Shown piece after piece: positions 1 through 64,000 of a stretch of DNA of 64,000 nt. The notes beneath the pieces were generated by a model. The model worked only from the letters and a program-made list of their open reading frames with translations, was not told the DNA's origin and searched no databases. A program made the position numbers and the translations under genes. The stretch is from Parahaliea maris (GTDB lineage Bacteria; Pseudomonadota; Gammaproteobacteria; Pseudomonadales; Halieaceae), in NCBI RefSeq assembly GCF_008064665.1, contig NZ_VRZA01000003.1, forward strand, positions 124,001 to 188,000. Reading direction: 5' to 3'. Position 1 is the stretch's first letter, and every line of letters starts with the position of its first letter.

Positions 1-1427
1 GGTGGGTAGAGTCCACGTTTGTTCAACCAGACAAAGGCGAGCGCAGAAAACAACAGGAGTTGTAGCTGCGTAAGCACATGGGTGACGTCGTAGGGAGTGT
101 AGGCGACTTCGAAGGGTAATGAGCGGTAAAGCAGGTCCGGGAAAACTCCGATGCCCAGACACAACAGCGCCGCTATCGCCATCGCCAGTTGCATGTTGCC
201 CGGGGGGTCCGAGACCCGTATGCCCGAGTCATGGGCGAAAAACGCGAAATAGGGAATCTTTATACCTGCGTGGTGGAATACGCCCGCGGAGGCAAACAAC
301 AGCATCAGCCAGACACCATTGAATTGCTCTTTCAACACTGCTGACATGATCATCGATTTACTGACGAACCCGCTGAACAGGGGGAAAGCGGAGATAGAGG
401 CAGCACCGATGATACACAGCACTGTGGTTCGGGGCATGGTCTTGTACAGACCGCCAAGTTCCGAGCCGTTGATGCGCCCGGTCATGGTTAACACGGCGCC
501 CATGGACATAAACAGCAGACCCTTGAAAATCACATCGGTAAAGGCATGGGCGACTGCGCCATTGATTGCCAGATGGCTGCCAACTCCGATGCCAACCACC
601 ATGAAGCCGAGCTGGTTGACCAAGCTGTAGGCCAGCACGCGGCGCAGGTCATTTTCCACCACCGCGAAGAAGATCGGGAAGCAGGCCATGGTCGCACCGG
701 CATAGACCAGTAACTCAGTACCGGGAAATCCCCTGGCGAGGGCATAGATGGCGACCTTGGTGGTGAAGGCACTGAGAAACACGGTACCCGTGGGTGTGGC
801 CTCGGGGTAGGCATCAATCAGCCAGCTGTGGAGCATAGGGAAGGCGGCTTTGATGCCAAGGGCCGTCAGGATCAACCAGCCATAGGTGTGCGCTGTACCG
901 ATGTAGGTGAAGTCCAGCGAACCAGTATCCCGCCACAACAGCAATACACCAGTCAGCAGTAACAGGCCGGAAATAATCTGGATGATCAGATAGCGAACGC
1001 CAGCACTGAAGGCAGCAGGACTGCGCCTGGCCCATATCAGGACGACTGAAGTGAGTGCCATGCCTTCCCAGAACAGAAAGAAGGTAAGCAGGTCTCCGGC
1101 AAACACCGCGCCCAGTGCGCTGCCTGCGTAGAACATTGCCCCCGCCTGCTGCAGGGTGTCGCGTACGTGCAGGGCGTAGACAATGCCGATCAGGGCGGCG
1201 ATATGAAAGAGATAGCCAAACAGCAGTGACAGGCGGTCGCTATCGAACAGTTCCAGCTGCAGGTCGAACAGTTGCAAGTTGATAGCTGCACCGGTTGGCA
1301 GGTACCAGAGATTGATGAACCCCACGATGGGCGTTACCAGCAGGAAGCCGGATCGCAACCGGCCACTGCACAGACAGGCGGCCAGTCCCGCGAGGTAAAA
1401 GAGAACAAAGGGCGGCAAGGCGCTCAC
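1..1427 (-). CDS. Mrp/NuoM-type Na+/H+ antiporter subunit D-like protein (third copy, 3' end cut by window)
   Basis: This is a polytopic proton-translocating membrane protein of the NuoL/M/N-MrpA/D family. The frame is open from a GTG at 1427 to the window edge, about 475 codons. Family marks are a glutamate in a membrane helix (FFLFWEGMALTSVV) and the segment LHSWLIDAYPEATPTGTVF followed by FLSAFTTKVAIYALAR, which is typical of NuoM/MrpD discontinuous-helix regions. The GTG overlaps the stop of the preceding small gene (GTGA), so translation is probably coupled. It is the last visible gene of the Mrp-like operon and the third antiporter-type subunit in it. Which ion it moves cannot be read from the sequence. 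Confidence 0.85.
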   Translation of the reverse strand, partial: MSALPPFVLFYLAGLAACLCSGRLRSGFLLVTPIVGFINLWYLPTGAAINLQLFDLQLELFDSDRLSLLFGYLFHIAALIGIVYALHVRDTLQQAGAMFYAGSALGAVFAGDLLTFFLFWEGMALTSVVLIWARRSPAAFSAGVRYLIIQIISGLLLLTGVLLLWRDTGSLDFTYIGTAHTYGWLILTALGIKAAFPMLHSWLIDAYPEATPTGTVFLSAFTTKVAIYALARGFPGTELLVYAGATMACFPIFFAVVENDLRRVLAYSLVNQLGFMVVGIGVGSHLAINGAVAHAFTDVIFKGLLFMSMGAVLTMTGRINGSELGGLYKTMPRTTVLCIIGAASISAFPLFSGFVSKSMIMSAVLKEQFNGVWLMLLFASAGVFHHAGIKIPYFAFFAHDSGIRVSDPPGNMQLAMAIAALLCLGIGVFPDLLYRSLPFEVAYTPYDVTHVLTQLQLLLFSALAFVWLNKRGLYP

Positions 1428-1720
1428 GAAGCTCTTTCCTCCTGTGCGTTATCAGGGTGCTGCGGCAGATCCCGGCGACTGTAGTAGTCTTCCGGTCGAA
1501 TGATGAGCCTGCGCAGTAATCTGGCGGCCAGTACCAGGGTCACACAGCCGACAAAACCGTAGAGAGGATAGAAACCCGACATGGATTCGAAGGGGTGTTC
1601 CACGTGCCGCTCCACCAGCAGGTCCAGCAACAGAGAGGCGGCACTGACGGTGTAGAGTACCAAGAGGATGCGCTGGACATTGCGTGGCTTGTCCAGCAGA
1701 TACTGGCGTTTCTCGGTCAT
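1424..1720 (-). CDS. Small two-helix membrane protein of the Mrp operon
   Basis: A 98-residue protein starting MTEKRQYLLDKP. It has two likely membrane segments (about residues 15-32 and 47-64) and a charged C-terminal tail rich in Arg, Asp and Glu. I do not recognise a named family. Its ATG overlaps the stop of the upstream antiporter gene and its stop overlaps the GTG of the downstream one, so it is locked into the operon and is probably an accessory subunit of the complex. An upstream in-frame start at 1825 would lie inside the neighbouring gene and is unlikely. The role is inferred from position only. Confidence 0.7.
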   Translation of the reverse strand: MTEKRQYLLDKPRNVQRILLVLYTVSAASLLLDLLVERHVEHPFESMSGFYPLYGFVGCVTLVLAARLLRRLIIRPEDYYSRRDLPQHPDNAQEERAS

Positions 1721-3183
1721 GGCATACCTCCGCCAGAGGTAATCGGGCTGATCAACTGGTACAGCACCTGGGGAAACAGGAACAACGCAATACAGCCCCC
1801 TGCGGAAAGAGCGATCGCAATGCAACAGGCTATTGGCGCTTCATTCATACGCCTGGGGCCCGCCGCCGACGGCCAGAAGGCGCGCACAGGAATCAGCGTC
1901 AGGTAGATGAGATTGAGTATCGAGCTGACCAGCAGGGCAATGGTCAGCAGCCATGCCCCGGTTTCCAGGGTGCCGAGCATCAGGTACCACTTGCTCCAGG
2001 TACCTCCGGTGGGTGGGAGTCCCGCGATACTGAGGCTGGCGAGCAGGAAAGCCCCCATCGTGAACGGCATTTGCCGGCCGAGCCCTTGCAGTTGGCTGAC
2101 CTCGGTCTTGTGCGTCGCCACCAGAATCGCACCGGCACAAAAGAACAGGGTGATTTTGCCAAAGGCATGCATGGCGATGTGCATGCTGCCGCCGGTAATA
2201 CTGTCGGGTACCGCCAGCAGGACCCCCAGGCTCACATAAGCCAGTTGGCTGATGGTGGAGTAAGCGAGGCGCGCCTTGAGGTTGTCCTGTCGCATGGCCA
2301 CCACAGAGGCCGCCAGCAGGCTGAAGGTGGCGAGGTAAAGCAGTGCCTCGCGGCTACCCGTTGCGCCTAGTTGATCCAGGCCGAAAATGTAGATGCCGAT
2401 CTTCAGCAGGCTGAATACACCGGCCTTCACTACAGCCACAGCATGCAGCAATGCGCTGACCGGAGTGGGTGCCACCATGGCGGCCGGCAGCCAGCGGTGG
2501 AACGGCATCATCGCAGCCTTGCCCACACCGAATACGAACAGCACCAGCAATACCGCCAGTAACAGCGGGCTGGTGTCGGGGTCAAATACCCCGCCGTCAG
2601 TAAAGGACAGGGTGCTACTGGTCCACCAGGTAAGGATGATGGCGGGCAGAAAGAAAACAATAGAAGTGCCCAGTAACAAGCCCAGATAAATACGTCCCCC
2701 CTGTCTCGCGCGCTCGGTTTGGGCATGTACCACCAACGGCCAGGTAGACAGACTGAGCACCTCATAGAACAGGAACAGGGTGAGCAGATTGCCCGCAAAG
2801 GCGATGCCCATCACGCAGGCAATTGACAGGGCAAAGAATGCGTAGAAGCGAGTCTGGTTACCTTCATTATGGGCGCGCATATAACCCACCGCGTAAACGG
2901 TTGTGACCAGCCAGAGGGTGCTGGCGATCAGGGAAAACAGTACCCCTAATGGCTCGGCGGCGAGCTCCAGCCTCAAGCCGGGGAGTACCTCCCCACTTTG
3001 CCAGGCGAGCGTTTGACCCTGCTGCAGGGACCGGTAGATACCGAGGTTGATCAGTATCAGCAGGGCACTCGCCAGCAGGGACAGCGCTTCCCTGGGGTTG
3101 GGCCGGTTGTGCAAGAGGGTAATCCCCGGGATGACGGTAACCGGGATGCAGAGACTGGCGACAAGCAGGCCGGCGCCACTCAC
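1717..3183 (-). CDS. Mrp antiporter large subunit, MrpA/NuoL-like half
   Basis: A 488-residue protein with about 14 predicted membrane helices, of the proton-pumping NuoL/MrpA/D family. Visible marks are the helix glutamate in FLFYEVLSLSTWPLV and the block PFHRWLPAAMVAPTPVSALL followed by HAVAVVKAGVF, which is closest to the MrpA/NuoL signature. It lacks the long C-terminal extension of a complete MrpA; the DUF4040 part of MrpA is found instead fused to MrpB upstream in this operon. The GTG start overlaps the stop of the preceding mrpD (GTGA). Assignment as the MrpA N-terminal equivalent rather than a second MrpD is inference from the signature. Confidence 0.85.
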   Translation of the reverse strand: MSGAGLLVASLCIPVTVIPGITLLHNRPNPREALSLLASALLILINLGIYRSLQQGQTLAWQSGEVLPGLRLELAAEPLGVLFSLIASTLWLVTTVYAVGYMRAHNEGNQTRFYAFFALSIACVMGIAFAGNLLTLFLFYEVLSLSTWPLVVHAQTERARQGGRIYLGLLLGTSIVFFLPAIILTWWTSSTLSFTDGGVFDPDTSPLLLAVLLVLFVFGVGKAAMMPFHRWLPAAMVAPTPVSALLHAVAVVKAGVFSLLKIGIYIFGLDQLGATGSREALLYLATFSLLAASVVAMRQDNLKARLAYSTISQLAYVSLGVLLAVPDSITGGSMHIAMHAFGKITLFFCAGAILVATHKTEVSQLQGLGRQMPFTMGAFLLASLSIAGLPPTGGTWSKWYLMLGTLETGAWLLTIALLVSSILNLIYLTLIPVRAFWPSAAGPRRMNEAPIACCIAIALSAGGCIALFLFPQVLYQLISPITSGGGMP

Positions 3184-4661
3184 GGTGTTCGGGCTCCGAG
3201 CAAGTTGGCCGCTGCGCCTGCCGAGGTACTCACCGGTAACCTGGTGTCAAAGCCAAAGTAGAGGTTGGCCAGCGCCAGTAGCAGCGTGCAGGTGAGTAAC
3301 ATGCCCGCTGGCTTTTGCGGAGAGGCCTTGCCCGACTCCGGCTTTTCAAGGTAGGCAACCTCGATAAAGCGCCAGATATAGACAGCGGTTAACAGGGAAC
3401 TGGCCACCACCAGGAAGGCCAGCAGCCAGCGTTCGCTCTCCATTGCCGCCATCACCAGGTACCACTTGCTGATGAATCCGGCTGTACCTGGTATCCCGAT
3501 CAGGCTCAATCCCCCCACTACAAAGGCGGCGGTGGTCAGTGGCATTCGCTGGCCAATACCCCTGAGTTCCCTGAAGGTCGTACCACCGACACGCAGGACG
3601 TAGGCCGCGACTGCCAGAAACAGGGCGCCCTTCATCAAGGCGTGATTGAACAGGTGGATCAAGCCGGCTTGCAGGCCGGCAGCCGTACCAATGCCGACGC
3701 TGATGGCCATATAGCCGACCTGGGCAATACTGGACCACGCCAGGCCCCGCTTCAGGTCCGTCGCGTAGATGGCCACCAGCGAACCGGCGAAGGCAGCGAC
3801 GACGCCCAGGGTAATGAATATTGCTTCGAGCGACAGCGCGAGCCGGGACGTTTCCAGGTGAAAGACGGAAAAGCTGAAACGGACAAGCACATACAGGGCA
3901 ACCTTGGTCGCCGTTGCCGCGAGAAATGCGGTGACGATAGATGGCGCCTGGGTATAGGTACCGGGTAACCACAGGTGCAAGGGAAACAGCGCCAGTTTCA
4001 GGCACACGCCCACCACGATAAACGCGTATGCGGCGAAAACGGTTTGTGACTCGCCCAGTTGCGGCAGCCGGACTGCCAGGTCCAGCATATTCAGCGTACC
4101 CGTGGTCATGTAGAGAAAGCCGATGCCTATCAGAATAAAGGTCGCACCGATCGTTCCCATGATCAGGTAATTGAAGGCAGCGATCAGGGCACGGCGATCA
4201 CGGCCACAGGCCACCAGTGCATAGGTCGCGAGCGAAGAGATTTCCAGAAAGACAAACAGATTGAAGGCGTCACCGGTCGCAACGATCCCGAGTAAGCCCG
4301 CCAGGCACAACAGGTAGGCGACATAAAACAGGCTGTGACGGGAGGGGTCTACTTCCCCCCTGACACTCGCCCTGGAAGCCAGTAGTACGGTCATTCCCAT
4401 AGCTGATACCAACACCAGCACCAGCGCATTCAGGAGGTCGATCCGGTACTCGATTCCCCAAGGTGCAGCCCAGCCGCCCAGCGCATAGCTGATGACGCCC
4501 AACTCACGTGTTTGCACTAGCAGATGGCTGGCTGCGACGAAGGCCAGGAATGCAACGCCACAGGCAAAGGCCCATGCGGCACCGGGGCGGCGTAATACTA
4601 CACAGGCGGGGGCGCCCACCAGTGGCAGTAGTACCGGTAGTACTGCCAGGTGGCTTATCAC
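3180..4661 (-). CDS. mrpD: Na+/H+ antiporter subunit D (MrpD/MnhD)
   Basis: A 493-residue polytopic membrane protein. It carries the MrpD-like glutamate motif (FVFLEISSLATYALVA) and the block HLWLPGTYTQAPSIVTAFL followed by ATATKVALYVLVR. These correspond to the helix-5 Glu and helix-7 Lys regions used in ion translocation by the family. The GTG start overlaps the stop of mrpC (GTGA). Together with mrpC and the two other antiporter-like proteins downstream, it should form the membrane arm that exchanges Na+ (or K+) for H+ to control cytoplasmic pH and sodium. Length is normal for MrpD. Confidence 0.9.
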   Translation of the reverse strand: MISHLAVLPVLLPLVGAPACVVLRRPGAAWAFACGVAFLAFVAASHLLVQTRELGVISYALGGWAAPWGIEYRIDLLNALVLVLVSAMGMTVLLASRASVRGEVDPSRHSLFYVAYLLCLAGLLGIVATGDAFNLFVFLEISSLATYALVACGRDRRALIAAFNYLIMGTIGATFILIGIGFLYMTTGTLNMLDLAVRLPQLGESQTVFAAYAFIVVGVCLKLALFPLHLWLPGTYTQAPSIVTAFLAATATKVALYVLVRFSFSVFHLETSRLALSLEAIFITLGVVAAFAGSLVAIYATDLKRGLAWSSIAQVGYMAISVGIGTAAGLQAGLIHLFNHALMKGALFLAVAAYVLRVGGTTFRELRGIGQRMPLTTAAFVVGGLSLIGIPGTAGFISKWYLVMAAMESERWLLAFLVVASSLLTAVYIWRFIEVAYLEKPESGKASPQKPAGMLLTCTLLLALANLYFGFDTRLPVSTSAGAAANLLGARTP

Positions 4662-5008
4662 TGGCGGCTCTGCTCCAGTATCTCATCCTGCTCGATACTG
4701 CCGTAGGCGCGGTATATCCGCAGCACCAGCGCCAGGCCCACCGACGTTGTGGCGATACCCACGACAATCGCCGTCAGTATGAGAACATGGGGAAGCGGGT
4801 TGGAATACAACTGGATATCGCTGGAGAGGACAGGCGCCGAGCCGCCGATCACCTTGCCGGTGCTGATGTAGAAAATAAACACCGAGGTCTGGAAAATGTT
4901 GAGGCCGATCAGTTTCTTGATCAGATTACCCCGCGCGATGACGATAAAAAATCCGAGCATCATCAGCACCACGACGACCCAGTAATTGAAGTGGGACAGG
5001 ATATCCAT
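4658..5008 (-). CDS. mrpC: Na+/H+ antiporter subunit C (MrpC/MnhC, NuoK-like)
   Basis: A 116-residue protein with three membrane helices, homologous to NuoK. The family pattern is visible in GLNIFQTSVFIFYISTG and in the segment DPLPHVLILTAIVVG-type stretch (here NPLPHVLILTAIVVGIATTS). It sits between the DUF4040-MrpB fusion (4 bp gap) and mrpD (4 bp overlap). Its ATG at 5008 is the first methionine and gives a full-length subunit. It is a structural membrane subunit of the antiporter rather than an independent enzyme. Confidence 0.92.
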   Translation of the reverse strand: MDILSHFNYWVVVVLMMLGFFIVIARGNLIKKLIGLNIFQTSVFIFYISTGKVIGGSAPVLSSDIQLYSNPLPHVLILTAIVVGIATTSVGLALVLRIYRAYGSIEQDEILEQSRQ

Positions 5009-5012
5009 GGTC

Positions 5013-6005
5013 TCAGTTGCCGTTTGTTTCGAACTGGTTTGCGAATGCGTAATAGATGACGATCAGGACTGAAGCGACGGTAATCCCGACGCCCAGTTCA
5101 ATGACCATAATGCCGATTTGCTGTGCCCGGATCGGATCGTCGGCAAGGACGCTGTAATCGAGGAAGGGCCGCCCCTGCAGCATCGACAGGATACCGGTGA
5201 CGCCATACACAAGAACACCCAGCGCCGAGCACAGCTCTACGACGGGTGGCCGGATCACCCGGCATATGGCGGGCAATCCATAGAGCAGACCGTAGAGGAT
5301 GATTCCGGACGCAAATATGACGCCCGCCTGAAAGCCACCGCCAGGACCGTAATCTCCGTGGAACTGCACATAGAATGCAAACAGCAACATGAAGGGGATC
5401 ATGGTTTTGCTGACGACCTGCAGTATCGTGTGTGGGTCCTTGGTGTCGACAGGTGCGGAGTGTGGACGGGCCGAGCCCCGATGCGTCCCGCTGGCGAGTA
5501 TCAGGATGACGGCAACACCCGCTGTGAATATAACGATTACCTCACCCAGCGTGTCGTAGGCCCGGTAACTCGCCAGCACCGAGGTGACCACATTGGGGAT
5601 ACCTGTTTCCTCGCCCGAAAGCAGCAGGTAACGCGGTGCGACATGCAGGTGGGCGGGAGCATCCGCCCGGCCAAATGCCGGCATATCGAGGGTACCGACG
5701 ATCAGCAAGGCGCCGGTAATACCCACCAGGAGAACGGCAAAGAGCGGCCTGGCCCCCGCGTTGCGAGCTTCGTGGCGGCCGATGACGGCAACGCTCAGCA
5801 ACAGCAATAGCGGCGATACACCGGCGCCGACGGCGGCTTCTGTGAACGCCACATCGACCGCGTCCATGATGACGAAAAAGCTCGCTGACAGCAGGCCGTA
5901 GATACTGGTGAGCATAATCGAGGCCAACAGACCGCGTACCAGTACCAGGGCTGCGGCAGTAGTGACCAGCAAGCTGAGCAGGACGATATTGACGGCGAGT
6001 TCCAT
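5013..6005 (-). CDS. mrpB: Antiporter DUF4040 (MrpA C-terminal/MbhD-like) fused to MrpB
   Basis: A 330-residue membrane protein with two parts. Residues about 1-90 resemble the DUF4040/MbhD domain that ends canonical MrpA (LLASIMLTSIYGLLSASFFV and DAVDVAFTEAAVGAGV). Residues about 190-325 are a full MrpB domain (FYVQFHGDYGPGGGFQAGVI, typical of MnhB). A longer frame begins at 6095, but the methionine at 6005 (MELAVNIVLLSLL) starts directly with the first helix and does not run into mrpG, so I use it. The fusion means the usual MrpA gene is split in this operon, with its NuoL-like half encoded separately downstream. Confidence 0.88.
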   Translation of the reverse strand: MELAVNIVLLSLLVTTAAALVLVRGLLASIMLTSIYGLLSASFFVIMDAVDVAFTEAAVGAGVSPLLLLLSVAVIGRHEARNAGARPLFAVLLVGITGALLIVGTLDMPAFGRADAPAHLHVAPRYLLLSGEETGIPNVVTSVLASYRAYDTLGEVIVIFTAGVAVILILASGTHRGSARPHSAPVDTKDPHTILQVVSKTMIPFMLLFAFYVQFHGDYGPGGGFQAGVIFASGIILYGLLYGLPAICRVIRPPVVELCSALGVLVYGVTGILSMLQGRPFLDYSVLADDPIRAQQIGIMVIELGVGITVASVLIVIYYAFANQFETNGN

Positions 6006-6022
6006 GCTGTTCTGTCCCCGTA

Positions 6023-6358
6023 TCAGTGCTCGCCCGGAGGCAGGGGCAGGGGCTGCTTTCCCCGGTTGTCCCGCGGCCGGACGCCGGCATTCCATGCCGC
6101 CTTGGCCAAAGCGTGGCTGGAGGTGGGACTGCTCAAGAGCACGAACAACAGAATCAGCAGTAGCTTGAACTGTGGGACTGCACTGTCTGACTGGATGAGC
6201 AGGCCGAGCAGAATGCAGCTGGTGGCGAGTGTCTCGGTCACGCCGCAGGCGTGGATACGTGCGTAGAAATCGGCGAAGCGCAGAAAGCCGAGCGCACCGG
6301 TCAGCAGCAGAAAACTACCGACCAGCAAGAGCACGCCGCTGACCCAGTCGAGCATCAT
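6023..6358 (-). CDS. mrpG: Na+/H+ antiporter subunit G (MrpG/MnhG)
   Basis: A 111-residue protein with three predicted helices and the MrpG hallmark GALGFLRFADFYARIHACGV followed by T-E-T-L. Its ATG overlaps the mrpF stop (ATGA), and 17 bp separate its end from the DUF4040-MrpB gene. MrpG is a small membrane subunit needed for assembly of the Mrp complex. The C-terminal tail is basic and proline-rich. The first methionine of the doublet MMLDW at 6358 is taken as start because it gives the ATGA overlap. Confidence 0.92.
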   Translation of the reverse strand: MMLDWVSGVLLLVGSFLLLTGALGFLRFADFYARIHACGVTETLATSCILLGLLIQSDSAVPQFKLLLILLFVLLSSPTSSHALAKAAWNAGVRPRDNRGKQPLPLPPGEH

Positions 6359-6633
6359 CCCCGCCGGTCCCCGGGTGCGTGCTCGTTGCGCAATTCCGTT
6401 ATCCGCAGTACACCCACCACGCTGATGTAGTTGATAAGGGCATAGACCAGGGCAATGTCGAGGAAATCCGGTGAGCCATGAAGGTAACTGATCGCGGCAA
6501 TCAGCAGGACCGTTTTGGTGCCAAAGAGATTGGCGGCCAGTACCCGGTCGAACACGTTGGGGCCGATGCAGGCGCGCCACAGGGCGATCAGCATGACCAC
6601 CAGCAGAGTGATCACCGTCAGCTGCAGGGTCAT
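6355..6633 (-). CDS. mrpF: Na+/H+ antiporter subunit F (MrpF/MnhF)
   Basis: A 92-residue, three-helix membrane protein with the MrpF signature RACIGPNVFDRVLAANLFGT followed by a second helix and DIALVYALINYISVVG. The ATG at 6633 overlaps the mrpE stop (ATGA). A longer reading frame upstream would run through mrpE and is rejected. MrpF is a structural partner of the antiporter; related proteins alone have been linked to solute/Na+ efflux, but here the operon context argues for an Mrp subunit. Confidence 0.92.
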   Translation of the reverse strand: MTLQLTVITLLVVMLIALWRACIGPNVFDRVLAANLFGTKTVLLIAAISYLHGSPDFLDIALVYALINYISVVGVLRITELRNEHAPGDRRG

Positions 6634-7100
6634 TGCTCGAGCTCGCTTACCCGCCGTGACATCTCGCCCTCCTCCAGCGCAGCAAGACCTTCTGCCGAGA
6701 GCGTGTGTACCAGCAGGTGGTCTGGAGCCAGTTCGACCGTCAGTGTGCCGGGCGTGAGGTTGATGGAATTGGCGTAGACCACCCGGCATATGTCACTGTA
6801 CTGCGGCAGTGGCAGGCGGGCGATGCGTGGCGTGCTCCTTTGACCTGGTAGCCAGACGCGACGCACCAGGTCCAGGTTGCTGCGACAAATCTGTACTCCG
6901 AGCCAGAGCAGATAGAAAGGGATGCGTCGCAGCAGGTGCAGAGGAATCGATTCCTGGTCCACCACATCCATGCGGAGGGCGATCAGGGTAACCGCGCCAA
7001 CGGAGATAACCCCGAGACTCAGGAGCAGCGCATCGTAATGGCCTGAGTTGATCAGCCAGAACACGCTCAGTGCCAAAACCAAGCCGAATGTATAGCGCAC
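6630..7100 (-). CDS. mrpE: Na+/H+ antiporter subunit E (MrpE/MnhE)
   Basis: First gene of the antiporter operon, about 156 residues. There are two N-terminal helices, then a cytoplasmic region carrying the MrpE pattern YANSINLTPGTLTVEL and HLLVHTLSAEGL. Two GTG starts are possible. The upstream GTG at 7112 contains the G of a GGAGG box. The GTG at 7100 lies five bases after that GGAGG and is the better placed start, giving VRYTFGLVLALS. The remaining operon genes follow with 4-base overlaps or short gaps, so the set is likely made from one transcript starting in the 7101-7426 gap. Confidence 0.88.
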   Translation of the reverse strand: MRYTFGLVLALSVFWLINSGHYDALLLSLGVISVGAVTLIALRMDVVDQESIPLHLLRRIPFYLLWLGVQICRSNLDLVRRVWLPGQRSTPRIARLPLPQYSDICRVVYANSINLTPGTLTVELAPDHLLVHTLSAEGLAALEEGEMSRRVSELEQ

Positions 7101-7426
7101 CTCTACCTCCACCGATCGTTCCGTTCGCTAACGCCCCCGGCGCCCGGTTTTCCGGCCAGCCGGCATCGCAGTGACACCGGTGCCCTTTACAGGGTCACGG
7201 TGGCTGGAAGTGGGATAAGTATAGGCACGGATATGCGAATCTGCGTCAGTATCGGCGGCATGTCTCCGCTGGTGTTCACAACGGCGGCAAAGGAGGCGGT
7301 GATTGCGCAAGCAGCAAAGCAGGGCCGAAGCACTGTCCGGCCCTGTCTGCTGAGGCTGTGGGGCTGCCGGCTTGGTGCTGCAGCCCCTGAAGGTGAGATG
7401 CTATGCGGCTATTGCCGCCAGCGCTC
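7101..7426. other. Intergenic region between ahpF end and the mrp operon
   Basis: About 326 bases with no convincing gene. Both flanking genes are on the minus strand, so this stretch should hold the ahpF terminator (see the hairpins at 7321-7387) and the promoter of the mrp operon. I could not pick a clear sigma-70 box for the mrp promoter by eye. Short open frames here have no recognisable protein character. Confidence 0.6.
7321..7387 (-). terminator. Two hairpins downstream of ahpF
   Basis: Two GC-rich inverted repeats follow the ahpF stop. The first has 7-bp arms at 7360-7366 and 7381-7387 (GGGGCTG/CAGCCCC). The second has 7-bp arms at 7321-7327 and 7338-7344 (AGGGCCG/CGGCCCT). Neither is followed by a long T-run on the minus strand, so efficient intrinsic termination is uncertain. 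They could also protect the mRNA 3' end. Confidence 0.4.
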
Positions 7427-9025
7427 TCAGGCGGCGGCTGCCGCTGGGTGACTGGCGGGCGCCGGTTGCTTGAGCAGGTAATCGAAAGCGGACAGTGCGG
7501 CCTTGGAGCCTTCGCCCATTGCTACCACGATCTGCTTGTAGGGGACGGTAGTGACATCGCCGCAGGCGAAGATACCTTCCGCGCTGGTCTCTCCGCGCTC
7601 GTTGATCACCACTTCACCGTGCGGTGTACGCTCTACCAGGCCTTCGAGGAAGGCGCTGTTGGGCACCAGGCCGATCTGCACGAATACCCCTTCCAGCTCC
7701 CGTTGCAGCTCTTCGCCGCTGTCGCGATCCTGGTAGACGATGGCATTCACCTTGCCAGTAGTCGCTACAATTTCCCTGGTGGCGACGTTTTTCAGGATGG
7801 TGATGTTGTCCCGGGACTCTGCCTGTTTTACCAGTACCTGGTCGGCTTTCAGTTCCGGCAGGAACTCGAACACGGTGACCGACTTGACGATGCCCGCCAG
7901 GTCCAGCGCTGCCTCGATCCCGGAGTTGCCGCCTCCGATTACCGCCACGTCCTTGCCCTTGAAGAAAGGGCCGTCGCAGTGAGGGCAGTAGGCCACGCCG
8001 TTACCCACGTTCTCTTTCTCACCGGGCACACCGAGCTCGCGCCACTTGGCGCCGGTGGCAATGATCAGGGTCCGGGTTTCGATGACTTCACCGGAAGACA
8101 GACGCAGCGTCTTGGTGTCCCCCTGCTCGATGTGGTCCACCCGCAGGTGCTCCTTGATCGTCACGGTGTACTCGTTGAGGTGTGCCAACAGGGCATTACT
8201 CAGCTCGGGCCCCGTGGTCTGCGGCACTGAAATCAGGTTTTCGATGCCAATGGTGTCCTTCACCTGGCCGCCGATACGGTCGGCGACAACGGTGACAGCC
8301 AGACCTTTGCGTGCGGCATAGATAGCGGCAGCGACGCCCGCGGGACCACCGCCGATCACGGTTACGTCCTGCAGGGGCAATTGTTCCTGCTGTTCTTGTG
8401 CACCAGCCTCGGTGAGTTCGGGGTACAGGCTCAGCAGTTTGTCGAGCAGGGTGGCTGTGTCGATTTTGCCGTTGGCAAAGGGCTCGCCGTTCAGGAACAC
8501 GGCGGGTACGCCCTGAATGTTGCGTTCCTCGATCAACTGCGGGTACAGGCCGCCATCGATCATCTCGCTGCTGATATTCGGGCTGAGCAGGGCGAACTGG
8601 TTCAGCGCCTGCACCACGTCCGGGCAGTTGTGGCAGCTCAGGGACACAAAGACCTCAAACTGCAGCGGCTGCGAGGCGCGGCGTACCAGGGTCTGTATGG
8701 TGTCGTCGAGTTTCAGTGCCACGCCGCCGCTCTGCAGCACGGCCAGCACCAGTGAATTGAATTCGTGACCGCCAGGAATACCGGAAAACACGATACCGGT
8801 CGGCTCACCGTCGACTTCGAGGGCAAAGCTCAGCGGGCTGCGCAGCTGGTCCCCGGTGTCACGCTGGATAAAGTGCAGATTGTCGGACACGGAGGTGAAT
8901 TTGGTGAGGAAGTCCACCAGTTCATCGCGCTTGTCGTGGTCACCGTTCTGCAGAACCAGGGTGACCGGCTTTTCCAGTTTTTCCGCATAGCCCTTCAGGG
9001 CCTGGAGAATGTCGTTGTTCAACAT
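7427..9025 (-). CDS. ahpF: Alkyl hydroperoxide reductase subunit F
   Basis: A 532-residue flavoprotein disulfide reductase that passes electrons from NADH to AhpC. The N-terminal tandem-thioredoxin domain carries a CHNC centre (C131, C134). The FAD site is [19 protein letters not shown] near residue 222. The TrxR-like redox centre is CPHC near residue 348, followed by a second dinucleotide site ([12 protein letters not shown]). The end of the protein has the usual [14 protein letters not shown]. Length fits the family. It lies 142 bp downstream of ahpC on the same strand and is probably partly co-transcribed with it; a strong hairpin in the gap may set the ratio. Confidence 0.96.
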
Positions 9026-9120
9026 GATTCCGCTCCTCGGTAGTCAAAAATTTCAGGCAGTATTCGGCCGTCCCACCCTCGGTGAGAGTCGGCAACTGAC
9101 TGGGATAAAGGGGGTTGGGT

Positions 9121-9148
9121 TCCTGACCCCGCGCATGCGGGGCCAGGA
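9121..9148 (-). terminator. Long hairpin in the ahpC-ahpF gap
   Basis: An inverted repeat with arms at 9121-9132 and 9137-9148 and a GCAT centre. It is TCCTG, an A/C mismatch, then CCCCGC paired with GCGGGG and CAGGA, so 11 of 12 positions pair. It starts about 20 bases after the ahpC stop. No T-run follows on the minus strand. It could attenuate read-through from ahpC to ahpF or stabilise the ahpC message. That function is inference. Confidence 0.5.
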
Positions 9149-9167
9149 GTTCAGAGTCGCTGGGGGC

Positions 9168-9731
9168 TTAGATCTTGCCAACCAGGTCCAGGCTCGGGGT
9201 CAGGGTTGCTTCGCCCTGTTCCCAGGCGGCGGGGCAGACTTCGCCGTCGTTCTCGCGCACGTACTGGGCAGCTTTTACTTTGCGAACCATGTCCTTGGCG
9301 GAGCGGCCGATGCCACCGTTGTGGATCTCGGCGACTTGGATGATGCCGTCGGGGTCAGCCAGGAAGGTGCCGCGCATGGCCAGACCGTCTTCCTCGATCA
9401 TTACGTCGAAGCCGCGAGTCACCGCGCCGGTCGGGTCGCCCAGCATGTAGTAGTTGATCTTGCCGATAGCTTCGGAAGAGTCGTGCCAGGCTTTGTGGGA
9501 GAAGTGGGTGTCGGTAGACACGGAGTACACTTCAACGCCCAAGCCTTGCAGTTCTTCGTAGTGCTTGGCCATGTCTTCCAGTTCGGTGGGGCAGACAAAG
9601 GTGAAGTCGGCCGGGTAGAACAGGAAGATGGACCACTTGCCTTTTACGTCTTCGGAAGAAACAGTTTTGAATTCGCCGTTGTGGAAGGCCTGTACGGTGA
9701 ACTCGGGGATGGATTGGTTGATCTTTGCCAT
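9168..9731 (-). CDS. ahpC: Alkyl hydroperoxide reductase subunit C (2-Cys peroxiredoxin)
   Basis: A 187-residue typical 2-Cys peroxiredoxin that reduces H2O2, organic hydroperoxides and peroxynitrite. The peroxidatic cysteine is C47 in FTFVCPTE. The resolving cysteine is C166 in GEVCPAAW. The GGIGR stretch typical of peroxide-sensitive bacterial AhpC is present ([11 protein letters not shown]). Length equals that of E. coli AhpC. It is divergent from oxyR across 145 bp and is followed by its reductase ahpF, which strongly suggests OxyR control. Confidence 0.97.
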
Positions 9732-9876
9732 GATTGGCTCTCCTCGGGGTTTGGGTTGATGAACGCTGTTTGCGTCAGCGGTGGAGTGATAATGCGGCCG
9801 GGCTGTGTTTAAATAAATCGAATTAAATTGATCAAATTGTTCAGATAAACCGAACCACTATTGGAGGTCCTGTTCC
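9732..9876. promoter_or_regulatory. ahpC/oxyR divergent control region
   Basis: A 145-bp gap with a markedly AT-rich island at about 9806-9850 in otherwise GC-rich DNA. On the minus strand TTGATC (9835-9830) and TTAAAC (9812-9807) are 17 bp apart and could be an ahpC promoter. An imperfect palindrome at 9817-9832 and the 8-bp palindrome TTGATCAA at 9828-9835 overlap it. I could not match the full four-part OxyR consensus (ATAG/CTAT blocks), so the OxyR site itself is inferred from layout. The oxyR ribosome site is GGAGGT at 9863-9868. Confidence 0.5.
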
Positions 9877-10794
9877 ATGATCTCGCTCAAGCAGCTCACC
9901 TATGCCCTGGCGGTGGAAAAAACCCGGCACTTCAAAAAGGCCTCGGAGCTGTGCTCCGTCTCCCAGTCGGCGCTGAGTACGGCGATCTCCGAGATGGAGG
10001 GCCAGCTCGGCGTGCAGGTGTTCGAGCGCGATAACAAGCGGGTGCTGGTGACACCGGTCGGGCAGCAGATTCTCGACAAGGCGCGCGCCATCAAGATGGA
10101 GCTGGATGACCTCTATCACCTCAGCCACCAGAGCCACTCGCCATTGAGTTACCCCATGTCGGTGGGCGTGATACCTACCATTGGTCCCTACCTGTTACCC
10201 AAGGTGCTACCCGCGGTGCGTGAGGAGTACCCCGCGTTCCAGATGACCATCGACGAGGACCAGTCCCGGGTGCTGGTGGACAAGGTGCGCAGCGGTGAAC
10301 TCGATACCGCTGTGCTGGCGTTGCCCTATGACACCGAGGGCTTGCACTGCTTCGAGTTCTGGGAGGAGGACCTCTACCTGGTTACCCACAGGGATGACCC
10401 CCTGGCCAGCGAGAAGTCGGTCAGCAGTGAACAACTGGAGGGCGCGAACCTGTTGCTGCTAAGGGATGGCCACTGTCTCAAGGATCACGCCCTGGCCGCC
10501 TGTCGCCTGCGGCCGTCTGAGTTGGAGCAGTCCCTGGGCGGGGCCAGCCTGTATACCCTGATCCAGATGGTGGCCGGCCGCATGGGTTCCACCCTGGTGC
10601 CCGCCATGGCGCTGGATCAGTTGCTGGCGGCGAGCAGTGAACTGGCTGCGGTGCCCCTCTCAGAGCCTGGCCCACACCGCCGAATAGCGTTCATCTGCCG
10701 CCTGAACTATGCCGGCGTCAATGACATAGAACTGTTGCGTCGGCTGTTTCGCCGCGAGCTCGAGAAGCAGTCCCTGCCCGTGACCCGCAAATAA
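9877..10794 (+). CDS. oxyR: Hydrogen peroxide-sensing LysR-type regulator OxyR
   Basis: A 305-residue LysR-family regulator. The winged helix-turn-helix is at about residues 1-60 (QLTYALAVEKTRHFKKAS). The redox pair typical of OxyR is present: C200 in RDGHCLKDHAL and C209 in AACRL, the same spacing as C199/C208 of E. coli OxyR. This separates it from other LysR proteins. It is divergent from ahpC-ahpF. In Pseudomonas the gene lies next to recG; here recG is about 23 kb away and oxyR instead sits beside its presumed target. Confidence 0.94.
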   Translation: MISLKQLTYALAVEKTRHFKKASELCSVSQSALSTAISEMEGQLGVQVFERDNKRVLVTPVGQQILDKARAIKMELDDLYHLSHQSHSPLSYPMSVGVIPTIGPYLLPKVLPAVREEYPAFQMTIDEDQSRVLVDKVRSGELDTAVLALPYDTEGLHCFEFWEEDLYLVTHRDDPLASEKSVSSEQLEGANLLLLRDGHCLKDHALAACRLRPSELEQSLGGASLYTLIQMVAGRMGSTLVPAMALDQLLAASSELAAVPLSEPGPHRRIAFICRLNYAGVNDIELLRRLFRRELEKQSLPVTRK

Positions 10795-10904
10795 AAGCGA
10801 GGGCGGTGTACAAGCCCTGCATGCTGAACTAGGGTTTAGAGAGACGTGCTCAGCCGAGCGGGGGTGAGTACGGATTCTAATCCAGGGATATGGAGGGACG
10901 TGTA

Positions 10905-11285
10905 ATGCAGTGGTATCTCAAGGTACTGAAAAACTACGTGGGCTTTTCCGGTCGCGCCCAGCGCACCGAGATCTGGATGTTCATCCTGATCAATTTCCTG
11001 ATCACCCTGTTACTCGCGTTCCTCGATGGAATGCTGGGGCTCTACAATGCGGAGGTCGGCGTCGGGGTATTACAGGGGGTCTATTCCCTGGCCGTGTTCC
11101 TGCCAAGTCTGGCGGTTGCAGTGCGGCGGTTGCACGACATTGGTCGCACCGGCTGGTGGCTGTTGATTGCCTTCATTCCGCTCGTGGGCCTGATTGTTTT
11201 GCTGGTCTTTTACTGCCTCGACAGCCAGCCCGGCGACAACGAATACGGACCGAACCCCAAGGGAGTCGCTCCGGCGGTCGCCTGA
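10905..11285 (+). CDS. DUF805 inner-membrane protein
   Basis: A 126-residue membrane protein of the DUF805 family, whose biochemical role is not established. The family pattern is clear: an N-terminal WYLKVLKNYVGFSGRAQRTE, then RRLHDIGRTGWWLL, and C-terminal DSQPGDNEYGPNPKG. It has about four hydrophobic segments. The ATG at 10905 has a GGAGGG site seven bases upstream, so it is preferred to the ATG at 10890, which overlaps that site. The gene stands alone between oxyR and a convergent gene, and a strong hairpin follows. Confidence 0.88.
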   Translation: MQWYLKVLKNYVGFSGRAQRTEIWMFILINFLITLLLAFLDGMLGLYNAEVGVGVLQGVYSLAVFLPSLAVAVRRLHDIGRTGWWLLIAFIPLVGLIVLLVFYCLDSQPGDNEYGPNPKGVAPAVA

Positions 11286-11309
11286 GTGGTTCAGTGATCG
11301 GTCACGTAG

Positions 11310-11331
11310 CAGGGTGGGGAACCCCACCCTG
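11310..11331. terminator. Palindromic hairpin between convergent genes
   Basis: Perfect 10-bp arms (CAGGGTGGGG at 11310-11319, CCCCACCCTG at 11322-11331) separated by two A residues. It lies between the DUF805 gene and the convergent periplasmic-protein gene, where a bidirectional terminator is expected. There is no clear T-run on either side. Confidence 0.55.
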
Positions 11332-11343
11332 TAGCGACAGGCT

Positions 11344-11718
11344 TCAGCCGGGGTTGGCGGCCTTGTACTCACGTATTTCGGTGTTGAACTGGCCGGCGAC
11401 AGTCTCCTCTGTGGACACTGCGGCGTTGTAGGCCTCTACAGCTGCCTCATAGGCTTTCTGCGTCTCCGCCAGCACATCCTCCGCGAGGCCGCCTTCTTTC
11501 ACTTTGGCTTCCGCCGTGGTGAATACTTCTTCCAGGCACTTCATGTACTCGACATTGGCCGCCTGGAAGGTTTTGACGGCTTTCTGCCCGGCGAGCATGT
11601 CGTCCATGGTGGCGCTCGCGCCGTCGGGCAGTGTGGGCGATTCGGGCTTGGTGCAGTCCGCTACAGCAGCGGCACTGCCAAGTGAGAGCGCGGCCAGGGC
11701 GATAGTGAACTTGTTCAT
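11344..11718 (-). CDS. Periplasmic small protein, unknown function
   Basis: A 124-residue protein starting MNKFTIALAALSLGSAAAVA, which is a clear signal peptide cut before DCTKPESP. The mature part is acidic and largely alpha-helical, has two cysteines (in ADCTKP and EYMKCLEE) that could form a disulfide, and ends EIREYKAANPG. I do not recognise the family with certainty. The start at 11718 is chosen because it begins the signal peptide; the upstream start at 11799 would add an unlikely leader. The gene reads away from the SPOR-domain gene on the same strand, 62 bp downstream of it. Confidence 0.75.
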   Translation of the reverse strand: MNKFTIALAALSLGSAAAVADCTKPESPTLPDGASATMDDMLAGQKAVKTFQAANVEYMKCLEEVFTTAEAKVKEGGLAEDVLAETQKAYEAAVEAYNAAVSTEETVAGQFNTEIREYKAANPG

Positions 11719-11780
11719 TGTCTTATCCTTCAGCGTTACAGGAGGCAAAACAGTATCAGGCCCGTTCTGCCCTGCCAAGT

Positions 11781-12818
11781 TCAGTCTTCCCCAACCCACA
11801 GTTCGGGCAGGTCATACTGGCTCTGTAATGCGGACGCCACGGCCTGGGCGGTGGCCTTGTCCGGCAGGGAAACGATCCTCACCCGATACAGGTCGCCGCC
11901 GGGTGCGGCTTGCACGGCAACCTTGCCCGCCGCGGGCTGCAGGCGGCCTGCCCAGGTGTCTGCCAGTTCACGCTGGCGGTAGGACCCGAAATTCACAAAC
12001 CAGTCTCCCGCCGGCGTGTTACCGGTGGCGGGGGCACTGGTGACGGGTTTTGGCGCGGGGGTGGAGGGTTTCGGGCTGCTATTTTGTGCAGCCTGCTCGG
12101 CTGCGGCCCGCTGGGCTTCCAGCTGGCGCTCCAGTCCTGCGACCGTATCGGTGAGCTGGCGGTTTTCCAGGCGCAGGGTTTCCAGGCTGGCGCTCAGGGC
12201 CTCATTGCGCTCCACCAGCTCCCGCTGGGTGCTGCGTTCCTGGGATAACTGCTCCGGGTCGACGGTGACGGCGAGTTGTGAGCGCAAATCGCGAATTTCT
12301 TCCCGCAGTGAGGCCCGCTCCTGGAGGACACCGAAGCCACCCACCGCGAGCAGAACAAGCGCCACTACTCCGGCGCCAATCAGCCCCAGCGGCCAGTTTC
12401 CGGGAAAGCCGCGCTCTTCCTCATCCTCCTCGTAGTCGTCCCAATCCCGGTCGGCGCTGGTGTCCTCGTCCTCGTCGAAAAGCCCCTGCGCTTCCGCATC
12501 GTAGCCATCGTCGTCGATGTCGTCGTCATCGAAGAGATCTTCTTCCGCTGGGGGGGCGCTGGCAGCGCTGCCGTCGTCGGCTGGAGGGTCGCGCCGTGCG
12601 CTCAGGCCCGCTGTCGGGTCGGCCCAGCCGCCGGGTTCCTCCTCGTCATCAAGGATCTCGTCCGGGTCGTAATCGAAATCATCGGCGCGGTAGTCCAGTT
12701 GGTACTCGTCGCTTTCGTCCTCGGGCACGAGTTCGCTCAGGGAGCCCCCGGATTCAGGCTGGGACGTCGTGTTCTGCCGTCGGGATGGCGAGAATGGATT
12801 GTCGCTGTTGTCGCTCAT
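11781..12818 (-). CDS. SPOR-domain membrane protein with long acidic cytoplasmic region
   Basis: A 345-residue bitopic protein. Residues 1-140 are strikingly acidic with runs of Asp and Glu. One transmembrane helix lies at about 145-166 (LGLIGAGVVALVLLAVGGFG). A periplasmic coiled coil covers about 168-245, followed by a Pro/Ala linker and a C-terminal SPOR fold from about 265 (GDWFVNFGSYRQRELADTWAG to the end). SPOR domains bind denuded peptidoglycan at the division septum, so a role in cell division or cell-wall remodelling is likely. The acidic arm may bind a basic cytoplasmic partner; that part is inference. ATG at 12818. Confidence 0.85.
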   Translation of the reverse strand: MSDNSDNPFSPSRRQNTTSQPESGGSLSELVPEDESDEYQLDYRADDFDYDPDEILDDEEEPGGWADPTAGLSARRDPPADDGSAASAPPAEEDLFDDDDIDDDGYDAEAQGLFDEDEDTSADRDWDDYEEDEEERGFPGNWPLGLIGAGVVALVLLAVGGFGVLQERASLREEIRDLRSQLAVTVDPEQLSQERSTQRELVERNEALSASLETLRLENRQLTDTVAGLERQLEAQRAAAEQAAQNSSPKPSTPAPKPVTSAPATGNTPAGDWFVNFGSYRQRELADTWAGRLQPAAGKVAVQAAPGGDLYRVRIVSLPDKATAQAVASALQSQYDLPELWVGED

Positions 12819-12888
12819 GGCCCGAGCCCCTGTTTGCCCCGTGTAATGCGGGGATACTAGCAGAGCTGCCGCAGTGGGTCAGCCGCAT

Positions 12889-13749
12889 TCAGTCGTTGCT
12901 GCGCAGGGATTGGAGGCCGCGATTGAGCTTGTTGAGATGCCGGTTGACCTCCTCGCCTTTCATCTTGGAGACACCGGCGGCAAGGATATCAATCACTGCC
13001 AGGTGGGCGATGCGGGACGGCAGGGGGGTGTAACTCTCCTCGTCCGGGGAGGCGACATCGATGGGAATGGGGATGGTCGCGCGAGCCAGTACCGGTGTAT
13101 TCGAGGGTGCCAGGGCGATGCTGACAGCGCCGGACTCGCGCACGTGATCCATGGCTTCCAGCAGGGCGGTACTGCGTCCGGACTGGGAAATGGCGACCAC
13201 CACGTCGTCCGCTGTCAGGGACATGGCGGACATCGCCTGTATGTGAGGATCGGACAGGGCAGCGCTGGCGATCTGCAGGCGGAAGAACTTGTGTTGGGCG
13301 TCGATGGCCACCGGGCTGGACGCGCCAAAGCCGTAAAACTCGACCCGGCGGGCGTTGCAGAGCGCATCGACGGCTACCTCGATGGCGTCGAGGTCCAGGG
13401 TGTCCCGCACCTGGGCCAGGGTTTCCATGGTGGCGTCGAAGACCTTGTAGGTGTAGTCCCGGGCGGTGTCGAGCTCGCTCAGCACGAAGGGTTCCTGACT
13501 GGTGTTCTGGGCCAGGCACTGGGCGAGGGCGAGCTTGAAGTTCTGGAAACCCTTGCAGCCGATGGCGCGGCAGAATCGCACCACCGTGGGCTCGCTGACC
13601 TCGGCGGCGGCGGCCAGGTCGACAATACGCATGTGAATGACCCGGTCGGGTTGCGCGAGCACCAGTTCGGCCACCTTGCGCTCGGACCGGCGCAGGGTGC
13701 CCAGTGCGGACTCGATGTCCCTGAGTAGAGGTCTTCCGGTAGTGGCCAA
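12889..13749 (-). CDS. RpiR/HexR-family transcriptional regulator
   Basis: A 286-residue regulator with an N-terminal RpiR-type helix-turn-helix (SERKVAELVLAQPDRVIHMR, then AAEVSEPTVVRFCRAIGCKG) and a C-terminal SIS sugar-phosphate-binding domain (VEFYGFGASSPVAIDAQHK; VVVAISQSGRSTALLEAM). The sequence is close to HexR, which controls hexose catabolism in gammaproteobacteria. However, no Entner-Doudoroff gene is adjacent. The gene is divergent from three amidohydrolases, with a perfect palindrome between them. The start appears to be TTG at 13749 with a weak ribosome site; I found no better in-frame start. Confidence 0.85.
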   Translation of the reverse strand: MATTGRPLLRDIESALGTLRRSERKVAELVLAQPDRVIHMRIVDLAAAAEVSEPTVVRFCRAIGCKGFQNFKLALAQCLAQNTSQEPFVLSELDTARDYTYKVFDATMETLAQVRDTLDLDAIEVAVDALCNARRVEFYGFGASSPVAIDAQHKFFRLQIASAALSDPHIQAMSAMSLTADDVVVAISQSGRSTALLEAMDHVRESGAVSIALAPSNTPVLARATIPIPIDVASPDEESYTPLPSRIAHLAVIDILAAGVSKMKGEEVNRHLNKLNRGLQSLRSND

Positions 13750-13829
13750 ACTGCCCGCCGTGTCAGCTGTGAGAGCAATGCATTATACAGCCCGCAACAC
13801 GGCTTGGGAGAATGTATGGAGGACCCGTA

Positions 13830-13847
13830 GTGGTGCAACTGCACCAC
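13830..13847. promoter_or_regulatory. Candidate operator palindrome between regulator and amidohydrolases
   Basis: A perfect inverted repeat, GTGGTGCA-AC-TGCACCAC, midway between the RpiR-type regulator (start 13749) and the first amidohydrolase (start 13996). It does not match the TGTA/TACA-type box I know for HexR. Its size and place fit an operator for the divergent regulator. A degenerate version (GGGGTGCA at 17508-17515) lies upstream of the third amidohydrolase. Confidence 0.5.
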
Positions 13848-13855
13848 GTTACGAC

Positions 13856-13892
13856 CACTGGTACCAGCAACGGCAGGCTTCTGGTCCTTTAC
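13856..13892 (+). promoter_or_regulatory. Upstream block shared with the third amidohydrolase
   Basis: This 37-base block matches 17535-17571 at 27 of 37 positions. The last 12 bases (CTGGTCCTTTAC) are identical. It starts 9 bases after the palindrome and about 100-140 bases before the start of copy 1. It is probably part of the promoter/operator duplicated with the gene. No clear -35/-10 pair was picked out. Confidence 0.45.
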
Positions 13893-13995
13893 CTGCTTCA
13901 CGCGGCAGGGCTTCATGAAGATAACAGCATTCGCCGTCGTTTCAGCGTAGTAAGGGTTTTCGATGGCAGCCGTGAACACCTTCAAGGAAGCCAGT

Positions 13996-15699
13996 ATGGA
14001 TCGAACACTTATCGCTGCAGGAATGGCAATGATCGCCGCTCTCTCGGCTGGCGCGACCATCGCCGAGGAACCTGCAGACGCGGTTTTCTACGGAGACCAT
14101 ATCATCACTATGGACTCTGACCGGCCCCGCGCGGAAGCTGTCGCGATACGGGGTGATCGTATTGTCTACGTCGGTGACCGGGAAAATGCCGGGGAATTTG
14201 TGGGGGACGATACCCGTTCAGTGGAGTTGGGCGATAAGGCCCTGGTGCCCGGCATGATCGACAGCCATGGCCACATCAGCGTCGCTGCCCGAATGGTCGA
14301 TTACGTCAACGTTTCTTCTCCCCCGGTGGGCCCTGCCAAAAATATTGGGGACATTGTCGATCTGCTGAAGGAGCGCCTGAAGACCGATCCCCCCCCGGAG
14401 GACGGCTGGCTGATCGCCTACGGCTATGACGATTCCCTGCTGGCGGAGAATCGCCACCCCACCCGGCACGATCTCGACAAAGTGTCCACCGAGGTGCCGG
14501 TCGCCATGATGCATGTCTCCGGCCACCTCGGCACCGCAAATTCCGCGGCATTGGCAGCGTTGGGCTATTCCGAGGATACGCCCAACCCGCAAGGCGGAGT
14601 GATTCGCCGGGAGCGCGGCACCAAAGTACCCAACGGGGTGCTCGAAGAAGTGGCCTGGCAGAAGGCGATGTGGTCCCAGGTTGCGGGCGGCGGCGGTACG
14701 GCAAACTTCGAGCGGCAATTGAAGGAGGCGGTACAGCAATTTGCCAGTTACGGTATTACCACGATCCAGGATGGCGCTGCGCGGATGGCCGATGTCGCTG
14801 CAATGCGCAAAATGGCGGAGAGAGGTGAACTCAAGGCGGACATCGTCGCGATTGCTGCCGCGTACGGTGACGTCGATTTCGATGAAATCTCCAGCATGCT
14901 CGAGGAAGGTTACCACGACGGCGTTCGGGTGGGCGGCGTCAAGTTCGCTGTTGATGGTTCGCCCCAGGGGCGCACTGCCTGGACAACCGAGCCCTACCTT
15001 GCCAATCCGGAGGGGGTAGAAGGCCCTTACACCGCCTATACCACGGTGGTTCCCGATGACTTCAAGGCGCAGGCCAGGGGCCTTCTGCTCAAGGGGATTC
15101 CCATCTACGTGCACAGCAATGGTGATGCCGCCATTGATCTGTCGATGGACGCCGTCGAGGATGCTTTTGCAGGGCGTGAGATGCCCGATCACCGCTCGGT
15201 AATCATCCACGCCCAACTGATGCGACCGGATCAGGTCGATCGCGCTGCAAAACTCGATATGGTGCCGTCTTTCTACTCGGCCCACTCCTTTTTCTGGGGC
15301 GATTGGCACCGCCTGAGCTTCGGCGACGAGCGTGCCTTCCATATCAGCCCAGCGGCAGCGGCGCTGGAGAAAGGCGTGCATTTCACCATCCACAACGACA
15401 CTCCGGTGGTACCCCCGGACATGATGCGCCTGATGTGGATTGCGGTGAACCGTGAGACCCGCAACGGGGTGATCCTCGGCGAGGACCAGCGACTGTCACC
15501 CTACGATGCCCTCTATGCCATGACCCTGGGTGGTGCGTACCAGTACTTCGAGGAAGCCAGCAAGGGCTCCCTGACCGTAGGGAAGCAGGCCGATCTGGTG
15601 GTGCTGGGGGCCGATCCGCTCGAGGTGGACCCGAAGACCATCAAGGATATCCCGGTGCTGGAGACCATCTCCCGGGGCAAGACCATCTTCCTGCGATAA
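13996..15699 (+). CDS. Secreted YtcJ-type amidohydrolase, tandem copy 1
   Basis: A 567-residue metal-dependent hydrolase of the amidohydrolase-3 (YtcJ/NfdA-like) family with a signal peptide (MDRTLIAAGMAMIAALSAGA, then TIAEE). Metal-site marks are DSHGH after VPGMI, the lysine in GGVKFAVDGSPQGR, the histidine in VHSNGDAAID, the histidine in VIIHAQLM and the aspartate in HNDTPVVPP. Substrates in this family are N-acyl or formamide compounds and similar C-N bonds; the actual substrate is not known. ATG 13996 follows AAGGAAG and starts the signal peptide. Copies 2 and 3 follow directly. Confidence 0.88.
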   Translation: MDRTLIAAGMAMIAALSAGATIAEEPADAVFYGDHIITMDSDRPRAEAVAIRGDRIVYVGDRENAGEFVGDDTRSVELGDKALVPGMIDSHGHISVAARMVDYVNVSSPPVGPAKNIGDIVDLLKERLKTDPPPEDGWLIAYGYDDSLLAENRHPTRHDLDKVSTEVPVAMMHVSGHLGTANSAALAALGYSEDTPNPQGGVIRRERGTKVPNGVLEEVAWQKAMWSQVAGGGGTANFERQLKEAVQQFASYGITTIQDGAARMADVAAMRKMAERGELKADIVAIAAAYGDVDFDEISSMLEEGYHDGVRVGGVKFAVDGSPQGRTAWTTEPYLANPEGVEGPYTAYTTVVPDDFKAQARGLLLKGIPIYVHSNGDAAIDLSMDAVEDAFAGREMPDHRSVIIHAQLMRPDQVDRAAKLDMVPSFYSAHSFFWGDWHRLSFGDERAFHISPAAAALEKGVHFTIHNDTPVVPPDMMRLMWIAVNRETRNGVILGEDQRLSPYDALYAMTLGGAYQYFEEASKGSLTVGKQADLVVLGADPLEVDPKTIKDIPVLETISRGKTIFLR

Positions 15700-15737
15700 G
15701 TTGAAACCCGACCATCAGTAACCTCCAAGGAATCAGT

Positions 15738-17444
15738 ATGAAACGAAAATTTCTCCCGTGGGGGCTGGCCGCGCTCACTTCACTTTCAGGTAGTCAGGCT
15801 TTCGCCGAAGTCCCCGCAGACCGTGTGTTCTATGGGGATCACATCATCACCATGGACTCCACCCTGCCAAGTGCTGAAGCCGTGGCCATCCGCGGCGACC
15901 GCATCGTCTACGTCGGTGACCGCGCGGGGGCCGGGGAGTTTGTGGGTGCCGATACCCAGGCGCTGGAGCTCGGCGATAAGGCCCTGGTACCCGGCCTGAT
16001 CGACTCCCACGGCCATGTTACCGGGTCAGCGCGCCTGATCGATTACGTTAACGCTTCCTCTCCGCCGGTGGGCACCTCCGAAAATATCGCTGATATCCTC
16101 GAGCTGTTGAAGGAACGCCTGAAAACCAATCCGCCCCCTGAAGGCGGTTGGCTGGTGGCCTACGGCTACGATGACTCGCTGCTGGCGGAGAACCGCCACC
16201 CCACCCGTCACGATCTCGACAAGGTGTCTGCGGACGTGCCGATCTACATGTCGCATGTCTCCGGCCACCTGGGCACGGCCAACTCCGCCGCCCTGGCGGC
16301 CGCAGGGATTACCGAGGATACTCCCAATCCGCCCGGCGGCGTGATCCGTCGCGAGCGTGGCGGTAAAGTGCCCAACGGGGTCGTTGAAGAGACGGCGAAC
16401 TACCTGTTCCGCAAAGCCCTGGCCGCAACCAGTGCCGGGGACTCGACTAAATTCGAGCGGCAATTGAAGGAGGCGGTACAGCAGTTCGCGAGTTACGGGA
16501 TCACCACCATCCAGGACGGTGCTGCCCAGATGGCTGACGTCGCTGTGATGCGCAAAATGGCCGCAGCCGGCGAAATTGAAGCCGATATTGTAGCCATCCC
16601 CTTTGCCATGACGGGGATCGACTTCGACGAGGTCACCACGCTGGTGGAGGAAGGTTACCAGGGTGGTGTTCGCGTGGGCGGCGTCAAGTTCGTACTCGAT
16701 GGTTCACCCCAGGGCCGTACTGCCTGGACCACCAAACCCTACAATGAAAATCCCCACGGCGTGGAAGGTCCCTACACCGCCTACTCCACCGTGGTCCCCA
16801 ACGAATTCAAGGCTCAGGCCAATGACCTGCTGCACCGGGGTGTTCCCATTTACATGCACGGCAATGGTGATGCCGCCATCGACCTGGCGATGGACGCGGT
16901 GGGCGAGTCCTTTGACGGAGAGGAGCTTCCGGACCACCGCTCGGTGATCATTCACGCCCAGTTGATGCGCCCGGACCAGGTGGTCCGCGCCGCCGAGCTG
17001 GACATGGTGCCATCGTTCTACTCGGCCCACTCCTTCTTCTGGGGCGACTGGCACCGCCAGAGCTTTGGCGACGAGCGCGCCTTCCATATCAGCCCGGCGC
17101 AATCGGCGCTGCAAAAAGGCGTGCACTTCACCATCCACAACGACACCCCGGTGGTCCCGCCAGACATGATGCGCCTGATGTGGATTGCGGTGAACCGTGA
17201 GACCCGCAACGGGGTGATCCTCGGTGAGGACCAGGTGCTGTCACCCTACGACGCCCTGTACGCCATGACCCTGGGCGGCGCGTACCAGTACTTTGAGGAA
17301 GACAGCAAAGGTTCCCTGACCGTCGGCAAGCAGGCAGACCTGGCGGTACTGGGCGCCGACCCGCTCGAGGTGGACCCGAAGACCATCAAGGACATCCCGG
17401 TGCTGGAGACCATTTCCCGGGGCAAGACCATTTTCCAGCGATAA
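15738..17444 (+). CDS. Secreted YtcJ-type amidohydrolase, tandem copy 2
   Basis: A 568-residue paralogue of the preceding gene, 38 bp downstream of it and surely in the same transcript. The signal peptide ends near residue 23 (SQAFA, then EVPAD). Likely metal ligands are H91 and H93, K317 (GGVKFVLDG), H374 (MHGNGDAA), H406 (IIHAQLM) and D469 (HNDTP). Compared with copies 1 and 3, most of the chain is nearly unchanged, while residues about 218-238 and 265-305 differ strongly. Those patches may line the substrate pocket, suggesting related enzymes with different specificities. ATG follows CCAAGGAATCAGT. Confidence 0.88.
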   Translation: MKRKFLPWGLAALTSLSGSQAFAEVPADRVFYGDHIITMDSTLPSAEAVAIRGDRIVYVGDRAGAGEFVGADTQALELGDKALVPGLIDSHGHVTGSARLIDYVNASSPPVGTSENIADILELLKERLKTNPPPEGGWLVAYGYDDSLLAENRHPTRHDLDKVSADVPIYMSHVSGHLGTANSAALAAAGITEDTPNPPGGVIRRERGGKVPNGVVEETANYLFRKALAATSAGDSTKFERQLKEAVQQFASYGITTIQDGAAQMADVAVMRKMAAAGEIEADIVAIPFAMTGIDFDEVTTLVEEGYQGGVRVGGVKFVLDGSPQGRTAWTTKPYNENPHGVEGPYTAYSTVVPNEFKAQANDLLHRGVPIYMHGNGDAAIDLAMDAVGESFDGEELPDHRSVIIHAQLMRPDQVVRAAELDMVPSFYSAHSFFWGDWHRQSFGDERAFHISPAQSALQKGVHFTIHNDTPVVPPDMMRLMWIAVNRETRNGVILGEDQVLSPYDALYAMTLGGAYQYFEEDSKGSLTVGKQADLAVLGADPLEVDPKTIKDIPVLETISRGKTIFQR

Positions 17445-17682
17445 CGTCAATCACGGCCCCGCTGGGCCCGGAGTGGGCGTTCCAGGCAATCAGCTGGATG
17501 ATCCGCAGGGGTGCAAGGGTACTCGCCAGAGCTGGACTGGACCCAGTACCTGCGGGTAACTGGTCCTTTACACTGTGTGCGAACACCGATTTGATGGAGA
17601 GCAGGGTGAATTGCCGCCTGAGGGCCCTCCCGGCACCCTGCGGTGACCAAAACCGACAGTCAGTAAAGCTCAAGGAGTCAGC
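17445..17682 (+). promoter_or_regulatory. Intergenic region with duplicated control block before copy 3
   Basis: A 238-bp gap, unlike the 38 bp between copies 1 and 2. It contains 17535-17571, which resembles the control block before copy 1 (13856-13892), and a degenerate form of the upstream palindrome at 17508-17525. This suggests that copy 3 has its own promoter derived from that of copy 1, possibly under the same regulator. A GGAG-type ribosome site (AAGGAG at 17672-17677) precedes the start of copy 3. Confidence 0.5.
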
Positions 17683-19389
17683 ATGAAACGAAAACTTCTC
17701 CCCTGGGGGATAGCGATGCTAGCCGCGTTCTCCGGTGGCCACGCTTTCGCAGAAGCACCCGCCGACCGGGTGTTCTATGGCGACCACATCATCACCATGG
17801 ACTCCGCCCTGCCCAGCGCCGAAGCCGTGGCAATCCGGGGAGATAGCATCGTCTACGTCGGTGACCGCGAAGGGGCGGGAGAATTTCTGGGAGCTGACAC
17901 CCAATCGGTAGAGCTCGGCGACAAGGCCCTGGTACCCGGGCTGATCGACTCTCACGGCCATGTCACCATGTCCGCCCGCCTGATTGACTACGTCAACGCC
18001 TCTTCTCCTCCGGTGGGCACCTCGGAAAATATCGGAGACATTCTCGAGTTGCTGAAGGACCGCCTGAAGAACAACCCGCCCCCCGAAGGTGGCTGGCTGA
18101 TGGCTTACGGCTACGACGACTCACTGCTGGCGGAAAACCGCCACCCCACCCGCCACGATCTCGACAAGGTTTCCGCGGACGTGCCAATTTACATGATGCA
18201 CGTCTCCGGCCACCTCGGCGCCGCCAACTCCGCTGCCCTGGCGGCCGCGGGCATTACCGAGGACACACCGAATCCGCCCGGCGGGGTGTTCCGCAGGGAG
18301 CGCGGCAGCCAGGTACCGAATGGTGTGGTCGAGGAAGCGGCCATGCAGAAACTGCTGATGCCCCAGTTTGCAGCCAATGCCGGGGACAGCTCAAAATTCG
18401 AACGCCAACTCAAGGAGGCGGTACAGCAATTTGCCAGCTATGGCATCACTACGATCCAGGACGGTGGTGCCCAGATGATGGACGTCAACGTGATGCGGGA
18501 CATGGCTGACAGAGGCGAAATCAAAGCGGATATTGTGGCCATCCCCGTGGCCCGTGGAAATCTCGACTTTGACGATGTTGCCGCGCTTTACGAGGAAGGC
18601 TATCACGGCAGCGTTCGCGTCGGTGGGGTCAAGTTTGTGGTTGATGGATCGCCACAAGGGCGCACCGCCTGGACCACCAAGCCCTACAATGCCAACCCCC
18701 ACGGCGTGGAAGGCCCCTACACCGCCTATCCCACCGTGGTGCCCAACGAGTTCAAGGCCCAGACCAAAGACCTGCTGCACCGGGGCATTCCCGTCTACGC
18801 GCACGGTAACGGCGATGCGGCCATCGATTTGACCATGGACGCAGTCGAAGAGGCCTTCGAGGGGGAAGAGATCCCCGACCACCGTTCGGTGATCATCCAC
18901 GCCCAGCTGATGCGCCCCGATCAGGTCGATCGAGCCGCCGAACTGGATATGGTGCCTTCTTTCTATTCGGCCCATTCCTTCTTCTGGGGTGACTGGCACC
19001 GGGAGAGTTTCGGCGACGAGCGCGCTTTCCACATCAGCCCGGCGCAATCGGCGCTACAGAAAGGTGTGCATTTCACCATCCACAACGACAGCCCGGTAGT
19101 GCCCCCGGACATGATGCGCCTGATGTGGATCGCGGTGAACCGCGAGACCCGTAATGGTGTGATCCTGGGCGAGGACCAGCGCCTGTCGCCCTACGACGCC
19201 CTGTACGCCATGACCCTGGGTGGCGCGTACCAGTATTTCGAGGAAGAGAAAAAGGGCTCCCTGACAGTGGGCAAACAGGCTGACCTCGTTGTACTGGGTG
19301 CCGACCCGCTTGAGGTCGATCCGAAGACCATCAAGGACATCCCGGTGCTGGAAACCATCTCCCGGGGTAAAACCATTTTCCAGCAATGA
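17683..19389 (+). CDS. Secreted YtcJ-type amidohydrolase, tandem copy 3
   Basis: A 568-residue paralogue of the two preceding genes, with signal peptide MKRKLLPWGIAMLAAFSGGH and cleavage near HAFA-EAPAD. The metal-site motifs are the same as in copies 1 and 2 (DSHGH, GGVKFVVDGSPQGR, AHGNGDAAID, HNDSPVVPP). The last 70 residues are almost identical in all three copies, while segments near 218-238 and 265-305 are unique. A strong terminator follows 23 bp after the stop. The function is a periplasmic C-N hydrolase of unknown substrate. Confidence 0.88.
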   Translation: MKRKLLPWGIAMLAAFSGGHAFAEAPADRVFYGDHIITMDSALPSAEAVAIRGDSIVYVGDREGAGEFLGADTQSVELGDKALVPGLIDSHGHVTMSARLIDYVNASSPPVGTSENIGDILELLKDRLKNNPPPEGGWLMAYGYDDSLLAENRHPTRHDLDKVSADVPIYMMHVSGHLGAANSAALAAAGITEDTPNPPGGVFRRERGSQVPNGVVEEAAMQKLLMPQFAANAGDSSKFERQLKEAVQQFASYGITTIQDGGAQMMDVNVMRDMADRGEIKADIVAIPVARGNLDFDDVAALYEEGYHGSVRVGGVKFVVDGSPQGRTAWTTKPYNANPHGVEGPYTAYPTVVPNEFKAQTKDLLHRGIPVYAHGNGDAAIDLTMDAVEEAFEGEEIPDHRSVIIHAQLMRPDQVDRAAELDMVPSFYSAHSFFWGDWHRESFGDERAFHISPAQSALQKGVHFTIHNDSPVVPPDMMRLMWIAVNRETRNGVILGEDQRLSPYDALYAMTLGGAYQYFEEEKKGSLTVGKQADLVVLGADPLEVDPKTIKDIPVLETISRGKTIFQQ

Positions 19390-19411
19390 GCTGAACCCCG
19401 CTCTCGAGGGC

Positions 19412-19440
19412 ATCAAATAGGCCGCTTCGGCCTATTTGAT
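19412..19440 (+). terminator. Intrinsic terminator after the amidohydrolase cluster
   Basis: Perfect 13-bp arms (19412-19424 and 19428-19440; ATCAAATAGGCCG/CGGCCTATTTGAT) with a CTT loop. The AT-rich base of the stem supplies TATTTGATT after the GC core. It closes the amidohydrolase transcript just 21 bp before the uvrD start codon, so uvrD must use a promoter overlapping or following this stem. Confidence 0.8.
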
Positions 19441-19461
19441 TGCCCGGAGACTCGGTAGAAT

Positions 19462-21618
19462 ATGCCGATGGACGTCTCCGATATTCTCTCCCCTCTCAAT
19501 AGTGCCCAGCGCGAGGCAGTTGCCGCAGAAAGCGATAACCTGCTGGTGCTGGCCGGTGCCGGCAGCGGCAAAACCCGTGTACTGGTCCACCGTATCGCCT
19601 GGCTGATCCGGGCCCAGGGTCTCTCCCCCCACGCCATCCTCGCGGTGACCTTTACCAACAAGGCCGCCAAGGAGATGCGCAGCCGCATCGAGGAGATGAT
19701 GAACATCTCCACCCGCGGCATGTGGGTGGGGACCTTCCACGGCCTGGCTCACCGCCTGCTCAAGGCGCACTGGAAGGAAGCCGGACTGCCGCAGAATTTC
19801 CAGATACTGGATGCCGACGACCAGCTGCGCCTGGTCAAGCGGGTCTGCCGTGAGCTGGACCTGGACGAGTCCCGCTGGCCCCCCAAGCAGGCCATGTGGT
19901 ACATCAATGGCCAGAAGGACGAAGGCCTGCGGGCGGCCCATATCGAGGTGCCCCACGGCGACCTCTATGGCCAGACCATGCTGCGCGTCTACCAGGCCTA
20001 TGAAACGGCCTGCAATCGCGCTGGCCTGGTCGACTTTGCCGAGTTGCTGTTGCGGGCCCATGAACTCTGGCTGAAAAGCCCCGCCGTGCTGGCCCATTAC
20101 CAGGGCCGGTTCCGCCAGATCCTGGTGGACGAGTTCCAGGACACCAATACCATCCAGTACGCCTGGTTGCGGGTGCTCGCGGGCAAACAGATTCCCGTGG
20201 TGGCGGTGGGCGATGACGACCAGTCCATCTACGGCTGGCGCGGGGCCAAGATCGAAAACATCCAGCGTTTCGCCGACGATTTTGCCGGCTGCCAGACGGT
20301 GCGCCTGGAGCAGAACTACCGTTCCACCCAGACCATCCTGCAGGCGGCCAACGGGGTTATCGCCCACAATTTTGGCCGTCTCGGCAAGGAACTGTGGAGT
20401 TCCGGGGAGAGCGGCGAACCGATCACCCTCTATGCCGGCTTCAACGAACAGGACGAGGCGCGATTTATCGTCGAGCAGGCCCAGGCCTGGATCGATGACG
20501 GCAATGCCCGCAGCTCCGTGGCGGTGCTGTATCGCTCCAACGCCCAGTCGCGGGTGCTGGAGGAATCCCTGATACGCGCCGGCATTCCCTACCGTATTCA
20601 CGGCGGCCAGCGTTTCTACGAGCGTATGGAAATCCGCAATGCCCTGGCTTACCTGCGGCTGATCCTCAACCGCGGTGACGACGCGGCCATCGAACGGGTG
20701 ATCAACACGCCGCCCCGGGGCATCGGCAGCAAGACGCTGGAAACTGTGCGCGAGGTGGCGCGTACCCGGGAGATATCCCTGTGGCAGGCCATTCGATTCG
20801 CCATTTCCGAAAAGCTCCTGCCGGCCCGCGCCCTTGGCGCGCTGGAGGGGTTCTCGGTGCTGATCGACGAGATGGATAACGGCACTGATGAGATGCTGCT
20901 GGAAGAACTGGTGGAGCACGTCGAGCACGCCTCCGGGCTGATCGAATTCCACAAAAAGGAAAAGGGCGAGAAGGGCCAGGCCAGGGTGGAAAACCTCGAG
21001 GAACTGGTGAGTGCCGCGCGCCAGTTCGAGCCAGAGGGCGAAGAACTCTCACCGCTACAGCAGTTTCTCGACAACGCTGCACTGGATGCGGGTGACGCCC
21101 AGGCCGATGCCCATGAGGACAGCATCCAGTTGATGACCCTGCACTCGGCGAAGGGTCTCGAGTTTCCCCTGGTGTTCCTGGCGGGGATGGAAGAGAACCT
21201 GTTTCCCCACCGAATGTCGCTGGAGGAGCCCGGCCGCCTCGAGGAGGAACGCCGGTTGTGTTATGTGGGGATTACCCGGGCCATGGCGCGCCTGTACATC
21301 ACCTACGCCGAGACCCGGCGTATTCACGGCAGTGAGTCCTACAACAGCCCTTCGCGCTTTATCCGCGAAATCCCCGCGGAACTGCTGCAGGAAGTACGCC
21401 TCAACAATACGGTAGCGGCGCCGGTCAGCAGCCTGACCCAGGCCCAGGTGCCCGACACCGGCCTCAGCCTGGGCCAGCGCGTGTTCCACCAGATCTTCGG
21501 CGAGGGAGTGGTGTTAAACTTCGAAGGGCGTGGGAACAATGCCCGGGTGGAAGTGCACTTCGACGCCGAGGGCAGCAAGTGGCTGGTGGTGCAATACGCC
21601 AACCTGCAGTGCCTGTAG
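19462..21618 (+). CDS. uvrD: DNA helicase II
   Basis: A 718-residue superfamily 1A 3'-5' DNA helicase used in nucleotide excision and mismatch repair. Visible motifs are Walker A (AGAGSGKT), motif Ia (AVTFTNKAAKEM), motif II (VDEFQDTN), motif III (VGDDDQSIYGWRG), motif IV (EQNYRST), motif V (TLHSAKGLEFPLVF) and motif VI (YVGITRA). The C-terminal UvrD tail is present (LGQRVFHQIFGEGVVL). Two starts are possible: ATG 19462 and ATG 19468 (MDVSDILSPLN, which matches the usual UvrD N-terminus). A TAGAAT sequence directly before 19462 may be part of its promoter. Confidence 0.96.
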   Translation: MPMDVSDILSPLNSAQREAVAAESDNLLVLAGAGSGKTRVLVHRIAWLIRAQGLSPHAILAVTFTNKAAKEMRSRIEEMMNISTRGMWVGTFHGLAHRLLKAHWKEAGLPQNFQILDADDQLRLVKRVCRELDLDESRWPPKQAMWYINGQKDEGLRAAHIEVPHGDLYGQTMLRVYQAYETACNRAGLVDFAELLLRAHELWLKSPAVLAHYQGRFRQILVDEFQDTNTIQYAWLRVLAGKQIPVVAVGDDDQSIYGWRGAKIENIQRFADDFAGCQTVRLEQNYRSTQTILQAANGVIAHNFGRLGKELWSSGESGEPITLYAGFNEQDEARFIVEQAQAWIDDGNARSSVAVLYRSNAQSRVLEESLIRAGIPYRIHGGQRFYERMEIRNALAYLRLILNRGDDAAIERVINTPPRGIGSKTLETVREVARTREISLWQAIRFAISEKLLPARALGALEGFSVLIDEMDNGTDEMLLEELVEHVEHASGLIEFHKKEKGEKGQARVENLEELVSAARQFEPEGEELSPLQQFLDNAALDAGDAQADAHEDSIQLMTLHSAKGLEFPLVFLAGMEENLFPHRMSLEEPGRLEEERRLCYVGITRAMARLYITYAETRRIHGSESYNSPSRFIREIPAELLQEVRLNNTVAAPVSSLTQAQVPDTGLSLGQRVFHQIFGEGVVLNFEGRGNNARVEVHFDAEGSKWLVVQYANLQCL

Positions 21619-21673
21619 GGCTCGGTCGACCCGGGCCTGGATAATAACAACCGTCAAACAGACCTGATAATCG

Positions 21674-22855
21674 ATGACCAATAACTCGACCCGTTACGCT
21701 CCCCTCATCATCCTGCTGCTGGTTGCCGCCCTGGTACTGGTGATCGGCCTGTGGGCGAGTGACGTGGGGCGTGCCGCCCGCCAGAATCACACCACGGGTG
21801 AGATGGCTGCGGCGGGGCAGCAAGCGCAATACCACTGGAAGATCGTTACCACCTGGCCCAAGAACCTCCCGGGACTGGGCGCTGCGCCGGAAAACTTCGC
21901 CCGCCTGTTGGGTGAGATGAGCGGCGGTCGGCTGACGGCCAGGGTCTATGGCGCCGGAGAAATCGTACCCGCCTTCGAGGTGTTCGACGCCGTCTCCCAG
22001 GGGGTGGCCGACGCCGGGCATGGCGCGTCCTACTACTGGAAGGGCAAGATCCCCTCTTCCGTATTTTTTACTGCGGTACCCTTCGGAATGACCGCCCAGG
22101 AGATGAACGGCTGGTTGCAGTATGGCGGGGGCCTGGAGGTCTGGCGCGAAGTCTACGCGCCGTTCAACATTGTGCCCTATGCCGGTGGCAGTACCGGGGT
22201 GCAGATGGCGGGCTGGTTCAATCGTGAACTCAAAAGCGTAGACGATCTCAAGGGCCTGAAAATGCGTATTCCCGGACTGGCCGGGGATGTATTCACCCGT
22301 GCCGGAGGGACTTCCGTACGGATTCCCGGTGGCGAGGTTTACACCTCACTGCAAACCGGCGTGATCGACGCCGCCGAATGGGTTGGGCCGTATAACGACC
22401 TGGCACTGGGTCTGCACGAGGTGGCGAAATACTACTACTACCCCGGCTGGCACGAACCGGGCGCCATGCTCGAGTTTATCGTCAACCAGGATTCACTGGC
22501 CGCCCTGCCACCAGATCTTCAGGCAATTGTGCAGGGCGCCGCCCAGGCGGCCAACCTGGAAATGCTCAATGAGTTCACCGCCCGCAACAACACGGCCCTG
22601 CGGGAACTGGTGGACAATCACGGTGTGCAGCTACGGCGGTTGCCGGATGATGTGCTGAAGGCACTGTATGACGCGAGCGAGGAAGTGCTGGCGGAACTGG
22701 TGGCGTCTGACCCGCTGGCCGCGAAGGTAAATGCCTCTTTCCAGGCCTTCTACCGCAATGTGCGCGCCTACCACCATATTTCCGAGCAGGCCTATATCAA
22801 TGCCCGCGATGTGGTGCTACCTCCCGAGGGAGAGGTAGCGAAGCAACCGGACTAG
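21674..22855 (+). CDS. dctP: TRAP transporter substrate-binding protein, TakP/DctP-like
   Basis: A 393-residue periplasmic solute-binding protein of a TRAP transporter. The N-terminus has one hydrophobic helix (YAPLIILLLVAALVLVIGLW) that acts as signal or anchor. The mature part starts near WKIVTTWPKNLPGLG. The segment TGVIDAAEWVGPYNDLALG is characteristic of the TakP-like branch binding 2-oxo acids, and the conserved arginine is in GLKMRIPG. Its membrane partners dctQ and dctM are nearby but on the opposite strand, separated by yciA. The ligand, possibly a 2-oxo or hydroxy acid, is inferred from the family. Confidence 0.88.
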   Translation: MTNNSTRYAPLIILLLVAALVLVIGLWASDVGRAARQNHTTGEMAAAGQQAQYHWKIVTTWPKNLPGLGAAPENFARLLGEMSGGRLTARVYGAGEIVPAFEVFDAVSQGVADAGHGASYYWKGKIPSSVFFTAVPFGMTAQEMNGWLQYGGGLEVWREVYAPFNIVPYAGGSTGVQMAGWFNRELKSVDDLKGLKMRIPGLAGDVFTRAGGTSVRIPGGEVYTSLQTGVIDAAEWVGPYNDLALGLHEVAKYYYYPGWHEPGAMLEFIVNQDSLAALPPDLQAIVQGAAQAANLEMLNEFTARNNTALRELVDNHGVQLRRLPDDVLKALYDASEEVLAELVASDPLAAKVNASFQAFYRNVRAYHHISEQAYINARDVVLPPEGEVAKQPD

Positions 22856-22860
22856 CCGGT

Positions 22861-23253
22861 TCAGGGGTTGATGGCGCGGGTGCGGCCCTTCTCGTCGATG
22901 GCCACAAAGACGAACTCGCCCTCGGTCACCTTGAGTGGGTCGCCGTCGTGCTTGGAGTTGATCCAGACCTCTACCACGATGCGAATCGAGCTGCGGCCAA
23001 CGTCCACCACATCGCAATAGCAGCTCACCACCGCACCTACGTGCACTGGGGTGAGAAAGGCCATGCCGCTAATGGCGACGGTGGCCACGCGCCCTCCCGC
23101 CACGTCCGTAGCGGTGATAGAGCCGCCAATATCCATCTGGGACAGCAGCCAGCCGCCGAAGATATCCCCGTTGGCATTGGTGTCCTTGGGCATGGCGATG
23201 GTCTGCAGGGCCAGTTCTCCCTGGGGAATGGGGGCGGAATCTATATCACTCAT
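22861..23253 (-). CDS. yciA: Acyl-CoA thioesterase, YciA-like hotdog protein
   Basis: A 130-residue single-hotdog acyl-CoA thioesterase. Family marks are PKDTNANGDIFGGWLLSQMD, with the catalytic Asp region, and the hydrophobic-helix block GGRVATVAISGMAFLTPVHV. It hydrolyses acyl-CoAs in the cytoplasm, probably returning free CoA from a wide substrate range. It lies 29 bp downstream of dctM on the same strand and likely shares its transcript. It converges with dctP with 5 bp between the stops, and a short AACCGG/CCGGTT hairpin covers both stops. Confidence 0.9.
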   Translation of the reverse strand: MSDIDSAPIPQGELALQTIAMPKDTNANGDIFGGWLLSQMDIGGSITATDVAGGRVATVAISGMAFLTPVHVGAVVSCYCDVVDVGRSSIRIVVEVWINSKHDGDPLKVTEGEFVFVAIDEKGRTRAINP

Positions 23254-23282
23254 GGTTTCGCGACTCGCGTGCGCTCAGGGGT

Positions 23283-24647
23283 TTATCGGGCCAGTTGTGC
23301 CGGCAGCCAGGTAGCCAGGTCGGGCCACACCCACAGGGTGGCCAACACCAGCAACTGGATAAGTATAAAAGGAATAACCCCCCGGTAGATAGCGCTGGTC
23401 GGCAGGGATTCCGGCGCTACCCCCCGCAGGTAAAACAGGGCAAAGCCGAAGGGGGGTGTCAGGAAGGAAGTCTGCAGGTTGATGGCTATCATGATCCCGA
23501 GCCAGATCGGGTCCAGGCCCATGGCCAGCAATATCGGGCCCACGATCGGCACCACCACGAAGGTGATCTCGATGAAGTCGAGGATGAATCCCAGCAGGAA
23601 TATGATCAACATGACCACCAGGGTTGCCCCCAGCACACCGCCGGGGAGCCCCTCGAAAAAGTGGTGAATGAGCTCTTCGCCGCCAAATCCGCGGAAAACC
23701 AGGGAAAACAGTGCCGCCCCGATCAGGATCATGAACACCATGCAGGTCACCTCCATGGTGTCGCGGGCAACCTCCCGCAGGCGAGCTACATCCATTTGCC
23801 CCTTGGCGAGGGCCAGCAGCAGTGCGCCGACGGCTCCGACACCTGCCGCCTCCGTGGGGGTGGCCGCTCCGGCCAGAATAGAACCCAGTACCACGGCGAT
23901 CAGCAGCAGCGGGGGAACCAGGCCCTTGAGCAGCGCGTGCCCGGGCAGTGGTTCCTGCTCCGCCGGTGGCGCGTGCTCGGGCCGGAACCAGGCGACCAGC
24001 AGCACATAGGCCATGTACAGGGCGACCAGCAGCAGGCCCGGGAACAGGGCGCCGATGAACAGGTCGCCGACGGATACCGTCTTGGGATTGAAAATGTTCA
24101 TGGCCAGCTGGGCCTGCTGGTAGGCGTTCGAGAGCACGTCACCGAGCAGCACCAGCGCGATGGACGGCGGAATAATCTGCCCCAGGGTGCCGGTGGCGCA
24201 GATGGTGCCGGTAGCGAGTGAGGGTTTGTAGCCTCCCTTGAGCATACTCGGCAGTGACAGCAGACCCATGGTGACTACGGTCGCACCGACAATACCGGTA
24301 CTGGCTGCCAGCAGGGTACCCACCAGGATCACCGAAATACCGAGGCCACCCCGCAAACGGCCAAAGACCCGGGACATGCTGTCGAGCAGTTCTTCTGCCA
24401 CCCGGGATTTTTCCAGCGTCACGCCCATGAGGATGAACAGCGGTACCGCGATGAGGGTGGTATTGCTGATGGTGCCGAACAGCCGGCCCGGCAGGGCAGA
24501 CAGGAAACTGGGGTCGAAGCCTCCCGCGATAATGCCTCCGGCGGCGAAAGCCAGGGCGGTGCCCGCCAGGGTAAACGCCACCGGGTAACCCAGCATCAGC
24601 AGCAGGCAGACCGCCGCGAACATCAACAGCGCAATGTAGCCGCTCAT
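23283..24647 (-). CDS. dctM: TRAP transporter large permease DctM
   Basis: A 454-residue membrane protein with about 12 helices that carries out Na+-driven import with DctQ and the binding protein. Family marks include the N-terminal LGYPVAFTLAGTAL, LFILMGVTLEKS, GIVGATVVTMG, the block ATGTLGQIIPPSIALVLLG, and LQTSFLTPPFGFALFYL near the C-terminus. A longer frame begins upstream at 24893, but MSGYIALLMFAAV at 24647 overlaps the dctQ stop (ATGA) and is the natural start. It is coupled to dctQ and followed by yciA. Confidence 0.92.
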   Translation of the reverse strand: MSGYIALLMFAAVCLLLMLGYPVAFTLAGTALAFAAGGIIAGGFDPSFLSALPGRLFGTISNTTLIAVPLFILMGVTLEKSRVAEELLDSMSRVFGRLRGGLGISVILVGTLLAASTGIVGATVVTMGLLSLPSMLKGGYKPSLATGTICATGTLGQIIPPSIALVLLGDVLSNAYQQAQLAMNIFNPKTVSVGDLFIGALFPGLLLVALYMAYVLLVAWFRPEHAPPAEQEPLPGHALLKGLVPPLLLIAVVLGSILAGAATPTEAAGVGAVGALLLALAKGQMDVARLREVARDTMEVTCMVFMILIGAALFSLVFRGFGGEELIHHFFEGLPGGVLGATLVVMLIIFLLGFILDFIEITFVVVPIVGPILLAMGLDPIWLGIMIAINLQTSFLTPPFGFALFYLRGVAPESLPTSAIYRGVIPFILIQLLVLATLWVWPDLATWLPAQLAR

Positions 24648-25156
24648 GCCGAGGCATCCCTGTTGTGCATCAGAACCTCGGCGCTGCGCAGGGTTTCCGC
24701 CAGCCCCTGCAGGAAGAGGTTGGCCGCCATTAACGGCAACAGCGTCTTGAGCAGGAAGACGGCGGGAATGCCCCCCGGTTCCGGCGAGCTTTCCCGGATG
24801 ACCCAGGCTTCGGCCACATAGTTCCAGCTGATGGCGAAGATGAAGGCACACAGGGGCAGCAGGAACACGATGCCGCCGAGGGCGTTTACCCATGCCTTTG
24901 CCCGTGGGGAGAAGTGACGGTAGAAAATGTCCACCCGCACATGGCCGTCCCGGCGCAGGGTATAGGCGGCCCCGAGGGTGAAGAGCGTACCGTGAAGGTA
25001 GGTAATGGCCTCCTGGGCGGCGATGGAGCCGACATTGAAGCCGTAACGCATGACCACGACCAGTGCAGTCAGCAGGGCCATGGCCACTGCCAGCCAGGCC
25101 AGGAGGCGGCCGCTGGCTTCGGTAAAGCGGTCGATCGCGGCGATCAGTCGGGGCAT
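24644..25156 (-). CDS. dctQ: TRAP transporter small permease DctQ
   Basis: A 170-residue, four-helix membrane protein of the TRAP small-subunit family (VVVMRYGFNVGSIAAQEAIT; LHGTLFTLGAAYTLRRDGHV; RVDIFYRHFS). It pairs with DctM to form the transport unit. The stop overlaps the dctM start. The ATG is at 25156, and the 107-bp gap to the divergent yaaA gene should carry the promoter of dctQ-dctM-yciA. Confidence 0.92.
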   Translation of the reverse strand: MPRLIAAIDRFTEASGRLLAWLAVAMALLTALVVVMRYGFNVGSIAAQEAITYLHGTLFTLGAAYTLRRDGHVRVDIFYRHFSPRAKAWVNALGGIVFLLPLCAFIFAISWNYVAEAWVIRESSPEPGGIPAVFLLKTLLPLMAANLFLQGLAETLRSAEVLMHNRDASA

Positions 25157-25263
25157 TCGTTATTGGACTTTTGCAACGGTGGGGCGGAGCGTATCATAGC
25201 CCCTCAATTCACGCGAAAGCTTCCCCGCCCCGGTTGTCGCCGAGGGCCTGTGGATGAGGATTC

Positions 25264-26049
25264 ATGCTCACTGTAATATCTCCAGCCAAGACACTCGATT
25301 TCGATACCCCGCCCCACACTCGCAAAGCCACCCAGCCGCAGTTTATCGACCGCGCCGCCGACCTGGTGGAGGATGCACGGGGGCTTGGTCCCGACGATAT
25401 CCGCGAGTTAATGGGGGTGAGCGAAAATATCGCGGAACTCAACCACGCCCGCTTCATGAACTGGGCGCAGCCCTTTTCCCTCGACAATGCCAAGCAGGCG
25501 GTGCTGGCTTTTCGCGGCGACGTCTATACCGGCCTTGAAGCCGATACCCTGAGCGCCAGCCAGCTCGGCTACGCCCAGAAACACCTGCGCATTCTCTCCG
25601 GCCTGTACGGCCTGCTGCGTCCGCTCGACCTGATGCAGCCCTACCGCCTGGAAATGGGCCTGAAATTTGCTAACCGCGGCGGCAAGAACCTGTACGAATT
25701 CTGGGGTTCGGAGCTGACATCCGCCCTCAATACCGCCCTGAAAAAATCGGCTAACCCGGTACTGGTGAACCTGGCGTCCAATGAGTATTTCCGGGCGGTG
25801 AAACCGCGGGAGCTAGAGGCGGACATCATCACCCCGGTGTTCAAGGACCTCAAGAACGGCAAGTACAAGGTCATCAGCTTTTATGCCAAGAAGGCCCGGG
25901 GCCAGATGGCCCGCCACATCATCGAGCAGGAGCTCGATGATGTGGCGGGACTCAAGAAGTTCCGCCGGGACGGTTATCGCTACAATGCAAAAGAGTCCAG
26001 CGCGCGGGAACTGGTATTTACCCGGGACGTTCCACCCACAGCCGCGTAA
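25264..26049 (+). CDS. yaaA: Peroxide stress resistance protein YaaA
   Basis: A 261-residue UPF0246/YaaA protein. In E. coli, YaaA lowers free iron and DNA damage during H2O2 stress and its gene is in the OxyR regulon. Family marks are MLTVISPAKTLDFDTP, LYGLLRPLDLMQPYRLEMG, LVNLASNEYFRAV and the C-terminal KKARGQMARHIIEQ. Length is normal. Given the OxyR-AhpCF locus 15 kb away, OxyR control is plausible, but I saw no clear site. The next gene, a monooxygenase, follows after 42 bp. Confidence 0.95.
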   Translation: MLTVISPAKTLDFDTPPHTRKATQPQFIDRAADLVEDARGLGPDDIRELMGVSENIAELNHARFMNWAQPFSLDNAKQAVLAFRGDVYTGLEADTLSASQLGYAQKHLRILSGLYGLLRPLDLMQPYRLEMGLKFANRGGKNLYEFWGSELTSALNTALKKSANPVLVNLASNEYFRAVKPRELEADIITPVFKDLKNGKYKVISFYAKKARGQMARHIIEQELDDVAGLKKFRRDGYRYNAKESSARELVFTRDVPPTAA

Positions 26050-26091
26050 TCCCGGATACCGCTCCATACAATAAAATTTAAAGGAGACCCC

Positions 26092-27552
26092 ATGACCAAT
26101 CCGCCACTTAGTGTAGCCATCATTGGCGCCGGTATGTCTGGCCTGTGCATGGGGATAAAACTGCGCGACCGGGGCATCGATGACTTCGTGATCCTGGAAA
26201 AATCCGCAGGTGTCGGCGGTACCTGGTACGACAATACCTATCCCGGTGCCTGCTGCGACGTGCCCTCGGTGTTGTACAGCTACTCCTTTGAGCCCAACCC
26301 CTGGTGGTCGCGCAAGTATTCCCCTCACAACGAGATCAGGGCCTACTTTGAGCACTGTGCGGACAAATACGAGCTGCGTTCCCGCTTGCGCCTGGAGACG
26401 CCTGTGTCGACAGCCCGCTTCGACGAGGAAAGGGGTCTCTGGGTGCTTGCGCTCGCCAACGGGGAGCAGATCGAGGCCCGGGCACTGGTCAGTGGCCTGG
26501 GCCAGCTCAACCTGCCTTACACACCGGAGTTCGAGGGCGCCGGGGAATTCACTGGCGAGCAGTTCCACTCCGCGCGCTGGAATCATGATGTCGACCTGAC
26601 CGGCAAGCGGGTGGCGGTTATCGGCAACGCCGCCAGTGCCCTGCAATTCATTCCCCACGTGGCACAGCAGGCAGCCCAGGTAAACGTTTACCAGCGCAGT
26701 GCCAACTACGTGATTCCCCGCAACGACAGCCCCTACACGGCGAAGGAGCAACAGCGCTTCTCGCGGCACCCCTGGTGGCAGAAGCTGCACCGGTTCGGCG
26801 TGTACCTGCGGGCGGAAGGTATTTTCTACCCGACATTGCGCGGCCGCAGCCTGTTGCGGCGCCTGTGGGTCAAATGGTGTCGCGACTACCTGAATGACAA
26901 CATCAGCGACCCCGTGCTCAAAGACAAGCTCACACCAGACTATCCGGTGGGCTGTAAACGCATCCTGATCAGTGACGATTACTACCAGGCGCTGGCGCGG
27001 GACAATGTGGACGTGGTGACGTCGCCGATTACGGGGATATCGGAAGAGGGAGTGTGCACCGAGGATCGTGAACCGCGTCCAGCGGATGTGATCATCTATG
27101 GCACTGGCTTCCGTACCAGCGAGATGCTCAGCGGTGTGCAGTTTACCGGTCGTGACGGCCTCGACCTGCAGCAGGCCTGGCGCGACGGGGCGGAAGCCTA
27201 CCGCGGAGTCTGCGTATCCGGCTTCCCCAACTTCTTCATGCTCTACGGCCCGAACACTAACCTCGGCAGCAACTCCATTATTTTCATGACCGAGCGTCAG
27301 GTAAATTACGCCGTGGCCTGTATCGAGAAACTGCTGACTCACGATCTGCGCAGCCTGGACGTTAACGCCAATGTGATGCGCGACTACAATCGTTATATCC
27401 AGAAAGAACTGGATGGTACGGTTTGGGTAGCTTCCTGTGACAGCTGGTACAAGAACGCCGCCGGCAAGGTCGTAAACAACTGGCCGCGCTCTACCACCTA
27501 CTACTGGTGGCATATGCGTGCGCCTGAATTCACTGATTTTGATATGACGTGA
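26092..27552 (+). CDS. FAD-dependent Baeyer-Villiger-type monooxygenase
   Basis: A 486-residue flavoprotein. The FAD site is GAGMSG (G12-G17), followed by EKSAGVGGTWYDNTYPGACC. The Baeyer-Villiger fingerprint FxGxxxHxxxW is present as F153-TG-EQF-H159-SAR-W163. The NADPH-binding site (VAVIGNAASALQF, about residue 175) has alanine where many members have glycine. Such enzymes oxidise ketones to esters or lactones, often in steroid or terpenoid breakdown. The substrate is not readable here. The ribosome site AAAGGAGA precedes the ATG, and the gene is 10 bp before the DUF938 methyltransferase. Confidence 0.88.
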   Translation: MTNPPLSVAIIGAGMSGLCMGIKLRDRGIDDFVILEKSAGVGGTWYDNTYPGACCDVPSVLYSYSFEPNPWWSRKYSPHNEIRAYFEHCADKYELRSRLRLETPVSTARFDEERGLWVLALANGEQIEARALVSGLGQLNLPYTPEFEGAGEFTGEQFHSARWNHDVDLTGKRVAVIGNAASALQFIPHVAQQAAQVNVYQRSANYVIPRNDSPYTAKEQQRFSRHPWWQKLHRFGVYLRAEGIFYPTLRGRSLLRRLWVKWCRDYLNDNISDPVLKDKLTPDYPVGCKRILISDDYYQALARDNVDVVTSPITGISEEGVCTEDREPRPADVIIYGTGFRTSEMLSGVQFTGRDGLDLQQAWRDGAEAYRGVCVSGFPNFFMLYGPNTNLGSNSIIFMTERQVNYAVACIEKLLTHDLRSLDVNANVMRDYNRYIQKELDGTVWVASCDSWYKNAAGKVVNNWPRSTTYYWWHMRAPEFTDFDMT

Positions 27553-27562
27553 TCGGAGAATA

Positions 27563-28162
27563 ATGGACGGATTGCCCTACTCCCAGGCCTGCGAGAATAA
27601 CAAGGCGCCGATCCTGGCGGTGCTTGAGCGGCTTCTGGCCAATAGCACCCAGGTGTTGGAGATAGGTTCCGGCACCGGGCAGCACGCCACCTGGTTCGCC
27701 GGCCACCTGCCGCACCTGGTCTGGCAGCCCACCGATCTCCACGACCATCTGCCGACACTTTCGCTGCGTTGTGCCATGTATGAGGGCAGCAACCTGTTGC
27801 CGCCGCTGGCTCTGGATGTGTGCCTGCACCCCTGGCCTGCCGAGGTTCACGACGCGGTATTCACGGCCAACAGTTTCCACATCATGTCCTTCGCCGCGGT
27901 GGAGCAGTGTTTCGCTGAACTCGGGCGCCGGGCCCACCCGAATACGCTGCTCTGTGTCTACGGGCCATTCAATTACAACGGCCAGTACACCAGCGAGAGC
28001 AATGCCCGCTTCGACCAGTGGCTGGGGCAACAGCATCCCGACAGTGCCATTCGCGATTTCGAGGCGGTGGATGCGCTGGCGCGGCAGGCGGGGTTCGAGC
28101 TGGTGGAGGACAATGCGATGCCGGCGAATAACCGGTTGTTGGTGTGGCGGAAGCAGGAGTAG
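27563..28162 (+). CDS. DUF938 SAM-dependent methyltransferase-like protein
   Basis: A 199-residue protein of the DUF938 family, a class I methyltransferase fold. Marks are the start YSQACENNKAPIL, the SAM-binding loop VLEIGSGTGQHATWFA and W-Q-P-T-D-L-H, then FTANSFHIMSF and YGPFNYNGQYTSESN. The target is unknown. It lies 10 bp after the monooxygenase and probably shares its transcript. Coding ends at 28162; the following 414 bp are non-coding with repeats. Confidence 0.88.
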   Translation: MDGLPYSQACENNKAPILAVLERLLANSTQVLEIGSGTGQHATWFAGHLPHLVWQPTDLHDHLPTLSLRCAMYEGSNLLPPLALDVCLHPWPAEVHDAVFTANSFHIMSFAAVEQCFAELGRRAHPNTLLCVYGPFNYNGQYTSESNARFDQWLGQQHPDSAIRDFEAVDALARQAGFELVEDNAMPANNRLLVWRKQE

Positions 28163-28576
28163 CCCGCTATTCGATTACGCAATTGTCTGAAGGGTACATG
28201 GTTGAGCACTCCGTAGCTCGGGCGCGAGCTGGGCGCACGCCTCCCCGGACACGCTAAAATCGTGACATCCATGTCGCGCTCCTCAGTCCGAATGCGGCCC
28301 AGACCATCCATGGCCGCTGAAGGTCCGGCGAGGCGCACCCCAGCTCACACCCTGGCTGAGAGCGTAATTCCTCGTTAAACGAAGCGAAGTGAACGAATGC
28401 GAGCGGCTGGCGGAGGAGCGCGTGTGGTACCCGGAACCTTTTCGGGACCGTCAGCGGCATGGATGCCGCTGAAGAGCCCCCAAGGACGGGTTCACGGCGT
28501 GTCCCGAAAAGGTTCCGGGTGCCGCATGCGCGGGTTCAAAACGCACAGACCATGGTCCAGGCGCTTCCTGAAAATG
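28163..28576. repeat. Non-coding palindrome cluster (REP-like)
   Basis: A 414-bp gap between convergent genes. It holds GACATCCATGTC (28264-28275), CCATCCATGG (28304-28313), TCAGCGGCAT-GG-ATGCCGCTGA (28451-28472, 10-bp arms) and a perfect 20-bp inverted repeat with arms at 28429-28448 and 28501-28520 enclosing the last. The common CATGGATG or CATCCATG core and the convergent-gene location are typical of REP-like palindromic units in gammaproteobacteria. The short open frames across it have no protein character. Confidence 0.7.
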
Positions 28577-29740
28577 CTATACACCATCAATCTGCTTGAA
28601 CGGCAACAGCGTCGCCGCCTCTTCCCGGTAGCGATCGATGTGCTGCCGCTCTTCCCGGGTGAAATCTGCCACCGCTGAAGCCAGTCGATGATCGGCAATC
28701 CAGTGATTCGAGTAGGTGTAGACCGGGGTGAAGCCCCGTTGGATCTTGTGCTCGCCCTGGGCGCCGGGGTCGAAGCGTTGCAGGCCCTGCTCGATGCAGT
28801 ACTCGATGCCCTGGTAGTAACAGGCTTCAAAATGCAGGCAGTCGTATTCTGCCTCGCAGCCCCAGTAGCGCCCGTACAGCGTATCGCCGGAGCGGAAATA
28901 CAGCGCCGCGGCCACGTCTTCCCCGTTCAGGTCCGCCACCACCATCATCACCTGGTCGCCCAGTGAGGGCGCCACCTCGGTAAAGAACTCCCTGCTCAGG
29001 TAGCCGCCGTGCCCGCTGCGCTTGGCGTAGGTGAGCTGGTAGAAGCGGTGAAAGCGGGTCCAGTTGTGTGGCTGGATGTCACTGCCCTGCAGGCGCCTGA
29101 GGGTCAGGCCCTGCTCGGCGACCCGTTGGCGCTCCCGGCGCAGGTTCTTGCGCTTGCGGCTGGAGAAGGTGGCGAGGAACTCCTCAAAGTTGGCGAAACC
29201 CCGGTTCAGCCAGTGAAACTGTACCGCGAGGCGCTGGGCGGTTTGCTGCCCCAGCAGCGCGTCGGATTCCTCCCGCGTTGGGAACAGCAGGTGCCAGGAG
29301 GAAATGTCCTGCTCCCCGGCGAGGCGGCGTATGCCCTGCAGCATCAGGGGCCAGATATCCTCCGGCGAATAGCCAGCGGCACAGCACAGCCGGGGTCCTG
29401 TAGCGGGCGTAAAGGGAATGGCGGAAACCAGCTTGGGGTAGTAACTGAGCCCCATGCGCTTCCAGGCGTCGGCCCAGGCCCAGTCGAAGACGTATTCACC
29501 CCAGGAGTGACTCTTGAGGTAGAGGGGCAGCAGGGCGGCCAGCTTCTCGCCCTGCCATAGCAGGGCATGGCAGGGCTGCCAGCCGTTGTCGGCCGTGGTG
29601 CAGTCGCTGTGTTCCAGGCCGTAAAGAAAACCGTGACGCAGGAAGGGATAGTCGTCGCCGGTCAGGGTGTCCCACTCGTCGGCGCTGACGGCGGCCAGGG
29701 TTGCAAGGAATTCGAGGCGGAACTCCGGGTCTGCGCTCAT
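28577..29740 (-). CDS. DUF482 family protein (FemAB/GNAT-like fold)
   Basis: A 387-residue protein of the DUF482/PF04339 family, distantly related to FemAB peptidoglycan transferases and GNAT acyltransferases. Typical blocks are [68 protein letters not shown] and [15 protein letters not shown]. The molecular function is not established. A longer frame starts at 29950, but it lies inside ubiA; the ATG at 29740 overlaps the ubiA stop (ATGA) and gives [11 protein letters not shown]. It ends the ubiC-ubiA-DUF482 gene set. Confidence 0.88.
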
Positions 29741-30603
29741 GCGGCGCTGGCGTAGTGCAACACGATGCCCAGGAAAACCGCGAACCCGACCCAGTTGTTG
29801 TGCAGGAAGGCGCGGAAGCAGGCCATGCGCTCGCGTTCGCGAATTAGCCACTGGTGGTAGAGGAACAGCCCCGCTACCACCGCGAGGGCCGCGCCGTACC
29901 AGATCCCGAGGCCGAAGGTGAGCCCCGCCATGACCCAGCAGGCCAGGCACAGCAGTTGCAGCAAACCAATGATCAGGCGATCGGCTGTGCCGAACAGTAC
30001 GGCGGTGGACTTGATGCCCACTTTCAGGTCGTCGTCCCGGTCGACCATTGCGTACTCGGTATCAAATACCACGGTCCATAACAAGTTGGCGGCAAACAGC
30101 CACCAGAGTCCGGAGGGCAGGGCGTTTTGCTGGGCGGCGAAGGCCATGGGTATACCCCATGAAAACGCGGCACCCAGGACGACCTGGGGCCAGTGCGTAT
30201 AGCGCTTCATGAAGGGGTAGGTTGCGGTCAGCGCCACTGCGGCGAAGGACAGGGCGATAGTGAAGGGGTTGGTCAGCAGTACCAGGCCGAATGCGGCCAG
30301 GCACAGCCCCAGCATCAACAGGCGGGCTTCAGCGACGCTGACCGCCCCTGTCACCAATGGCCGCTCACAGGTGCGCTTCACTGCCCCGTCGAAATTGCGA
30401 TCGGCCAGGTCATTGACGATGCAACCGGCGGAGCGCATCAGGAAGGTGCCGAGGGTAAATATGACCAACAGGTCGATTTCGGGCAGGCCGCCCGCGGCTA
30501 TCCACAGGGCCCAGTAGGTGGGCCACAGCAGCAGCAGGCTGCCGATGGGCTTGTCGAAGCGTATCAGCTGCAACAGGGCTTGCGGCTTGGCGAGAGTGGT
30601 CAT
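29737..30603 (-). CDS. ubiA: 4-hydroxybenzoate octaprenyltransferase
   Basis: A 288-residue integral membrane prenyltransferase that attaches the polyprenyl tail to 4-hydroxybenzoate in ubiquinone synthesis. The first Asp-rich motif is N64-DLAD68-RNFD72, followed by [10 protein letters not shown]. The second is [20 protein letters not shown]. About eight helices are predicted. The start is ATG 30603. It is 36 bp downstream of ubiC, whose product is its substrate. Confidence 0.95.
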
Positions 30604-30639
30604 GGCGTTTCGATGGGTGCGTTGGCGTCAGCTGCCAGC

Positions 30640-31257
30640 TTACTGTTTTGGCCGCAGGATTGCAGCGCTGACCTTACCCCGCTGGCTGCGGTGTACCGGG
30701 AGCACGGCACTCCAGGGTCGGAATGGTTCGAGAAAGACCTCACTGACCATTAGTCGCCGGCCGCTGATATCAAAGCAGGAGCGGCGCCCCCAGGCGGCCT
30801 CCCGTTGTCGCAGGAATTCCGGCAGATAGTGGTTGTCCCCGGGGATGGTGGCGAGTTCGAAGGGGCTGCGGTGCATCTGGGGAAAGCGGAAAAGAATCGC
30901 GCCGAGGGCCCGGTTGCGCAGCTGCCGCAGGTGTCGCAGCTCCCCGACCAGGCTGGAAACAGGGAACAGGCTGCGGGCAAACACCAGGGGTTCGTCGTCA
31001 ATGGTCAGGACCACCTCCCGCACCAGGGCGCGCTGGCGCAGTGGCATCGCCAGCAGGCGGCGTTCACTCGGATGCGGCGTCACCCACTCCTGGCGCAGGC
31101 GCCGGACCCTGAACTGGCCCGCGTGACTGGCGATAAGGCGTCCGGTCAGGGAGCCGTCGTCGAGCAGCCAGGCGCGATCGCGGCTGCCGAGCTGGTGGTT
31201 GGCGAATTGGGTTGCGGGGCGCCACTGGGGTTCGGCCTGCGGAAGCGGTACTGGCAC
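30640..31257 (-). CDS. ubiC: Chorismate pyruvate-lyase
   Basis: A 205-residue chorismate lyase making 4-hydroxybenzoate for ubiquinone. Visible UbiC features are LLDDGSLTGRLIA, REVVLTIDDEPLVFARSLFP and ALGAILFRFPQMHRSPFE, containing the Arg and Glu regions that bind substrate. The start is GTG at 31257. It precedes ubiA on the same strand, as in many gammaproteobacteria. Similarity of this small protein is spread over the whole length rather than in one motif. Confidence 0.9.
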   Translation of the reverse strand: MPVPLPQAEPQWRPATQFANHQLGSRDRAWLLDDGSLTGRLIASHAGQFRVRRLRQEWVTPHPSERRLLAMPLRQRALVREVVLTIDDEPLVFARSLFPVSSLVGELRHLRQLRNRALGAILFRFPQMHRSPFELATIPGDNHYLPEFLRQREAAWGRRSCFDISGRRLMVSEVFLEPFRPWSAVLPVHRSQRGKVSAAILRPKQ

Positions 31258-31402
31258 GCTGTCTCTCTGTGTGGGAGTCTCGCGATAAATGCAGGGCGAG
31301 CATGCGGTATCACCTGAAGTGGCGCAAGGTTGGTTTCAGTGATTTATCGGTGGCGGGTCGAATATATGCTACCGTGCACCGCCGGAGCGTCGGTTTCGGC
31401 CC

Positions 31403-31430
31403 TTGCACAATTTTCATACAACCCTATAGT
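31403..31430 (+). promoter_or_regulatory. Candidate sigma-70 promoter of the rubredoxin fusion gene
   Basis: TTGCAC (31403-31408) and TATAGT (31425-31430) are 16 bp apart, about 70 bp before the rubredoxin-reductase start. The surrounding DNA (31405-31445) is locally AT-rich. This is the best promoter match in the 244-bp gap between divergent ubiC and the rubredoxin gene. Confidence 0.5.
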
Positions 31431-31501
31431 GTGCCTCTCCGTTTTTAACCCTGAACTACACCCGCGGTGGCGGACACCGTGAAGCAGAGCGAGTTTTCAG
31501 T

Positions 31502-32872
31502 ATGAGCAAGTGGGAATGTATTGTCTGTGGCCTGATCTACGACGAGAAAGAGGGCTGGCCCGACGATGGCATCGCCCCCGGAACCAAGTGGGAAGATGTG
31601 CCCGAGGACTGGCTCTGCCCTGACTGCGGTGTGGGCAAGGAAGACTTCGAGCTGCTGGAAGAGGCGCCAGTGGATGATGTGCCACATCACGAGGAGCCAG
31701 TGGCGGACAAGGTCCACGCCCCGGTGGTGATTCTGGGCACCGGGTTGGCGGGTTACAACCTGGCCCGGGAATTCCGCAAGCAGGACGAAGATACGCCCCT
31801 GATCCTGATCACGTCCGACGATGGCCGCCCCTATTCCAAGCCGATGCTGTCAACCGGGTACACCAAGGACACCTCGGCCAGTGACCTCGCCCAGTCCGAC
31901 GCCGGCTCCATGGCCAAGCAACTCAAGGCCAGTGTCTGGACCATGACCCACGTCAGCGAGATCGACACCGCCAACCAGATGATCAAGGTGGGCGATGCCC
32001 AGACCGCTATCCACTACGGCAAGCTGGTGCTGGCCGTGGGCGCCCAGGTCATCCAGCCCCCCATCGGTGGTGACGGCCTCGACAAGGTCTACTCGGTCAA
32101 CGATCTGCTGGACTACGACGATTTCCGCACGGCAGTGAAGAAAAACGACGTCAGGAAGGTCTGCATTATCGGCGGCGGCCTGATCGGTTGCGAATTCACC
32201 AACGACCTGCTGAACGGTGGATTCGAGGTGGAGACCGTCGACCCCCTCGCCTACTGCCTGCCGACCCTGCTGCCCGAACCGGCTGGCAAGGCGGTGCAGG
32301 CGGCCCTGGAAGCCAAGGGTGCGACCTTCCACTTCGGCCCGCTGGTCACCGAGGTAAACAAGGCCGAGCAAGGTGTTGTGGTTTCACTGAACAATGGCCA
32401 GACCATCAGCGCCGACCTGGTCGTTTCCGCCGTAGGTGTGCGTCCGCGCATCGATCTGGCCCAGGCTTCCGGTATCAGCACCAACCGCGGGGTGGTGACC
32501 AACCGCCTGCTGGAGACCAGCGCGCCCAATGTCTATGCCCTGGGCGACTGTGCCGAGGTAGAGGGTCATGTGCTGGTCTACGTGGCTCCGCTGATGGCCG
32601 CGGCCCGCGCCCTGGGTAAAACCCTGGCCGGTGAGCCGACGGAAGTGGCCTACCCGGCCATGCCGGTCACCATCAAGACCCCGGCCTGTCCGGTGGTGGT
32701 GGCGCCCCCCGCGGTGGGTGCTGCTGGCGACTGGAGTTTCGAGGTCGATGGCAACAACGTGAAAGCGGAGTTCCGCGACACCGCTGGTGCGCTGCTGGGC
32801 TTCGCACTCACCGGTGAGGCTACCAAGGCCAAACTGGCGCTGCAGAAAGAGCTGCCGGTCATCCTCGGTTGA
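31502..32872 (+). CDS. Rubredoxin-rubredoxin reductase fusion protein
   Basis: A 456-residue two-domain protein. Residues 1-53 are a rubredoxin with iron ligands C6, C9, C39 and C42 (ECIVCG and CPDCG). After an acidic linker (about 54-72) comes an FAD/NAD(P)H-dependent reductase with FAD site G79-TGLAG-84, an NAD site [13 protein letters not shown] and the FAD-ribityl motif VYALGDCAE. The usual arrangement in Pseudomonas is separate rubA and rubB genes supplying electrons to alkane hydroxylase or other acceptors; here both are one chain. No hydroxylase gene is visible nearby, so the partner is unknown. Confidence 0.92.
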
Positions 32873-33450
32873 GCTCACAGCCAGTCACAGCCGGGGAAGC
32901 CGAAGAGCAGACCCGGTCCTGGCTTGCCGAATTTGTTGTGGGGCTGAACCTGTGCCCCTTTGCCCGCCCCCTGCTCAGCTCACCGGCGTTGCGGATCAGC
33001 GTTTGCAGTGCCCACGAGCGGGCAGACCTGCACCACGCCTTCCTCGCTGAGCTGGACCTGCTGCAGTCCCGGTCGGAAGCGGACATTGCCACTACCCTGC
33101 TGGTTTTTCCGCAGGCACTGGCAGGGTTTGACGACTACCTGGATTTTCTTGCCGAGGCCCAGCCCATGCTGGAACAGGTCGGGCTGGACGGTGTTGTGCA
33201 GTTGGCGAGTTTCCACCCGGACTATCGCTTCGAGGGCGAGCCGGAGGATGCGGCCAGTCATTTCACCAACCGCTCGCCCTGGCCCACTGTGCACCTGTTG
33301 CGCGAGGCCATGCTGACCCGGCTGTTGGCAAGCTACCCGGACCCCGAAAGCATCCCCGAGGACAACATCGCTCACCTGGAGCGCCTCGGGCGGGAAGAGC
33401 TCGAAGGTCGCTGGCAGGCCCTTTTCGACGCCCCTGGCCGGCCTCGCTAA
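32869..33450 (+). CDS. DUF1415 family protein
   Basis: A 193-residue protein of the DUF1415 family, function unknown. Family blocks are [13 protein letters not shown] near the N-terminus, [46 protein letters not shown] (split here as two stretches, [12 protein letters not shown] and [11 protein letters not shown]) and the C-terminal [14 protein letters not shown]. The apparent start is TTG at 32869, overlapping the stop of the rubredoxin fusion, which suggests translational coupling. The end overlaps the convergent recG stop by four bases. Confidence 0.85.
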
Positions 33451-35570
33451 ACGCTGGCAAAGCGCTGCCGGTCGCCGGTCCAGCGGCGCACCAGCGCCGA
33501 TTCCCGCTGTGTGTCCCGGCTCAGTTCAGCTCCTACCCTGCGCGCTTCGTCGAGCAGGTCTTCATGCACGCTGAGGTCGGCAATCCGGAAGCTCATATCA
33601 CCGGTTTGTCGGGTCCCGAGCACCTCGCCCGGGCCCCGCAGGGCCAGGTCCTTCTCGGCAATGTAGAACCCGTCGTTGCTCTCCCGCATGGCGGCGAGGC
33701 GCTCCTTGCCGTGCTGCGACAGCGGGGTCTGGTACAGCAGTACACAGTGGCTCGCCGCCTGGCCGCGACCGACCCGGCCGCGCAGCTGGTGCAACTGTGC
33801 CAGCCCCAGTCGCTCGGGATTCTCGATCACCATCAGGCTGGCATTGGGGACGTCCACGCCCACTTCGATGACGGTGGTGGCGACCAGCAGTGAAATCTCG
33901 CCCGCCTTGAAGTCGCGCATCACCGCCTCTTTCTCCGCCGCCTTGAGGCGGCCGTGGATCAGGCCGATGCGCAGATCTGGCAGCGCTTCGGCCAGTTCAG
34001 CGGCGGTGGACTCGGCAGCCTGTGCCTGCAGCACGTCGCTTTCCTCCACCAGGGTACAGACCCAGTAGGCCTGTCGGCCGTCAGCACAGGCGCTGGCTAC
34101 CCTTTCGATCACCTGGTTTCGACGAGCCGAATCGATCAGCGCAGTAGTGACCGGCTGGCGCCCCGGGGGTAGTTCGTCGATCACCGAGCAATCGAGGTCG
34201 GCGTAAGCGACCATCGACAGGGTGCGGGGAATCGGGGTGGCGGTCATCACGAGCTGGTGCGGCCTGCCGCTGCGGCCCCGGGCTTTTTCGGTCAGTGACA
34301 GGCGCTGGTGAACCCCGAAGCGGTGCTGTTCGTCCACGATCACCAGCCCCAGGCGATGGAATTCCACATCCGCCTGGAACAGGGCGTGGGTGCCCACCAG
34401 CAGGCCGGTCTCGCCACAGGCCAGCGCGGCGAGGATGTCGCGCCGGGCAGCGGCGCGGGTCTTGCCGGTGAGCAGTACCGGCTCTATGCCCAGCGCAGCC
34501 AGCCAGGAGCCGAAGTTCTGGCGGTGCTGTTCGGCCAGAATCTCGGTGGGAGCCATCACCGCCACCTGGAAACCGTTGCTGATGGCTTGCAGGGCGGCGC
34601 AAGCGGCAACCAGGGTCTTGCCGGAACCGACATCCCCCTGTAACAGCCGCAGCATGGGTTGCTGGCGAGCCAGGTCGTGACTGATCTCACTGATAACCCG
34701 CTGCTGGGCACCGGTGGGTGTGAAGGGCAGTGCCCCGAGCAGTTGCCGATACTCCCGCTCGCGAGCGGGTAGTGCCGGTGCCTCCACGCTCAGTTGCTGC
34801 TGTCGCAGGCGCAGCAGGGCGAGGTTGTGCGCCACGAGCTCCTCCAGCGCCAGGCGCAACTGGGCGGGGTGGCGCCCCTCCTGCAGCTGGCCCAGGGGGA
34901 CATCCGGCGGCGGGTTGTGCAGGTAGTGCAGCGCCTGGACCAGGCTGTAGCCGTGGCTGTGCTGTGGGGGCAGCAGGTCCTGTGGTGCGGCGCGCGCCAG
35001 CAGGGCCAGGGCCTGGCTGCAGAGATTGCGCCACTGGCCCTGGCTGATGCCGGTGGTGGTCGGGTAGATGGGGGTCAGCCGTTCCTCGTTGACCGTTTCA
35101 CCCTCTTCCAGCTGCCGGTATTCGGGGTGGTACATTTCCAGGCCGCTGCTGCCGCGGCGCACGTTGCCGTAGCACCGCAGCCGGGTGCCGGTGCGCAGGT
35201 TGTTCTTCTGGGCAGCGCTGAAGTGAAAGAAACGCAGGGTGAGGGTACCGCTGCCATCCTGGACCCGGGCGACCAGGCTGCGGCGCCGGCCGAAGACGAT
35301 ATCCGCGGCCCGCACTTCCGCCTCAACAACAGCGTCGACTCCGGCCTGCAATGCGGCGATGGGGGTGACCCGGGTGCGGTCCTGGTAGCGCAATGGCAGG
35401 TGGAACAGCAAGTCCTCCACCCCGTGAACGCCGTAGTCGGCGAGCTTCTGCGCGAGTTTGGGGCCGACACCACGCAGGCTTTGCAGGGGCTGGTCCGCCA
35501 GCCTCTCGCTGATCAAACCGTTTCCCCCCTCGCCCAGCCCCGGCTCGTCAGGCCCCGGCGAGGCCGGCAA
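33447..35570 (-). CDS. recG: ATP-dependent DNA helicase RecG
   Basis: A 707-residue (maximum) branched-DNA helicase that remodels stalled forks and recombination intermediates. The N-terminal wedge/OB domain begins LQSLRGVGPKLAQKLADYG. Helicase motifs are Walker A (LLQGDVGSGKTLVA), DEQHRFG, TATPIPRTLS, and the C-terminal VATTVIEVGVDVPNAS and QLRGRVGRG. No in-frame ATG precedes the domain. The start is either TTG at 35570 or a TTG at residue 19 (LISERLADQPLQ) behind a GAGGGGGG site. In Pseudomonas recG also lies downstream of the spoT region. Confidence 0.94.
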   Translation of the reverse strand: MPASPGPDEPGLGEGGNGLISERLADQPLQSLRGVGPKLAQKLADYGVHGVEDLLFHLPLRYQDRTRVTPIAALQAGVDAVVEAEVRAADIVFGRRRSLVARVQDGSGTLTLRFFHFSAAQKNNLRTGTRLRCYGNVRRGSSGLEMYHPEYRQLEEGETVNEERLTPIYPTTTGISQGQWRNLCSQALALLARAAPQDLLPPQHSHGYSLVQALHYLHNPPPDVPLGQLQEGRHPAQLRLALEELVAHNLALLRLRQQQLSVEAPALPAREREYRQLLGALPFTPTGAQQRVISEISHDLARQQPMLRLLQGDVGSGKTLVAACAALQAISNGFQVAVMAPTEILAEQHRQNFGSWLAALGIEPVLLTGKTRAAARRDILAALACGETGLLVGTHALFQADVEFHRLGLVIVDEQHRFGVHQRLSLTEKARGRSGRPHQLVMTATPIPRTLSMVAYADLDCSVIDELPPGRQPVTTALIDSARRNQVIERVASACADGRQAYWVCTLVEESDVLQAQAAESTAAELAEALPDLRIGLIHGRLKAAEKEAVMRDFKAGEISLLVATTVIEVGVDVPNASLMVIENPERLGLAQLHQLRGRVGRGQAASHCVLLYQTPLSQHGKERLAAMRESNDGFYIAEKDLALRGPGEVLGTRQTGDMSFRIADLSVHEDLLDEARRVGAELSRDTQRESALVRRWTGDRQRFASV

Positions 35571-35665
35571 CTCGAGATCGGCTTGCCGGCTGTGTCTGTC
35601 GCGGTCATGATGCCCCGTAAACTGTTAATCATTCATCGTATCTGACAGGGAGTGTACCTGCAGTG

Positions 35666-36538
35666 ATGCCCGCCAGTGAACGTTCGTCATCAGCCCGATC
35701 AGTGCTGGTGCTGGGTTGCGGTGACCTCGGCATTCGCCTGGCGGCACAGCTACCCGCCACCTGGCGGCTGACCGGCGTGCGGCGTGACCCCACGGCGCTG
35801 CCGCCGGGCATTCAGGCACTGGCCGCGGATTATACGCAGTCGGGCAGCCTGCAGTCCCTCGCTGATCTGGCTCCGGATTACGTGGTCACCACTCTCAAGC
35901 CCACCGGGCGGGATGCCGCAGGCTATGAGACAGGTTTTACCCGGGCCACCGAAAACCTGCTGGCCGGGTTGGGGGGGCACCGGCCCCGGGCTGTGTTGAT
36001 GGTCAGCAGTACCCGGGTCTACGCCGAACACGACGGGGGCTGGGTGGACGAGAATTCGCCCCTCGCCACCGGTGACCCCGCCGCCAGGGCCATTATCGAT
36101 GCAGAGGCGGAGCTGCTGGCATCTGGCCACAATGCCTCGGTCATCCGCTGCGGTGGTATCTACGGGGAACCGCAAGGTCGCCTGCTGAGTCGGGTGGCCG
36201 GAGGCGACGTCACGGCTGCGGAACCATTGCGCTACTCCAACCGGATTCACCGCGATGACGTGGCCGGGTTGCTCGCCTTTCTCCTCCGTCAGGTTGAGGA
36301 AGGTGGTGAACTGGCGCCGGTGTACCTCGGTGTGGATAACTGCCCCGCACCCCAGCACGTCGTGGAGGCCTGGCTGGCGCAGCAACTGGGGGTACCTGCG
36401 ACGGCCACCCGGGCGCCGGCGACGGGCCACAAGCGCTGTCATAATCAGGTATTGAGCGCCAGTGGGTACTTACTTCGCTACCCCGATTACCGCAGCGGGT
36501 ACGCCGCGGTGCTGGCCGCTCGCGAGCAGGCTTGCTGA
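35666..36538 (+). CDS. NAD(P)-dependent epimerase/dehydratase-like protein (YeeZ-like)
   Basis: About 290 residues with a Rossmann start (SVLVLGCGDLGIRLAAQLPA) and SDR-type blocks VLMVSSTRVYAEHDGGWVDE and IIDAEAELLASG, followed by RCGGIYG and IHRDDVAGLLAFLL. The classical YxxxK motif is not evident (Y-A-E-H-D-G-G-W), so it may be an atypical or non-catalytic member. The fold and loops fit the YeeZ-like group. A GTG at 35663 directly precedes the ATG at 35666; either could start translation. It is divergent from recG and converges on ridA. Confidence 0.8.
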   Translation: MPASERSSSARSVLVLGCGDLGIRLAAQLPATWRLTGVRRDPTALPPGIQALAADYTQSGSLQSLADLAPDYVVTTLKPTGRDAAGYETGFTRATENLLAGLGGHRPRAVLMVSSTRVYAEHDGGWVDENSPLATGDPAARAIIDAEAELLASGHNASVIRCGGIYGEPQGRLLSRVAGGDVTAAEPLRYSNRIHRDDVAGLLAFLLRQVEEGGELAPVYLGVDNCPAPQHVVEAWLAQQLGVPATATRAPATGHKRCHNQVLSASGYLLRYPDYRSGYAAVLAAREQAC

Positions 36539-36587
36539 GAGGGTCTGGAGGGCGAAGGCCTGGAGAGCGAGGCCTTTGAGTGAGGCC

Positions 36588-36971
36588 CTAGAGAGCGAGA
36601 ATAGCCTCGACCTCGATGGCCACGCCCTTGGGCAGGCCGGCCACCTGCACGCAGGCGCGCGCGGGATAGGGTTGCTCGAGGTACTCCGCCATCACCGCGT
36701 TCACCGCGGCAAAGTCGTCCATGTCGACCAGGGAAATGTTCAGCTTCACGGCGTGATTCAGGCTGCCACCGGCCGCCTCGGCAACCGCGGTGAGGTTTTT
36801 GAAAACCTGGTGGGCCTGGGCTTCCACTCCCCCTTCAACCACTTCCATGGTGTCCGGCGCCAGGGCGATCTGGCCCGACAGCCACACAGTGTTGCCAACC
36901 TTGACGGCCTGGGAATAGGGTCCGATGGCGGCGGGGGCGTCGGGGGTCGAAATAATGGCACGGTTGCTCAC
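36588..36971 (-). CDS. ridA: RidA family 2-iminobutanoate/2-iminopropanoate deaminase
   Basis: A 127-residue YjgF/RidA protein that removes reactive enamine/imine intermediates made by PLP enzymes. Family marks are TPDAPAAIGPYSQAVKVGN, VWLSGQIALAPDTME, the conserved Arg in YPARACVQVAGLPKG and the terminal VEIEAI-type segment (VAIEVEAILAL). The start is GTG 36971 behind AGGAGAT. It lies 22 bp after spoT on the same strand, as in Pseudomonas. Confidence 0.95.
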   Translation of the reverse strand: MSNRAIISTPDAPAAIGPYSQAVKVGNTVWLSGQIALAPDTMEVVEGGVEAQAHQVFKNLTAVAEAAGGSLNHAVKLNISLVDMDDFAAVNAVMAEYLEQPYPARACVQVAGLPKGVAIEVEAILAL

Positions 36972-36993
36972 GGTGTTATCTCCTGCGGTCTTG

Positions 36994-39111
36994 CTAGTTC
37001 TTGATACGGGTGACGCGGCGCACTGAGCCGTGGTTGCGCAGCCGTTTCATGATGCTGGCCAGGTGCACCCGGTTTTCGACCATGAGTTCCAGGTCGACGA
37101 AGGTAAACTGGTAGTCCTTGTCCTCTGTGGCGATGCGCTCGATGTTCACCCCCATGGAATTGATGCGGGTGGCAAGGACGGCGATCATGCCGCGGCGGTT
37201 TTCCACTTCGACGCGGAGGTGGGTCAGGTATTCCCCCTCTACTTCGTCGGCCCAGCGCAGGGCCACCAGGCGCTCGCGATTCTCGCGCATTTCCGCCAGG
37301 TTTTTGCAGCTCTCCCGGTGTACCACCACCCCTTTTTCCGAACTCAGGTAGCCCTCGATCGGGTCGCCGGGGATCGGGTGGCAGCACTTGGCGTAACTCA
37401 CCATGAAGCCCTCGGTACCCCGAATGGCGACTGGCTGGGACAGTTTCTCGTCCAGCGAGGGATGGGCTTCGCTGCCCTCCCCCAGCAGCTGTTGGGCGGT
37501 GATGGGGGGGAGCCGATTGCCGCGGGCGATGTCGTCCAGCAGGTCGTTCAGCTCGCTGTACTCGTGGCGGCCGAGGTAGTCGTTGATGCGGTCTTCTCCC
37601 AGCCCATCCAGGCTGGTACCGAAGTTGACCAGGGCCTTGTCGAGCAGGCGCCGGCCGAGGGCGACGGAGTCGTCCCGGGTCTGGTGTTTGAGGTAGTGGC
37701 GGATGTTGGTGCGGGCCTTGGCGGTCACCGCGTAATTGAACCAGCTCGGGTTGGGCCGGGCACCGGGGGCGGTGAGGATTTCCACTGTCTGGCCACTCTG
37801 CAGGGGTTCCGACAGGGGCGCCAGGCGCCGGTTGATCCGGCAGGCCACGCAGCTGTTGCCCACATCGGTGTGGACCGCGTAAGCAAAGTCCACCGCAGTG
37901 GCGCCGCGCGGCAACTCCAGAATCCCACCCTTGGGGGTGAATACGTAGATTTCGTCCGGGAACAGGTCGATCTTGACGCTTTCAATGAATTCCAGTGAGT
38001 TACCGGCCCGTTGCTGCATTTCCAGCAGCCCCTGCACCCACTCCCGGGCGCGGGCGTGGCTGGCGTTGGCGCTCTGGCCTTCGCTCTTGTACAGCCAGTG
38101 AGCGGCGATGCCGTTATTGGCCATCTCCTCCATTTCCAGGGTGCGGATCTGGATCTCGATCGGTACCCCGTGCATCCCCATCAACACGGTGTGCAGGCTC
38201 TGGTAGCCGTTGGCCTTGGGTATGGCGATGTAGTCCTTGAATTCCCCCGGCACCGGTTTGTACAGGCTGTGCACGCAACCCAGTACCCGGTAGCAGGTAT
38301 CCACCGAGTCGACGATGATGCGGAAGGCGTAGATATCCATGATTTCCGAGAAGGATTTCTTCTTGGATTTCATTTTCTTGTAAATCGAGTAGAGGTGTTT
38401 CTCGCGACCGATCACCTCGCACTCGTGGCCTTCCTGCTCCAGCGCGGTCTCGATCTGGTGGCGGATCTTGTCCACCAGCTCCTTGCGATGACCGCGGGAG
38501 GCGCGGCGGGCGGCCTCGATGCGGCTGGCGCGCATCGGGTGCAGGGCGCGAAAGCCCAGGTCCTCGAACTCCATGCGCACCGTATTCATACCCAGGCGCA
38601 TGGCGATGGGCGCGTAGATTTCCAGGGTCTCCCGGGCGATACGGCGGGCCTTGTCCCGGCGCAGTACGCCGAGGGTGCGCATGTTGTGCAGGCGGTCGGC
38701 CAGTTTGACCAGGATGACGCGGATGTCCCGGGCCATGGCCAGGGCCATTTTCTGGAAGTTCTCCGCCTGCTTCTCGGCCAGGGAGTCGAACTCCATCTGG
38801 GTCAGTTTGCTGACCCCGTCCACCAGTTCCGCCACGGTGGAGCCGAACTGGCTGCCGATGGCGGACTTGTCGATACCGGTATCCTCGATCACGTCGTGCA
38901 GCATGGCGGCCATCAGGCTCTGGTGGTCCATGTGCATGTCGGCGAGGATGCCGGCGACAGCGAGGGGGTGGGTGACGTAGGGTTCGCCGCTGCGGCGCAG
39001 CTGCCCGTGATGGGCCTGCTCGGCGAAATAGTAGGCGCGGCGTACCTGCAGCGACTGCTCGGTGTTCAGGTAGCTGCGGAGGGTGGAGTCCAGGGCATCA
39101 ATGGTCTGCAT
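36994..39111 (-). CDS. spoT: Bifunctional (p)ppGpp synthetase/hydrolase SpoT
   Basis: A 705-residue Rel/Spo protein. The N-terminal HD hydrolase domain carries THPLAVAGILADMHMD and H72-D73 (AMLHDVIEDT). The synthetase domain follows (about 195-320; RIIVDSVDTCYRVLG, DYIAIPKANGYQSLHT). TGS (about 385-445; DEIYVFTPKGGILELPRGAT) and C-terminal ACT (LRVEVENRRGMIAVLATRIN) domains are present. The intact HD box points to SpoT rather than hydrolase-dead RelA. It lies 38 bp after rpoZ in the gmk-rpoZ-spoT-ridA order. Confidence 0.96.
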   Translation of the reverse strand: MQTIDALDSTLRSYLNTEQSLQVRRAYYFAEQAHHGQLRRSGEPYVTHPLAVAGILADMHMDHQSLMAAMLHDVIEDTGIDKSAIGSQFGSTVAELVDGVSKLTQMEFDSLAEKQAENFQKMALAMARDIRVILVKLADRLHNMRTLGVLRRDKARRIARETLEIYAPIAMRLGMNTVRMEFEDLGFRALHPMRASRIEAARRASRGHRKELVDKIRHQIETALEQEGHECEVIGREKHLYSIYKKMKSKKKSFSEIMDIYAFRIIVDSVDTCYRVLGCVHSLYKPVPGEFKDYIAIPKANGYQSLHTVLMGMHGVPIEIQIRTLEMEEMANNGIAAHWLYKSEGQSANASHARAREWVQGLLEMQQRAGNSLEFIESVKIDLFPDEIYVFTPKGGILELPRGATAVDFAYAVHTDVGNSCVACRINRRLAPLSEPLQSGQTVEILTAPGARPNPSWFNYAVTAKARTNIRHYLKHQTRDDSVALGRRLLDKALVNFGTSLDGLGEDRINDYLGRHEYSELNDLLDDIARGNRLPPITAQQLLGEGSEAHPSLDEKLSQPVAIRGTEGFMVSYAKCCHPIPGDPIEGYLSSEKGVVVHRESCKNLAEMRENRERLVALRWADEVEGEYLTHLRVEVENRRGMIAVLATRINSMGVNIERIATEDKDYQFTFVDLELMVENRVHLASIMKRLRNHGSVRRVTRIKN

Positions 39112-39149
39112 AGCGGATAACTGTCAGCTGCCAGAGATGCCCGTCATGA

Positions 39150-39410
39150 TTACAGCGACTCGCTGGCCTCCATGACCTCGGCCAGTTCCTCTTCCGCGTC
39201 CAGCTCGTCTTCGCGGCTGAGAATGTCGGGGCTTACCAGCCCTTCGGCGATCTCGCGCAGGGCAATAACGGTGGGCTTGTCAGACTCTTCTTCCACCAGC
39301 GGGTCTTTACCGCCGGTCGCGATCTGCCGAGCGCGCTTGCTGGCTACCATGACCAGTTCGAAGCGGTTGGCGACATTTTCCAGACAATCTTCAACAGTGA
39401 CACGTGCCAT
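39150..39410 (-). CDS. rpoZ: RNA polymerase omega subunit
   Basis: An 86-residue omega subunit that assists folding of the beta-prime subunit and forms part of the ppGpp site. It starts [20 protein letters not shown], followed by [15 protein letters not shown] and [15 protein letters not shown], which are classical. The C-terminal tail is acidic. A longer frame starts at 39563, but the methionine at 39410 matches the known N-terminus. The promoter candidate is at 39579-39609. Confidence 0.96.
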
Positions 39411-39578
39411 GCTTTCTAGTTTCCATGCAGTTCTTGGCCGTCCGCAGCCGATGCCGCGGGTCGACGGGTTGTAAACCGGGTTCATTATGTGGAGCGCGGT
39501 GCTCTCTCGCCGGGCTACCGGGCGGTGTGCAGTCGGGCTCGCAGGCCGGGCAGCTGTCGCCACGCCGGAGGACCGCGA

Positions 39579-39609
39579 ATTATAACGCGTGCCCCCGGGG
39601 GCGAGTCCA
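39579..39609 (-). promoter_or_regulatory. Candidate rpoZ-spoT promoter with palindrome in the spacer
   Basis: On the minus strand TGGACT (39609-39604) and a perfect TATAAT (39584-39579) are separated by 19 bp. The spacer contains GCCCCCGGGGGC (39591-39602), a perfect 12-bp palindrome. It lies about 170 bp upstream of the rpoZ start. The -10 is excellent, the -35 moderate and the spacer long. Confidence 0.45.
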
Positions 39610-39667
39610 GCCCCGGAGTGCCGTGAATAATGCCGCGCAAGCCCCGTCCCGGGGAGCTTGAGGGGGC

Positions 39668-41289
<1,622 letters not shown>

Positions 41290-41456
41290 GGGGCGGCAAT
41301 CACTGTACAACGCGGCCCCCGAGTGTAGCAGCTTTGCCCGCCGGGCTCACCGAATTGCCCGCGGCCTGTCGCTCGCTTTCCGCCGCTGCTGAACTGCAAG
41401 GGCAGGATGGCTGCCGTATACTGTCGCCCGATTTCAACCGACCGGGGACAACCGAT

Positions 41457-42179
41457 ATGCAACGACCCAGTGGCCGCGCGCCGGACCAACTTCGCGACAT
41501 CAGCATTCAGCGCAATTTTACCTGCCATGCCGAGGGATCGGTGCTGGTCAGTTTTGGTAATACCCGGGTGATCTGCACCGCCTCGGTAGAGGAAGGGGTA
41601 CCCCGTTTCCTGCGCGGCAGCGGCAGTGGCTGGGTGACGGCGGAGTACGGCATGTTGCCCCGCTCCACCGGTACCCGCATGGGCCGGGAGGCCGCCCGCG
41701 GCAAGCAGGGTGGTCGCACGGTGGAAATCCAGCGTCTCATCGGCCGCTCCCTGCGAGCGGCGGTAGACCTGAAAAAGCTGGGGGAAAATACCATTACCAT
41801 CGACTGCGACGTCATCCAGGCGGATGGCGGTACCCGCACCGCCTCCATCACCGGAGCCTGCGTCGCCCTGGTGGATGCCCTCAACTTCCTGCAGCGCAAG
41901 AAGCTCATTCTCGGGGATCCACTGCAACAGATGATCGCATCGGTGTCCGTCGGGGTGTATCAGGGGGTGCCGGTGCTGGACCTGGATTATCCGGAGGATT
42001 CCGCTGCCGACACCGATATGAATGTCATCATTGGTGAAGACGGCGGTTTCATCGAGGTGCAGGGCACTGCCGAGGGAGCGCCCTTCGCGCGCACAGAACT
42101 CAATGCCATGCTGGACCTGGCGTCCCGGGGAGTGGAGCAGTTGATCGCCGCCCAGAAGCAGGCCCTGGCGGAGGGGTGA
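41457..42179 (+). CDS. rph: Ribonuclease PH
   Basis: A 240-residue phosphorolytic 3'-5' exoribonuclease that trims tRNA 3' ends. Marks are [72 protein letters not shown] and [20 protein letters not shown]. The reading frame extends upstream to 41334, but the ATG at 41457 gives the standard N-terminus. It is divergent from yicC and converges on crc. Confidence 0.96.
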
Positions 42180-42210
42180 CCCCGGCTGGGCCGGGCCGCT
42201 CCCGGCCGGT

Positions 42211-42978
42211 TCAGCTCAATTCGATGTCGTAGTCCATGATCACCGGCGCGTGGTTGGAGAACTCCCGCGCCGTGTAGAGTACGCCGTAGTCGATGCTGTA
42301 CTTGAGTCCCTTCGACACAATCTGGAAATCCGTGCGCAAGCCATTGCTGCTGCGGTCGCCCTCCGGCCACCAGCTGAACTCGTCATGGTCGGAGTTCACT
42401 TCGCGGAACGCGTCGACGTAACCCGCCTCGATCAGTTCATCCATCCACTGTCGCTCTTCGGCGAGGAAGCCGGGGGCGTTGCTGTGGCGTTCGGTGTCCT
42501 GGACGTCAGCCGCGGTGTGGGCGATGTGCCAGTTACCGCAGATAACAAATTCGCGCCGCTTGTTGCGAATCTTCAGCAGGTGATTTTGCAGCAGGCCAAA
42601 GAATTCGGATTTCCGCGCCAGTTGCTCACCGCTGCCGGGCTCCGCGTAGGGTGCCAGCAGGCAGCCCACACTCAGGTTTTCGAAATCGGCCTGGATGTAG
42701 CGCCCCTCCATGTCGAACTCGGCGAAGCCGAGGCCGGTCATGATGGCTTTGGGCAGCTGCCGGGTGTAGATGGCGACCCCGTTGGCCTTGCCATTTACAT
42801 CGTCAAAAAAGTAGGCGTTGTACTCAGGGGGGAAGTACAGGTTGTCCTGCAGGTCGTATTCGCTGCACTGCAGGTCCTGAATGCAGATGAAGTCTGCATC
42901 CTGTTCGTTCAGCCAGTCGTAAAGCCCCCGAGCGGCAGCATTTTTAATGCCGTCGGCGCTGAAACTGATAATCCTCAT
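42211..42978 (-). CDS. crc: Catabolite repression control protein Crc
   Basis: A 255-residue protein of the exonuclease III/EEP fold, start MRIISFSADGIKNAAARG. Residues needed for nuclease activity are replaced: CIQDLQ instead of the LQET type, CGNWHIAH where ExoIII has GDxN, and SNHAPVIMDY at the catalytic His end. The same kind of loss is known in Pseudomonas Crc, which acts with Hfq to block translation of catabolic mRNAs. The crc/pyrE divergent pair beside rph is the Pseudomonas arrangement, supporting Crc over ExoIII. Confidence 0.85.
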   Translation of the reverse strand: MRIISFSADGIKNAAARGLYDWLNEQDADFICIQDLQCSEYDLQDNLYFPPEYNAYFFDDVNGKANGVAIYTRQLPKAIMTGLGFAEFDMEGRYIQADFENLSVGCLLAPYAEPGSGEQLARKSEFFGLLQNHLLKIRNKRREFVICGNWHIAHTAADVQDTERHSNAPGFLAEERQWMDELIEAGYVDAFREVNSDHDEFSWWPEGDRSSNGLRTDFQIVSKGLKYSIDYGVLYTAREFSNHAPVIMDYDIELS

Positions 42979-43103
42979 TCATGGCCCCTTGTCTAGAGAG
43001 CGTGTATGATACCTGAGCCTGTCACTTCAGAATACTGTGCGGGCGCATTCACATGCCCACCTCGGGGCTGGCGACAGCCGGGGGTGTGCGGTTGACAGGT
43101 CCG

Positions 43104-43128
43104 GCCCGCTTTCTATCGGGCTACTTTT
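43104..43128 (+). promoter_or_regulatory. Short hairpin with T-run in the pyrE leader region
   Basis: GCCCG (43104-43108) pairs with CGGGC (43117-43121), followed three bases later by TTTT within a TTTTATATATG stretch. A TTGACA sequence lies just upstream at 43092-43097. If the transcript starts upstream of the hairpin, it could serve as a weak attenuator for pyrE. The stem is only 5 bp, so this is tentative. Confidence 0.3.
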
Positions 43129-43206
43129 ATATATGTTGTCTGTCCCTCTTATACACAAATTGCGCCCCGCTGGAAACTGCCCGGCGCACTGAGGACTTCA
43201 TTTTCC

Positions 43207-43854
43207 ATGCAAGCATACCAGTCCGAGTTCATCGAGTTGGCCCGTCAGTACCAGGTCCTGAAATTTGGTGAATTCACCCTCAAGTCCGGCCGCAAGAGCC
43301 CCTATTTCTTCAATGCCGGAGCTTTCGATAGCGGCCGGGCGCTGGCCGCGCTGGGGCGTTGCTACGCCCAGCGAATTGTCGATTCAGGCCTCGAGTTCGA
43401 TGTGCTGCTGGGGCCGGCCTACAAAGGTATCCCCCTGGCTGCCGCGACGGCCGTCGCCCTGGCCGACGGCCATGGCCGGGACGTGCCCTTCGCCTACAAT
43501 CGCAAGGAAGCCAAGACTCATGGCGAGGGCGGGGTACTGGTGGGTGCTCCGCTGGAGGGCAGGGTATTGGTCATCGACGACGTCATTACCGCAGGCACAG
43601 CGGTGCGTGAAGTGATCGAGATGATCGACAGCGCCGGCGCCAGCCTGGCCGGAGTGGCCATCGGCCTTAACCGCCAGGAGCGCGGTGCAGGTGACTTGTC
43701 CGCCATCCAGGAAATCGAGCAGACCTACGGCGTGCCCGTGCTCAGCATTATCGACATGGCACACATTATCGAATACCTCGAAGGCCAGGGCGGAGACAGC
43801 AGCGCCGCTCTCGCGGGCATGCGGGCCTACCGTGAGCAGTACGGGGTCGCCTGA
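43207..43854 (+). CDS. pyrE: Orotate phosphoribosyltransferase
   Basis: A 215-residue enzyme converting orotate and PRPP to OMP in pyrimidine synthesis. Marks are [40 protein letters not shown], the catalytic loop [15 protein letters not shown] and the PRPP-binding site [16 protein letters not shown]. Length is normal. Divergent from crc across 228 bp. The ATG at 43207 is the only convincing start. Confidence 0.97.
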
Positions 43855-43936
43855 CCGTTTCCAGCCGAGATCGCGTACTGCCCGAACTGACAATTTCCTG
43901 CTTGAGCACCGCTGTGCTCGCTTTTATAGTGCAGGA

Positions 43937-44563
43937 ATGAAAATGCGCACTCCCTCGCTGCTACTCACTGCCCTGCTGACCTTGCCTGTTGTGGCAGGCG
44001 GACAGCTTTACCGCTACACCAATGCGGAGGGGAACGTGGTCATCGACGACCGCATCCCCAGCGAGTTCGTGAACCAGGGTTACGAAATCCTCAACCAGCG
44101 GGGCAAGGTTGTCGAGGTGGTACCTCCGCGGCGCACCGCCGAGGAGGCGCTCGAAGTTGCCCGCGCCCAGGAAGCCGAGCGTGAGGCCCGCGAACGCGAT
44201 CGCAACCTGCTGTTGCGCTACAGCACGGTGGAAGATATCGAAGCCGCGCGCGACCGTGCCCTGCAAGAGCTGGAAATCCGCATCCGCATCCTGGAGAGCA
44301 ACCGCAACACCCTCAGCCAGAGTCTGGCCAGCTACCAGTCGGAAGCGGCGGACGCCGAACGTCGGGGGGAATCCGCTGGCGATAGTCTGCTGGAGGAAAT
44401 CGGCAATCTGCAGCAGGAACTGGCGAGTAACGAGCAGCGTATCGTCAGCCGGCGGGCGGAACTGGACGAGGTGTCTGCGAGCTACGCCAGGGACATTGCC
44501 CGGTTCGAGGAAATTCTGGATCTGGTGAAGTTGCGCCAGCAGAAGGAGCGCGGCGAGCTCTGA
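43937..44563 (+). CDS. DUF4124 domain periplasmic coiled-coil protein
   Basis: A 208-residue exported protein. The signal peptide is MKMRTPSLLLTALLTLPVVA. The DUF4124 domain follows (QLYRYTNAEGNVVIDDRIPS). The rest (about 75-208) is a long, highly charged coiled coil (ARAQEAEREARERDRNLLLR and later heptads). DUF4124 proteins are common in proteobacteria without known function. A frame extends upstream to 43685 inside pyrE, but the ATG at 43937 starts the signal peptide. It is 82 bp after pyrE and may be read from it. It converges on slmA. Confidence 0.85.
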   Translation: MKMRTPSLLLTALLTLPVVAGGQLYRYTNAEGNVVIDDRIPSEFVNQGYEILNQRGKVVEVVPPRRTAEEALEVARAQEAEREARERDRNLLLRYSTVEDIEAARDRALQELEIRIRILESNRNTLSQSLASYQSEAADAERRGESAGDSLLEEIGNLQQELASNEQRIVSRRAELDEVSASYARDIARFEEILDLVKLRQQKERGEL

Positions 44564-44589
44564 TCGACTCGCCAGTCAACAAGCGATAG

Positions 44590-45231
44590 TCAGCCCCGCC
44601 CGGCAAACGTACCCGTCTGCTCGGTCACTGCCCGGGTAACGGTTTCCCGGAAGAAGCCCGCCATCAACAGCGTCCACTGTTCGTTCCACCCCTCGGTGGG
44701 AGAGCGGGTAAAACCACTGCGTACAAACTGGGATATCCGCCCCTCGGCCGCGGCCATCAGCAGGTTGGTGGCCTGGCTCAGGGGAATGGTCGGGCGCAGC
44801 CCCTCGCGCAGTTCCGCTTCGCGAATCACCTGGCGCAGTTGGGTTTCATAGCGGTCGAACAGTTGCGCCACCCGGGTGTGCAGGCGTTCGGTTTCGCCGG
44901 CCAGGGCGTCTCCGGTGAGTATCCGGGTGATACCGGGATTGCGCTCGGTGAATGCGAGCAACAGGCTGAGCATTTTTTCGCAGCGCCGCGCCGCTCCCGG
45001 TTCTTCGCTCAGGATGAGACTGATGCGCGAAAACAGGGTGTCCTCGATAAACTCGATCAGGCCTTCGAACATTTTCGACTTGCTGGGAAAGTGGCGGTAG
45101 AGCGCCGCTTCGGATACGCCGACCTGGCGCGCCAGCCCGGCGGTGGTGATCCGGTTGCCCGGGTTGGCCTCAAGCATCTGGGCCAGGGCTTCGAGAATCT
45201 GTTGCCGGCGTTGTGATTTTCTGGGGGACAT
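44590..45231 (-). CDS. slmA: Nucleoid occlusion factor SlmA (TetR family)
   Basis: A 213-residue TetR-family DNA-binding protein that blocks FtsZ assembly over the nucleoid. The DNA-binding region [20 protein letters not shown], followed by [19 protein letters not shown], is nearly the E. coli SlmA sequence, and [15 protein letters not shown] is also typical. Possible starts are ATG 45231 ([10 protein letters not shown]) and upstream GTGs at 45240 and 45264; I use 45231 since the family starts shortly before the HTH. The slmA gene near pyrE is also seen in enterobacteria. Confidence 0.93.
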
Positions 45232-45339
45232 TGCGCTCACAGTCGGGTCGCCACGACGAACCATGCTATCCGCAAGCTAACGGCCCTGCAATAAAAGCCG
45301 TGCCTCCCCCCTCTTTTTTTACTGATTGTGTGATCTTGT

Positions 45340-48757
<3,418 letters not shown>

Positions 48758-48812
48758 TCCGGTCCCTTGTCATAAGCTTCTGGGCGGTGGTCAATCGCTG
48801 ACTGCCCCCGGG

Positions 48813-50030
48813 TCAAACGGCAGCGTCCATTCGGGCTGCGTCCAGTCGGGTGGCAATCAGTTGCATGATCTGCCGCGCCAGGGTCAGCTTGCCTGCGCGT
48901 TCCAGGCGTTGTGCATTATCCCGCCAGATGACGCATACCTCGTTCTCGTCGCTGGCGAAACCCACACCCTCTGCGGATACGTCATTGGCGACGATCATGT
49001 CGAGGTGCTTGCGCTCCAGTTTACCCCGGGCGTAGCTTTCCACATCCTGGGTTTCCGCCGCAAAGCCGACGGTGAACGGGCGCGGCTGGCCGCCGGCGAT
49101 GGTGGCCACAATGTCAGGGTTGCGCACCAGTTCCAGGGTGCTGCGCTCGTCTCCCTTCTTTATCTTCTGTTCCTGCACCGTGGCCGGCCGGTAGTCGGCA
49201 ACCGCGGCGCAGGCAATAAAGATGTCGCAGTCGCCAGCCAGGTCCTGGCAGGCGGCGAGCATCTCCCTGGCACTGATGACATCGACCCGCTCGACATGGT
49301 CCGGCGTTGCCAGGTGCACCGGGCCCGATACCAGGGTGGTTCTGGCGCCGGCCTCGACGGCGGCTCGGGCCAGGGCATAGCCCATTTTGCCCGAGCTGTG
49401 GTTGCTGATATAGCGCACAGGGTCGAGGGCCTCCCGGGTGGGGCCGGCGGTGATGACGACCCGCTTGCCCGCCAGTGCCGTGTGCTGGAAAAGGGCCGCA
49501 GCGTGCTCGGCGATCAGGTTGGGCTCTTCCATGCGCCCCGGGCCGATATCGCCGCAGGCCTGCTCGCCGGCCGCCGGCCCGACAATATGGACGCTTCGCT
49601 GGCGCAGGGTTTCCGCATTGCTCGCAGTGGCCGGGTCGGCCCACATCTGCTGGTTCATGGCCGGTGCCAGCATTACCGGGGCGGGCGTGGCCAGGGCCAG
49701 GGTGGTAAGGAGGTCATCTGCCCGGCCAGCCGCCAGCCGGGCCATGAGGTCGGCGGTGGCCGGTGCAATCAGTAGCAGGTCGGCCCAGCGGGCCAGTTCG
49801 ATGTGGCCCATGCCGAGCTCGGCTTCGCTGTCCAGCAGCTCGGTATGCACCGGGTTGCCGGACAGGGCCTGAAGGGTCAGCGGGGTAATGAACTCCTGTG
49901 CACCGCGGGTCATCACCACGCGCACGGTGGCGCCGAGGGTCTTCAGCTGTCGCACGAGTTCGGCGGACTTGTAGGCGGCAATGCCGCCACTGATGCCGAG
50001 GACGACATTGCGATTAAAAAGATGTGCCAT
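48813..50030 (-). CDS. coaBC: Bifunctional phosphopantothenoylcysteine decarboxylase/synthetase
   Basis: A 405-residue two-domain coenzyme A enzyme. The CoaC flavoprotein half has VVLGISGGIAAYKSAELVRQ, LLIAPATADLMARLA, APAMNQQMW and the active Cys region EQACGDIGPGRM. The CoaB half follows (VVITAGPTREALDPVRYISN, HSSGKMGYALARAAV, AAVADYRP, KIKKG). The start is ATG 50030. It is divergent from radC and 55 bp upstream of algC; the dut gene usually found between these two is missing. Confidence 0.96.
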   Translation of the reverse strand: MAHLFNRNVVLGISGGIAAYKSAELVRQLKTLGATVRVVMTRGAQEFITPLTLQALSGNPVHTELLDSEAELGMGHIELARWADLLLIAPATADLMARLAAGRADDLLTTLALATPAPVMLAPAMNQQMWADPATASNAETLRQRSVHIVGPAAGEQACGDIGPGRMEEPNLIAEHAAALFQHTALAGKRVVITAGPTREALDPVRYISNHSSGKMGYALARAAVEAGARTTLVSGPVHLATPDHVERVDVISAREMLAACQDLAGDCDIFIACAAVADYRPATVQEQKIKKGDERSTLELVRNPDIVATIAGGQPRPFTVGFAAETQDVESYARGKLERKHLDMIVANDVSAEGVGFASDENEVCVIWRDNAQRLERAGKLTLARQIMQLIATRLDAARMDAAV

Positions 50031-50244
50031 TCACACTTCCGAACTGGGACACTGGGCCAGGAAATCGGCACGATAACACCCCGGTTCGCGGCTTGTCACC
50101 GCCACTGCGCTCTGCTGCCACCCCGGTGCTGGCAGGTGCTGGTGGGTGCTGGTGGTTAGAGGGGGGACAGCAGGCCGCAGGCGGGAGGGACCGCTTGCAG
50201 CGGTCGATGGACGTAATGCCTTTTGTTGTTGGCAAGGAGGCCAG

Positions 50245-50919
50245 ATGGCAATCAGCGACTGGGGGGCAGGGGAAGGTCCGCGGGACAAACTGCTGCAGCG
50301 CGGCGCCGAGGCGGTCAGCGACGCAGAATTGCTGGCGGTCCTGTTGCGTACCGGGCGTCGCGGGCGCAGTGCTACCGCCCTGGCGCGGGAGTTACTTGCG
50401 CGCTTTGGCGGGGTCCGGGGCGTGCTGACGGCGGGCGCCGAGCAGATTCTCGGGTGCCCGGGTATGGGCGAGTCGAAACTGGCCCAGTTGCAGGCGGCCC
50501 AGGAGCTGGCGCGGCGCCAGGTTCAGGAAGGGCTGACCGACAGCGACATGATGAGCAGCCCGCAGCAGACCCGTCTCTTTTTACGTCATCACCTGGGGGG
50601 GCGCGAGCGAGAGGTGTTCACCTGCCTGTTTCTCGACAACCAGCACCGCCTGCTGCGCTGCGAGGATCTTTTCTTTGGCACTCTCGACGGTGCCGCGGTG
50701 TACCCGCGGGAGGTTGCGGTGCGGGCGTTGCAATACAGGGCGGCGGCGGTGATTCTTGCCCACAACCACCCCTCGGGAGTAGCCGAGCCGAGCGCCGCTG
50801 ATCGGCGAATTACCGAGCGCTTGCGCGACGCCCTGGGCCTGCTGGATATTCGCGTGCTGGACCATATTATTGTCGGCCGTGGCGAAACCTGCTCCTTTGC
50901 CGAGCGCGGCCTTCTGTAA
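50245..50919 (+). CDS. radC: RadC/YeeS family JAMM-type protein
   Basis: A 224-residue protein with an N-terminal helix-hairpin-helix part ([38 protein letters not shown]) and a C-terminal JAMM/MPN+ metal site ([15 protein letters not shown]). Despite the name, a DNA repair role is not established. ATG 50245 has an AAGGAGG site and is preferred to the upstream starts from 50146. Located next to coaBC and rpmB, as in most gammaproteobacteria. Confidence 0.94.
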
Positions 50920-51240
50920 GTGACATCCTCCGGGCGTGTTCCGTGCCTGGTCTGAACCTGCAGTTGTTCTGAACCTGTACTTGTTCTGAAAAAGCAGCCT
51001 TCTATTACCTCGCCGGGTCAGTTATAGTTGCGCCCCCCTGAGGGGGACGACCCGACGGCTGGACAGACCGCCGCAGGGGCGATGGGGGACCGGTTATTCT
51101 TTCGGCAATTTCTTTGCCCTTTCCTTGAATACGCACCCCTGTTCTGGTATAAAGTCGCGCTTCGCGCGGCTGGGGTCTCCTTTTGACCCGGAAAGCCACA
51201 CCAGTTTCTGACAATTCCCGGGTTTGTGGGAGAGGCAATC
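50920..51240 (+). other. radC-rpmB intergenic region: tandem repeat, hairpin, promoter
   Basis: A 321-bp gap. It holds a 17-bp direct repeat (TCTGAACCTGCAGTTGT at 50951-50967; TCTGAACCTGTACTTGT at 50968-50984; partial TCTGAA at 50985-50990). A nested hairpin follows (CGGGTC 51014-51019/GACCCG 51049-51054 outside CCCCC 51034-51038/GGGGG 51042-51046) that may end radC. The rpmB promoter is at 51125-51153, and a short leader with a CGCGC/GCGCG stem follows. No gene seen. Confidence 0.65.
51125..51153 (+). promoter_or_regulatory. rpmB: Sigma-70 promoter of rpmB-rpmG
   Basis: TTGAAT (51125-51130) and TATAAA (51148-51153) with an ideal 17-bp spacer, followed by a GC-rich discriminator (GTCGCGC) typical of stringently controlled ribosomal promoters. 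The start codon is about 80 bases downstream. Confidence 0.75.
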
Positions 51241-51477
51241 ATGGCAAGAGTATGTCAGGTCACCGGCAAGCGTCCGGTCACCGGTAACAACGTATCACAC
51301 GCAAAAAACCGCACACGTCGTCGTTTTTTGCCCAATCTGCACCAGCACCGTTTCTGGGTTGAGTCCGAGAAGCGCTTTGTGACCCTGCGAGTTTCCAGCA
51401 AGGGCATGCGCATCATCGACAAGAAGGGTATCGAGGTTGTTCTCGGCGATATCCGTGCCCGTGGTGAGAAGGTCTAA
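51241..51477 (+). CDS. rpmB: 50S ribosomal protein L28
   Basis: A 78-residue L28 beginning [20 protein letters not shown], followed by [20 protein letters not shown]. Length matches the E. coli protein. A GAGAGG site precedes ATG 51241. Co-transcribed with rpmG, 28 bp downstream. The cysteine pattern of zinc-binding L28 forms is not present (single Cys), which is normal for gammaproteobacteria. Confidence 0.98.
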
Positions 51478-51505
51478 GCGGCTTTTAAGCTAAGGGAGAT
51501 TTCCG

Positions 51506-51661
51506 ATGAGAGAAAAGATTCGTATGATTTCGTCAGCAGGTACAGGTCACTTCTATACCACTGACAAGAACAAGCGCACCACCCCGGACAAGCTGGAAAT
51601 GAAGAAGTACGATCCGGTTGCGCGCAAACACGTCATGTATAAGGAAGGCAAGATCAAGTAA
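51506..51661 (+). CDS. rpmG: 50S ribosomal protein L33
   Basis: A 51-residue L33: [20 protein letters not shown], then [20 protein letters not shown], ending [11 protein letters not shown]. It lacks zinc-binding cysteines, so it is the C-minus type. AAGGGAG at 51492-51498 is the ribosome site. It is second in the rpmB-rpmG operon and is followed by a strong terminator. Confidence 0.97.
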
Positions 51662-51707
51662 GGTCAGCCCTCCCTTCGCCTGCGCCCGGCGCCGGCGGTA
51701 CAAAACC

Positions 51708-51738
51708 CAGAAAACCCCGGCTTGTCCGGGGTTTTCTG
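51708..51738 (+). terminator. Intrinsic terminator of rpmB-rpmG
   Basis: Perfect 13-bp arms (51708-51720 and 51726-51738; CAGAAAACCCCGG/CCGGGGTTTTCTG) with a CTTGT loop. The GC core is followed by GTTTTCTGTTTCTG. It lies 46 bp after rpmG and before mutM. Confidence 0.85.
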
Positions 51739-51773
51739 TTTCTGGGCTGGCTGAAGATCACCAGGAGAGAGCG

Positions 51774-52589
51774 TTGCCCGAACTGCCTGAAGTCGAAACC
51801 ACTCGCCGCGGTGTCGCGCCCTACGCCGAAGGTCGGGTAGTTCGCGACCTGGTGGTGCGGGAGGGGCGCCTGCGCTGGCCGGTGCCGGCGGCCTTGCCGG
51901 ACCTGATCCGCGGGCAGAAAATTGACCGCATTGAGCGCCGGGCCAAGTACCTCCTGTTCCATACCCGCGTGGGTACCCTGCTGGTGCATCTGGGGATGTC
52001 GGGATCCCTGCGGGTGCTGCAGGGCGTTCCGCCTCAACCCATGAAGCACGATCATGTGGATGTGGTGCTCGCGGACGGTAACCTGCTGCGCTATAACGAC
52101 CCGCGCCGTTTCGGCTGTTTCCTGTGGCTTTCGCCAGGTGAGGATCACCCCCTGCTGAGTTCGCTGGGCCCCGAACCCCTGTCCGATGAGTTTTGCGGTG
52201 AGCTGCTGTTCCGCCGTTCCCGGGGGCGTAATGGGCCGGTGAAGAGTTTCATCATGGACGGTCATGTGGTGGTCGGCGTTGGTAATATTTACGCCAACGA
52301 AGCCCTCTTCCTGTCCGGTATTCGCCCCGACCGGGCGGCGGGGCGGATTTCCGCCGCCCGCTACGAACAGCTGGCGAACAACATTAAGCAAGTACTTACT
52401 TCGGCTATAACGCAGGGTGGCACTACGCTGCGTGATTTTGTCGGCGGTGATGGCAAGCCCGGTTATTTCGCCCAGCAGCTCTATGTCTACGGTCGGGCGG
52501 GTCTCCCCTGCAAGGCTTGTGGCGCCCTGCTCAGGGAGCAGCGCCTCGGCCAGCGTGCCACGGTCTACTGCGTGACCTGCCAGCGTTGA
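51774..52589 (+). CDS. mutM: Formamidopyrimidine-DNA glycosylase
   Basis: A 271-residue base-excision enzyme for 8-oxoguanine and formamidopyrimidines. The mature N-terminus [12 protein letters not shown] carries the catalytic proline and glutamate directly after the start codon, which here is TTG at 51774 behind AGGAGAG. Other marks are the conserved lysine region in [32 protein letters not shown] and the zinc finger ([20 protein letters not shown], ending CVTCQR). The upstream frame to 51618 crosses the rpmG end and terminator and is rejected. Confidence 0.96.
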
Positions 52590-52653
52590 TCGGGCTAAAC
52601 TGTTGAATCTCTGGGGATTGTGATTTGCAAGTGATTTGCATAGGGAGTGGAGA

Positions 52654-53016
52654 ATGAAAATAACAGCCGTATCGCGTCGCCTGTCGGCGGCCGCACTGAT
52701 AACGAGTCTGGCACTGCCACAGGCACTGTGGGCACAGGAAGCAGTTGACGAGAGCCCTAATGCCGGGCGCATGGTCGGGGACCTGCTGGTTGCCCGCCCG
52801 ATGGGCCTGGTAGCCACGGTGGGCGGCACCGCCGCGTTCCTGGTCAGCCTGCCTTTTACCCTGTTGGCGGGTCACGCCAGTGAAGCGGCGGAAACCCTGA
52901 TGGTGGGGCCGGCCCGGGCAACCTTCATGCGCTGCCTGGGTTGCACCGAGATGGGCTATACCAACAAGGACGTGGAACGCTACCAGGAAATGACCGGCGA
53001 GGGCGAGGAGGAGTAA
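52654..53016 (+). CDS. Small exported protein with hydrophobic core, unknown function
   Basis: A 120-residue protein with a signal peptide (MKITAVSRRLSAAALITSLA, cut near LWAQ-EAVDE). It has one strongly hydrophobic segment (MGLVATVGGTAAFLVSLPFT), two cysteines in FMRCLGCTEMGY and an acidic end (GEGEEE). The start at 52654 follows GGGAGTGGAG and is preferred to 52636. I do not assign a family. It converges on coaD with 3 bp between stops. Confidence 0.75.
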   Translation: MKITAVSRRLSAAALITSLALPQALWAQEAVDESPNAGRMVGDLLVARPMGLVATVGGTAAFLVSLPFTLLAGHASEAAETLMVGPARATFMRCLGCTEMGYTNKDVERYQEMTGEGEEE

Positions 53017-53019
53017 TCC

Positions 53020-54218
<1,199 letters not shown>

Positions 54219-54299
54219 TTCTCGCTCTCTGGCAGTAATGGTAGGATACGCGTTTGCGCAGAGGTTCCGTCTGCGCACTCTACACCAGCACAAAAGATT

Positions 54300-55598
54300 A
54301 TGAAGTTTTTCAGACGCAAGAAAGCTGCGGACAAGCCCGCGGCCCCGCCCGCTGCGGCGCCGCAAACCCCCGCAGAGGATTCCGCCCGGGTGTCGGAGGC
54401 CGTGGAAGTCGTTCAGACTCCGGTACCGGCTCCGGACGCCCAGGTAAACCGGGATACTGCGGCCGGCACGCCTCCCGAGCCGGTGGTTCCGGCTTCGGAA
54501 GCGAACCCCGCAGCTGGTCCTGAGGAGATTGCTACTTCAGCGGCGCCCGATACGCCTCCGGTGGAGGCCTCCGCGGCATCGGTAGAACAGCCTGCAGCAC
54601 CCGCAGAATCCACAGAAGAACCTGTGGCGCCGGCAGCAGCACCCCCGCAAGCCAAACCCGAAGCGAAAAAAGAGGACGGTTTCTTCCGCCGCCTGCGCCG
54701 TGGCCTCGGCCGCACCAGCGACAACCTGGTGCAGGGCCTTGGCACCATGTTTCTCGGACGCAAGGAAATCGACGAGGAGCTGCTGGAAGAACTGGAGTCG
54801 CGCCTGCTGATGGCCGATGTGGGCGTTGAAGCCACCGTCGACATCATCGGCCGCTTGACCCAGCGGGTTTCGCGCAAGGAGCTGACCCGACCCGAGGCGC
54901 TGGAACAGGCGCTCAAGGAAGAGCTGCAGTCCCTGTTGGAGCCCTGCGAGGTACCACTGGTTCCCGCTGGCCACAAGCCCTATGTCATCCTGATGGTGGG
55001 TGTGAATGGCGTTGGCAAGACCACGACTATCGGCAAACTGGCCCGGCGCTTTCTCGGCGAAGGCAAATCGGTGATGCTGGCGGCGGGGGATACCTTCCGC
55101 GCCGCGGCGGTCGAGCAGCTACAGGTCTGGGGCGAGCGCAACGACGTGCCGGTGATTGCCCAGCACACCGGCGCCGACAGTGCCTCGGTGATATACGATG
55201 CCCTGCAGGCGGCCCAGGCCCGCGGCACCGACGTGCTGATTGCCGATACTGCCGGGCGCCTGCACAACAAGGATCACCTGATGGAAGAGCTGCGCAAGGT
55301 GGTCCGGGTCATGGGCAAGCTGGATCCCGAGGCGCCCCACGAGGTGATGCTGGTGCTGGATGCCGGCACCGGCCAGAACGCCTTGTCCCAGGCCAGCCAG
55401 TTCCAGCAGGTTGTGGGCGTCACTGGCATCACCCTGACCAAGCTCGATGGTACCGCCAAGGGCGGGGTGATCTTTGCCATTGCCCGCAAGCTGGGGCTGC
55501 CCATTCGCTTCATCGGCGTCGGGGAGGCAGTTGAAGACCTTCGCCCCTTCGAGGCGGAACCCTTCATCCGTGCACTGTTCGAGCGGGAAGAGGACTAG
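54300..55598 (+). CDS. ftsY: Signal recognition particle receptor FtsY
   Basis: A 432-residue SRP GTPase receptor. The N-terminal A region (about 1-125) starts with the basic [13 protein letters not shown] and continues as an Ala/Pro/Glu-rich stretch. The NG domain then begins near [19 protein letters not shown]. GTPase motifs are [37 protein letters not shown] and [13 protein letters not shown] 54300; the long upstream frame from 53760 overlaps rsmD and is rejected. First gene of the ftsY-ftsE-ftsX set. Confidence 0.96.
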
Positions 55599-55644
55599 TG
55601 CTCCCGCCGGGTGATATTGCCGAATCGAGTGTAGGGAGCACCTG

Positions 55645-56307
55645 ATGATCCAGTTCGAGCGGGTCAGCAAGCGCTATGAAGAGGGCCACGACGCCCTTCG
55701 GGAAATCAGCCTTGAGATTGCCCGCGACGAGCTGGTGTTCCTGACCGGTCACTCCGGTGCCGGTAAAAGCACCTTGCTGCGCCTGATCATGCTCATGGAT
55801 CGACCGACCCGGGGCAAGGTGCGCGTGGATGGCCGGGATCTCTCCACCATCGGCTCCCGCGGGATCCCCCTGCACCGCCGGCAGATTGGTGTGGTGTTCC
55901 AGAACCATCAGCTGCTTTATGACCGCAACGTATTCGACAACGTGGCCCTGCCGCTGGTTATCGCCGGCTACGATCAGCGTGAAATCGGCCGCAGGGTGCG
56001 CGCCGCCCTGGACAAGGTAGGTCTGCTGGCGCGGGAGCGCGCCCTGCCAGTTACCCTGTCGGGCGGTGAGCAGCAGCGGGTCGGAATCGCCCGTGCCGTG
56101 GTGGGGCGGCCACGCATTCTGCTCGCCGACGAGCCTACCGGTAACCTGGACCCCAATCTCTCGGCGGAGATCATGTCCCTGTTCGAGGCGTTCAACCAGG
56201 TCGGGGTGACGGTGTTGATCGCCAGTCACGACCTGGCGCTGATCTCCCGCCTGCAACATCGCATCATTACCCTGCGGGATGGCCAGCTGATGGGAGGCGC
56301 CGCCTGA
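55645..56307 (+). CDS. ftsE: Cell division ATP-binding protein FtsE
   Basis: A 220-residue ABC ATPase working with FtsX to activate peptidoglycan hydrolases at the septum. Walker A is [15 protein letters not shown], the signature [16 protein letters not shown] and Walker [19 protein letters not shown] precedes ATG 55645. The stop overlaps the ftsX start (ATGA-type overlap, TGATG). Located after ftsY as in E. coli. Confidence 0.97.
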
Positions 56308-57275
56308 TGGCCGCCGGACCTGCCCCGCGCCGCGAGGGCGCCAGTGCCAGCCGTGCCCGCCTGGCGGACCGCTATCGGGCCTGGCGCGATCACCACAGCC
56401 TGTCTGCCGCCGACAGCCTGCGCCGGGTGTTGGCAAGCCCGGGTTCGAGCCTCCTCACCTGGCTGGTGATAGGGATTGCCATGGCCCTGCCCGCGGCACT
56501 GGGTATTGCACTGGACAACGCCCGCAACGTCAGTGGCAGCTGGGACAGTCCGGCCCAGATTTCCCTGTTCATGCAGGCCTCGGTGGACGAGGCAAGCGCT
56601 GCGGAATTACAGCAAAGCCTGTCGCTGCGCGGTGATGTTGAGAGCGCTCAGCTGATCCCGCGGGATGCCGCACTCAGGGAATTTGCCGAGCTCTCCGGGT
56701 TTGCGGATGTGGTGGCCAACCTGGACGAAAACCCGCTGCCCAACCTGGTGCTGGTCGTGCCGGCCGCGGGGGTGGATCCGGCGGTCCTGCGGGCCGAATT
56801 TGCCGACCTGGCGCAGGTGGATCAGGCGGTCCTCGACATGGCCTGGGTGCAGCGCCTGAACAATATCATGGAGCTGGGCCGGCGCCTGGTACTGGCCCTG
56901 GGCGGCCTGCTGGTCCTGGGGGTGGTGTTGATCCTGGGGAACACCATTCGCCTGGCCATCGAAAGCCGCCGCGACGAGATCGTCATTGTCAAACTGGTGG
57001 GCGGCAGCAATGCCTTCGTGCGCCGTCCCTTCCTCTATACCGGCCTCTGGTACGGGGTGGGTGGCGGGGCAGTCGCCGCATTGCTGGTCCTTGCGGCCCT
57101 GTATTTCCTCGATGGCCCGGTCAGCAACCTGGCCCGTCTCTATCAGAGCGGCTTTACGTTGCAGGGCATTGGCCTCATCGGCAGCCTGCAACTGGTGCTA
57201 CTCGGTGGCTTTCTGGGCCTGGCAGGTGCCTGGCTGGCGGTTTCACGGCACCTTGGAGCGATTGAACCCCGTTAG
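56307..57275 (+). CDS. ftsX: Cell division protein FtsX
   Basis: A 322-residue, four-helix membrane protein forming the FtsEX complex. The N-terminal cytoplasmic tail is basic. The first helix (LLTWLVIGIAMALPAALGIA) is followed by a periplasmic domain (WDSPAQISLFMQASVDEASA, and later residues about 80-180), then GRRLVLALGGLLVLGVVLIL and the last two helices near 255 and 290. The extracellular domain should contact a hydrolase activator. The start overlaps ftsE. Confidence 0.95.
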   Translation: MAAGPAPRREGASASRARLADRYRAWRDHHSLSAADSLRRVLASPGSSLLTWLVIGIAMALPAALGIALDNARNVSGSWDSPAQISLFMQASVDEASAAELQQSLSLRGDVESAQLIPRDAALREFAELSGFADVVANLDENPLPNLVLVVPAAGVDPAVLRAEFADLAQVDQAVLDMAWVQRLNNIMELGRRLVLALGGLLVLGVVLILGNTIRLAIESRRDEIVIVKLVGGSNAFVRRPFLYTGLWYGVGGGAVAALLVLAALYFLDGPVSNLARLYQSGFTLQGIGLIGSLQLVLLGGFLGLAGAWLAVSRHLGAIEPR

Positions 57276-57351
57276 TTGTATTTGGTCCAAGTGCTTGAAA
57301 TGTAACAATTACTTCATGAATCTTTTGCTTGGCGCGGGAACTTTTCCGCGA

Positions 57352-57378
57352 TTAGCACTCTAATAGCATGAGTGCTAA
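57352..57378 (+). promoter_or_regulatory. CIRCE element (HrcA operator) upstream of rpoH
   Basis: A perfect match to the CIRCE inverted repeat: TTAGCACTC, 9-bp spacer, GAGTGCTAA. It ends 29 bp before the rpoH start codon. A CTTGAAA sequence (57294-57300) upstream could be part of a heat-shock or housekeeping -35. HrcA bound here should repress rpoH transcription at normal temperature. The sequence match is direct; the regulation is inferred from the known HrcA-CIRCE system. Confidence 0.9.
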
Positions 57379-57407
57379 ACTTGGCACCTGACATGGAGAA
57401 CCCTCAG

Positions 57408-58265
57408 ATGAACAATACCCTCAAGCCTGTCGACCAGATGGTGCCGGGCGCCAACCTTGCGGCCTACGTGAATGCCGTGAGCAGTATCCCGCTGCTGAGT
57501 GCAGAGCGGGAGCGGGAATTGGCCGAGGACCTGTACTACAACGACAACCTCGAGGCGGCGCGTGAGCTGGTGATGTCACACCTGCGCTTCGTGGTGCACA
57601 TTGCCCGCAGCTATAACGGCTATGGCCTGGCCGAGGCTGACCTGATCCAGGAAGGCAACGTGGGCCTGATGAAGGCCGTCAAACGCTTTAACCCCGAGAA
57701 GGGGGTGCGCCTCGTCTCTTTTGCCGTGCACTGGATCAAGGCCGAGATGCACGAGTTCATCCTGCGCAACTGGCGCATTGTGAAAGTGGCCACTACCAAG
57801 GCCCAGCGCAAGCTCTTCTTCAACCTGCGCGGTGCCAAGAAAAGCCTGGCCTGGCTGACAGCTGAGGAAACCGAAGCGGTGGCGGCCGACCTCGGCGTTG
57901 ACGTCACTGAAGTGCAGCGCATGGAAGGGCGTCTGAGTAGCCGCGACGTGGCCTTTGATGCTCCCACCGATACCAGCGATGACGAGGATGCCTGGCAGGC
58001 ACCCCAGTACTACCTGGAGGACAAGCGCTACGACCCCGCCGTGGAGGTGGAGTCCAGCGAATACCAGGAAAACAGCGAAGCGGCCTTGCACAGTGCCCTG
58101 TCGGACCTGGACGAGCGCAGCCGCGATATCCTGGCCCAGCGCTGGCTGGCGGAGGAGAAGGCTACCCTGCACGAACTGGCTGACAAGTACGGCGTGTCCG
58201 CCGAGCGTATCCGCCAGCTCGAACAGAACGCGATGAAGAAACTGCGCACCGCCATCGCCGCCTGA
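57408..58265 (+). CDS. rpoH: RNA polymerase heat-shock sigma factor RpoH (sigma-32)
   Basis: A 285-residue sigma-32. Marks are [21 protein letters not shown], the core-binding region [40 protein letters not shown], the RpoH box region [20 protein letters not shown] and region 4.2 [23 protein letters not shown] 57408 has GGAGAA seven bases upstream and gives nearly the E. coli length; starts at 57372 and 57393 are less well placed. A CIRCE operator lies in the leader, and a terminator follows at 58290-58313. Confidence 0.97.
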
Positions 58266-58289
58266 CGATCGCTATCATTGAGAACCCGT

Positions 58290-58313
58290 ACCGGGGCGCC
58301 TTGGCGCCCCGGT
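58290..58313 (+). terminator. Terminator after rpoH
   Basis: Perfect 11-bp arms (58290-58300 and 58303-58313; ACCGGGGCGCC/GGCGCCCCGGT) with a TT loop, 24 bp after the rpoH stop. No long T-run follows, only TTGCGC. A larger structured repeat begins 7 bp downstream. Confidence 0.7.
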
Positions 58314-58320
58314 TTGCGCA

Positions 58321-58588
58321 AGGGCCTGGTCAGGCTATTTGAGTGACCGTCGCTGGACGCCATTTTCCCGCCCAGCGAGGCAGAAGGAGAGTGATGTAGT
58401 GGTGCTACATGATCGACTGATAACGAAGCTGGGCGGGAAAATGGCACCAGCCCTGCGGGTTGCTCCTGAACAAGTGCCACTCAGCGTTGCTCCTCGCTCA
58501 TTTGGAATGACCAAATCACGCTCGTCGCGCCTCGATTGGCACTTGTTCAGGCGCAACGCCGGCCACTCAAATAGCCTGACCAGGCCCT
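58321..58588. repeat. 268-bp multi-hairpin element with 25-bp terminal inverted repeats
   Basis: Terminal arms 58321-58345 and 58564-58588 are perfect 25-bp inverted copies. Inside lie two further long hairpins in series: 18-bp perfect arms 58359-58376/58428-58445, which enclose ATGTAG/CTACAT (58394-58399/58405-58410), and 20-of-21-bp arms 58459-58479/58537-58557, which enclose ATTTGG/CCAAAT (58500-58505/58511-58516). The single strand would fold as a three-way cruciform. There is no transposase or convincing coding frame and no target duplication seen. It is probably a MITE- or REP-type repeat. Confidence 0.85.
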
Positions 58589-58599
58589 AGATCCCCGGC

Positions 58600-58977
58600 A
58601 TGAATAATCTCTTCCTCCCAATCGGCGCCCTGGCCGGCATGCTGGCCGTGGGCTTCGGTGCCTTCGGTGCCCACGCCCTGCGCGGCCGGCTGGACGACTA
58701 CGCCATGGGCGTTTTCGAGACAGCCGTGCAGTACCACTTCTACCACGCCCTGGCTCTGCTTGCGGTGGGCTTGCTGGCCCTGCACCAGCCACACACCGGC
58801 TTGCTACGCCCCGCCGGCTGGCTATTCGTTATCGGACTGCTACTGTTTTCCGGCAGCCTCTACCTGCTGGCGCTGACGGGTACCCGTTGGCTGGGTGCGG
58901 TGACGCCGCTCGGTGGCCTGGCCTTTATTGCCGGCTGGGCCTGCCTGGCGGTAGCCGGGTGGAAGCACCTGTCGTGA
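58600..58977 (+). CDS. DUF423 inner-membrane protein
   Basis: A 125-residue, four-helix membrane protein of the DUF423/YgdD family, function unknown. The family start FLPIGALAGMLAVGFGAFGA is followed by HALRGRLDDYAMGVFETAVQ, YHFYHALALL, then LFSGSLYLLALTG and GAVTPLGGLAFIAGW. It starts 12 bp after the palindromic element. The stop overlaps the GTG of trmB (GTGA), so the two are translationally coupled. Confidence 0.92.
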   Translation: MNNLFLPIGALAGMLAVGFGAFGAHALRGRLDDYAMGVFETAVQYHFYHALALLAVGLLALHQPHTGLLRPAGWLFVIGLLLFSGSLYLLALTGTRWLGAVTPLGGLAFIAGWACLAVAGWKHLS

Positions 58978-59675
58978 GCGAGCCCAAGGAAACGACCGGG
59001 GCGCGTCACCGCCCCATCCGCAGCTATGTGCTGCGCACCGGCCGCATGACCGATGCCCAGAAGCGGGCCTTCGACGCCGGCTGGCAGCGCTGGGGTGTGG
59101 ATTACAGTAGCGAACCTGTCGACCCGGTCGGTCTGTTTGGTCGCGATGCCCGGCTGGTACTCGAAATCGGTTTTGGTATGGGCCGTTCGCTGGCGACCAT
59201 GGCCGCAGCTGACCCCGAGGCCGACTTCATTGGTATCGAGGTGCATACACCCGGTGTGGGCCGCCTGCTACACACCGTGGAAGAGGAGGGCATCGACAAC
59301 ATCCGGGTCTGGTGCCATGACGCCGTGGAGGTGCTGGAGCACTGTATTGCGCCGGGTACCCTGGACACCGTACAGATTTTCTTCCCTGACCCGTGGCACA
59401 AAAAGCGTCATCACAAGCGCCGGCTCATCCAGCCGGCCTTCGTCGAGTTGCTGGTATCACGCCTTGCACCTGGCGGCGTTCTGCACCTGGCGACGGACTG
59501 GGAGAATTACGCGGAGCAGATGATGGAGGTGCTCTCGGCGAACGGGTCACTGGAGAACATGGCTGGCCCGGGAGAGTACTCGCCGCGTCCGGAACACCGC
59601 CCGCTCACCAAGTTTGAACAGCGGGGCGAGCGTCTCGGCCACGGGGTGTGGGACCTGCTCTTCAGGCGCAGCTAG
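58974..59675 (+). CDS. trmB: tRNA (guanine46-N7)-methyltransferase
   Basis: A 233-residue methyltransferase making m7G46 in tRNA. Marks are the N-terminal RPIRSYVLRTGRMTDAQKRA, the SAM loop LEIGFGMGRSLATMA, FIGIEVHTPGVGRLL and the TrmB signature FFPDPWHKKRHHKRRL. GTG 58974 overlaps the DUF423 stop and is the best start; the frame extends to 58887 inside that gene. Converges on rmlC. Confidence 0.96.
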   Translation: MSEPKETTGARHRPIRSYVLRTGRMTDAQKRAFDAGWQRWGVDYSSEPVDPVGLFGRDARLVLEIGFGMGRSLATMAAADPEADFIGIEVHTPGVGRLLHTVEEEGIDNIRVWCHDAVEVLEHCIAPGTLDTVQIFFPDPWHKKRHHKRRLIQPAFVELLVSRLAPGGVLHLATDWENYAEQMMEVLSANGSLENMAGPGEYSPRPEHRPLTKFEQRGERLGHGVWDLLFRRS

Positions 59676-59677
59676 AG

Positions 59678-59708
59678 GGTGGCCGGGCTGCCGGGGTAGC
59701 CGGCCACC
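59678..59708. terminator. Bidirectional hairpin between trmB and rmlC
   Basis: 9-bp arms GGTGGCCGG (59678-59686) and CCGGCCACC (59700-59708) between the convergent stops. The inner GCT/AGC can extend the stem with one bulge. No T-run is visible on either strand. Confidence 0.5.
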
Positions 59709-59726
59709 TGTCCCTGCGCGAGCAGT

Positions 59727-60275
59727 TCAATCGAACAGCGGAATATCGCCCCAGGGTAAACCCTGGGCATCCTTGCCGGACAGTTGCGGGGTTTCCCCTG
59801 CCGGTACCGGCCACTTCACGCCCACAGCAGGGTCGTTCCAGGCCAGCGACACCTCGCTGGAAGGGTCGTAGAAGTCCGTGCATTTGTACTGGAAGTCTGC
59901 CATTTCGGACGTCACGTAAAACCCGTGGGCAAAGCCCGGCGGCACCCACAGCATGTGGTGGTTCTCGGCGGAGAGCTCCACCCCGTACCACTGGCCAAAG
60001 CTGGGGGAAGACTGGCGGAGATCCACTGCCACATCAAATACCGAACCCGCTACTACCCGCACCAGCTTGCCCTGGGTATGGGCCGTCTGGTAGTGCAGGC
60101 CGCGAAGAATTCCGCGGGCGGAGCGGCTGTGATTGTCCTGCACAAAATCGATATCCAGCCCCAACTCGCGGAAGGTGCTGGCGTTCCAGCTCTCAAGGAA
60201 GAAACCGCGTTCGTCGCCAAAGACCCTGGGCGTCAGCAGCAGCACATCTTGCAGCGGTGTTTTTTCAACGTTCAT
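59727..60275 (-). CDS. rfbC: dTDP-4-dehydrorhamnose 3,5-epimerase
   Basis: A 182-residue cupin-fold RmlC/RfbC of dTDP-L-rhamnose synthesis. Marks are [40 protein letters not shown], the catalytic His/Asp region, and [23 protein letters not shown] 60275 overlaps the rfbA end by 11 bp; the TTG at 60278 is ignored. The rmlB and rmlD genes are not in the visible part. Confidence 0.95.
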
Positions 60276-61170
60276 CAAACACCACTCCCTCTTCGCGCAG
60301 CAGGTGCTTCAGGTACAGGCCGTAGCCACTTTTCTCCAGGGGTGCCGCCAGGGCCAGCAGTTGCTCGGGGGTGATGTAGCCCATGCGGTACGCTACCTCC
60401 TCGGGGCAGGCGATCTTCAGACCCTGGCGCTCCTCCACCACGCGGATGTAATTGGCGGCATCGAGCAGCGAATTGTGGGTGCCGGTATCCAGCCAGGCGG
60501 TACCGCGACTCATGACCTCAACCTGAAGGTCTCCCCGGCGCAGGTACTCGAGGTTCACATCGGTGATTTCCAGCTCACCGCGGGGTGAGGGCCGGATGTT
60601 TTTGGCGATATCCACTACGTCGTTATCGTAAAAATAGAGCCCGGTAACCGCGTAGTGCGACTTGGGTTTTGCCGGTTTCTCCTCGATGTCGAGAGCGGTG
60701 CCTTCCCGGTCGAAACTGACGACACCATAGCGTTCGGGGTCGGTCACATAGTAGGCAAATACCGAGGCGCCGGAATCGCGCTGGGAGGCGGCGCGCAGGC
60801 TGCGGGTGAAGCCGCCGCCGTAAAAGATGTTATCCCCCAGCACCAGGGCGCAGGGTGAGTTGCCAACAAATTCCTCGCCGAGGATAAAAGCCTGGGCCAG
60901 GCCGTCCGGGCTGGGCTGGACGGTATAGGAGATGTTGACGCCCCACTGCTCGCCGCCGCCGAGCAAATCGACAAAGGCACGCTGGTCGCGCGGGGTAGTG
61001 ATGATCAGGATATCCCGGATACCGGCCAGCATCAGGGTGGCCAGGGGGTAGTAGATCATCGGCTTGTCATACACCGGCATCAGTTGCTTGCTGACGGTGC
61101 TGGTGAGGGGGTGGAGCCGGGTGCCGGAGCCCCCGGCAAGGATGATACCTTTGTGCCTGGTTTGTGCCAT
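60265..61170 (-). CDS. rfbA: Glucose-1-phosphate thymidylyltransferase
   Basis: A 301-residue RmlA making dTDP-glucose. Marks are [49 protein letters not shown], the VEEKP-type motif ([11 protein letters not shown]), [15 protein letters not shown] and [20 protein letters not shown]. The start at 61170 (MAQTRHKGI) is preferred to 61200. Coupled with rfbC. The pathway feeds rhamnose or other deoxysugars into O-antigen or exopolysaccharide. Confidence 0.96.
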
Positions 61171-61284
61171 AACGTCTGATTTGCCGCAAAAAGTGGTCAA
61201 TTATAAGCAGATTGACGGGAAACTACGAAGAATCAGCACGGGTTCAGTTTCACTGTACGATCGTAGAGGGGGCTGGCTTTTTAG

Positions 61285-62709
61285 ATGGCCCTTGATAGAA
61301 TCTCTAGGCTTCGAGGGGCTTTCGGGATTGTACTGAGCTCCACGCGGAGGGCCCTGCCGGGCCCCCGCAGCCCACCCAGATACAACGAGGACGCCCCCAT
61401 CAGGCAGCTCGATACTTTATCGGCTAAGCCCGCCCCGGCGGTTTCGACCGAGCCCCCGTCGGTATTGGTAGAGCCCCGGCGCTCACTGCGGATTGCCCTG
61501 CTGGGTTATCGCTCCGCCCCCTTTGGCGGCGGCCAGGGTGTCTATCTCAAGTACCTGAGCAAGGCGCTGGTGGAGGCCGGGCATCAGGTGGACGTGATTT
61601 CCGGACCGCCCTATCCCCACCTCGACCCCAGAGTGCGGCTGATTCAGCTGCCGAGCCTCGACCTGTTTGCCAATGGTCTCGGTTCCCTGCGCCCCCGCCA
61701 CCTGACTTCACTCGCCAACATCATCGAGTGGACTTCCAAGCTTACCGGCGGTTTTGCCGAGCCCTACGCCTTTGGCCGGCGGGCGGTGCGCTACCTGCGC
61801 GAACACCGGGGTGAGTACGACCTGGTGCATGACAACCAGAGCCTCAGCTACGGCATGCTGACCCTCCAGGTCATGGGCATACCCCTGGTGACCACTGTCC
61901 ATCACCCGATTACCAGTGATCTGCGCATCGCCCTGGCCGCGGCCAGGAGTGGCTGGGAGCGGCTGCTGATCCGTCGCTGGCACTCGTTTCTCCACATGCA
62001 GAAAAAAGTGGTGAAGCAACTGCGCCATGTGGTGACCGTATCCGACTGCTCGCGGCAGGATATCGCCCGCGATTTTGGCCTGCAGCCGGCGGGCATCGAT
62101 CTGGTGCACAACGGCATCGATACGGCGCAGTTCCGCCCACTGCCTGAAGTGGCTCGACGGCCATTGCGCCTGATGGCCACGGCCTCGGCTGATGCTCCCC
62201 TGAAAGGATTGCGTTATCTGCTGCGCGCTTACGCCAGTCTCCTCACCCGCTACCCACAACTCGAGCTGTTGCTGGTCAGCAAACCCCAGCCCGGCGGCAA
62301 GACGGAACGCCTTTTGCATCACCTGGGTATTGCCGACAGGGTGCAATTTGTCAGTGGCATCAGCACCGAGCAGATGGTGCGCTACTACGCCGAGGCGACA
62401 CTGGCAGTAGTGCCCTCGGTCTATGAGGGCTTTGGCCTGCCCGCCGGTGAGGCGATGGCCTGTGGCGTACCGGTGGTGTCCACCGATGGGGGTGCCCTGC
62501 CGGAGGTGGTCGGTGACGCAGGGGTTATCGTGCCAGCCAGGAACGCGGAGGCCCTGGTCGCCGCTATCACCGGCCTGCTGGAGGACCCGGAGCGTCGTGC
62601 GCACCTCGGTGTGGCGGGCCGTGAACGAATCGTGGGTAAATTCAGCTGGGAAGTCTGCGCCCGGGAAATGAGCAATTATTACGAGCGCGTGTTGCATGCA
62701 GACGGTTGA
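61285..62709 (+). CDS. GT4-family glycosyltransferase
   Basis: A 474-residue GT-B glycosyltransferase. The first 65 residues are Arg/Pro-rich without clear structure; the fold begins at RIALLGYRSAPFGGGQGVYL. The C-terminal donor half has VTVSDCSRQDIARDFGLQ, VHNGIDTAQFRPLP, KGLRYLLRAYASLL and the GT4 pocket PSVYEGFGLPAGEAMACGVP with VSTDGGALPEVVGDAGVIVP. The real start may be downstream of 61285 but no in-frame ATG precedes the fold. It overlaps the following methyltransferase by 14 bp and is divergent from rfbA. Confidence 0.88.
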   Translation: MALDRISRLRGAFGIVLSSTRRALPGPRSPPRYNEDAPIRQLDTLSAKPAPAVSTEPPSVLVEPRRSLRIALLGYRSAPFGGGQGVYLKYLSKALVEAGHQVDVISGPPYPHLDPRVRLIQLPSLDLFANGLGSLRPRHLTSLANIIEWTSKLTGGFAEPYAFGRRAVRYLREHRGEYDLVHDNQSLSYGMLTLQVMGIPLVTTVHHPITSDLRIALAAARSGWERLLIRRWHSFLHMQKKVVKQLRHVVTVSDCSRQDIARDFGLQPAGIDLVHNGIDTAQFRPLPEVARRPLRLMATASADAPLKGLRYLLRAYASLLTRYPQLELLLVSKPQPGGKTERLLHHLGIADRVQFVSGISTEQMVRYYAEATLAVVPSVYEGFGLPAGEAMACGVPVVSTDGGALPEVVGDAGVIVPARNAEALVAAITGLLEDPERRAHLGVAGRERIVGKFSWEVCAREMSNYYERVLHADG

Positions 62710-63412
62710 TTTCGATCATTTTGAATTGCGCCCGGGTGACCGGGTCCTCGACCTGGGTTGTGGCGAAGGTCGACATGTGATCGCTGCCTACCTGGAGGGC
62801 ACGGTGCAGGCGGTGGGGGTGGATCTCGCGCTGGACGACCTGGTCACGACCCGGGAAAAATTCGAGCCATTCGACCTGCCAGATGACCCGGAGCGCTGCT
62901 TTGGCCTCGCCTCCGCCACGGCACTGGCGCTGCCCTTTGCCGACAATACCTTTGACAAGGTCATTTGCTCCGAAGTGCTGGAGCATATTCCAGATTACCG
63001 CGGCGCCCTGGCGGAAATTCGCCGGGTGCTGAAACCGGGGGGCCTGTTCTGTGCCAGTGTCCCGCGGCGCTGGCCGGAAAAAATCTGCTGGGCCCTGAGC
63101 CGTGAATACCATCAGGTACCCGGTGGCCATCTGCGCATTTTCCGCGCGGAAGCCCTGTCCAGCGAAATCGAGGCTCTGGGCTTTTCCCGTTACGAGCGGC
63201 ATTGGGCCCACGCCCTGCATGCGCCGTTCTGGTGGCTGAAGTGCCTGTTCTGGAACAGCCAGGACAGCAACTGGCTGATCCGCCAGTACCACCGCCTGCT
63301 GGTCTGGGACCTGATGGATCAGCCGGCGTTTACCCGCATGCTGGAGCGGCTGCTCAACCCGGTACTGGGCAAGAGTGTGGTGATGTACTATCGCAAGGAG
63401 GCGTTCGCGTGA
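62696..63412 (+). CDS. Class I SAM-dependent methyltransferase
   Basis: A 238-residue methyltransferase of the UbiE/methyltransferase-11 type. The SAM loop is VLDLGCGEGRHVIAAYLEG, the acidic loop AVGVDLALDDL, then KVICSEVLEHIPDYRGALAE and IRRVLKPGGLFCASVPR. It overlaps the glycosyltransferase upstream and the toroid protein downstream (GTGA), so the three are a coupled cassette. The target is probably the glycosylated or prenyl-like product of the cassette; that is inference. Confidence 0.88.
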   Translation: MQTVDFDHFELRPGDRVLDLGCGEGRHVIAAYLEGTVQAVGVDLALDDLVTTREKFEPFDLPDDPERCFGLASATALALPFADNTFDKVICSEVLEHIPDYRGALAEIRRVLKPGGLFCASVPRRWPEKICWALSREYHQVPGGHLRIFRAEALSSEIEALGFSRYERHWAHALHAPFWWLKCLFWNSQDSNWLIRQYHRLLVWDLMDQPAFTRMLERLLNPVLGKSVVMYYRKEAFA

Positions 63413-64000
63413 GTGGCCTGTACCTTAGCCGGGGCCTGTTCCCGCATGATTTTCTGCAGCCCACGGTACAGTTCCTGCTGCGCGAGCAGTTGCCCAGCGG
63501 AGAAATTCCCTGGTTCCAGGGCAGCTATGCCGACCCCTGGGATCACGTCGAAGCCGCCATGGGACTGTCTATCGCCGGCGAGTTTGCCGCCGCGGAGCGG
63601 GCTTACCGGTGGCTGCGAGACACCCAGCTGGCAGATGGCAGCTGGTGGGCTGCCTATCGCAACAGTGTTCCGGACAACCGTGAACGCCGTGAAACCAATT
63701 TTGTCGCTTACGTTGCCACTGGCGTCTGGCACCACTACCTGATCAGCCGCAACGACACCTTTCTCGAGGACATGTGGGGCTGTGTCGAGCGGGCAGTCGG
63801 GTTTGTTCTCGCCCTGCAGTCGGAGCACGGCGAGATCGACTGGGCGGTCGACGGCGAAGGCCGGGCCAAGGGCGATGCCCTGGTCACCGGGTGCAGTTCC
63901 ATCTACAAGAGCCTGGAGTGCGCTCACAATATCGCGGTGACGGTGAACCGCCCGAGGCCGCACTGGCTGGCGGCGCGGGAAGCGCTGGGCCAGGCGCTGC
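63409..64000 (+). CDS. Alpha/alpha-toroid (prenyltransferase/terpenoid cyclase-like) protein, cut by window
   Basis: Start GTG 63409 overlapping the methyltransferase stop; 197 codons are visible and the frame is open at the edge. The sequence has the Q/DGSW repeats typical of the prenyltransferase/squalene-cyclase toroid fold (WLRDTQLADGSWWAAYR; ALQSEHGEIDWAV) and FVAYVATGVWHHYLISR. No catalytic DXDD motif is seen in the visible part. Proteins like this are often labelled prenyltransferase without proof. It probably acts in the same pathway as the two genes before it. Confidence 0.75.
   Translation, partial: MSGLYLSRGLFPHDFLQPTVQFLLREQLPSGEIPWFQGSYADPWDHVEAAMGLSIAGEFAAAERAYRWLRDTQLADGSWWAAYRNSVPDNRERRETNFVAYVATGVWHHYLISRNDTFLEDMWGCVERAVGFVLALQSEHGEIDWAVDGEGRAKGDALVTGCSSIYKSLECAHNIAVTVNRPRPHWLAAREALGQAL

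What the first reader, a model, noticed from the sequence alone, without database searches (positions are those of the whole stretch)
57352..57378. Perfect CIRCE operator in front of the sigma-32 gene
TTAGCACTC-N9-GAGTGCTAA is an exact CIRCE sequence. It ends 29 bp before the rpoH start. HrcA-CIRCE normally controls groESL or dnaK operons, while rpoH in E. coli is controlled mainly at translation and protein stability. A CIRCE here would place the positive heat-shock regulator under a negative one, linking the two systems in one cascade (GroEL-HrcA titration leading to RpoH).
Basis: partly seen in the sequence, partly recalled or inferred. Interest (0 to 1): 0.68.

Follow-up and report, generated by a model that had tools for sequence, protein, structure and literature searches.

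The report
HrcA operator overlapping sigma-E rpoH promoter
In this marine bacterium and in many other beta- and gamma-proteobacteria, the gene for the heat-shock sigma factor carries a repressor site laid over what looks like an envelope-stress promoter, which suggests that two separate stress sensors jointly switch on the master heat-shock regulator.

Summary
In detail: TTAGCACTC-N9-GAGTGCTAA at 57352-57378 is an exact CIRCE, 29 bp before rpoH. The genome has hrcA and one other CIRCE at 3 or fewer mismatches, before groESL. The TC of the -10 is the end of the CIRCE left arm. E. coli rpoH has such a promoter but no CIRCE there.

The site is not local. Upstream of rpoH, a CIRCE (2 or fewer mismatches) occurs in 28 of 28 hrcA+ and 1 of 9 hrcA- relatives, and in 85 of 98 hrcA+ and 3 of 31 hrcA- genomes drawn one per family across the class. 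The sigma-E -35 sits 8-10 nt upstream of CIRCE at 91 of 123 rpoH sites, against 1 of 40 other CIRCEs. Most likely HrcA blocks sigma-E transcription of rpoH until GroEL is titrated. Binding is inferred, not shown. A CIRCE before rpoH is in print for Geobacter sulfurreducens (PMC545781). My searches found no report of the overlap with sigma-E, but the key 2003 beta/gamma survey could not be read.

The parts
57352..57378 (+). CIRCE operator (left arm 57352-57360, spacer 57361-57369, right arm 57370-57378), predicted HrcA binding site
   Evidence: exact consensus, 0 expected in shuffles; tracks hrcA across genomes
57337..57343 (+). sigma-E -35 element GGAACTT, 8 nt upstream of CIRCE
   Evidence: read; register conserved at 91 of 123 rpoH CIRCEs against 1 of 40 other CIRCEs
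57359..57363 (+). sigma-E -10 element TCTAA: the last two bases of the CIRCE left arm plus the first three of its spacer; 15 nt after the -35
   Evidence: third spacer base is A in 58 of 63 in-register class sites, against 8 of 80 control orientations, i.e. 40 sites read both ways
57369..57371 (+). predicted transcription start, inside CIRCE
   Evidence: inference from the usual distance after a sigma-E -10 (recalled); not mapped
57395..57398 (+). likely ribosome-binding site GGAG of rpoH
   Evidence: read by eye
57408..58265 (+). rpoH, heat-shock sigma factor sigma-32, 285 aa
   Evidence: TIGR02392 and NF005143 over curated cut-offs
56307..57275 (+). ftsX, the upstream neighbour as in E. coli; possible read-through into rpoH
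   Evidence: TIGR00439 314.9 bits against 255; same order in E. coli K-12

Best explanation
The rpoH promoter is a sigma-E promoter with a built-in HrcA operator. When sigma-E is freed by envelope stress, its holoenzyme recognises GGAACTT-N15-TCTAA and transcribes rpoH. With enough free GroEL, HrcA sits on the CIRCE, covers the -10 and the start site, and prevents this. When misfolded cytoplasmic proteins occupy GroEL, HrcA loses activity and rpoH is released together with groESL, the other CIRCE-bearing operon. RpoH then raises the chaperones, GroEL is restored, and HrcA closes both promoters again. Shown here: the sequence elements, their preferred register, their conservation, and the co-occurrence with hrcA. 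Inferred: HrcA binding, sigma-E use, and control of HrcA by GroEL (described for Bacillus subtilis, Chlamydia trachomatis and Helicobacter pylori in passages of PMC6032397).
For: Exact CIRCE. hrcA over cut-off and rpoE over cut-off, 311.8 against 236.15 bits, in the same genome. An rpoH CIRCE at 2 or fewer mismatches in 28 of 28 hrcA+ against 1 of 9 hrcA- relatives, and 85 of 98 hrcA+ against 3 of 31 hrcA- class genomes, one per family. The -35 heptamer 8-10 nt before CIRCE in 91 of 123 rpoH sites against 1 of 40 other CIRCEs; none of the 40 has RpoH beside it: 36 have GroES, 3 hrcA, 1 neither. Third spacer base A in 58 of 63, against 8 of 80 control orientations. A sigma-E-like promoter (GGAACTT with 2 or fewer mismatches, N14-17, TCNNA) in 94 of 118 hrcA+ regions with CIRCE, 8.0 expected in mononucleotide shuffles. 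E. coli keeps TGAACTT-N16-TCTGA before rpoH with no CIRCE (best fit 7 mismatches) and gave no hrcA match among the control genomes; rpoH P3 is known to be RpoE-dependent (PMC8103513, PMC2909356, passages).
Against: No binding, transcript or expression data. 32 of 123 rpoH CIRCEs lack a -35 in register. Nine of 127 upstream regions from hrcA+ genomes show no CIRCE at 4 or fewer mismatches, and four of 40 from hrcA- genomes have one at 2 or fewer. One hrcA CIRCE (L322) has the -35 in register too. E. coli RpoH is controlled mainly after transcription (general knowledge), so the quantitative effect may be small. Read-through from ftsX may also feed rpoH.
Confidence: 0.8

Rival explanations
1. HrcA binds and represses rpoH, but through another promoter or as a roadblock to read-through from ftsX; the sigma-E resemblance is secondary.
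For: 32 of 123 rpoH CIRCEs have no -35 in register; the terminator scan of 57200-57450 found none.
Against: The register and the -10 adenine are frequent at rpoH and rare at other CIRCEs. The only sigma-70-like match in that scan overlaps the start codon.
Confidence: 0.13
2. The inverted repeat acts in the mRNA as a hairpin that affects stability or translation rather than as DNA for HrcA.
For: An inverted repeat lies close to the start codon.
Against: The predicted sigma-E start lies inside the repeat, so that transcript would have only the right arm; 57370-57640 folds no better than shuffles (z -0.61); no Rfam match in 57200-57800; the sequence itself, not just pairing, is kept and tracks hrcA.
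Confidence: 0.04
3. Chance inverted repeat or fossil without function.
For: Four of 40 regions from hrcA- genomes keep a CIRCE at 2 or fewer mismatches.
Against: 0 expected in shuffles and wide conservation in hrcA+ families (85 of 98).
Confidence: 0.01

Closest known systems
CIRCE upstream of rpoH in Geobacter sulfurreducens (Rodionov et al. 2004, PMC545781, Table 8; passages read)
   Same: perfect CIRCE just before rpoH (position -51), also before groESL
   Different: delta-proteobacterium, the only one of the genomes in that table with the rpoH site, and no sigma-E promoter mentioned in the passages read; there hrcA-grpE-dnaK-dnaJ also has a CIRCE, which this window's genome lacks
E. coli rpoH P3 promoter (sigma-E dependent; PMC8103513 and PMC2909356 passages)
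   Same: same gene order ftsX-rpoH and the same promoter type upstream of rpoH
   Different: E. coli has no CIRCE there (best fit 7 mismatches in 360 bases)
HrcA/CIRCE control of groESL (class I heat-shock genes)
   Same: same operator sequence; groESL in this genome has it too
   Different: the target is a positive regulator, and the promoter covered is of sigma-E type rather than sigma-70-like
[quoted passage not shown]
   Same: the most likely earlier place for CIRCE at rpoH in these groups
   Different: not held; seen only as a reference entry and as the cited source of the search profiles in PMC545781, so its content is unknown to me

Membership tests
CIRCE / HrcA operator | TTAGCACTC-N9-GAGTGCTAA | tested here: met
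   0 mismatches; consensus as printed in PMC545781
CIRCE / HrcA operator | hrcA in the same genome | tested here: met
   TIGR00331, 323.9 bits against 197.2
CIRCE / HrcA operator | located at the promoter of a heat-shock gene and conserved there | tested here: met
   28 of 28 hrcA+ relatives, 85 of 98 hrcA+ class genomes
CIRCE / HrcA operator | bound by HrcA and derepressed on heat or GroEL depletion | not testable with these tools
   needs protein and cells
sigma-E (RpoE) promoter | GGAACTT, 15-16 nt, TCNNA (consensus recalled) | tested here: met
   read; register statistics; E. coli counterpart
sigma-E (RpoE) promoter | rpoE in the genome | tested here: met
   TIGR02939 over cut-off
sigma-E (RpoE) promoter | transcription in vivo depends on rpoE | not testable with these tools
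   known for E. coli rpoH P3 (PMC2909356 and PMC8103513 passages)

The most novel reading that the evidence does not exclude
A sigma-E promoter with an embedded HrcA operator is the ancestral control of rpoH in beta- and gamma-proteobacteria. The textbook E. coli arrangement, sigma-E promoter P3 with mainly post-transcriptional control, would then be the derived state left after hrcA was lost.
Probability: 0.55. Interest if true: 0.78.

Novelty: new variant of a known kind. Interest (0 to 1): 0.6.

Why it matters
[quoted passage not shown] coli) or HrcA negative control (Bacillus). Here the two appear to be in series. HrcA, which reports free GroEL, would gate production of sigma-32 at a promoter driven by the envelope-stress sigma factor. 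That gives a testable two-input logic (envelope stress and GroEL shortage) for a master regulator. It also suggests that the E. coli system lost a transcriptional brake and relies on translation and protein stability instead.

Tried and rejected
Chance was rejected by shuffles and conservation. An RNA-level role was tested by folding and Rfam and found unsupported. A sigma-70 promoter: the one scan hit overlaps the start codon and was rejected. A CIRCE before hrcA-grpE-dnaK in this genome: none at 3 or fewer mismatches. Literature: nine searches that ran, of which I saw the listings, and passages of nine papers showed no report of HrcA or CIRCE at rpoH in beta- or gamma-proteobacteria; passages of a tenth paper did not give a sigma-E consensus. 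Only open-licence papers are held. A tree-based test of correlated loss of hrcA and the rpoH CIRCE was not run, because I fetched only about 30 bases of the gene for most genomes; the Fisher tests therefore ignore relatedness, apart from the draw of one genome per family.

Evidence for decay after hrcA loss is thin. Of 35 hrcA- regions without CIRCE (more than 3 mismatches), 11 have a sigma-E-like promoter (3.0 expected in mononucleotide shuffles); 10 were scored for arms and only two, G025 and G104, keep 6 of 7 left-arm bases, with G033 and G039 at 4 of 7 and the other six at 0 to 2.

Full report
OBSERVATION. The window holds an exact CIRCE at 57352-57378. It is the only match at 3 or fewer mismatches in 64 kb, with none in 100 shuffles. 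It ends 29 bp before the ATG (57408) of a gene that passes the curated cut-offs for RpoH; ftsX lies upstream, as in E. coli. The nearest RpoH among the 117 loci is that of Parahaliea aestuarii, 94.4% identical (L075), so the genome is probably a Parahaliea or close kin.

GENOME CONTEXT. The whole genome (4.85 Mb, 98.8% complete) has two places that match CIRCE at 3 or fewer mismatches, both exact: this one and one before groES (NF001527 over cut-off) and groEL (named by eye). The backward-pattern control gave 4 places at 3 or fewer mismatches in this genome and none at 2 or fewer. hrcA is present once, in front of grpE and dnaK (named by eye) with no CIRCE of its own. rpoE is present over its cut-off. 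The predicted HrcA regulon is therefore groESL and rpoH.

Eight bases before the CIRCE is GGAACTT (57337-57343). Fifteen bases after it is TCTAA (57359-57363), whose TC is the end of the CIRCE left arm. This is a sigma-E-type promoter (consensus recalled). E. coli rpoH has TGAACTT-N16-TCTGA starting 121 nt before its ATG and no CIRCE (best fit 7 mismatches); rpoH P3 is known to be RpoE-dependent (PMC8103513, PMC2909356; passages). E. coli is among the 14 control genomes (it rings for rpoE) and did not ring for hrcA. PMC8103513 also states that E. [quoted passage not shown] the C of the TC here, which belongs to the CIRCE arm, is my reading of that cytosine.

CONSERVATION. I took 167 rpoH upstream regions from 166 genomes (oriented and scored). 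They come from 37 of 38 relatives (own genome included; G023 was dropped because its rpoH starts at a contig edge) and from the 129 of 139 other class genomes, one per family, that gave an RpoH match at E 1e-55 or better. Among relatives, a CIRCE at 2 or fewer mismatches is found in 28 of 28 hrcA+ and 1 of 9 hrcA- genomes. In the class sample it is found in 85 of 98 hrcA+ and 3 of 31 hrcA- genomes (Fisher p 2e-7 and 3e-15). At 3 or fewer mismatches, 0 of 3340 mononucleotide shuffles matched. The hrcA calls come; four class genomes counted as hrcA+ have only partial hrcA matches below the cut-off.

Exceptions: the nine hrcA+ regions without CIRCE at 4 or fewer mismatches are G134 (an 8-nt spacer variant), G067 (its second rpoH copy has one), G171, G099, G168, G061, G141, G071 and G048; five more hrcA+ regions fit only at 3 mismatches (G154, G144, G094, G075, G114). 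hrcA- genomes with a CIRCE at 2 or fewer mismatches are G148, G026 (75% complete), G155 and G051; G102 fits at 3.

REGISTER TEST. Of 123 rpoH CIRCEs at 3 or fewer mismatches, 91 have a sigma-E -35 heptamer (2 or fewer mismatches, AAC core) 8, 9 or 10 nt upstream. Of 40 CIRCEs elsewhere (20 from relatives and 20 from class genomes, a hand-picked part of the non-rpoH sites listed, fetched), 1 does, even with either orientation allowed (p 7e-17). A check showed that none of the 40 has RpoH beside it: 36 have GroES, 3 HrcA, 1 (at a contig end) neither; the one in register, L322, lies before hrcA. In the class sample alone the figure is 63 of 94. In those 63, the third spacer base, which would be the conserved A of the -10, is A in 58; in control spacers it is A in 8 of 80 orientations, and in the 31 class sites out of register in 13. 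A minority (for example G038, G088, G096, G174, G176, G076) has the -35 23-25 nt upstream, so that the -10 would abut the CIRCE instead. In both arrangements a bound HrcA would cover or abut the promoter core (inference).

DATABASE-WIDE CHECK. All 117 were tested: 114 have RpoH directly downstream; in the other three (L104, L105, L129) the held sequence stops 43-106 bases past the start of the match. The 80 titles that were printed include Halieaceae, Woeseiaceae, Granulosicoccaceae, Arenicellales, Methylobacter, Rhodocyclaceae, Sulfurisoma and other Betaproteobacteria.

MECHANISM. HrcA on the CIRCE would hide the -10 and start site from sigma-E polymerase. GroE supports HrcA binding in Helicobacter pylori, in line with B. 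subtilis and Chlamydia trachomatis (PMC6032397 passages). The expected logic is that rpoH is transcribed when sigma-E is free and GroEL is short, with feedback through GroEL. In this genome the groESL CIRCE follows a sigma-70-like TTGACG-N16-TAGAAT and precedes a sigma-32-like CTTGAAA-N12-CCCCAAT (L002, read by eye), so RpoH may in turn drive groESL. Binding, promoter use and the strength of the effect are inferred.

AGAINST AND UNCERTAIN. A quarter of rpoH CIRCEs lack the -35 in register (32 of 123). The predicted leader and early coding RNA shows no unusual fold and no Rfam match; this neither shows nor excludes an E. coli-like translational control. Relatedness was handled only by sampling one genome per family. 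Traces of CIRCE decay in hrcA- genomes are limited to G025 and G104 among the 10 scored.

NOVELTY. A perfect CIRCE before rpoH was reported in 2004 for Geobacter sulfurreducens (PMC545781 passages). My searches showed no paper on CIRCE at rpoH in beta- or gamma-proteobacteria, or on its overlap with the sigma-E promoter (open-licence papers only). The 2003 survey by Permina and Gelfand, which covers these groups, is not held and may list such sites. I therefore call it a new variant of a known kind.

Noticed in passing
L003:1350-1397 and L003:3280-3358: Two palindromes built on GGGGTCAGAGCCCTTTTT lie in the hrcA-grpE-dnaK cluster, one upstream of hrcA and one between grpE and dnaK; they look like a mobile repeat family and have no copy in the window at 2 or fewer mismatches.
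   Followed up: partly
window 58359-58445: A perfect 18-bp inverted repeat (GCCATTTTCCCGCCCAGC) with 51 bp between arms lies downstream of rpoH, followed by a second, 24-bp 92% inverted repeat at 58459-58557, also with 51 bp between arms.
   Followed up: partly
L002:1474-1560: The groESL upstream region has a sigma-70-like promoter that ends in the CIRCE and a sigma-32-like promoter (CTTGAAA-N12-CCCCAAT) just downstream of the CIRCE, read by eye.
   Followed up: no
L179 (G085): Downstream of the rpoH CIRCE there is an extra right half-site (GAGTGCTAA), seen.
   Followed up: no
G067 (L176, L213): A genome with two rpoH copies, of which only one has the CIRCE.
   Followed up: no
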